From positions 323,501 through 387,500 of the forward strand of contig JAPMOS010000013.1 of assembly GCA_027972325.1 (NCBI GenBank): a stretch of DNA of 64,000 nucleotides. The letters run 5' to 3'. The stretch comes from Paratrimastix pyriformis. Its lineage: Eukaryota > Preaxostyla > Paratrimastigidae. Every line of letters begins with the position of its first letter. Within the stretch, counting starts at the first letter, position 1. Under the pieces are notes generated by a model. That model saw nothing but the letters and a program-made list of their open reading frames with translations. It did not search any database and was not told where the DNA came from. A program made the translations under genes and the position numbers. Positions 1 through 64,000 of this stretch are shown piece by piece.

Positions 1-3000
1 GGACCGTCCCCCAGCCAAAACTTTTCCATTTACCCTGGATCCGTTCCAAGAAGCGTCAGTAAACAGCATCCGACGTGGTCTGCGTTTCCACATTCTCGGT
101 GACGACGATCCCCGTCCCCCTGCCAGGTGAATCGGTGCTCGTCTCCGCGCATACATCTGCCGGTAAGACTGTCGTTGCCATTTATGCAATCGCCACTGCC
201 CTGCGGGACGGCCAGCGGGTCATCTACACGAGCCCCATCAAGGCCCTCAGCAACCAGAAGTACCGCGAGCTCTCCGAGATGTTCTCCGACGTGGGCCTCA
301 TGACGGGCGACGTCACCCTCAACCCCAACGCCAACTGCCTCGTCATGACGACCGAAGTCCGTCCTTCGGCCGGCTGCCCTGATGGAGAACTGTGATGTCT
401 GGGATGGGGGGGGGGACTTGGCGCGCTCATGATGGTCATGGTCGTCATGGGGGTGGCTATCTCCGGGGGTAGATTCTGCGGAGCATGCTCTACCGCGGCT
501 CGGAGATCATGCGCGAGGTGGCCTGGGTGGTCTTCGATGAAATCCATTACATGCGCGATGCCGGTCGGTCTTCCCCGGCACCATCCACCACCCCGCCACC
601 CGTCCTGCCCGGTGCTATTCGACTGACCCGCGTGGGTGTGGTGTGGGTGGATGCGGATGCGGATGCGGATGCGGATGCGGATGCGGATGCGGATGCGGAT
701 GCGGATGCGGATGCGGATGCGGATGCGGATGCGGGTGCGGGTGCGGGTGCGGGTGCGGGCATCGCGGCCACGGGCAGAGCGCGGCGTGGTGTGGGAGGAG
801 ACCATCGTCATGCTGCCCGACAAGGTGCGGTTCGTCTTCCTCTCGGCCACCATCCCCAACGCCAAGGAGTTCGCCGAGTGGGTGGCCTTCCTCCACAGCC
901 AGGTCCGTCCATGGCCCCGTGGGCATTCCAACCGACCGGCTCATCGCCTGGCTGCCTGGCTGGTTCTCTTCTGCAGCCGTGCAACGTGGTCTGCACGGAC
1001 TTCCGGCCCGTCCCGTTGAGGCATTTCATCTTCCCCGCCGGCGGGGCCGGCCTCCACCTGGTCGTCGACGCCGATGGCGTCTTCCGGGTCCGCGCTCCGG
1101 CTCCCTCATGCCCTCACGCCCCCCCTCATGCCCATGCCCCCATGCCCGTGCCGCCAAATGACGCCCCTCCCTCATCGTCCTCCTCCTTTCCTCCTCCCGT
1201 CCTCCGCTCCGCCTGGTGGCACAGGAGCACAACTTCGTCAAGGCCATGGACGCGCTGCAGGCCTCGGGGGGCGAGCGGGGCCCCCAGCTGGCCCGGTCGC
1301 CTGCCCCGAAGGGTGGCCGGGGCGGCGAGATGACGGACATCTACAAGATCATCAAGCTGATCATGGAGAAGCAGTTCCAGCCGGTCATCGTGTTCTGCTT
1401 CAGCAAGCGGGAGGTCGAGAAGACCGCGCTGATGATCGCCAAGCTGGACTTCAACACCGAGCAGGAGAAGGGCCTCGTCGACGCGGTCTTCACCAACGCC
1501 ATCGAGGCCCTCAGCGACGAGGACAAGAGCCTGCCCCAGATCCAGCAGGTGCTGCCCCTCCTCAAGCGCGGCATCGGCATCCACCACTCCGTCCGTCCCC
1601 CCCAGCCCGCCCCGGACCATCTGCCCCCCCCCCCCCCCCCCCGCCCCCGCCCCCGCCATCCCACTCACCCGCCCATCCCACTCACCCGCCCGCCCGCTCA
1701 CCCGACCGCTCACTGGCCGCCGGGAACAGGGCCTGCTGCCGCTGCTGAAGGAGGTCATCGAGATCCTCTTCCAGGAGGGCCTCATCAAGGCCCTCTTCGC
1801 GACGGAGACCTTCTCGATGGGCCTCAACATGCCCGCCAAGACGGTCGTCTTCACGGCCATCCGCAAGTTCGACGGGAAGGACTTCCGCTGGCTCAGCTCG
1901 GGCGAGTACATCCAGATGAGCGGCCGGGCGGGCCGGCGCGGCCTCGACGACCGCGGCATCGTCATCACCATCCTCGACGAGAAGCTCGAGCCCGAGGCCG
2001 CCAGGGCCATCATCAAGGCCCGCGCCCCCCCTCGGGGGTGGGTGGTGCTGTTGGGCGGTTGGTGGGCGGGTGGTTGCCGGGTCCCTGTTGCCCGCCTGCC
2101 CGCTTGACGCATGTCTTCTGCATCTTGCGCCTGTCTGTGTGCCCGGCTGGCTGTGTGCGGGGGTGCGTGTCTGCAGGGCCAAGCGGATCCGCTGAACTCG
2201 ACCTTCCACCTGTCGTACAACATGATCCTCAACATGCTCCGCGTCGAGGGCGTCGAGCCCGAGGCCGTCATCAAGAAGAGCTTCCTCCAGTTCCAGGCCC
2301 TGCGCACCGTGCCCGCCGCCACCACCTGGCCACTGCCCCCCGCTGGCCCCCGCTGGCCCCCATGGCCCCCCCCGCTGGCCCCCGCTGGCCCCCCATGGCC
2401 CCCGCTGGCCCCCGCCCCGGCCCCCGCTGGCCCCGCCGCTGGCCCCGCCGCTGGCCCCGCCGCTGCCCCCGCCGCTGCCCCTGCACGGAGTTTCATGTGC
2501 TTGGGTCTGGGCGGCGCTGGGGCCTGTGCCGGGGACAGTGCTGGAGGAGCTGCAGCAGGAGGTGGCCGCGATCGGGATCGAGGAGGAGCCGCTGATCGGG
2601 TCCCTCTACGCCCTGCGCTCCCAGCTGGGCCGCCTGGCGGCCGAGCGGCGGGCCACCATCACCCGGCCCATCCACGCGCTGCCCTTCCTCCAGACCGGCC
2701 GCATCGTCAGGGTCCGCCCGCCCCGGATGCCTCCTTCCCCTTCCCCTTCCCTTCCCCTTCCACCTCCCCTCCCCTCCCCCCCTCCCACGCACACGCTCGC
2801 CTCCGCCTAGGCGGCTCGTCCGTTTTTCCTTTCTTTCAACCTTCCATTCGCGGGATCTGATGCCTGGTGGGTCGGCCTGCCTGTGGGGGGCGCGTGGGGC
2901 CGGGCAGGTCATCGACGGGGCGGACGACTGGGGCTGGGGCGTGGTGGTCAACTTCCTGCAGAAGGCCCCCCGCGACCGGCTGGCCGCCGCGCCCAGCAAC

Positions 3001-5276
3001 CCGGTCCAGTACGTGGTGGACGTGCTGCTGCTGTGCGACCCGGCATCGGTGGGGACCCGGCCCCGGCCGGCCCAGTTCCCGCCCAGCCGACCCCCTGCCC
3101 GTCCACCCCGTCCGTCCCCCCACCCCCACCTCCCTTCCCCTCCCTTCCCTCCCCTCCACCCCTCCTTCCTTCCTTCCACTGCCACCAGCGCCACCCCTGC
3201 CTCCGCTGCTGCAACAGCCTGCCCGCAGTTGCTGCTCGGCCCCCTGCCTTCCCGAGGGGACCCCCTACCCGGGGCCCATCTCGGCCGTGGTCGGGGCGGG
3301 CCGCTTCGAGAACTGCGTCATCCCGGTGGCGCTGCACTGCCTGGCGGACATCTCCTCCATCCGGCTGCACATCCCCAAGGACCTCAGGCCCCCCAGCCAC
3401 CGCCAGGTCCGCCCCGCCCCGCCCCCCACATCCCCGGCCCCGTCCCCTCCCAAACACAGACGTCGTGACCCTCCCCCCTCCCCCCGGGGCTCCCAGTCTG
3501 TGGCCCAGGCGCTTGCCGAGGTGGAGCAGCACTACCAGAAGGTGCCCCTGCTGGACCCGGTGGAGGACATGCAGATCGACGACGAGCCCTTCAAGAAGCT
3601 CCTCAAGGTCCGGCCCCCACGCCCCCCCCCCGGCCCGCCCCATGCCTCGTTGGCCCCCCCGCTGCACCACCGCCTCACTCGGGCATGGGCACGGGCACGG
3701 GGTGGGTGGCTGTGGCGCGGGGGGGCGGGGGGGAGCAGAAGATGGAGCTGCTCGCCGAGCGGCTCGACTCGGACGCCTTCCGCGTGCCCACCGTGGCCCC
3801 CCGGCTCGCCCAGTACGCACGCAAGGTCCGCCCTGCCACCCGCCGCCTCCTCCCAGCCCGCCCAGCCGTCGCGTCGTGGCCAAGGGCCCACTGGCCCCCT
3901 GACCCACTGACCCACTGACCCACTGACCCACCACTGGGGGTGCGGGTGGCGGCGTGCAGGCTGGCCTGAAGGCCCGCATCGAGGAACAGCAGCGCCTCAT
4001 CAAGCAGGCCGCCTCGATGATCCTCAAGGACGAGCTCAAGGCCATGAAGCGCGCCCTCCGCCGGTCCGCCACGGGATGATTTTTTTTTTTTGGGTGACCC
4101 ATAATCTTTCGGAAGTACCATCCAAGGGGCCTTGATCAGGGCCCCGCCGCCTGTGTGACTTTCGCGGGGAAGGTTGCAACTTCCTGTTAGCCTAGCTTTG
4201 GGCCGCATGCGGGCTGCCTGGAATTATCACCGGGCTGCTTGGACCTCAGGTGGCTTGTCGATGGACTGCCCTCAGTCAGAGCGGTATCGACATCGGGGTC
4301 TCTGCGGAAGCGGAGGCTTCGAGGCCGTGAGAAAGGGAGGCACCGCGTGAGGCTGGAAACAGAGCAACGAAAACTCCCTGTACTGCCGATTGGCGAGGAA
4401 AACGGTCCTGAAAGCGCACGGAGTCATCCGAGCAGTTGCAGATGGTAAGACTGCAGTTCTTTTTTTGCTGCCTGTCGAAGCGAGGGGGCATCACCGTGGA
4501 TCTGACATTCTCCCCTCCCCTGCACCGCCGCACCCACCCCCAGGCTTGAATTCCTGGAGGAGAACGACGTGGTGACCACCAAGGGTCGGGTGGCCTGTGA
4601 GATCAACACGGCCGATGAGCTGATCTGCACCGAGCTGATCTTCTCGGGCCTCTTCAACGACCTCAACCCCATGCAGATCGTGGGGCTCCTCTCGTGCATG
4701 GTCTTCCAGGAGAAGGTCCGCCCCGGCCCGTCACTCACTCGCGGCTCACGGCTCACGGCTTTCCTTCCCCGCCGCCCTGCCCAGTCCAACGAGAACGCCA
4801 CCCCGCGGGACGATCTTCTGGGCCCCATCAAAACCCTCCAAGACACGGCCGCCCGCATCGCCAGGGTCTGTCCCCGCCTTTTCTTCACGCATCCCCTGAT
4901 GCATGCCTGCATGGGGCGCAGGTGCAATCGGAGAGCAAGATCGCGATCGACGTCGATGAGTATGTGGGCAGCTTCAAGACCCACTTGGCCGAGGTCGCCT
5001 ATCTCTGGGCCAAGGGATCCAAGTTCTCCGACATCTGCCAGGTCACCGACATTTTCGAGGGTCTGCCACTGGTTGCCGTCTGTGTGACTTTCACGATCAA
5101 ACTCCTCCAACTTCTCAGGTTCGATTGTGCGCTGTTTGAGGAGGCTGCAAGAGCTCATCGAACAACTCGCCTCAGCTGCCCAGATCATCGGAGCGGAACC
5201 ACTCGTCCAGAGGTTCCGCGAGGCCTCGACCAGAATAAAACGCGATATTGTGTTTGTGGCCTCCCTTTATCTGTGA
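1..5276 (+). CDS. MTR4: MTR4/Ski2-like exosome RNA helicase, 5' end outside the window
   Basis: DExH-box 3'-5' RNA helicase that in other eukaryotes feeds nuclear RNA to the exosome (TRAMP/NEXT). The window begins in the Q-motif region (FTLDPFQ, bases 30-50). Visible motifs: Walker A AHTSAGKT (about 150), DEIH box (about 537), SAT motif LSATIPNA, and [10 protein letters not shown] (about 1912). The beta-barrel/arch signature GWGVVVNF lies near 2930, and the DSHCT C-terminal domain runs from 4544 to the stop at 5276, ending in the family-typical [13 protein letters not shown]. Inferred exons: 1-74, 127-356, 473-563, 778-902, 977-1087, 1225-1590, 1730-2017, 2177-about 2305, about 2537-2711, 2908-3048, 3218-3406, 3497-3607, 3739-3825, 3960-4062, 4544-4714, 4785-4865, 4922-5060, 5119-5276. 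All phases match except the junction near 2305/2537, which I could not resolve. The intron at 2018 starts with GC. The long intron 4063-4543 and everything after it are clearly less GC-rich. Confidence 0.93.
649..760. repeat. Hexanucleotide array (GGATGC)n, then GGGTGC variants
   Basis: About 18 perfect-to-near-perfect tandem hexamers inside the third visible intron of the MTR4 gene (564-777). The final copies drift from GATGCG to GGTGCG. Because the period is a multiple of three, all six frames stay open here; the resulting periodic ORFs are artefacts. Confidence 0.95.
2336..2480. repeat. Degenerate CCCGCTGGCC tandem array in an MTR4 intron
   Basis: Repeated CCCCGCTGGCC/CCCATGGCC units fill most of the intron between the exons ending near 2305 and starting near 2537. 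They blur the donor side of that intron, which is the one junction whose phase I could not reconcile. Confidence 0.8.
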
Positions 5277-5311
5277 ACCACGAAGAATCCACGACTCCCT
5301 TGAGCGCGCAC

Positions 5312-5768
5312 ATGATGATTCCTGTTCGAAGAAGGACACCCAAAACTCCCGCCGACGATGCCAAAATGACACGAACACAGGAATTACGCTTCTTTGGGTG
5401 ACACACGCTCGCTGGATCGTTTAAATCAGCTCCAGTCCAGGCTGTAGTCCGTGGCCACTCAGTTCGGCTAAAAATTGTGGAGGAGGTTCGACGCGAGTTT
5501 GAGGCACACTTTGCTGAAATTGAAGGATCAGGCAATTTCGTGTTTTGGAAAACGCCCAATACTTTGTGTCGTCCAATTAGTCTGTGTTGGGATCTTGGAT
5601 GTCACCCTCAATCGAAAACCAGTTTTTTCACAAACAGATGTGGGCTTGGAGCCACATGAATCTCTCTCTGCTCAGCTGAAGCTCGTTCAAGCTGCAATGA
5701 AAGCCAGAGAAGCTGCTCTTATCCAGGAAGAACTCGAGGGAGAAGGAGAAGCTTACCAAAAATCGTAA
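5312..5768 (+). CDS. Unassigned small coiled-coil ORF, splice structure unresolved
   Basis: I do not recognise this gene. An ATG at 5312 opens a 29-codon frame. Downstream, one frame reads KIVEEVRREFEAHFAEIEG (about 5466-5525), and the final frame reads LKLVQAAMKAREAALIQEE and ends with TAA at 5766-5768. A donor at about 5537 (gtgttt) and an acceptor before 5680 (ctctgctcag) join these last two pieces in phase, giving a charged, heptad-rich helical protein. How the first piece connects is unclear: every acceptor I tried is off by one base. It lies between the MTR4 stop and the convergent MFS gene and is lower in GC than either interior. It could instead be an untranslated or decayed segment. 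Confidence 0.35.
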
Positions 5769-5841
5769 TGTGTGTAACAATCGAACAATTGTGCCAGATC
5801 GGACAACGCGCGGACGCGAAGGAGAAGGGGAAAGGTTATTC

Positions 5842-8800
5842 CTACGCAGGAGAGAGAGTCCGCGATGGCGGGTACTTGCGGGGGCGCGTCTGCGCAGGCG
5901 TGGGTTCCAGAGAGCGCACGGAGGGGGCTCTCAGTGGGGGGAGGGTGGGCACGGAAGAGGTCTGGCGGTGCTCCAGGGAGGGATGGTCGCGGGGAAGAAC
6001 CGGAGAGGCATCCGGGGGGGTCAGACCAGAGTGGTGGTGGGGCGGAGCCTCGGATTTGGCAGAGCCTGTAGAGTGGGTTACATGCTCGTGGTGAGCCGGG
6101 TGGTTATCGTCACGGTCGGGGCGGGAGATGTGGTGGGCATGGTGGTGGTGGTGGTGGTTGCGGTGCTCAAGGTCCGGCTCTTCGTGGTGCCTGCGAGGGG
6201 AATGATGATGGCGGGACCTGCGGCTGTGGTGGCGGTGACCACCCCTGTGGGCGGGGGGGCTGAGGTGGGGCGTGGTGGGGCCCTTGCGATCGGCTTGCTC
6301 CGGGTCGGACTCCTCTTCAGTGGACTCCGAGCCCGAGCCGGAAGAGGCTTCCATGGCAGCGGCGATGGGGGAAGAGGGCTGAACGAGGGTGAGGGTCATA
6401 GGGCTGAAGACGATGAGCGAGGCCACCGGGGCCCGGTACAAAACGATGCGCTTCTCAGGCGGCCGGTCGGCAGCAGGATGATGGGCCACTGGTCCCGCGA
6501 GGGTTGAAAATGGTGCGAGTGAAAAAGTGCTTGGCGAAGAGACGAACAAGACAGAAAAGAGAAAACAGCGGCGGAAACAATCCGGCAAATAGGAGGGTGA
6601 GCGAAAGAGGAGAACGACAAAACTCAGCCGAAATGTGCAACAGAGAATCGAAAAGCAGAAGACACCCGCTCTCCCAACGCATGTACACGATGAATCCGAG
6701 GAAACAGGGAAGGAGTGGAAAGAGACGCCCGAAGACGAAACGCCGACCGTCCACAGGGACGAGGCCTTTCGCAGAGAAGGCATCCACCGAAGCCAGAGCC
6801 CCATCGAAGAGACTTTCGTCGGCCGGGGCGACTTCCTCTTCGGCCGCCTCCTCTTCTTCCTGTACAGTCACCTCTTTGGAGGCCACGGGGCAGGCCGGAC
6901 TTCGGGTGGAGATGATCACGAAGATCCAGGGCAAATTGGCGACGAAAAGGAGCCCCGTGCAAATCAGGAAGAGTTGCTCATAGGTCAGTGAGCCCAGCAT
7001 GACCGCGCCTATAAGAAGAAGAATGAAGAAGGGTGAGAGGGGAGGAGGGGAATCGTTCCTGTCGATGGAAAGCCGACTGACCAAGCTCGGAACTCGCCGC
7101 CCAAGTGAGGCTATCGATGTTCTGAAGGATGGACCATCGTGTCTTCTGTTGTGGGGGGACAGAGTCCATGAGCAGCGAGTTGGTCAGGGCTCCCGTCGCG
7201 TTGAAGAAGACTGGGTGGAATCAAAAAAGGTATGAGCGCCCGTTGGAGAGGAAAATAGACCGTAACGGAGGGCGAAAGCGAGAGAGAACAGAATCCATGA
7301 ACCCCCGAGATACCCCTTAGACAAGGTGGCCAGCAGTTGGAACCCGACGCCAGCCAACTGAAGCAGCAGCACAGTTGCAGCCCGACCGAGACGACGGGCC
7401 AGCAGAGGAGTGACGAGAGAGAGCAAGGTGGCCCCAACCGAACCGCCGCAGTAGACCAAAGCCACGGCAACAGGGCCCATCAGGAGATCCTCGCTCATAT
7501 ATACCGAGAAGTAGGGACCACAAATTCCAGTCGACATCGCCATGGCGAGCTCGGCCGCTGCCAAGGAAAACGGCACACAGAGCGAGTACTTTGGAGCCTC
7601 GGATTCGGGCGCGGCAGGCGGAGTGCCCTCGGTTGGCGCTTCGTCCTCCTTGCCGGCTTGTGACTCTGTGTGAACCACAACAGTGGAATCGCCACCAGAA
7701 GTCACAGGCGCTGGAGGTTCGGCAATTTCCTCCGCAAGTTGCTGCGCAGGGGTCCGGTGCCGGAGGGTGGGAGAGCCAGGCTCCGTCGCCTCTTCATCCC
7801 CTTCTTCAATTCCTTCGGTCTGTTGTTCTTCTTCAGGGGCTCCAGAGACGGGGGGCTCGTCCGTATGAATGTGCAACTCAATTTCGCTCTCCGGGGACTC
7901 GGGCGAGTGGACCAGACGAGTCTGAGATGCTGGGGTCAGCGCGGCAGGGGCGGGGGAGCTGATCTCCGGGATCACAATAGTGGTCGAAGCCGAAGGGGTG
8001 GTGGCCAAGGAGGTCGCTTGGGATTCAACAGTTGACCCCGATGGTGGAGGGCAGATCTCCTCTTCGTCAAGAGGTTGCGGTGGAGAAGGCCTCCGGAAGA
8101 AGAGGAGGCAAAGGATGGGCGGTAGTGCAAGCGCAAAGCCTAGGGAGAGGAGTGAATTGGCAGATAAAAAGGGAGAAAAGACCAATACCCAAGGTAATCC
8201 TCAAAACAGGGAGCTCCCAGGCATCTCCCAGCACTACCGAGAGTCAGTGCGGGAAGAGGCGGAGGAGGAGTCAGACTCAAAAAAAGTGGTACTGGGACCA
8301 CAGTTCCGATTGCGGAAGCGATGTTGGAGAGAGCCCACCACCGAGAGAAATGTTTGCTGCTGTCTTGGCCCGGAAACCGAGCAGAAATGGTGTCCGAGAA
8401 CAGAGCTTCGATGGAGGGGGTATGGATAGCGGTGAACACGGCCCACGCAGCAACCGAAGCATACGTCAATTCAATTGACGTAAAAATTACAGCAACAGCA
8501 TTGATCGCAAGGGAGATCAGGCCCACAAGCGACGCAATCCTAAGTGGTGTATGAGGGACAGAAATAATAAAAAAGGCTCGCGACCATAACATTTGTGGTT
8601 TTCCCCACTTATCGGCAAAAAAAGAGGCTGGAAAAGCGATGGCAACTTCAACGACTCCGGAAAGAAGTGAAGTGAACCCAATATCATGTTCACTATGACG
8701 TAACAAATAGATCCATTGTGTTGCCCATTGCCCCTACACAAACGATGGATGTGTAGATAAGGGTCTGGAAGAGCCGGACACTGAATACTCCCTCCGCCAG

Positions 8801-8851
8801 AATCATCATGAACGTGAACACGTTCGTAACAGAGAGGTTGCATTCTTTCAT
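5842..8851 (-). CDS. Major facilitator superfamily transporter (paralogue A), with His-rich C-terminal tail
   Basis: Multi-pass membrane transporter of unknown substrate, 814 codons in eight exons: 8851-8780, 8733-8585, 8539-8277, 8233-8189, 8139-7261, 7210-7082, 7008-6748 and 6488-5842. The donor at 6748 is the least certain boundary. The model was validated by aligning each exon to the divergent paralogue at 10451-13286. Shared landmarks are M-x2-3-ECN at the start, ADKWGKPQML after helix 2, an ELTY motif, FSRWWALSNIA, and GSVGATLLSLV in the second half. The two six-helix halves are separated by a long Pro/Glu/Ser-rich loop (about 8080-7600). The cytoplasmic tail encoded by 6320-6080 is extremely histidine-rich, unlike the paralogue. 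The start ATG (8849-8851) is chosen because it matches the paralogue's. Substrate cannot be inferred. Confidence 0.85.
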
Positions 8852-9137
8852 ACAAAGAAATGAGCAAAATGAGCAATAGAAGAACCGGCGAATAGTCGAG
8901 AAGGCACTTTTAGTTTGAGTTTCCGTTGACGAGAGTGGGCACGACAGTCCGTGCAATTTCTTTAACCCATGGGGGGGACAGGCTAAGAAATTTCGTGCGG
9001 GAAACTGACCGAAAACTGGCATTCTTTCCGGTTTGGGGAAGAGATCCGTCCTGATCATCGCCGGTCATCCACCTTTTGTTGTTTTTCTTTCTCCTCCCTC
9101 CCTTTGCACTATCCTTCATCCTTCACCTCCTTCTTCG

Positions 9138-9186
9138 TTCTTCTCCGGCGGCAATCGCCCCATTGTCCCCGGGCCAACACGTTTTT
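9138..9186 (+). repeat. Dispersed repeat copy 1
   Basis: Matches the core TTCTTCTCCGG..., CCCC(A)T(C/T)GTCCCCGGG, CCAACACGTTT shared with 9304-9360, 9531-9560 (inverted) and 59010-59070. It has a 3-nt insertion (CGG) relative to the other copies. Confidence 0.85.
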
Positions 9187-9303
9187 CCCTTTGTCACAAT
9201 TCGCCGCGGAACCCGACACTGCGGGACCGGACTCGGGTGGCGTTTCTCTCCCTTTCGTATCATTCTCCTCTCCCTTTCTCGTTCTTTCTTTCTTCCCACC
9301 GCT

Positions 9304-9360
9304 TTCATCGTTCTTCTCCGGCAATTGCCCCATCGTCCCCGGGCCAACACGTTTCCCCCC
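9304..9360 (+). repeat. Dispersed repeat copy 2
   Basis: Nearly identical to the copy at 59010-59070, including part of the upstream pyrimidine-rich flank (ttctttcttccc...ttcatcg). Confidence 0.88.
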
Positions 9361-9448
9361 CGAACGGTCTTCGGCCCGGTCTGCACGATTATAGTCGCCG
9401 GAGGGATCCTAAGTCCACACTCCACATTCCAAAGTAAGGGAACCAAAA

Positions 9449-10121
9449 ATGTTTGTCCGCCCAGGTGCCCATGGCCCTCGGTCCATCGCCCATTTGTCCC
9501 CCGCCGCCTTTGCCGATGACTTGTACCTATCGGGGGGAAAACGTGTTGGCCCGGGGACAAACGCCACGACTCCCGCCCTCCTCGGTCAGGCCTACCATAC
9601 CGTCGTCACCTTTGAGGCAGCAAGCGGTTTTGCCCTAAATCGTTCGAAGTGCGCTCATCTTCCCGTTGGTGGTTCTTCCAGATCTCCAGAAGTTCATCCT
9701 GGTCACCAAGAGACTCAACCTCCACGAAGACTTGACCAACATTCTCGTTCTCTACTGCCTCTGGGCCGTGCTCTCCCAATCCACCTTCCCGCAAACCCAC
9801 CCCATCGCCTCGAATCTCTTCTCGAGAATGACATGCACGAAAACCACGCAGAGGCGGCGGCCCGCAAGGCCGCCCACTCCAAGCAGCTGGCGACCGCACT
9901 GGCCGCCGCCACGGGGCAGCCATGCAAGGTGGTCCCCCTCGTGCTCGGTGCGCGAGGCACGGTCCCGAGGGCGTCGTGGCAAGCCCTCCTCCCCATCTGT
10001 CCGGGCCAGGGGAAGGGTGGACCCGGCAGAGTCACACTTCAGGCGATCATGCGCCAACTCGCAGCTGGCCATGAAAGACGCCCTAACTCTCATGGACATG
10101 CAGTCCAAAGCTGCCTGGTAA
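9449..10121 (+). mobile_element. Decayed non-LTR (LINE-type) retrotransposon fragment
   Basis: A single open frame carries reverse transcriptase hallmarks: FADDLYL (about 9506-9530, the catalytic [YF]xDD motif) and, after a gap, EAASGFALNRSKCAHL (about 9614-9664, the xSGLxLNxxKC motif of LINE reverse transcriptases). Downstream, around 9920-10000, CKVVPLVLGARGTVP resembles the V-P-L-V-x-G-x-x-G block found C-terminal to the reverse transcriptase in LINE elements. The domain is far too short: fingers and upstream palm are absent. An inverted copy of a dispersed repeat (9531-9560) directly follows the FADD motif, and the frame shifts near 9665. It is therefore a dead fragment. It sits exactly between two divergent MFS paralogues. 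Confidence 0.72.
9531..9560 (-). repeat. Dispersed repeat copy 3, inverted, within the RT fragment
   Basis: The reverse complement of this segment reads TTGTCCCCGGGCCAACACG followed by TTTTCCCCCC, the 3' half of the repeat at 9304-9360. Together they form an imperfect inverted pair about 170 bp apart. Confidence 0.85.
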
Positions 10122-10450
10122 CCACATCGCATTGTCCACCCCCCCAAAACAGGCCCACGAGGCCGGAGGGCCACTGCCCACCATTACCCTGGGTCGTTCG
10201 ATCCTGATCAGCGATTACCCTCTGATGGACCGCCCCCCGCAAAGGCCTTGCCGAGTAACAATCTCGTTTGCCCGTGTCTGCGAGAATACGACGCCTCCCC
10301 CATCTCCACCATCCCCCCAATTCGCACGCTGCCCATCCAAAAACAAGTTCCGGATTGGTCTCAACTTGACCCGTCAGAGAGAGAGATAGCGTGTTCAACC
10401 TCAAATATCCCCTAAACCTTCATATTTATTTTTTGACCTCTACCACAACA
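10122..10450. other. 5' region of MFS gene B
   Basis: No coding signal seen. The last about 80 bases before the start codon are AT-rich and contain a short GA-repeat (10375-10386). Confidence 0.5.
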
Positions 10451-13286
10451 ATGCGGCAAGCCGAATGCAACATCACACTCACGTTGATGATCACTTTTTT
10501 AATATCTATTGCAGACTCCATCTATAATGTCGGCGCTTGTTTTATGACTTCCGGAACGATTGTCTTTGTTATCACACGTAGGGAAGATGGCAATCGCAAT
10601 GGATCTTTTTTTTGCGTAAAAGTGAACATGATCTCGGACTGACATATCTCGTTGCCGGACTCACAGAGGTTGCAGCCGCATTTCCTGGCTCATGCCTTGC
10701 CGATCGCTGGGGAAAGCCTCAAATGCTCCGCGTTGGTGCTGGTTTTGGGATGCTGGTCTGAGACCACTTTCCCTTCTGTTGATGCTGGATGGTTTTCGCC
10801 AGGCCGTGCTCATCAATGTTATTGCTGTATGGACGACCTCAGTCGAACTGACCTACGTATCAGTCGCTCTCTGGGCTGTCTTCTCGGCGACTTATTCTCC
10901 GGTTTTGGAGGCCCTTTTCTCGGACACAATATCTTCGCGGTACCCCGGCAAGGACAGCAGTAAGCCCTTCTCTCGATGGTGGGCGCTGTCCAACATCGCC
11001 TACGGGCTTGGGGCCTTGCTCCCGATACCATTTTTTCTCAGTCTGCTGGTGCCTTCCCTTCCAAAAGACACACCGATCGCGATTTCGATCGGATCGTTCT
11101 CCCGCAGCCTTGGGCGATGTCTGGGAGCAGCCCGTCCTGCGGATTGTGCTGTGCTTCGGTCTGCGCGCCCCTCACGCGCCACCCTAGCTCGTCGCGGAAA
11201 GCTTTGAGTGTTTGTCCACTCACGTGGGTCTTTTGATATTCTGCATCTAGGGTTCGGGCTGGCCCTGGTCCCGATGACGATGATGTTCTTCTTCCGCAAG
11301 CCCGCCCCTCCTATCCCCGCGGGTGGCGAGGGTGTGGGCGAGGTTGTTGGCGAGGGTGTGGGCGAGGGTGAAGGCGAGGGTGAAGGCGAGGCCGCCGAAA
11401 ACGAGGAGGATTTGGCTAACATGGCCCCGGACGACTCGGGCAAGGCCACCCCCCCGCCGACCCCCAGCGCGGCCCATCTGAACCCCCACCATCGGCGGGC
11501 AGTTCTGGGTGAGGCCGACGACCCGGAAGCCCAGCGATCGATGGCCCTCGACGAGGAGAAGGAGCCTGCCGATGGGGCCGAGACCGCCCAGGACGAGGAT
11601 CCGGACGCCCCGCCCCGGGTGCTGCGGCACCGGCTCACCATGGACGAGGACGCGGCCGAGGGGCAGGGCCCCGAGGACACCGCCCAAAACACCGATGCCG
11701 GCGAGGCGGCCGCCGTTTCAACTGTGCCCACCACGTCTACGCCTCTGCCTTCCTCTGCCCTGGGCGCAGGTCGCTCCCGGGGGGCCCGGGCCATCCCGTA
11801 CCTGGTGGTGTCGGCCGAGCTTTGGCTGGCCCTGGTCAACGGTCTCTCGAGCGAGTTCTTCCCGATCTATATGTCCGATCACCTGGTCCTGGCGCCGACC
11901 TCCCTCTGCCTGGTCTACTTCGCCGGCTCTGTCGGGGCCACGCTCCTCTCGCTGGTCGTGCCCCACCTGGCCCGCTGGTTGGGGCGCCCCGGCACGGTGC
12001 TCGGCCTGCTGGGGTGTGTGGTCGCATGCCAGATCGTGGCGGGCCTGACCAAGGTGGCCCTGGGAGGCTCGTCGGCCCTCTTCGCGACCGCTTACACGCT
12101 GCGGTACGTCTTCATGAACTCCCCCGGAGGCCTGGTCAAGCCGTTTCTGCTGGAGCACGTGCCTGCCCACCAAAAGTCGCGGTGGAGCGCCCTGGAGAGC
12201 TTCACGGGGGTCACATGGGCCGGCAGCGCCGAGTTGGGTCTGCCCATGTCCAAGTCCCGTCCACCCCTCTGCACCTGGCGCCCGGCCTCGCTGCGGCTCC
12301 ACGTCGTCATTTGGCCCTCACTTCTGTTGGCCTGTGCAGGGGCGCTGATGCTGTCGGGGATGAGCTACGAAACGCTCTTCCTGGCGACAGCCGGGATGTT
12401 GGCCCTGTCGGCCGTGCCTTGGCTGTTCATCCTGTTCATCACGGGCGAGCGGGGCGGCCCCAGGGAGGCTCACCCGGTCCCCGCCCAACCCGCGACCGAG
12501 GCCGAGATGGAGCAGATGGCCGAGATGGAGCAGATGGCTGAGCTGGCGCCCCAAGAAGACGAGGAGCCGGGGCGAAAGGGCGACGAGGCGGACGAATCGG
12601 AACAGCCGACCGCCCCATCTCCTGCCCCCACCGAGGAGGGGCCGTCCAAGGGGCTGGTCTTCGAGCCGGACATCGTCCTGGTGCCCTTCAAGGCCCCGTC
12701 CTCCTCCGCTTTGGCGGGCTCGCCCCTGGTCAGGCCGGCCCGGTCGCCGCTCCACCTGGCCGCCAGCCCGCCGCCGCCTTTCGGCACAGTCGCCCACCCC
12801 CTGACCGGACCGGCCCTGCCGGCCCTGCCGCCCGTGGTCCTCCCGGCCGTCCAGCAGGAGGCCGCCCACCCGCACCCGGGGCCTCTGGCCGACGCGCTGC
12901 CGCTGCCCATGGGGCTGCTCCGGCGCTCCATCTCGGCCTCCGCGGGCGGCAGCCCCCGCCTGGCCCCGGCAGCAGGGCCCCTCCGCGAGGCCCCCGGCCC
13001 TGCGGCGGTCCCCGCGGGAGTGAGCGCCTCGCCCCGGTCGAGTCTGAGCATCTCCGAGACGGGCAGCCTGTCCGCCCGCTCGACCTCCAGCGGCGGCCCC
13101 CCCGAGCCGGCCCGCCCCGTTCCTGGGCCGCCCACTCTGGCCCTGCCCGGCGGGGGCAGCCCGGACGCATCGCCCCGCGGCCCGGAGGCAGCCCCCCACC
13201 TGGCGCCCCATCCCCACGGGGCCGGAAAGCCGCCCGGGCCGCCCGCCCGGGGTGGGGCCGATTCGCCCCGGATACGCCGCGGCTGA
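10451..13286 (+). CDS. Major facilitator superfamily transporter (paralogue B)
   Basis: Paralogue of the transporter on the opposite strand at 5842-8851; 824 residues in six exons (10451-10528, 10582-10755, 10803-11040, 11108-11158, 11251-12237, 12340-13286), every junction phase-consistent. The protein starts MRQAECN and has helix-2/3 loop ADRWGKPQML, FSRWWALSNIAYG and the C-half GSVGATLLSLV and RWSALESFTGV. It lacks one intron of the paralogue (the A intron between 7261 and 7210 has no counterpart here). A Glu/Pro-rich loop of about 150 residues joins the two halves. The last exon encodes a Pro/Ser/Ala-rich, probably disordered C-terminal tail of more than 200 residues; it contains no histidine cluster. 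Substrate unknown. Confidence 0.88.
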
Positions 13287-13822
13287 GCGGGCGGCCAACG
13301 GCATCCGCGGGAACCGCGTGATACGTGCTGCCCCCCCCCCCCCCCCCGTCTTGGTGTGTTTATCTAATTCAATGGCTTGTTTCTTCGTTGTAACTTCTTG
13401 GTTCGCCTTCTCCGTGTTCTGTACAGCCTCTGCCCATCCATCCCACCCCCCACTTTCCTTTCTCTTTGCTCTGCGCCTGTCTCTGCCCTTGTGCGCCTTC
13501 TTGTCGTCGCCTCCTTCTCTTCTTCTCTTCTGATATCAATGGCGCGAGGGCACGCGGAACGTGTCGCCTGTGCCCTCGCCCGTCCGCTGGGTGCATGTTC
13601 TCTTGGGACATGGGATCGGGGATCGGGGATCGGGGATCGTGGCCCTTCCTCCGGTGGCTGCGGCGGCAGGGCTCGGCGAACAATGGTTGCCGCCTCAGAC
13701 TCGCCGCTGTGCCGCATGGGCGGCAACGAAGGGAGGGGAGCGGAGGGGAGCGGAGGGGAGGAGGGGAGGAGGGGAGGATCGACTCGTCACACGCCCCCGC
13801 GGGGCTCGAAGGGCGGCGGTCG
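13287..13822. other. Convergent intergenic spacer between MFS B and VPS13
   Basis: No gene. Contains a C-run (13331-13348), an AT-richer pyrimidine block (13360-13530), a short GGGGATC tandem (13616-13638) and a GGAGGGGAGC tandem (13733-13775). Confidence 0.6.
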
Positions 13823-34650
<20,828 letters not shown>

Positions 34651-34815
34651 GTGGGAGTTCAACGTCAAATCGTTGACAGCATTCCCAACCAGCGGGGTTG
34701 ATGAGGTGAGGGTGCTGTCAGGGACACGGATTTCTCCTGAGTCTCGGCCATTTGTTTTTCTTCCTTCTTCGCCCGACGATCACATCAAACAAAAAGAAGC
34801 GCGTTTGGCGTTGTT

Positions 34816-36027
34816 TTACATGTACAGTGTGAGGTCGGGATTCGCCTCAGCCAGCCCGTCCAGGTCCTCGGCTCTCAGGACACCGCAATCGTACGCGTAC
34901 AGATGGCGCAACGTCCGCCGCCCCTTGCGGGCGATGGCGAGGCAGTGGTGCCCGTGGAGGTGCACCAGCGAGCAGAGGTGCAGCTCGTGGATGGCGGGCA
35001 GGTCCCCGCATGGCACGACCGCGTTGCCGTCGAGGGGGCAGTTCGAGAGGCGGAGCTTCCGGAGGGCGGTCATGGCCGGCAGCAGGAGGGCCAGTTGGGC
35101 GGGGCTGATGGCCGTGCTGTGCAGGTCGAGTTCCCGGAGGCTGGGGCCCAGGTTGGCCATCGTCTCCCAGATGGACCCCTCCAGTTGCGTGCTGGGGGGA
35201 GGTGAGCCGATGGGCGCCGAGGCAGAAGCTGGGACCGCAGACCATCCGTAGAGTAAGAGGGACTCGAGCTGCTGGGTCGCCTCCAGGATCTCCGTCAGCG
35301 CTTCGGTAGACAACTCCGTGCAGTTGGACTGTGAAGGTGGAGGTGGGAGGTGGAGGTGGAGGTGGAGGTGGAGGGGGTCATGTCCGGGGCAGGGCAGACC
35401 AGGTTCAGCGATGTCAGCCCGGTGCATCGGTCGAGCCAGTCCTTGTGGCTGTCATCGATGGGGCAGTTGGCCAGCTTCAGCACGCGGAGCTGTCGCATCC
35501 GGTCCGCGGGGAGGTCCTCGAACACTGCCGGCGTGAACCGGATCCCAGAGATGTCGAGAGAGGTCAGGCTGGTGCACTCGTCCAGAAGGGCCGACAGCCC
35601 CTGGTCGGGGTCGTCCTCGTCCTTGATGCCCGGCACGCACAGCGTCGTGAACTGCGCACCCAACTTCGGCGCGAGAATCTCCAGGAGCGATGAGGGCGAG
35701 CCGAGCGGGAACGTCAAGGCAGTGGCGTTGGGAGACTGATCGAGAACGGAACGAAGGAGGCGCTTCCGCGGGGGCCAGGCATAGAGATTCAGTGCCTTCG
35801 TCACACGCCATGCCACTGGAACGGCTACACAAACATATGCGCTTTGAGGAGTCGGCCAGGGCCAGACCTTCAGCGAAGGCCCGACAGACAAGACGATACC
35901 CGCCAGCAAAAATCTCACCCTGATCGCAAAAAGAAAGAATCACGCTCAACACTTCGATGGGAATGACGGAAAAAAAAGAGGAATCCCCATCGTTCCCAGA
36001 GGAGGACGCGTCGAGCGGCTCGCTCAT
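34816..36027 (-). CDS. F-box and leucine-rich repeat protein
   Basis: 365 residues in three exons (36027-35868, 35824-35400, 35328-34816) with consistent phases. The N-terminus after a short acidic leader reads IPIEVLSVILSFCD...YRLVCRAF, matching the F-box pattern (LPxEVLxxILSFL...LVCRxF). The rest contains several irregular leucine-rich repeats, for example LTSLDISGIRFT, LRVLKLANCPI, LTSLNLSNCTEL, LRELDLHSTAIS and LRKLRLSNCPL, of the cysteine-containing/AMN1-like type. F-box/LRR proteins normally recruit substrates to SCF ubiquitin ligases; that role is inferred from family. The second intron contains a (CACCTC)n-type pyrimidine array. The start ATG lies 2 bp from the tentative ATG of the divergent channel gene. 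Confidence 0.82.
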
Positions 36028-36029
36028 CA
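36028..36029. promoter_or_regulatory. Two-base gap between divergent start codons (F-box/GluR-like)
   Basis: The minus-strand ATG (36025-36027) and the tentative plus-strand ATG (36030-36032) are back to back, so the two transcripts must have overlapping 5' ends or one start is misassigned. Confidence 0.4.
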
Positions 36030-38310
36030 ATGTACCAAATTTATCACGCCCGGTTCGTTTGGCTATATTTCTTTCAAGCCTCTTGTAGGGGTTGTTTGCA
36101 CCGTTTCTGGCACCGATATACCTTTTTTTGGTTACATTATGCCTTTTTCATGCCACGAATGGTGACCACTTACGAGTTGTGACGAAAATTGCCGAACCTT
36201 TTGTGTATAAAGAAAAAGATGTGCTCGCAGGGTTCGCTGTCGATTATTTTAATCAAATACTCCTTGCTCTGGGTTGGACCGCCGAGTGGCACACTGTCGG
36301 GACGCTTTCTGAGCTGTTTGAAGAACTCACCCCAAACGAAAACGGGCAGACTAAAGCCGACATTGCCGGTCTGTACCTCCCAATCTCAGCCTGCTGACGC
36401 TCGATAATTGTAGTTGGTGATTTGACGGTCACATCTTCCCGGGAAAACCAGGTCGACTTCACACATGCATACTATTTCTCTGGGTCTGTCCTCCCTCCCT
36501 TCCGTCGGTGGTTCCGAGACTGTGGGCAATCTGCAGATACGGGATCCTGGTCAAGCGGCAGGCGCCGTTCAGCTTCGTGACAAACTTCTTCCGCAGCACC
36601 CGCATGATGGAGGTTGTGGTGGGCATCGCTTGCCTCCTGGTCTACTCGGCCCTGCTGTCTGTCTCCCACTCCACTCCAGGCCTGGGTTCTGATCTTCGCT
36701 TCCATCTGGGCACAGTGTGTGGGTTTTTGAAGCGCGCCGGACGGGTAGTGACTTCGGGCGGCTCTTCTACCGCGGCATCCTCGACGCCCTCTGGTGGAGC
36801 GTCGTCACCAGTCCGCAAGCTCCTTCCTGCCCCCCCCCCCCCCCCCCCCCCCCCCCACTCCTCCTCCTCCTCCTCCTCCTCCTCCATCTCGATTTCTCCG
36901 GGTCACGTTGACCATTTGGGGGTCTATTTCCGGTCTCCTCCCTGGGCGGTAGCCACCACGGTGGGGTACGGTGACAAGACGCCCAAGTCGTGCGGGGGCC
37001 GGACGGTGGCCGTGGCGTTGATGTTCGCCTCGCTGGTGCTGACGTCGAGTTTCGTGGCCTCCTTCACGGCGGCCGTGCTCGACCAGACGGCCACCATCAC
37101 CGGCCCGGGCGACCTGCCCGGCCTCCGGGTGGGCGTCCAGGCCGAGACCACCGCACGGTCCTACGTCCTCGACCTCAACTGCTCCGTCCGTGCCTCTCAC
37201 CTCCCCTCCCACCCTTGCCCCAACCCGTGATCTAGCGGCGGGCGGGCCGGGGCCGGCCGCTCATCTTTTTCGGCGGCGGGAATCGAACTGAGCCAACCTG
37301 ACCTGTGTCCTGTGTGGGCCTGTTTGGGGCGGGCAGACTGTGGTCACGTACCCGACCGAGGGCGACCTGCTTGGGGGCCTCTGGAGTGGGGCCGTCGACG
37401 TGGTGGTGCACGATGCGGCCCACCTGTCCCACGACGTGCACATCTTCCCGGACCGGTTCCAGGTGACGGGCACATTCAACGTGCGCTACTACGCCCTGGC
37501 CGTCCCCAAGAACACGTCCTCCGTCCGCAGGACCATCGCAAACCAGATGGTCGGCTGCCACCCTCACGAGCACGGCATGACTCACTTGCCCCTGGTCCCC
37601 GTCCCACCGCCACCGCCTGTGTGCAGCTTGTCATGAACGAGTCACCTCAGTACACCCGCCTCTACAATGCCTACTTCACCAGCTCCAACCGCGGTCGGTC
37701 CCCCCAGCCTTCAGGGTGGTGGGGGTGGATGATGAGGGGACGGAGATCGGGGGATGGCGGAGGGACCTGCCTGTGTTTGGGCTGAGCTGACTCTCGTTTT
37801 CTTCTCCGTACAAACCCGGGGCCCGCCCCACCAACGGGACTGCCCGCCACCAGACGCGCGACCCAGCGCCGACACGTACGGCTTCTGGACGGTCCGCCGG
37901 TCACGCGATGCCCACCTCCCGGTCCCCGCTTCCCGTCCACCCCCCGTCCTCTGCGCCTCATCCATCGCCCCCGCCCACCACGTTTCCCTGCCGCCGGGTA
38001 GTTGGTGGGCCTGCTGGGGCTGGCGCTGCTGGTGTGCCTGGTGCTTGGGCTGTGGTCCTACCTGCTCGAGCGGCGCAAGCGGGCCCGGGGCAGCCCCGGC
38101 CTGCCTGGGGACGAGGCCGACGCGAGCAGCCACCTCAAGGCGGCCCTCCTCGAGGCCGAGATGGCCCCCGCCACCCCGCTCTCCCTCGTCGCCGTCACGC
38201 CCACCCTGGCCGGGGCCAACAAGGGGCCCCCCTCGCCCCTCGCCCGCCCGGGGACCTCGCCTGTCCTTGGGCCCGCGGGCGGGGGCCCAGCGGCCGGGTG
38301 GCGGTGCTGA
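36030..38310 (+). CDS. Ionotropic glutamate-receptor-like channel with K+-type selectivity filter
   Basis: Inferred exons 36030-36056 (tentative), 36089-36368, 36414-36483, 36537-36656, 36716-36810, 36953-37185, 37337-37549, 37627-37693, 37854-37891 and 38002-38310 total 483 residues. Order: signal peptide (about 36089-36163); ligand-binding lobe 1, a periplasmic-binding-protein-3 fold, with SREN...DFTHAYY, the region of the ligand-binding Arg; helix M1 VVVGIACLLVYSALLVWVFE; pore loop WWSVVTTTTVGYGDKTP; inner helix VALMFASLVLTSSFVASFTAAVL; lobe 2 (LRVGVQAETTA ... AVDVVVHDAAHL ... ALAVPKNT); a further hydrophobic helix VGLLGLALLVCLVLGLWSYLL; then a basic/Pro tail. The filter is split from the pore helix by an intron holding a poly-C run. 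Start: no in-frame ATG exists in exon 2, so a short first exon with a 32-nt intron is proposed. The tail may instead change frame and extend to 38552 (coiled-coil and poly-Gln). Confidence 0.82.
36831..36857. repeat. Poly-C tract plus (CTC)n in the pore intron of the GluR-like gene
   Basis: About 27 C followed by about eight CTC triplets, starting 20 nt after the donor at 36811. Confidence 0.9.
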
Positions 38311-39018
38311 TGGCGGAGAAGCTCAACCGGATGCAGCGCCAGCTGGACGGGATGGAGGGCCTCCTGCGGGACATCCGCAGGCAGGGATCCGTCGCCACGC
38401 CGCCGCCCCCGGCCCAGCAGCAGCAGCAGCACGCCTTTACCCCGAGCCCGGCCGCCTCTGGGCCGGCCATGTACTTCTCCATCCTGGGGGCCGGCACCAC
38501 CCCCACCCAGAGCGCAGCGGGCAGACCCGGGGCCCTGACGGGGGCCGAATAGAATAACACCACTTCGCTCCCTGCCTCCCTCCCTCTCTCATCCATGACC
38601 CCCATCCTCCCTCCTCTCCTCCTCAAACTGCGACCTCAAACTGCGATGCTGGGTGGTGGTGAGATGGAAGGGCCGCTTTATTGGAGGGGGAGGAGAGGCG
38701 GGGGGGGTGGGGGCGGTAAAAACAAAGGGCGCGGCGTGGTCCCCGGGGCGGAAGCGGAGAGGCAGATACAACAACACAGGCAGCAGGCGGAAGCGGGGCA
38801 ATGCGCTCTCTGCTGGCTGCGGGTGGTCGAGGGGGTGGGGTGGGGTGGGGTGCCCCCAGGCTGCCAAAGCAGCGCATGCTCCAAGCAGAGCGGGGCCGAG
38901 AGGCTTCGTGGGTGTGGAAACAAGCGGGGCGTGGGTGTGAGCAGGGTTGGCGGTGGGTGGGGACGAGGGGGGCTTCCGGAGGGGGCCGCGGCGCGCGGGT
39001 GGGGAGGGGGCGGTGCGC
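38311..39018. other. Convergent 3' region between GluR-like gene and ERGIC-53
   Basis: To 38552 an open frame continues (LNRMQRQLDGMEGLLRDIRR, then poly-Gln) that is one frame off the channel exon; it may be the true C-terminus through an undetected intron or an indel. Beyond 38552 I see only G-rich non-coding sequence. Confidence 0.45.
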
Positions 39019-41235
39019 TCAGGGCAGCTTCTTGGCCTGCTCGTCGCGGTTCTTCTTCCACAGGATGAAGGCAACCGCAAAGACAATCTGCCCCACCACA
39101 CCATCACCAAGGGAAAGGGTCATGTGAGCAGGGCCGGGCGTCGGCGGGGGCTCGAGGGGAGAAGGCCGGCAGGCGGGTGGGCGGGTGGCGGGTGGGCGGG
39201 CGGACCTGGAAGACGATGAACCACGACCAGAAGCCCCACTTGGAGCTCTTCTTGATGGACTCCTCCATCTGCTTCTGGTTCAGCTGGATGCTGTGCCGGA
39301 TCATGTCCTGCTCCTTGTTGGCAGACTGCCAGGCCGACGGACGGGTGGCGGGCGGGCGGGCGGGAAGGAGGGAGGGAGCGGGAGGATGCGGAGGGCAAGA
39401 TGAGTCCGTGGCGGGGCGGCGCTGGGAAAGCAGGCCGGAGGAGGGGGCGGGTGGGCGGACCTCGAGGGAGCCGTGGACGGTGACGATCTTGTAGTGGAGC
39501 TCGTCCAGGCGGGTGTTGAGGTCCTTGGTGACGGTCGCGAACCGCTCCAGGACGGCGTCCCGCATGCGGGCAATGTCCCCCTTGGTGTCCGCGTCGTGCA
39601 CCTGCGACATGGCCCGCTGCAGCTGCTGCATGTAGACCGACAGGGCCTCAACGTCCCTGTGGGTGCGGGTGCGGACGGAGGCGCGGCGGAGGATGAGGAG
39701 GGGCCAGCGAACCGGGTGGCGGCGAGGCACGAGGTGGGGGGGGGTGATGGCAAGGATGCAGTGCAGTGCAGCGTCGGGTGATGCGGTGCTGTGGCGCGGT
39801 GTGTGGGGCGGGGAGCGGGGAGCGGACTTGTCGAGGGCGACGTGCTCGAGGACGTCCCGGTGGAGGCCATAGACGTTGCGGATCATCTCGCCCATGACGA
39901 TCATGTCCTTGTGCAGGGCCCGCGACATGAAGGCCACCTGCTCGAGCCGCTGGGCGTCCGTCAGGGGGGCCTGGGGGTTGGTGGGGTCGAGGGGGCGCTC
40001 GAGGAAGGCCGCGCTGGTCTTGATGGCCTCCAGGGCCTGGTCGAGCATGGCCTCCTTCTCCTTGGACAGGCTCGCCCGCTGGCCGCGCTCGAACGAGGGC
40101 AGCGCAGCCGTGGCCACGCCGGGCTGGGCAGGGGCGACCGGGACCGGGGCGGGCTGGGTCATCTCGCCGGCCCGTGCCCCGGGGGCGGGGGTGTTCTTGT
40201 CGAGGCTGCGGACGGTCAGCGAGTAGATGTCGTGGTTGTCCGAGAGGGCCCCCGTGGCGGCCGACATGCCGAAGTAGAAGCCCGTCGGCAGGTGGATGTT
40301 GTCGGCGTGCATGCAGGTGTCGTACTGGCCCTGGCTGTTCAGGTCGAGCAGCACGTCGAGGGCGTTGTCCTTGTAGATGACCCGCACCCGGGACGGGTTG
40401 GGCAGCGAACGATACCGGGCCACGCAGCCACCCAGTTGGTTGGTGAGGCCGTCGTTGTTGTGGTCGTAGTTGATGGTCCCGTCGTTCAGCATGGCCAGCA
40501 CGTAGGGATTGTTGTTCTGCGGGGTGCGGCGTGAGAGGTGGTGAAAGGAGGGCGGGGGTCGATGGGCCAAGGGGGGCGTCCATGTAAAGTGGCTGCTCGC
40601 CTGCTGTGGTAAGCGGACCTTTCGATCATTGTCGTAAGTGTCGAAGATGACGCCAAGACCAAGCCTATCCAGGTCATTCAGACATAATAAGATGATGGAG
40701 CAGGGCATCGATACCAGACCATTTGTCTGCGTTCCCGTAAATTGGGCCCGTAATCTCGGGGGTTTGGGCATACCAGAAGGCGAACCCGTCGGCGCCGGGT
40801 GGGCGGCCGCCAGCGGCTGAACAAAAAGAATGATGAACCAGGAAGTCCGGGTGAAAAGCCATGCCGACCCTTGAACTCAAACTCCACGTCCCAGTTACGA
40901 TAGGTAGTGGGGTTCTTTGCCCAGATCCAGCCACGACGATCCTACAGAAAAGCAGAGATGAGCATTTGATGACCGATGGGGGCGAAGGATGTGGGGTGAG
41001 TGGGAACCACACCAACCTTAATAGCAGGAGTCAGGCGAACAAAAGAGTCGGTCAGAACGGCAGAGCCACCAAGAACCCAGTGATCACCGAGACCGGAGGA
41101 ACCGCCTTGAAGGAAGGGCCCTTTGAAAGAGTGCTCTGGTTGAGCAGGATAGACGCTCGCGTCAAGAACCTGAGTATCGGCCAAAACAAGGCCAACGCCC
41201 AAGACCAGGGCACCGAGCAGAAAAGAATAACGCAT
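39019..41235 (-). CDS. LMAN1-like: ERGIC-53/LMAN1-type L-type lectin cargo receptor
   Basis: 502 residues, close to animal ERGIC-53 (about 510). Eight phase-matched exons: 41235-41017, 40941-40869, 40816-40720, 40664-40619, 40516-39828, 39656-39461, 39325-39206, 39087-39019. Signal peptide at the start. The lectin domain opens HSFKGPFLQ; Trp-rich strand RGWIWAKNPTTYRNWDVE; GADGFAFWYA; GLGVIFDTYDND; the metal/sugar-binding segments NDGTINYDHNNDGL and YFGMSAATGALSDNHDI match the family consensus, including the conserved Asp, Asn and His. A long stalk is predicted to be coiled-coil (EEKEAMLDQALEAIK..., SVYMQQLQRAMSQ), then a single membrane span (WFIVFQ|IVFAVAFIL) and a short cytoplasmic tail ending KKLP, a KKxx COPI retrieval signal. 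Role: mannose-selective ER-to-Golgi cargo receptor. Confidence 0.94.
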
Positions 41236-41294
41236 CCTGATTTGCCGGGGGGATCGAGTCAAGCTTCCGGGCACGTCAACACTCTCTTACACAG
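41236..41294. promoter_or_regulatory. 59-bp bidirectional gap between ERGIC-53 and SAP18 start codons
   Basis: Both starts are firmly placed by conserved N-termini, so a shared promoter is likely. I see no clear core element in it. Confidence 0.55.
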
Positions 41295-41827
41295 ATGTCC
41301 CAACAACAAAGCAACCCTGTCCAACAGCCTCAGCGCAAAATTGTCGACCGTGAGAAAACGTGTCCCCTTCTTCTTCGAGTCTTCGTCCGAGAAGGCGGGC
41401 ATTTTCGGGTCGATGATTTCCAGGTGCGGGGCAAGGAGCCCCAGGCTGAATACGAAATTCACACTTGGTCCGTTGCTTTTGGAACAATCCATCCCATTGC
41501 TCGATTTGCCATCATGTTTTTAGGCGTGATGCAACATTGAGGGAGCTGTCTGAGCTCATTCGCGAGTGCTCTCCGGCCGCCCGTGCCAGGAACGTGCATC
41601 TGTCTTTTGCTCTCGTCTACCCAGACCAAAGGTTTGTTGGTTTTCCTCTTCACCTTTGTATTTTGACCTGATGTTGTTGTCAACGCAGCGGCTTTATGAA
41701 GATGCGCGAAGTGGGCATCGTCTGGAAGCGCACGACTCCTGATGACCAGAAAACACTCGACGATATCCACCACCAGACAGGCGATTACCTCTCGGTGGCC
41801 ATCCTCCGCGGCGACGGCGGCCGTTGA
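41295..41827 (+). CDS. SAP18: SAP18 (Sin3-associated polypeptide p18)
   Basis: 139 residues in three exons (41295-41467, 41524-41631, 41689-41827), all in phase. After a Gln-rich leader, VDREKTCPLLLRVF is nearly invariant across SAP18 proteins, followed by HFRVDDF, EYEIHTWRDATLRELSELI, HLSFALVYPD, GIVWKR...DDQKT and IGDYL-like TGDYLSVAIL, covering the whole ubiquitin-like fold. Known role: subunit of the Sin3/HDAC-associated and ASAP/PSAP exon-junction splicing complexes in the nucleus. Length is close to human SAP18 (153). Confidence 0.95.
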
Positions 41828-42027
41828 ACTTGGACGACAACGCATCCTCATCATCATCCTCCTCCTCCCCTCCTCCCCTCCCCTCCCCTCCCCCCCCATT
41901 CCGGCCATACTACCCCGCCCGCAGATGTGGGCAGATGTGTAGATTGATTCCGCTTACCTTTGGAAAAGAAATGCATTAATTCGGGTCTGCGGGGGTCCCA
42001 GTTATTTCGGCGCCCCTTCGGAGATGG
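41828..42027. other. Convergent 3' spacer between SAP18 and the DUF2778 gene
   Basis: Contains a (CTC)n/(CCCCT)n pyrimidine block at 41847-41900; no gene seen. Confidence 0.5.
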
Positions 42028-42897
42028 TTACGAGACGGTCAGGGTGTGGCAGTGATTGGAGGCGATGAAGTTGCGCATGGTCTGCACAGGATGGGGCGGG
42101 TGTGAGAGCCCGCCTCGAAAGCAGCAGCCAGCCAGACCTGAGTGGCGCAGATGCAGCCCTCGCTCCGGCCCTGGGCATGGATCAGGAAGGCCGAGCGGCC
42201 GCAGGTGTCCCCGTGGGGAGTCAGCCGGAAGGTCGGGTTGCCGCGCTGGGGGTCGACGTAGGGATCTAGGGAAAAGGCGGCGGACGACCCGTCAGCCCAG
42301 AAAACGGACGGAGTCCGGACCGCCAATGGACCACGAGCCACGGGGCAGCGGGCCGTAGCTCACTTTGCACTGGTCGGCAGGGGTCGAGCCAGAGGCGCCC
42401 GAGTACTGTCATGACGCAAGGCCAGGGTGAGTGGTGGCCAAGATCACGCAGCACAGACTGCCGAGTTATCAGTGTAACTCCCGCCGCCCGAGGCGGAGCA
42501 AGTGATACCGCCGCTCTGGTGGAAGTGGCAGGAGCAGCTACCAGAAGGCGAAGGCGACTTGGTGCAGCATTGGATGTTGTTCCCGCCAGGGCAAAGACCC
42601 GCAGTATACGAGCCAGAGCAATAGTTGGAGATATCCTGGCATGTCCCAGGGCACTTGGAAGACGAGCCAGAAATGCAGCACCGGATATTTTTAGCACCAG
42701 GGCAGAGTCCAGATTCATAGTGCCCCGAACAATACTTGGAGTCCTGTTGGCAAGTCCCCGGGCAGCCGTTCGCCGCCTCGGCCTCGGTCTCGTTCACAGG
42801 CATGGCAAAAACGGCGGCGGCAAAAAGTACCACCAAGAGAGCACCTACATTGCATGGGAATCGCTCGCGGAAAAATGACGGGAAAAAACGGACGCAT
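42028..42897 (-). CDS. Secreted Cys-rich protein with DUF2778/Tlde1-like (L,D-transpeptidase-type) domain
   Basis: 218 residues in five exons: 42897-42894 (only ATG+C), 42844-42459, 42405-42321, 42265-42138 and 42081-42028; all phases match. The start MRALLVVLFAAAVFA is a clear signal peptide. Two Cys-rich repeats follow, each CPGTCQ...YCSG...GLCPG..NI.CC, a motif seen on secreted microbial and protist proteins, often beside cell-wall-active enzymes. The C-terminal half has the layout of the bacterial DUF2778/Tlde1 family: YSG, YGPLPRGSWSIGD, TFRLTPHG, then GRSAFLIH...SEGC with the catalytic His and Cys, and MRNFI near the end. Bacterial members act on peptidoglycan tetrapeptides. Secretion or lysosomal delivery to attack bacteria is inferred. 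Spliceosomal introns show it is a resident gene, and the domain probably came from bacteria. Confidence 0.82.
42894..42897 (-). other. Four-nucleotide coding first exon
   Basis: The start codon plus one base (ATG C) is followed by a 49-nt intron beginning gtccg and ending tgtag. Splicing restores an uninterrupted signal peptide that is otherwise out of frame with any ATG. Confidence 0.65.
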
Positions 42898-43337
42898 ATT
42901 TGAGAAAAATACCGGGGTTTTAGAGGCTGTCCTTGCCGAAAAGCCACACCGCTCTTCCCCGACTTTCGATGCTGATTCCGAAACAACACGAAGGGATCAT
43001 AGCCCTTTTCAAACTGATCCATGAACACTCACTCATCATCTTGGGGACCCTCCGCCCGAAGAAACGTTTGGGGCTCTCGCTTTGAGGGGTTAACACAGTC
43101 GGCCCTCCACTTTCTCACAGTTGATCAGAAATGAAATCAAAGCTGCCTCCGGAGTGGAGGCCCACACCCCCGCCCGGCATCATCAGCTGTGCACTCGGGA
43201 AGAAAAATTCGTAATCGCTGCCATTGCCCCCGACTCCTGTTTCTGACACCGGAAGTGATGGAGATTCCGGAAACCGGTTATTACTCAATCTGAGTGAAAG
43301 AATACAAGATCCAGGCAAGTGACAGGCCACCGTTTAC
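42898..43337. other. Gene-free stretch between aspartic protease stop and DUF2778 gene
   Basis: Moderate GC, no homopolymer runs, no ORF with family resemblance; presumably 3' UTR of the protease plus the downstream gene's promoter. Confidence 0.5.
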
Positions 43338-44819
43338 TTACTGGTGGGCAGCGAGGGCAAAGCCGACGCGGTCGCCGGCGCGGTCGAAGATGGTGTAGAA
43401 CTTGCGGAGGAAGACGTCGCCAAGAATCCAGAGCGGACCAGCGGGCGCAGGGACATCTGAAAAAGCAGAGGGGCACTCAGTGACGAACAGGGGAACCATT
43501 GCCGGCAGACCCAGGGGCGTGAAGCCGGCAACGCACTCGGTGATGCCGAAGGAAGTCAGCTTGAGAACGTACTCGTCGGGGGAGAAGGTGTAGTCGACAC
43601 CGCCAATGGTGAAGGTGATGGTGGGGAGGTCGGGCAGGGTCTTGCACTCGGGGTCCACGACAACCTTCTCGAGCAGCTTGGCGATGAGATCCGAGGGGCC
43701 GGCGATGAGGGACGTGCCCGTATCGACGATGGCCTTGCACCTGCCATTGGGGCAGAAGTTCATGGCCTGACCGCCAACCTTGATGTTATCCATGGCAATG
43801 GCCCAGTAAGTGTCCGAGATCAGGGGCACGTAGGTGAAGTCGGTGCTGCGGTACTTCGGGTCCTCTGAGGGGAAAATGACACAGTGAGCACCAACGCAGG
43901 GCCTGCGCACAGACCGCCGCCCAGAACCATGGCGCCACCATCGGCGGTCATGAAGAACGAGAAGGCAAAGTTGTCGACCAGGTGCTGCTGGAACATCGAA
44001 TCGAAGACGGGGAGAACACCGTCGACGGAGATGCGAGGGAAAGCCATGCCGCAGATGCCGTCTATCAGGAGGGGAGCTCGTACGAGATTGGGAGGGATAT
44101 CGCTGCAGACCAAACTTGCCAGAAAGGAAAGACATGCCGCTCTCCTTAGTGACCTCACCGAACTGCTGGCCCTTAATAGGCATGCCGCCGAGGGTCACAG
44201 TGTCATCAGAGAGGTAGCCTGGATGAAAAGGCAGTGCGGGCAGGGTGCAAAAGGTCCGACAGACCGCTCACGCCACCCGACCCGTAAAGGATGTTGAAGT
44301 CGGTGCCGTTCTTATGATAAGACGTCGACTTGGAGTGGGAGTACCGGTTGTGGCGCATGCAGCTGAACAGAAAAAATTGAGGAAACGCAACAGCTTAAGT
44401 GCAGACCTCAGGCTGAGGCAATCCGAAGAAGGGACCCAAAGGTTGGAGGACCCGGTATCGAACACAACTGCACAAAGCCAGAAGAAAAAATCCAAAAAAA
44501 AATAAAATAATTATTAAAAAAATATTCTGTTTGTCAGGAATGCGCTTGCCAGCCCGGAAACCCACATGAACAGCATTCGTAATAATGCAGACAACGAACC
44601 AGTGAAGGTTTGGGGGGGAGTGCCAATAGCAATAGGCCCGTAGTATTGGGTCTGGGAATAGGCCGAAAGTGGGACAGGAAGGGGAGCGCCAAGCTTCATG
44701 GCCTCCAAGTTCCGGGTGTGGTGGAGAAGGAACGAGTGATCAAGAGGTCGCTTGCTGAGCTGCACAGTGTGCAGGGCCAGCGCACTGGCAAAGAGAGCAA
44801 TGATGAGCACTGCACGCAT
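43338..44819 (-). CDS. Cathepsin-D/pepsin-like aspartic protease (A1)
   Basis: 386 residues in six exons (44819-44600, 44467-44407, 44362-44265, 44218-44111, 44061-43915, 43864-43338), all in phase. Signal peptide MRAVLIIALFASALAL, short propeptide, then YYGPIAIGTPPQTF. The first catalytic motif is VVFDTGSSNLWVPS (exon 2), with the flap YGSGGVSGYLSDD; the second catalytic motif is AIVDTGTSLIAGP (about 43690). The C-terminus WILGDVFLRKFYTIFD is typical. Both catalytic Asp residues are present, so it should be active; most relatives work in lysosomes or phagosomes. The intron 44468-44599 is strikingly AT-rich (poly-T/A). It lies upstream of and on the same strand as the DUF2778 gene, and the two signal peptides are similar. 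Confidence 0.95.
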
Positions 44820-44994
44820 CTCTTCGGGTGGTTTTTTACGCCGAGGGAAATGCGCCGGGTATAGACACTCTACCAAAGTCGTTTTTCCTGATCGCCAATC
44901 CAGAGCGATACACTCTCTGGCCAAGATTCTCTCCTCAATTTTTCTACCACAAAATGCAAATAAATAGAACCCTCCCAAAAAACCAGCAGCGTGG

Positions 44995-47900
44995 TTACTC
45001 GTTCTCGAGGATGAAGGGCTCGTAGTCGGCCTTCTCGACCGGATGGACGGCGGCCGAGCGAGTGGATGGGTCAATTCGAAGAAGTTGGCGGTGGTACGGG
45101 AGCGTCGAAGGTCGGTGAGCAACCGATATCATCACTGGGGGGCGTCAGATATGTGGACGGGAGAGCGAGCGCCAGACCAATTTCGAGTTCGTTACATCGA
45201 GCTAGAAACTTGCGTTCCATGGCCATATCCAATGCACTTGTGGCCTCATCGAGGATCGCAAAAGCAGGTCGATGGTAAAAGACCCTCGCAAAGCCGAGCC
45301 GCTGCACTTCACCCACGCTCAGGATATCCTCCCAGGTGGCCACCGAGTCCAAGTTGAACTGGGCGAGCAGGTAATCCTGCCAGAGATGGTGGGTGAGCGG
45401 TGCGGTGTGGGGGGACGGAGGGCCGGACCAGGTCGATGAACCGGAGCAGCTCGAGCAGCTGGGCATCGTCGCCCTTGTAGGCCTCCTCGGTCTCCGGGTA
45501 GATCAGCTGCTCCCCAAGCCAATCGGCCCGTGCCGGAGGAGGCGGTGAGGTGGTGGTGGCTGATGGGCGGCTCCGGACCTGGGCCCGGAGGGATCCCATG
45601 GCGATGTAGGGGCGCTGGGGCAGGAAGAGGGTGCCCCCGCGGCCCATGTGAAGAGGCCGCTCGATGCGGCCCCCCTGGACGGGCCACAGGCCGGCAAGGA
45701 CACGCAGGATGGAGCTCTTCCCGCACTGCGCCCCCCCGGCGGTGGGAGCCCGGGTTATGGAGACGCACGGCATGACGCGATCACCCCCCGCAGGGACCCT
45801 CGAGATGGGCGGAGGAGAATGGCGTGGCGGAGTGGTGGCGGCGGGCGGGGACGGACCCCCGAGGGCCCCATGATGACCAGGTCGCCCTTGCGGGGGATGG
45901 CGAAGGAGAGGTGCTCCACAAGGGGGTCGCCCCCGTGGGGCGCCACCACGGTCACGTCCTCGAAGGCCACCCGGTCCGCGGCCTCGGTGAGGGCCGCCCC
46001 GCGCTGCTCCTTCGTCTGCATGCCATCCAATGGCCATGAAGAAGGCGAGGATGGGGCCCCAACGGGGGCCGACCTTGGCGGCGAGGGCGTCCAGGGCGTC
46101 CATCAGCTCGGCCACCCGGCGCCCCGTGCCGGCCATGGCCCCGAAGGACTGACCCAGCGTCTGCACCCGCCGAGCGGGGGGGCGACAGTGAGCCGGTGGG
46201 TGGGTGGAGAGGACGGCGGCGACGGACCAGGACGGATGTGAGGACCAGCATCAGCTGCTCGGCCGAGGACTGGACCCACCGCGCATGGCGGCCACGATGA
46301 GCGGGCAACCGGGGAGGGGTGGGGAGGTGGATGGTGGGGTGCAGATGCAGGCGATGATGTTCCCGCGGCCGGGTGTGTGTGTGGGGGCTGGTTGGACGGG
46401 CCTCGGTGAGCTGGGCGGTCTGGGCGGTGACCCCGCAGAGGCCGTTGAGGATCATCACGGCCAGCATCACCACCGGGATGCGCAGCTGGGTGGGCACCTT
46501 GTTGGCGAAGGCGAAGACCGACCCCCTGCGGCCCGCCCCCACCGCCCGCAGCCAGCCGCCCAGCCGGGGAGATGGGCGCGGGCTCGGCGACGGCTCAGGC
46601 CGAGCAAGGCGAGAGGGGCGCGGGGAGGGGTCAGGGTGCGTGGCGGGTCCAGCAGGTGGGGAAGGCTGGGCCGACCGACCAGTAGGCGAGGGACTTCTGG
46701 CTGCGGACGGTGCGCTCGAAGCGATCCGCGGCCAGCTGGGCCTCCTTCTCCTCGCCTGCCCGCCCGCCCCAGATCCACCCCGGGGCGGGTGTCGGAGAAA
46801 CGCCAAGCCGCCACCCAGGCCCCGCGACCGTAGTGCCGCCTCCGCACCTCCCAGTGGCCGCACCTCCCAATGGCCGCCACCGAGGTCATGGGGGCGAGCG
46901 GGCGGGTGGCGGACCGTCGTAGAATGCGATCGACTCGGCGTAGGTCCGCGAGCGCACGTGGATGTACCGGAAGTCGCCTGCCCCCAGCCGCCCCCAGACA
47001 GCCGCAGGCCCACACACAGCCACACCGCCATGAGGGCCCCGTCCCCGGCATCTCTCTCGCGAGCGGGGTGTCGGGCCCTGGGGTGGAGACCTTCGGCGCG
47101 CTCCTGGCGGTAGGTCAGCCGGGTCAGCAGGATGCCCACCAGGTAGTTCAGCAGGGCCGTCACCAGGAAGTCTGCGCCATCACCCACAGGGCCGCCCCGG
47201 GCTCGTCCTGGTGGGCAGGCCTCGAGATGCGGCAGGCCCGAGGATACCCTCCCTCCTCCTCCTCCTCCTCCTCATCCTCCTCTCTTCTCCCCCCCCCCCC
47301 CCCCCCCCCCCCGTCTCTACTCGCCCGGCGGACAGATGATGCAGATGACGAGGTACTCCCAGCCGATGAAGAACATGACCATGGCCATGTTGGCGATCAC
47401 CGCCAGCACCATCGCGATCAGCCCTGCTGCCCACCCACCCACCCACCCATAAAGCACAGCAGCAATCAATCGACCATTCGAACGGGATGTGGTGAGGAGA
47501 ATGGGGGTGAGGAGAGTGGGGATGAGGAGAGTGGGGGTGAGGAGAGTGGGATGTGGGGGCGGACCGCCCTGGCCGAGGATGCACCCGGTGATGGAGACCC
47601 GCCCGCAGGCCAGGTCGGTGAAGGTCTTCACGTCGGCCACCATCCGCTGCCCCCCCCGACGCCACCCCGCACCCGAAGCGACACAGACACGACGTCATGA
47701 CCGGGACGGGTGGTGCGGGAGGAGAGAGGGTGATGGCGGCCGCGGGGGCGGACCTGGTCGGGGTTGTCCAGGGCGGGGTACTCGGTGCCGATGCGGCTGT
47801 AGATCTTGCCCCCGAAGTAGCTCGTGTGGAAGTGGCGCACCCTGCGTGCCGGGTGGCGGGGGGTGTTTGGCGGGGACGGTGATGGCGGGTGGCGGGGGGT

Positions 47901-50900
47901 GTTTGGCGGGGACGGTGATGCCGGGTGGCGGGGGGTGTTTGGCGGCGACGGTGATGGCAAGGCGACGGCGGGAGGGTGGCCGCAGACAGGCGCTCGCGCC
48001 AGCGCATGCCCAGCCAGCGGGCGGCGACGTCGTTGAAGGCCATGGCCACCCCGATCAGCAGCGACATCACTGGCCCCGCCCCCCCGCGCGGCCCCCGGCC
48101 CCCCCCGCGGCCCCCACCATGCCCCCACCACGCCCAGACCACAGCCACCAGACCATACCGCCCAACACCGCACCAGAAGGGCCGATGGGCTCGGGGGCCA
48201 GGTGGCCAACGGGCGCGGCGACAAGGTGGCCTCCCCCCTCCGGTCCCTGGATGATCCCCGAAGGGCTGCCGGCGTGCTGCGGTTGCGGACCCATGAGGAC
48301 ACCCATGTCGCCCCACAGGGCGCCCACGTTGATGGTCGGCTGCCGGGCCCCACACGGCCCCCAGCCCAATATGCTGCGTGAGGACGTTCAACAACACTCA
48401 CTCGAGCGGGGGGGGGGGGGGGGAGCAGACGGATGTGCCGGTGGGGGCGTTGCAGCAGGTCAGCTCGCACGTGACCACTGCCAAGGGAGCGAAGGCCGTG
48501 AGTGTGAGTGCCGCCCACCCGGCCGGGGCAGCGGGAGTGGAAGGGATGGAGGCACGGGCCGGGGCTTGCGGGACGGACGGGTGACCATGGAGGGCACCAG
48601 CAACTGCACCACGCTCGTCACAATGCCTGCCCACCCATCCGGCCAGGCCAGGGCAGGGACGGGACGCGTGAATAAGTCGGGCGGGGCGGGCGGGGCGGGG
48701 CGGGGCGGGGCGGGGTGGCGGACTCATGAGGAGGCAGCAGCCGAGCATGGCCCAGGAGCGCCACCCGGTCAGGGCGAAGGGCAGCAGCCGGCGGAAGATG
48801 GCCAGGATGTTCCGGCTGGGCAGCCCGCGGCCCCCCTGGGCGGACCCCTTGGCGGGGTGCGGGTGGGCCCGGTCCTTCTTCAGGTCGTGGTCGAACTCCT
48901 CTGCGAGACATCCATCGACATCGGCATCGACATATTGAGTGCCCGGGGGTGGGTGGCGAGGGTCAGCCCCGATCAAGCAGGGGCTGCAATCATGGGGGGG
49001 GGACCTCGCTGGGGCCTGTTCGAGCGTGCGATGGCCTCGCGTGCCTGGGCGAAGAGGAGCCCCTGTTGGCGCACCTCGTCCGGCTGCAGGATGGCCCTGC
49101 GGTCCCCGCGAGGGTCCCCCAACCAAACCCGCCACCAGCAGGCGCTGAGGGAGGCGGGGTGGCGGGGCCAAGAGGGAGTTGGGGAGGTCAGAGGGCGGAC
49201 CGGGCGGCCACCTGTGGGCGACCGGCTCGACGATGGCGTCGTGGGTTGCGGGCCGCAGGCGGAGGATCTGTTCGTGGAAGGGCACCATCGTAGGCCGATG
49301 GCAGACGCTCACCTGCCACGCCCCAGCCCCACCAAGAGCCCACGCCGATCAGGAACCAGGCCACGCCCAGGGCCAGCCAAGACATGCAAGGCATGGGGGG
49401 GCATGCAAGGCATGGGGGCATGGGGGGCATGGGGGCATGGGGCAGGCGGACTGTTCGTATTCCCATCTGGCGGCAGATGGTCATCACGCGCCGCTCCAGC
49501 TGCACGTCCATGGCGCTGGTGGCCTCGTCCAGCAGCGCGTACTTGGGTCTGCCACCACAGCAGCAGCAGCAGCGCGGCATTGGGGAGGGGGGGGGGGGGG
49601 GGGGGGGCAGGTGAAGGCAATCGCGGCCGAGTGGGTGCGGGGAGGGGAGATGGGTGTATGCAAGAATGGGCGGCGGGCGGCGGGCGGCGGGCGGGCGGCG
49701 GCGGGCGGTGGGGCGGCGGGCCTGTGGAAGAAGAGCCTGGCGAATGCGAGGCGCTGGATTTCGCCCCCCGAGAGCAGGTCCTCCCACTGGGCGACCGCAT
49801 CCAGGGTGTGCCGGTCCAGCAGGTAGGCAAGGTCCACCACGGCAAGCAGCTCCTTCAGCAGCGTGTCTGCGGCACCCACCCACACACGCACACAGCCCAG
49901 CAGCACACCCGGCCCAGCAGCACACCCGGCCCAGCAGCACACCCGGCCCAGCAGCACACCCGGCCCAGCAGCACACCCGGCCCAGCAGCACACCCGGCCC
50001 AGCAGCACACCCGGCCCAGCGGAACCACCACGTCCCACCGCAGCCAACGAGCATGGGTGAATGGAATGAAGAGACGGACTTGCTGACAAACTGGAGGAGG
50101 GTGAGGGGCGGGGGCATGGGAGAGGTCCGTTTGGGTGGGCGCGGGCGCGGCGAACCCGAGGGGTGTGCCTGGGCCTCGGTCAGCGGGTAGATGATCTGCT
50201 GGCGCAGCGAGCCCAGCGGGCAGTAGGGCCGCTGGGGCAGGAAGAGGGTGCCGCCCTCGCCCACGGCCAGGGGCCGGGTCACCCGGCCGCGGCTGGCGGG
50301 GGGCATGGGCCAGAGGCCCCCCATGACCCGCAGCAGGGTCGACTTGCCGCTGCCCGAGGGCCCCATGACGGCCGTCGAGCGGGTTCCGTCTGCAGCGAAG
50401 CGGGCGGTGCCGGGCGGGGGGCGTGAGGAGAGGGAGAGGCTGCGGGCGGGTGGGGGCGGATGAAGGGCCGGGGAGAGGCAGCGGACCGAAGCTGATGGCG
50501 GGGAAGAGGGCGGCCCCGGTGGGTGTGGTCAGGGGCACCCGGTCGACGGTCAGGCTGGGGTCGTCCACTTGGTGGCCGAACTCCCCCTGCGCAGCCGCCG
50601 ACTCTGCCCACCACAAACCCCCAAGAGGCCCCCCGCCCATCCCCCCGGGTCAGGCTCGACCGGTTGAGGGGAGGCGGGGGCAGGGAGACTGGGGGAGGGG
50701 GGGGAGTTGCGGCGGACCGCGCTCGACCAAGGTCAGCGCACGGAGCAGCTCCGCCACCCGGGCCGAGTTGCCCAGGAAGGCCGCCAGCGACTAGGGACCC
50801 GCACCCCCCCCCCGCATCCCACGTGGATTGGTGAGCCCAAGAGGGCCCGTGGCGGCGGGGAGCGGCGGGCGTGGCGGCGGGGGCGGACGCTGGCCAGGTT

Positions 50901-52832
50901 GAGGATGGAGGCGAAGGTGCTGCAGATGGCGGCCACGAAGACGGTCTGCGAGATGACGTCGCTGGCGTACTTGGGGGTCGCGTCGAACCTGCCGGCGGCC
51001 AGAGGGCGTTGGCTGTGAGCAGACCCGAGGAGCAGGGCGGGCGGGGGCACGGACAGGATCATGATGCCGGCCAGCAGGTACCCCACCAGCCCCGCCAAGG
51101 ATGTGGAGAGATCTGGACGCCCCGGCGTCCCCAAAGCAGATCCCCGGCGGAAAGCGACAGGGAAAAGAAGACGAGACGGATGAGGCCGTGGCCCGGACCA
51201 CCCGGAAGGGCGAGGGGCTGGGCTGGGCTGGGGGCCGGACCTTGGAAAATATTCAGGGGCAGCAAGCTGAGAATGAGCCGGCGCTGCGCGCATGCCACCC
51301 ACCCGCCCCAACCATGCCCAGGCAAAGGGGCTTCGTCAGCCCCCGGGAGCCAGACGACACGGGCAGGGCAGGGAGGGGCGGGGTGCGGGCGTGCCTGGTT
51401 CTCGAGGGCCCGCTGGAGGGTCGCGTCGGCGCTGCGTGCCTCGCGCTCCTCGCCCTCGTAGAATGCGATCGACTCGGCGTAGGTCCGCACCCGGACGTGG
51501 ATGTACCGAAAGGAGCCTGCGTTCATGCCCCCCCGCCACCAGCCACCCGAAATGGGGCCATGGGGCCATGGGGCCATGGGAGTCATGGGGTGTGTGCAAG
51601 AACGGCAAGTGGCGCCCTCCTTGTGGGGCTCGGGGATCGGCGACGGGCCTTCGCGAGCATCCTGTTCGAAGGAGATCGGGGCCAAGGGCCGCGAGAGGAG
51701 GCCTGTCACCAGGGCGATGATGACCACGAAGAGGTACGGGAAGGCCACCGGCAGCCACGAGCGGGTCATCAGGAAGAGGCGCGCCGTCATGAAGATGGCC
51801 CGGGCCAGCAGGTAGAAGCCCCCATCGGGCCCGAAGAGCACCCCTGCGCGGCCCCAACACCCGCCCCCAGGCCCGTCATCAGTCAGCCAGCCAAGGGATG
51901 GCGGCGTCATGGCCGGGGGTGGGGTGGGTGGGTGGGGGGGGGGGGTGCGGCGGGGACCATTCATGGGGGGTTGTTGGACCCGCAGAAGGCGTTCGTGGCG
52001 GCCTTCACGTCGGCCGTGATTCGCTGGTCGGGATTGTCCACCTGCAGCCCGCCCAACACAACCATGCCCAACACAACCGTGCCCAATGGGGCGCCATGGG
52101 TGTGCCGATGCCGACTGGGGATCCGCCGAGGAGAGATAGCCACAGATCCCGGGGGCGGACCTCCTTGTAGAATGTGATGATCTTGTAGAAGGCCTTGTTG
52201 TGGTAGTACCGCTGCGCACATGGGTGTGTGTGTGTGTGTGTCGGAGCCGGGGTGGGATCGGGCTGGGGACGGGGAGCCGGAGGGCCGATGGGAGGTGCAG
52301 CAGACCATGTGGAGGTGGGTTGTGACCGTCTGGCGCCAATTGGTGGCGATGATGAACCCAATCGAGTTGAGCGCCCCCCAGGCCAGTGCGTTGAGCAGCG
52401 AGAGGCAGAGCAACTCCACCAGAAACAGGGCTGAGAAAAGGAATCGGAGGGGGAGGGGTTTAGATAAGAACAGACGAAAAAGGGATCCTTGCTTCCAGCT
52501 ATCTTTGCAGGAGCAAGAGATCGAACAGTACATGTCCCCAACAATCCGCACGCTGGTGGAATCCATCCAAATTGAAATAATTGAGAGACCCAAAGAGATT
52601 AAAGTGAGCCATAAGTTCCAGGAAATAAAACCTAGAAGTCAGGGAAGCCACGGAAAACATGGAACGGTGCCTGCGGTGGGGGCAGACTGGGATAGAGAAA
52701 TCGGAGCAGAGTCCACGCGTTTCTCCAGGAGCCAGCCTTAATCTGAATTTCTGGCTTCTTTGAGTCCTTTTTCTCTGTTGTGGGGACTCCGTCGACGACG
52801 TCGAGGAGCCGCTCCTCGCCCGTCGTGTCCAT
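44995..52832 (-). CDS. Full-size ABCD-type ABC transporter (TMD-NBD-TMD-NBD)
   Basis: Two ABC_membrane_2-type halves in one polypeptide. Half 1: a soluble leader [13 protein letters not shown], membrane helices ([19 protein letters not shown] near 52600), [13 protein letters not shown] (52040), [20 protein letters not shown] (51510-51455); NBD1 with Walker [10 protein letters not shown] (about 50350), LLSGGEIQR (49780-49750), [10 protein letters not shown] (49545-49515) and H-loop SVCHRP (49310). Half 2: [10 protein letters not shown] and ALDNPDQ near 47780, [20 protein letters not shown] (46975-46920); NBD2 with Walker A split by an intron (GPSG / CGKSS), signature LSVGEVQR (45330-45305), LDEATSALD and H-loop SVAHRP (45115). 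The NPDQRI and FYxGEE signatures are those of ABCD proteins, which are usually half-size and import fatty acyl derivatives into peroxisomes; full-size ABCD is known in plants. Localisation cannot be read here. The start at 52832 is tentative: the frame is open upstream to an acceptor at about 52905. Confidence 0.85.
47287..47312. repeat. Poly-C tract in ABC transporter intron (sense poly-G)
   Basis: 26 C on the + strand next to (CTC)n; sense strand is G-rich, the second exception to the sense-poly-C rule. Confidence 0.85.
47849..47960. repeat. 33-bp tandem repeat, about three copies, in ABC transporter intron
   Basis: Unit GGTGATGGCGGGTGGCGGGG plus GTGTTTGGCGGGGAC, three near-identical copies. 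Confidence 0.9.
48409..48422. repeat. Poly-G tract in ABC transporter intron (sense poly-C)
   Basis: 14 G; the adjacent donor in the sense direction is gtctgc. Confidence 0.7.
49587..49608. repeat. Poly-G tract in ABC transporter intron (sense poly-C)
   Basis: About 21 G between the Walker B and signature exons of NBD1. Confidence 0.8.
49893..50022. repeat. 17-bp minisatellite CAGCAGCACACCCGGCC
   Basis: About seven perfect direct copies with no spacers, inside an intron of NBD1. Confidence 0.95.
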
Positions 52833-53296
52833 TTCAAACAATGAGCCTCGAACCCCCGGACGGATTTGCTGCCCATCAACAACGGAGGATGGCTCGGAGT
52901 CGCTCCACTGTGGGAAATGGGAAAGTTGTCACATAAACTGTGTCGTCTTGAATGACATAGATTGCGCAGCAAAAATAAACACTCAAAGAGAGAAATGGAG
53001 GGAGTGATGAAAAGTGTTCGTACAAGTCAACTTACAGTGGGCAACCAGTCAGGTGTCGCAGCTCAAAACAAGGAGACACCCTAAGCATCAGCAGGAAAGG
53101 TCAATGAAGACCATGCGGAATGCCGATCATCAAAGCATGAAAATGAAGAAGAGAAATGGCCGCAAAAGGGAGCAGCAGGGGGCCTGCTGGTGGAAGCCTA
53201 AAACAAAGAGCCACAGAGGGGAAGGGCGGAGTGGGAGAGGGATTCACCGTGTCGGCTGGTTTTGGGAGTTTGCGGCGGCCCGGCGGCAGATCCTGA
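52833..53296. other. Spacer between ERMP1-like stop and ABC transporter start
   Basis: AT-richer than flanks. The ABC frame is open from 52832 back to an acceptor (cccacag) at about 52905, so an unseen upstream coding exon is possible. Nothing else is supported. Confidence 0.45.
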
Positions 53297-56200
53297 TCAG
53301 GTGGAGACCAACTCATCCACGACAACCGTGGGAGCCTGCCGGGGGGAGAGACGATCGATTGGAAGGGAGCCGGCAGCCAGGCGATGCGAGGGGGCGGGCA
53401 GGCAAGGGCGACGGACGGGCAGGCTGAACTTGCCGTAGGGGACGGCCCACGAGGGCATGCGGCCCCAGAGGGCCACGTACGGGTCCGAGAAAACCTCGGT
53501 GTAGATCGACCACAGCTCCACCAGCACTGGCCCCGCGGCTGCGGGTATGCGGGCCTCCAATCTGCGCCCCGCGTCGCCACCACAGCCACACGGACGCCCC
53601 AGAAAACGTTGGCAATGATGCCGATGCCAGGTCGACGAATGGTGGCGGATGGTACGCTGGGAGGGCCATGCCGACCGGAGGGTGACGGGCGGGCCGTTGT
53701 GCATGAGGATCGAGTGGCCCGTGCGGAGGGGCCCCGTGAAGGGGCACAGGGGCACCTCGAGGGGGCGGCCGGCCCCGTCGGTCCAGTTCCAGGAGGCGGC
53801 CGTTGCGTTGATAGCGAACAGCCAGACGGGCGCGGGCGAGGACACGGCCAGGGACTGCGGCACGCGGTCGGGTGGTGAGCGATCCGAAGCCCACGGAACG
53901 AACCATGCCCACGCCGCCCCACACCCCTCTCTCTCTCTCTTCAGGAGGGCGACCGACCAGCAGCCGAGACCCATCGGGCAGGGTGGTGGCCGTCCCGGTG
54001 AGGGTGGGCAGGGTGGGGACGGGGGGCGGCCCGATGTCGGTCGAGTTGAGCCGGATCCCCAGCCCCGTCGCGTAACCTGCAACCACCAGCCACCCGCCGC
54101 CGCAGCCGAAGCAATAGCCAAGGAACGAAGAGGTGAGTGAGGTGTTGCAGGCACTGGCATCCACCGGCGGTCGGGAGGACAGACTGATGGGGACGAAGTC
54201 CTGGGCGAGGGAGACGTTCTGGGCCTGGAGGTACCGGAGCAGGTGCGAGTCGGGCAGGCCCACGCCCGAGTAGGGCGTGTTGACCACCATGACCGAGGTC
54301 CCGTTCCTGCCCAGACACAGACAGACAAACAGGCAGACACAGACGCACGCCCCCCGTGCCCACGCCCCCACGGCATCATCCGGCGACCAAGGTGAGCTGA
54401 GCACCAGCACAAAGACCCAGGCGCTGTCTGTGGACGCCGGGCCGGGGCAGGTGGCCGGTATGTGGGCGGGGGCGGACCCAGGGAAGTAGATGTGCCCGAT
54501 GGCCACCGGCATGGAGGCCACAGCGTACGGGGCAAGCGGCGCCGTGGCCACGAAGAAAATCGCGAAGCCCCCTGCCGCCCGTGCGTGGCGGGAGATCGGG
54601 AAACGGCGAGGATGGGCGATCTCGATCTCGGTCCGGAGGGTCGGGGCGGGGGAGGGTCGGGGCGGGGCAGGGGGCGGGGGCGGACCGGCGAGGACCCCGG
54701 CCATGACGAGCCACCCCTTGGGGCACAGGGTGCGGTGCATCCAGGCAAGCACGGGCAGCGTCCCCAGGCCGAAGAGCCCCCCGACCTGCCCGGAGCCAGC
54801 CAACAGGGCAGCGTGGTGACGGTGGTGCATGGTGGTTCATGGGGCCGACAGAGCGTGCGCTGAGTGGCGGGGCGGGCGGGCGGACCACGAGGCCGACGAA
54901 GAGGTCGGGCAGGGCCAGCCGGACGGAGAAGCCCACCAGGAACTGGGCGGCCATGTGGAGGCACTGCATGTAGAGCAGCGTCCCGACGAGCGGCGCCCCC
55001 CAGCGCACCAGCTCCTGGCCCACCCCGACCAGGGTCGCCCAGAGGAACAGCCCCGGCTGCTTTCGGTAGCTGGTCGATGGCCTGCAGAGTGCGGGGGGAG
55101 GATGGTGGGCGATGAGCCCCGCCCGGAGGAGCGCAGCAGGGGCGTGGTGGGGGGCAGGGGCGTAGGGGGCAGTGGACAGTGGGCAGGGGTGGTGGCGGAC
55201 TTCTTGAGGCGCCTGAGGTAGCACTGGACGGGCCCCTCCAGCAGCTCGGTCAGGAGGAGGGTCACCGCCCCCAGGGCAACCTGCCCGACAGGACAGGGAC
55301 GGAGAAGCGGGTGAAGGGGGGTCGTGGCTGGTGGGAGGAGGCGCGGGCGGGGTGCGGGCCTTGAGGGCGGCCAGGTAGATGGCCAGCAGCCCGAGGGCCC
55401 CCGCCGCGACGAGGAGGGCGCCCCCGAGGAGGAGGGCCCCCTCGCTGTGCGCCCGGGCGGTGCTCTTCCGCAGGTCGGCGGGCGCCAGGGGCGGCAGGAG
55501 GCACCGGCCCATGACGAAGGCGCTCAGAGATTGCACCAGGGCCGCAGCTGGGCAGAGAGCACAGGCAGCCCAAAGGTGAGGCGGGGTGAAGGGCATGCAC
55601 GGGGCGGCTGGTGGGGGGCGCCGGGCAGACCGGCCAACGCGCACGATCCATAGAGGGGCAGGGCCAGCAGGTATGCGCTCAGGTACGGGCGCCGGTTGAT
55701 GACGTGCAGAAAGAGCCTGCCGCCCCACGGGGAAAAGCCGGCGGTGAGCGGCAGGGCGCGGACAGATGCAGGAATGCGCGCGGGAAAGGTGCGGCACGGG
55801 TGTGGCAGTTGCGGGGCTGTGGCAACTGCGGGGCTGTGGCAGTTGTGGGGGTGTGGCAGTTGCGGGGCTGTGAATTGCGGGGGCACGGCGGGCGGACCCG
55901 GCGAGGAGAGCCGCGATGGCGGCGGCCAGGACAGTGAGCACGTTGAACGCCAAGGCCACCAGTGTCGCCAGGGCCGTCCGAGGGGTGTGGGGGATCTGCG
56001 GGCACCCGAGGTGAGACGTGGCCCATGGGCAGCAGCAGCGCACATGGCGGGCGGGCGGGCGGGCGGGCGGGCGGACCGGGATAGGAGGCGGGCAGATGGA
56101 CCCGAATGGGCACACCTGGTCCTTGGGGTCGACCCGGGCCGTGAGGCGGCCCCACCAGCCCGAGGGCAGGCAGATCAGGTAGCGGCCCGCGAAGTAGAGC

Positions 56201-56844
56201 GCCCCCAGCCCCAGGGCAACCCCCAAGGCCACGAAGCCGCCCGCAGAGGGCCAGACGAACATGCTCCCGCCTGTGGGGCGACATGGCCATGAGCGCCACG
56301 TGGTGTGTGTGGGAAGCGAGTGGGGAGCGGGGCGGTGCTGGACGGGCGGGGCTGCGGACCGAGGGCGAAGAAGATCGGCCGGCGGTCGGAGGGCGCGACG
56401 GGCCGCATGGCGGCCAGCTCGGGGGCCCCGGCCACCCGGCGGATGAAGCCCACCAGCGCGTCGCCCTCGTGCTGCGGGGAGCCGGCCTCCAGGTGGGCCA
56501 GGTCGTCGTCGGGCGTGTGATAGCAGCTCCTGCGCCACACACCCACCCCAGTGCGGGTGCGGATCAGTTCGTGTGGTGTCCCCAGGGGGAACTCGACCCT
56601 CCCAATTAAATTGAGACCCGGGGGATACCCACCACCATCGCGGGCCGGGGGGCGACGGGGGGCGGGGAGGCGAGGCGGACGGGTCCTTGGCGAGGACCAG
56701 GTCGAGGCCCGGCAGGCGGGCCGCATCCCCGTAGGCGTCGTAGTCTGTGCTGGAGCCGGTCAGCCCCAACCCGAAGACATCCGAGGCCTGGCGGGCAGGA
56801 ACACAGACATGCGGCCATCGAACCCACCAGAGAGTGAGGCCAAG

Positions 56845-56877
<33 letters not shown>

Positions 56878-58393
56878 TGGGACGAGCACACCCAGCTGGG
56901 CGCTACAGACGATGACGTTCCCCGTGGGGCTGCTCGTGGCGGCCCATTGGCGTGCGAGCCAGCTGGCCCCGGGGCCGGGGCTCGTCCGAAAGAGCTGCAG
57001 CCGGCCGCCCCGGCCCACGGCCTCCAGGTTGACAAAGGCCCGGATACTGGCCGCCGGCCCGCGGAGGGTGGGGTGCGGAGCGATGAAAACGGGTCGATCG
57101 ACAGAGGGCGAGCGGGTCGGCGAGGGCGCATGGGGCGCGGCGCATGGAGCATGGGGGCGGGGTGGCGGACCTGGCATGCCACGGGTGGTCACGGATGAAG
57201 CCGTACGATGCGCTGAGCATACTCTCGCCCCCCTCCATGACGAAGACCACAGCCCCCGGCAGGACGTCCCCAGAGGCGCCTGGTGGTGGTGGTGGTGGTG
57301 GTGGTGGTGGTGGCGGTGGTGGTGGGGGGGGGGACGGGGATGGACCGAGGATGAGAGGGCGTGATTCCTGGGGCGGGGCATCCAGATGGGCAGAGGACGG
57401 GCGGGGGCACGGGGATGGGAGGGGCATCGGGGGGCGCGGGATGAGAGGACATCGGGGTGCGGGGCGGACCGGGGCTGCTCAGGAGGCGGATGAGCTCCAG
57501 CATGGTGGCGATGTGCACGGCCGCGTCGGAGATCCCTGCGCCGACCCCAAACACGCCAAGCACCGGCCGAGAGGACGCCCCCTGGATGAGGCGCCGGGAA
57601 GGCGACAGGTGGGGTGGGCGAAGGGCGGGCGGGCGGGTCTGTGCATGCGTTCAGACCGGGGCCTGCATAGTGGCTGTCGAAGTGGGACGAGACCAGCAGG
57701 GCATGCTCCGTGCTGGCGGGGCTGCCGGCCGGCGAGAGGCGCACCGCGATGTAGGACAGATTGGTCCACATGGCCGTCCCACCGACCATGTCCATGGGGC
57801 CTGGCGGATGATGGACGCCCCCCAACCACATTGTCAGTCATCGTGCGCCAGAGGGATGGTGGGCGGTGGAGGCGGGGGAGAGGCACTCGGTCCCGGCCAG
57901 CACGACGGACCGGAGGACCCCGAGGTCGAGGCCAGGTCCAACTCGAACGCCACCAGCGGGCTGGCCGCGGCCTGGAGGGCCTCCAGCTGCCCCATCAGGT
58001 AGCTGAGGGTCGCCCGCCAGGCGGCGGTGAAGACGGGGTGTGGGCCCAGGGCGGTGATGGCTTCCAGGTGCTGCCGGACCCGGCCCTCGCTGAATTGGTC
58101 CAAGGGGGCTGTAACTCCCTTGGCTGGGGGCAGGTAGTTATCCCCCAGGACGATCAGGCCGAAGATGAAGATGTACGCCAGGGCCACACCGGCCATGAGG
58201 CTCACCCGCCGGCAATACTCACGGGCTACGGGGGACACAGAGCGGGGGAGAGGTTGGCCGAATGCGCAGTGCCGGAGGACAGACGGGGCACGGGGCGCCT
58301 GTGGTTTTTGGAGAAGAGCGGTGGGGGCGAGGAGAGCGAGGAGAACTCGGCGATCGAGTGCCGCTTGCCGGGGGCATGCGGCTGGAGGGGCAT
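53297..58393 (-). CDS. ERMP1-like M28 metallopeptidase with multi-pass C-terminal domain
   Basis: Starts MPLQPHAPGKRHSIAEFSSL (exon 58393-58285, joined in phase to 58225) followed by a membrane anchor MAGVALAYIFIFGLIVL and the luminal M28 domain: RQHLEAITALGPHP, LLVSSHFDSHYAGPG (Zn-ligand region), SDAAVHIATMLELIRLL, FVMEGGESMLSASYGF, FVNLEAVGRGG, TDYDAYGD and SCYHTPDDDLAHLEAG. From about 56250 to 53297 there are many hydrophobic segments, such as FVALGVALGLGALYFAGRYL and ALATLVALAFNVLTVLAAAIAALL, then a luminal-looking domain ending in VVVDELVST. This is the architecture of ERMP1/Fxna, an ER-membrane metallopeptidase. In the motif where active M28 enzymes have Glu-Glu, the sequence has Gly-Glu, so the usual catalytic base may be missing. 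Internal exons after the first are only partly resolved. Confidence 0.85.
55798..55882. repeat. Imperfect GTGTGGCAGTTGCGGGGCT tandem
   Basis: Four to five divergent copies of an about 19-bp unit in an intron of the ERMP1-like gene. Confidence 0.8.
56848..56876. repeat. Poly-G tract in ERMP1-like intron (sense poly-C)
   Basis: About 28 uninterrupted G on the + strand. Confidence 0.88.
57281..57326. repeat. (GGT)n array in ERMP1-like intron
   Basis: About 11 GGT triplets plus a G-run. Confidence 0.9.
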
Positions 58394-58920
58394 CAAAAAA
58401 GGCGACGTGCACCCCTGGACCACAGTGCTTTTGACTTGGCTGAGAATTTCATAGGCCTCCGTGGCGGCCTGGACGGTGTCCCACGACAGAACTCCGAGCC
58501 GCAAATCTGGAAAGTAATCGGCCCGGGTCGGCCGTTGCTCTTCGGGGAGAACATCCTTGAAAAAACCGGGAGCGTCTTCTGGGTCCAAATCCTGCAGGAA
58601 GAGTACTGAAGATTTGAACCGCTGCAAATAATCGGGGGGGCTCAAAAATGAGATTGGCGTCGAGGCATGCGCAAGAAGATTCTCGGAGGGGGGCCCATCA
58701 CACTCGAACACAACAAAACTTGGAGAGCGGAAACATCTGACAACTTCGCCAAAAGTTGTGAAGGACTCCTGAACAGCCTCGCTGCTATCGTCAGGACCAA
58801 GAGGTCCCGCGCACAACAACGGGTTCTGCGTTCTAGCGTGAGGACTAAACGCAACATGAGGGTCTGAAGATTCCGAAATTGAATCGCTGTCCAGCAGACC
58901 TTCCTCCTCGAGACGACCTT
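58394..58920 (-). CDS. RRM-like open frame in frame with the ERMP1-like start; separate gene or N-terminal extension
   Basis: Begins after an acceptor-like tcatttag at 58921 and stays open into the ERMP1-like first exon in the same frame. An acidic leader is followed by NPLLCAGPLGPDDSSEAVQESF, FGEVVRCFRS and SFVVFE, which follow the beta-alpha-beta-beta pattern of an RNA recognition motif (LxVxxLxxxxxxxxLxxxFxxFGxV...xxFVxF). The later part (VLFLQDLDPEDAP, AATEAYEILSQ) is helical and unassigned. An intron may remove about 58740-58626. The region upstream is occupied by a dispersed repeat, so the true 5' end may be lost or displaced. It may be a distinct small gene whose stop I cannot see, or a fusion to the peptidase. 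Confidence 0.4.
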
Positions 58921-59362
58921 CCTAAATGAATATCTCTCGAACCCCTGGACGATAGGTCGCGTCTGTCAAGTCAAACCCTTGTTCGCTTTCTTTCTTCCCT
59001 CCCCCCCCTTTCATCGTTCTTCTCCGGCAATTGCCCCATCGTCCCCGGGCTAACACGTTTTTTCCCCCCTGTTCGCTCCGATCTTTCCTGTCCATGCTCT
59101 TCCTAAACACCATTCTCCCCCATCGGTCTTCTCCTTTCCCCCCCATAGTGTGGAGCATCCACCAATTCTCTTGGGCGGGGACGAAAAAAAATTGACACAA
59201 GTCCGTAAAAAAGAAGAAGAAAAGCGGTCTGCGGAAGAAACCAACACACGCTCTGGGGAAAGAGTCGTCACAAAAAAACCCTCAAAACACCGCCAACATG
59301 AAACTCCGTTAAATCCCGAGCTCGCGTTTCAGCTGTGCCTCCAGATCTGCCGATTGAATGGG
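58921..59362. other. Intergenic region carrying dispersed repeat copy 4
   Basis: No gene seen; pyrimidine-rich on the + strand as in 9060-9360. Confidence 0.55.
59010..59070 (+). repeat. Dispersed repeat copy 4
   Basis: Shares about 50 nearly identical bases with 9304-9360 (one visible difference: GGGCTAACACG versus GGGCCAACACG), 49.7 kb away, with similar pyrimidine-rich flanks. Confidence 0.88.
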
Positions 59363-60832
59363 TTAGGGCTGCGAGAGGAGCAAGCCGAGGCGGCGCGGAC
59401 CCTCGTTCTCGCCGGCGTCCTCGGTGTCCGAGGTATGACCCAGCTGGGCCTCGAAGGCGTCGAGGTCTGCCTTGAGCTCGTCTTGCAACTCTTCCTCCAG
59501 GGATCTCTCCCTTGGTTTTCCTAGGAAGAGAAAGATGCTGAGGGAAGATCCGAACTCGGCAAACCCTGCTCTTGTTGCTGGACGGGGGTGCCTGACGATT
59601 GGGGTTGGGCGGGCTGAGTGGGCAATGGAGCGGATGAGGTCGGCTCTTCCCTCGCAACGGGTGTTGCGGGAGCCGCCGGCGAGGCGGCTGTCGCAGGCAT
59701 AGGCGGGGGAGTGGACGCCGTTGGTGGTGTTTGGGGGACGGCAGGAGAAGAGGGGAGAGAGGAAGAAAGGGCCACTCCTTCAATAGTGGTAGCCATGATC
59801 GGAGTGCTGCTGGTGGTGGTGGTAACAGCAGCCGTGGAGGATGCGGGGGTCTGGGAGGAGGATGGGGCCCGGACGAGGTGGCCTCGCCTGGGGGGAGCAA
59901 GATCCGTCAGGATGGGGCTGGGCGCTCTCTGACCCGCCCCCTCGCCGACCGAAGGCGGAGATGGGCTGCTTGTACGGAGAGAACCCATGGGACGGGATTG
60001 CTTGTAGGGCGGAATGGGGACAGAAATGGGTGTGGGCGCCGCCGCACCACCCGAGGGAAGAAAGGGGTTGACAGGGAGCTTAGACTGCGCCCAAGGACTC
60101 TCGGAGTCATCCGCGTCCGAAGGGCGCTGCCATAAGTGCAGAAAAATGAAGAGAGATGAATAATCCAAAAAACAAAAAGCAAACAGCAGACGGGAGGGTC
60201 GAACGAGCTGTGCTGGATCTGAGTGGGATCCAGGTCAGCCAAAGCCCGGGCTTCGTCGGCTAATTGCTCAACACGAGCAAGATAGTTCTTCCAGAAGTTT
60301 TCCTCGCTGACTCTGGGGAGGCAAAAGGAGAAGTGCAGAGCGCAGCGACGGAAAGGCGGACCTGCGCGGGACGAGGAGAAATCTAACCTGGTCCAAGAGT
60401 GGATCAATTTCGAGCATTTTTTTCGCCAAAAGAATGTGGTTACGAGTGGATCCTGGGATCGGTGGGGGGTCGATGAAATTGTGGGGATTCCGAGTGAGAT
60501 TGAGAATGTCTTGTCGGAGTTGAATATGAGCCTCTTTCGAAAGCTTCGAATCGTCCCAAGGCAATTTCATCGAAACTCCACTTTGTGCAGGGCCTAAGCG
60601 AAGTCAGTGACCAAGGAACCAACGAGGAAATGACCTGGAGATGCCCTTTCAAAGTCCTGCTTCTCTTTTTCGAACTCGTTCCGTTCTTCCTCGACAACTT
60701 CCTTGACCTTTTGGATAAGACTCTTGAAAACGGATTTGAACGACAGTCTTGCACGAGGTGCGAAAAAAAAGCGCGGGGGCTGTGTGGTGCGAGATGATGC
60801 TCCGCCCCCTTTGGTGAAGCAGGCTCAGTTCC
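59363..60832 (-). CDS. BSD-domain protein (BSDC1/SYAP1-like)
   Basis: Exons resolved: ...-60635, 60593-60362, 60312-60192, 60126-59565, 59520-59363, all phase-consistent; the first exon is uncertain (an ATG lies at 60832, and coding is clear only from about 60757). An N-terminal helix KEVVEEERNEFEKEKQDFE leads to VSMKLPWDD, then the BSD domain: PHNFIDPP, LAKKMLEIDPLLDQVRFLLVP, and RVSEENFWKNYLARVEQL, with the invariant Phe-Trp pair. A long Pro/Ser/Thr-rich linker and an acidic tail (LEEELQDELKADLDAFEAQLG) follow. BSD proteins of this type are associated with membrane trafficking or TFIIH-like contexts; the specific role is unknown. It lies head-to-head with the Ca2+-channel gene. Confidence 0.82.
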
Positions 60833-60878
60833 ATCTTTGGCCCGATTGGGCCGACGCCCTCAGCCCTGTTCCTGCGGA
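60833..60878. promoter_or_regulatory. 46-bp gap between divergent BSD and channel start codons
   Basis: The candidate ATG at 60832 (-) and the chosen ATG at 60879 (+) face away from each other. The plus-strand frame is open further upstream, so the start there is the first ATG only. Confidence 0.4.
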
Positions 60879-63800
60879 ATGTTGGTTGACACAAGGCGAT
60901 CAGAGGAGACTGACGCCAATGCTGTCCAAGAATCTGAAATGACTCCAGTCTCTGTTTTTCACTCAACCGATGCTGGCATTTCCCCCGTGGCAGAGGCGTT
61001 TTTTTCGCCACCTGGTGTTGTCCCTATCAATCCCACCGGAGCACGCGAAATTGAGATGGAGGAAGCACAAAAAAAGGCTCGCGATCTGGTCACGTCGCTC
61101 CATTCCCTTGCCAGCACCGTGCATCTTGTTCAAAGAACCCGGACACGCGTGAGGGTCAGGACCGACCCACCCACGCCCAGCGGAAGCACCCAAACCAACG
61201 CGCCTTCGGCCGCCGGGCCTTCTGTTCCCCCCACTCCAAGCCCCTCGGTCACGGCCCTCTCCCAAAGCAGCACCGCCGGTCGCCCCTCGGCCACCCAGGG
61301 CGGGCGCCGCCCGGCCAAGCGGGTCGACAAGTCCCTGGGGATCTTCGGACCCGACCACGCCATCCGAAAGGGTTGCGTGTACCTGTCGAAGGCCCGCTGG
61401 TTCGGGGTGGTTGTGGTGGTGGTGACCCTGGCCAACTGCGTGACCCTGGCCATGAACAACCCCCTGCTGCCCGCCGAGACGGGCCTCAACCAGATCCTCA
61501 ACATGGTCGAGACGGGTTTCACCATCTTCTTTGCGGCCGAGATGGGCATCAAGGTCCGCCGCCGCGGCTCGCCCCCATCCCGCCCCCATCCCGCCCCCCC
61601 ATCCCGTCCCCCGACCGATCTCGCCAACGCGCGCGTTCCCGGGCCTGGACAGGTCATTGCGGTGGGCCTCTTCCTGGAGCCCCATTCGTACCTGCACTCG
61701 GGCTGGAACTGGCTCGATGCCTTCGTGGTGATCTCGGGGCTGATCTCGCTCTTCATCGGTCCGCCCCCGCAGCCCCACGGCCCAAGGGCGCCTCCTCGTC
61801 TGCCCGGCGCTGATGTGTCGGCTCGCTCTGGGCATCTGGGTTGGAATGCACCCCCTCCACCCCCCTTCCCTCCACCCCGCGCAGGTAACGACAGCGGGGC
61901 CATCACCGCCCTGCGGGCCCTGCGGCTGCTGCGGCCCCTGCGTGCGATGCACCTCGTGCCGGGGCTGCACCACCTGCTGAACTGCTTCTTCCGGACGCTG
62001 CCCATGGTGGGCAACGTCTTCTTCATGGCGGCCCTCTTCGTGCTCCTCTTCGCGGTCGTCGGCAACCGGCTCTTCGCGGGCGTCTTCAGGAACCGCTGCG
62101 CTGACGCGGCCACGGGGCTGGTGGCCTGGGACTACCCGTCCCTGTGCAGGTCGGGGCCTCCCCCTCCCCCGCCCCCCGTCCATCCTCACGCCTCCCCTCT
62201 CCCCTTCGTCCCATGCGCCGCTCCTCCCGGCAGCACGTCACCCACCGTTGGCACCCAATGCCCCGACGGTCTGTCTGCCACCCTCCTGCCCCCCCCCCCC
62301 CCCTCCCTCCCTCCCCTCCCCCGCCATGCCGCGACTGGCTCGGGACCGCGACGGCGCCATGTCACCCATCGGCCCTTCTACCTGTGCCTCTGGGATCCCT
62401 GTGTGCGGGGGGCGGGGCAGGGCTGGTCTGCGTCGAGACGGCCTACAACCCGTACTTCGGCACGGTGGGCTTCGACAACGTGGGGCTGGCCCTGCTGACC
62501 GTCTTCCAGTGCATGACCGGCGAAGGGTCCGCCCCCCGCATGCCCCCGCCCACCCGCCCGCCCTCCCCCAGCCAGCCGGCCCCCCGCCTGACTGGGCCCC
62601 GTCGGGGTGATGATGGCGGGGCAGCTGGACGGACGTCATGTGGAAGGCCATGGAGGCCACCAGCCCCGCGGCGGCGGTGTACTTCGTGCTGCTCATCTTC
62701 ATGCTCAACTTCGTCATGATCAACCTCGTCGTCGCTGTCATGGGCGCCCGCTTCACCGAGGTCCGTTTCAGCGGATTTTTTTGCACCTCCCATAATATTT
62801 TCCTTGGCATGGCGACATGATCTGCCTCGAGCGGACATGGGTTTCTTGTTGAGATATTTTTTTTGTCGGGAAAATCAAGTTCAGATGTCGAGGTCCGTTG
62901 CGCCTCCTTTTGAGCCGCAATTTCCCCAGAGACCCCTCTGGGCTCGCGATTGGGCGCTCATGTCTGCGTCGGAGCTTCCGCTGCTGAGTCTGAGGATAGA
63001 GTTTTTGGTGAGAAGCCCACTTTTGAGTGAGTTCTTTTTGGTGATGAGGTGAAAAAAAACGATTGTTCGGACGCCGCGGACAGTCACCTTTGGCTGCATC
63101 CTCGCTCAGGTCTCGCGGGCGCCTGCCCCTCCCGAGGCCGAGCCCAGCGCCCTGGGCCCGAACCCGTCGGCCCCGGCCAGCCCCAGCCCCGAGGCCGACT
63201 GGGCCGCCCACAGGACGCCCACGGCCATCCCCGACCAAAGTGAGGGGGCGAGCGAGCCCGCACGGCCCCCCTCCACCATGCCCTCGCTGCCCCCGACCCT
63301 GGACAGCGAGCCCCTGGGCGGCCCCGAGGCCCCCGACGAGGCGGCGTCCCCGCCCCCGCCCCCGCCCGCCGCCGCGGGGGTGGAGGAGTTCGCAGTCCCG
63401 GGCGGCACCTTCCCCTCGCCGGCGCCCTCGTCCGACGCCGTCCCGCACCCGTCGGCCCTGATCCCCCGGGAGGATGCGGCCCCGCACCCGAGCAGGCCCC
63501 CCAGCCCGCTCTCGTCCATCGACCGGGACTCGGTCCGGACCATGTCGGTCTCCTCGGTCAACACCGCCGCCACGGCCGGGTCGGGGCCCTCCGTCCAGAT
63601 GCGGCCTCCGGGCTGCCTGGTGGCCCTCCGGCGCGCCTGGGGCCGTTGCCGCCACGCCTGGCGGGCGCGGGCCCGGCGGCGGCCCCGGTCGCGGGTGCGG
63701 CAGGCCATCTTCCGGATGGTGCAGCACTCGCTCTTCGGGGAGGCCGTCCTGCTGGTAGTCGTGGCCAACAGCGTCTTCCTGGCCCTGCAGTACTACGGCA

Positions 63801-64000
63801 GCCCGCCCAAGTACCAGGCCGTGCTGGACATGGGCAACTTCGTCTTCGCCATCCTCTTCGGGCTCGAGCTGCTCCTGCGGCTGGTGGGGCTGGGCCTGGC
63901 CCGCTACTTCTGGAGCCTCTCCAACTGGCTCGACGCGGCCATCGTGGTCATCTCGCTGGTCGACGCGGGCCTGTCCTTCGGGGTCCGCGGCCACCCCTCC
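60879..64000 (+). CDS. Voltage-gated Ca2+-channel alpha-1-like protein, 3' end outside the window
   Basis: Exons: 60879-61553, 61653-61758, 61885-62149, 62234-62268, 62421-62526, 62625-62760, 62885-63007 and 63110-63982 (a donor gtccgc follows). Domain I: S1 FGVVVVVVTLANCVTLAM, S2/S3 up to LISLFIG, S4 TALRALRLLRPLRAMH with four Arg at every third position, S5 NVFFMAALFVLLFAVVG, and a pore loop with TVFQCMTGEGWTDVMW, the selectivity Glu in a T-x-E-G-W setting typical of Cav domain I; then S6 FVLLIFMLNFVMINLVVAVMGARF. A linker of about 240 residues, rich in Pro/Ser/Ala with a basic cluster, leads to domain II S1 (LFGEAVLLVVVANSVFLALQYY) and S2/S3. Four-domain (24-TM) Ca2+ or Na+/Ca2+ channels are common in protists; the remaining domains are not visible. 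The short exon 62885-63007 lies in an AT-rich patch and is less certain. Confidence 0.9.
62283..62310. repeat. C-rich tract in channel intron (sense poly-C)
   Basis: About 13 C plus CCCTCCCTCC units starting about 20 nt after the donor at 62269. Confidence 0.75.

What the first reader, a model, noticed from the sequence alone, without database searches (positions are those of the whole stretch)
36030..38552. Eukaryotic glutamate-receptor-like channel with a potassium selectivity filter and a third membrane helix
Sequence: signal peptide, binding lobe 1, M1, pore loop ending TVGYGDKTP, inner helix, binding lobe 2, then a further hydrophobic helix and a basic tail. Established: TVGYG-type filters in a glutamate-binding channel are known from the prokaryotic GluR0 class, which has two helices plus a pore loop; animal and plant iGluRs have a different pore and an M4 helix. 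This protein combines a K+-type filter with an M4-like helix inside an intron-containing nuclear gene, so it could be an intermediate form or a re-engineered prokaryotic acquisition. The intron position inside the pore loop argues against contamination.
Basis: partly seen in the sequence, partly recalled or inferred. Interest (0 to 1): 0.87.

Follow-up and report, generated by a model that had tools for sequence, protein, structure and literature searches.

The report
Protist glutamate-gated channel with potassium filter
A eukaryotic microbe carries one intron-containing gene for a bacterial-style amino-acid-gated channel with a potassium-channel pore and an extra membrane helix, a combination known to me otherwise only from a rotifer.

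Summary
Nine core exons on the + strand (36089-38310), joined by eight GT-AG introns whose donors are all GTCNGY, encode a signal-like leader, lobe 1, M1, pore loop TTTTVGYGD, inner helix, lobe 2, then a third hydrophobic helix and a basic tail. The pore intron is exactly 36811-36952. The protein is of the GluR0 class: 184 bits and 35% identity to a bacterial K+-filter GluR0, 31 of 34 highly conserved bacterial columns kept; the best eukaryotic receptor in the PDB gives 54.9 bits by another program. In 53 of 54 bacterial K+-filter relatives the chain stops right after lobe 2; the 54th is cut by the end of the fetched locus. So the last helix is an addition relative to these bacteria. Genome searches found one such gene, in a 56-Mb, probably non-opisthokont genome, beside eukaryotic genes. 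The combination is not unprecedented: reviews describe the rotifer AvGluR1 with a K+-type filter and a fourth segment. New here are the lineage and the strongly GluR0-like core. Ancient intermediate or bacterial acquisition with an independently gained helix: unresolved. Homology of the helix to M4 is not shown. No transcript data; first Met and C-terminus are uncertain.

The parts
36030..36056 (+). possible first exon (MYQIYHARF), start of signal peptide; unproven
   Evidence: keeps the frame into 36089 over a 32-nt GT-AG intron; donor GTTTGG off-consensus; an upstream exon is a rival
36089..36368 (+). exon: hydrophobic leader and most of binding lobe 1
36414..36483 (+). exon: lobe 1 with the conserved ligand arginine (LTVTSSREN) and DFTHAYYFSG
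36537..36656 (+). exon: end of lobe 1 and first part of M1
36716..36810 (+). exon: end of M1 (VWVFE), linker and pore helix (GILDALWWSVVT)
36811..36952 (+). intron inside the pore loop, donor GTCCGC, acceptor GGTAG, with a poly-C tract
36955..36975 (+). K+-type selectivity filter TTVGYGD
   Evidence: sequence; alignment with bacterial GluR0
36953..37185 (+). exon: filter, inner helix, start of lobe 2 (DLPGLRVGV)
37337..37549 (+). exon: lobe 2 with the conserved aspartate (VVVHDAAH)
37627..37693 (+). exon: end of lobe 2 (NESPQYTRLYNAYF)
37854..37891 (+). short exon: lobe 2 to last-helix linker (DARPSADTYGFWT)
   Evidence: frame and donor motif only
38002..38310 (+). exon: last (M4-like) helix LVGLLGLALLVCLVLGLWSYLLE, basic RRKRAR and low-complexity tail to TGA
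38311..38552 (+). further coding-like frame (VAVLMAEKLNRMQRQLDGMEGLL...) that may be the true C-terminus; junction unresolved
   Evidence: GC3 0.92; GT-AG joins possible but only with off-consensus donors

Best explanation
It is a nuclear gene, single-copy as far as the searches reach, for a GluR0-class ionotropic receptor of a probably non-opisthokont microbial eukaryote. Four subunits would form an inverted K+-channel pore under extracellular two-lobed amino-acid-binding domains. An amino acid binds between the lobes (ligand arginine in TSSREN, aspartate in VHD), the clamshell closes, pulls on the inner helices and opens a pore with a TTVGYGD filter, letting K+ through and most likely hyperpolarising the cell. 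The added third helix runs alongside the pore and, unlike GluR0, puts a basic C-terminus into the cytosol. Shown here: gene structure by sequence, domain order, filter, conserved pocket residues, the helix and its absence in the bacterial relatives. Inferred: tetramer, ligand, gating, K+ selectivity, role in signalling or ion balance.
For: Model with 8 consistent introns and coding-like codon position 3 in exons 3-9; Pfam order SBP_bac_3 / Ion_trans_2 / Lig_chan; tblastn matches in 54 of 54 bacterial K+-filter GluR0 ORFs, 79 to 184 bits, E 2e-17 to 7e-53 in a small database of 88 loci; 31 of 34 columns that are at least 90% conserved in 48 bacterial rows are kept; a profile of those rows scores it 278.6 bits against 148.8 for the printed stretch of plant GLR3.4; its ligand domain is nearest in the PDB to the Nostoc GluR0 ligand core, 2.4e-13; a model of the closest bacterial relative (mean pLDDT 87.5, pTM 0.68) matches that GluR0 core and AMPA receptors; no second receptor gene found; contig of 769,527 bases with VPS13-like and L-type lectin genes on either side; EF1A without the 12-residue insertion of the mammalian protein. 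GluR0 of Synechocystis is a K+ channel with inverted topology (PMC13099474, abstract and discussion read).
Against: No transcript. Boundaries chosen by hand. Start and C-terminus unresolved. 3 of 34 conserved columns differ, and the inner helix to lobe 2 spacing is two residues shorter than in most bacterial rows (GYGD to DL: 49 against 51). Two bacterial relatives that have lost the filter (L006, L008) score higher on the GluR0 profile than this protein does. A K+ signature does not prove K+ selectivity: one review says AvGluR1 is permeable to Na+ (PMC3483616 passage) while others call it K+-selective. No ligand test.
Confidence: 0.75

Rival explanations
1. Bacterial acquisition: a K+-filter GluR0 gene was taken up from bacteria, gained introns, and gained its last helix on its own; it is unrelated to the origin of animal and plant iGluRs.
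For: Closer to bacterial GluR0 than GLR3.4 is, and low scores to GLR3.4 and AMPA receptors; the last helix has no significant similarity to iGluR M4; no second receptor gene found.
Against: Not nested in any bacterial group, long branch; eight introns and high codon position 3 GC in most exons mean that it is not recent.
Confidence: 0.4
2. Ancient eukaryotic form: a relict of the K+-filter receptor with three helices from which animal and plant receptors (and AvGluR1) descend.
For: Topology as reviews give it for AvGluR1 and iGluRs; deep, unnested position.
Against: No eukaryotic genome collection to test it; the AvGluR1 ligand domain is only a weak match (E 2.6e-4 against 2.4e-13 for Nostoc GluR0); M4 homology not shown.
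Confidence: 0.25
3. Gene-model error: the last helix belongs to a separate small gene or an unspliced piece, and the channel is an ordinary two-helix GluR0.
For: The linker exon of 38 nt rests on frame and motif only; the C-terminal frame is unresolved.
Against: Donor, acceptor and phase fit; GC3 0.96 in 38002-38157.
Confidence: 0.12
4. Bacterial contamination or chimeric contig.
For: Bacterial-like protein.
Against: Introns with the host's donor type inside the gene; eukaryotic-type neighbours within 5 kb on both sides; 769-kb contig.
Confidence: 0.02

Closest known systems
Prokaryotic GluR0 (Synechocystis) and the K+-filter 'Group 1' receptors of Ger et al. 2010 (PMC2950845, passages)
   Same: Lobe 1 - M1 - K+ pore loop - inner helix - lobe 2, TVGYGD filter, shared pocket residues; 33-35% identity to the 12 closest of 48 bacterial rows
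   Different: Here eukaryotic, intron-bearing, with a further membrane helix and predicted cytosolic tail; 53 of 54 bacterial ORFs stop 163-179 residues after the start of GYGD, the 54th is cut by the locus end
AvGluR1 of the rotifer Adineta vaga (Janovjak 2011; paper not held, known through passages of reviews)
   Same: Eukaryotic receptor with a K+ signature filter and a fourth (M4) segment
Plant GLR and animal iGluR (GLR3.4 7lzh, GluA2)
   Same: Binding lobes, inverted pore, last helix after lobe 2 (topology)
   Different: Different pore sequence; an amino-terminal domain there (known, not searched) and none in this model; lower similarity

Membership tests
K+-filter GluR0 (prokaryotic glutamate receptor) | Two ligand-binding lobes split by the pore domain | tested here: met
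   Pfam SBP_bac_3 match spans 29-355 around Ion_trans_2 177-230
K+-filter GluR0 (prokaryotic glutamate receptor) | TVGYGD filter | tested here: met
   36955-36975; aligned with 48 bacterial rows
K+-filter GluR0 (prokaryotic glutamate receptor) | Overall homology to GluR0 proteins | tested here: met
   tblastn up to 184 bits; profile 278.6 bits
K+-filter GluR0 (prokaryotic glutamate receptor) | Only two membrane helices, chain ends after lobe 2 | tested here: not met
   Third hydrophobic helix, mean hydropathy 2.54. So it is of the GluR0 class but not a plain GluR0
AvGluR1-type eukaryotic K+-signature receptor | K+ signature plus a last helix in one protein | tested here: met
   definition from reviews
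AvGluR1-type eukaryotic K+-signature receptor | Shared descent with AvGluR1 | tested here: inconclusive
   Only the AvGluR1 ligand domain appeared among PDB matches; weak match 2.6e-4
Eukaryotic iGluR/GLR | Amino-terminal domain | tested here: not met
   Only a signal-like sequence precedes lobe 1 in the model; the first exon is unsettled
Eukaryotic iGluR/GLR | M4 homologous to iGluR M4 | tested here: inconclusive
   Best PDB matches are integrin helices at E 0.09; GluA2 at 1.2
Ligand-gated K+ channel | Amino-acid-gated, K+-selective current | not testable with these tools
   needs electrophysiology

The most novel reading that the evidence does not exclude
Outside the opisthokonts, a GluR0-lineage K+ channel gained an M4-like helix and a cytosolic tail independently of animal and plant receptors, so the three-helix receptor layout arose more than once; with AvGluR1 this would make K+-filter, M4-bearing receptors a scattered but recurrent eukaryotic form.
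Probability: 0.3. Interest if true: 0.75.

Novelty: new variant of a known kind. Interest (0 to 1): 0.52.

Why it matters
The origin of glutamate receptors is usually drawn as K+ channel plus binding protein, then M4, then loss of K+ selectivity. A natural protein with an almost bacterial GluR0 core and a last helix, outside animals and plants, would let the M4 step be tested apart from the filter step, and would show that K+-filter receptors are not confined to bacteria and one rotifer.

Tried and rejected
Single-exon reading: rejected, the blocks lie in different frames with stops between. The search for related loci with the spliced protein found no confirmed relative in genome contigs (68 stretches) or viral contigs (5 stretches). 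Plasmid tblastn found 10 records; 7 were fetched (not fetched: a twin of one of them and two matches of the pore only), and these 7 lack the K+ filter. Phage tblastn gave 2 records, pore only. A spacing pattern (GYGD...DL[PA]G) then gave 83 stretches of genome contigs and 5 viral ones. Of these 88 loci 34 were dropped because they lack T[VF]GYGD, the 5 viral ones among them, and 6 of the 54 K+-filter ORFs were left out of the alignment as truncated. C-terminus: an earlier test of mine gave 0 joins from the helix exon to the ORF ending at 38552, but 61 counted the terminal stop as a break and 62 looked at too narrow a range; one search replaces both (50 frame-compatible joins, 0 with a GTYNGY donor). 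rRNA search to name the organism failed: covariance search unavailable; a conserved 18S word occurs twice in the genome, and the one place examined is not recognised as rRNA by Rfam. The weak second genome hit L005 (E 0.21) was not pursued. The F-box reading of the neighbouring minus-strand ORF is by eye; Pfam gave nothing for it up to E 0.1.

Full report
What is there. The stretch 36030-38552 is a plus-strand gene in pieces. Joining nine blocks by eight GT-AG introns gives one open frame of 474 residues: a hydrophobic leader, lobe 1, M1, pore helix GILDALWWSVVT, filter TTTTVGYGD, inner helix, lobe 2 ending NESPQYTRLYNAYF, a short linker, a hydrophobic helix and RRKRAR.

Is it real. All eight donors are GTCNGY. 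In 36000-38560 there are 140 GT dinucleotides and 10 GTCNGY, 8 of which are these donors. I chose the boundaries knowing both homology and motif, so this is support and not a blind test. The motif type recurs in the genome: EF2 introns start GTTTGT and GTCTGT, an EF1A intron starts GTCTGT, and GTCNGY occurs 445 times in the window against 325.8 +- 16.9 in 100 shuffles. GC at codon position 3 is 0.82-0.96 in exons 3-9; exons 1-2 are AT-richer (0.46, 0.55) and show no such signal. The last-helix part has 0.96. The helix scores 2.54 in mean hydropathy, like M1 (2.65); 18 separate segments of the six-frame translation of 64 kb (99,317 windows) reach 2.4, some of them repeats.

Unsettled ends. The leader frame has no ATG of its own. 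ATG 36030 with a 32-nt intron (36057-36088, donor GTTTGG) would give a good signal peptide, but the donor is off-consensus; an upstream exon from 35957 or 35963 with donor GTTCGT at 36053 also keeps the frame. The frame with the last helix stops at 38308-38310; the next frame, to 38552, looks coding (GC3 0.92). Fifty GT-AG joins keep the frame into it, none with a GTYNGY donor; a 56-nt intron 38263-38318 is one.

Where it sits. The window lies in a 769,527-base contig of a 56.06-Mb, 495-contig genome. Neighbours are a VPS13-like gene (PF12624, E 9.6e-19, below Pfam's cut-off) and an L-type lectin (PF03388, 1.6e-34). EF1A lacks the 12-residue insertion seen in the mammalian protein, which, from recall, marks opisthokonts; so the organism is probably neither animal nor fungus. 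It could not be named. Searches with SBP_bac_3, Lig_chan and the pore exon found this receptor gene and nothing else below E 0.2; such exon-by-exon searches can miss diverged copies.

Relatives. Pfam finds SBP_bac_3 (1.6e-18), Ion_trans_2 (6.9e-12), Lig_chan-Glu_bd (7.2e-10) and Lig_chan (2.7e-7). In the PDB the best full match is plant GLR3.4 at 6.2e-14, 54.9 bits; with the lobes alone it is the Nostoc GluR0 ligand core at 2.4e-13, with AvGluR1 at 2.6e-4. Among plasmids the best matches are 5e-18. A DNA pattern for GYGD followed at limited spacing by DL[PA]G drew 83 stretches of bacterial and archaeal genomes and 5 viral ones; 54 of the 88 hold a T[VF]GYGD receptor ORF, each matching the window protein by tblastn, best 184 bits at 35% identity (E 7e-53, in a database of these 88 loci only). 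In 53 of 54 the chain ends 163-179 residues after the start of GYGD, that is at the end of lobe 2; one is cut by the end of the locus. So none of the 53 has a helix after lobe 2. Of 34 columns at least 90% conserved in 48 full rows, the window keeps 31; the ligand arginine and the lobe-2 aspartate are shared too. A profile of those rows gives it 278.6 bits and the printed stretch of GLR3.4 148.8; the seven filter-less plasmid relatives score 239 to 383, two of them above the window protein.

Fold. It matches the Nostoc GluR0 core (E 4.2e-25) and AMPA receptors. This supports the layout of the class, not of the added helix.

Descent. A tree of 57 rows puts the window among the bacterial K+-filter receptors rather than with GLR3.4 and 5 of the 7 filter-less plasmid relatives (split 89/90, not starred). 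Its own branch is long (2.16), no starred set holds it, and its letter make-up departs from the rest. GLR3.4, a partial stretch, is the only eukaryotic row besides it. So: GluR0 class, yes; donor or age, unknown. The last helix has no significant similarity to iGluR M4 (GluA2 E 1.2; integrin helices 0.09).

How it likely works. By analogy with GluR0, a K+ channel of inverted topology that acts in cell volume under KCl stress (PMC13099474), an external amino acid closes the lobes and opens a K+ pore. The added helix would place the basic C-terminus inside the cell. Ligand, selectivity and role are inferred. A K+ signature is not proof: reviews disagree on AvGluR1, K+-selective in PMC11479355 and PMC12226733, permeable to Na+ in PMC3483616.

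What is known. Ger et al. 2010 (PMC2950845, passages) describe prokaryotic Group 1 with a K+-like filter. PMC12332018 and PMC11479355 describe AvGluR1 as a eukaryotic receptor with that filter and the modern architecture. In my searches of an open-licence library I saw no other eukaryotic case; I saw listings with the starts of abstracts, and passages of seven of the listed papers (the GluR0 paper). Subscription papers are mostly missing there, and the two primary AvGluR1 papers were not held. A survey of diatoms reports GLRs in diatoms and brown algae; the passages that I read say nothing of a K+ filter (PMC11085791).

Verdict. A real and well-supported find, a new variant of a known kind: GluR0 core, eukaryotic gene, extra helix.

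Noticed in passing
L055:2670-4841:-, L063:582-2738:+, L070:338-2443:+, L085:2963-5179:+: Bacterial K+-filter GluR0 proteins with an N-terminal OpuAC (glycine-betaine-binding) domain ahead of the receptor, like an amino-terminal domain: 4 of 4 long ORFs tested by Pfam; 8 of 54 K+-filter ORFs have more than 450 residues before the pore (stop-to-stop lengths, 4 of the 8 not tested). Suggests betaine- or osmolyte-sensing glutamate-receptor channels in cyanobacteria and actinobacteria; one paper search for four of five related terms found none, and the two words betaine and OpuAC do not occur in Ger et al. 2010.
   Followed up: partly
window, both strands; L016; L017: The splice donor of this genome looks like GTYNGY (mostly GTCNGY) and not GTRAGT: 445 GTCNGY in the window against 325.8 expected, and three EF2 and EF1A introns agree.
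   Followed up: partly
L007, L008, L009, L010, L011, L012: Alphaproteobacterial plasmids carry GluR0-like proteins that align over both lobes and the pore region but lack the K+ filter.
   Followed up: no
35452-36147 (-): Minus-strand ORF whose first ATG (36025-36027) lies 2 bases from ATG 36030 of the channel gene; F-box/leucine-rich by eye, no Pfam match. Overlapping 5' ends or a wrong start for one of the two.
   Followed up: partly
36000-38310: Sharp rise in G+C along the gene: exons 1-2 47% G+C, exons 5-9 55-78%.
   Followed up: no
L017: EF1A has about 8 extra residues near NQDPKTGENKPFLGAR compared with the mammalian protein and lacks its 12-residue insertion.
   Followed up: no
60798-62498 (+): ORF that looks by eye like part of a voltage-gated cation channel; not searched.
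   Followed up: no
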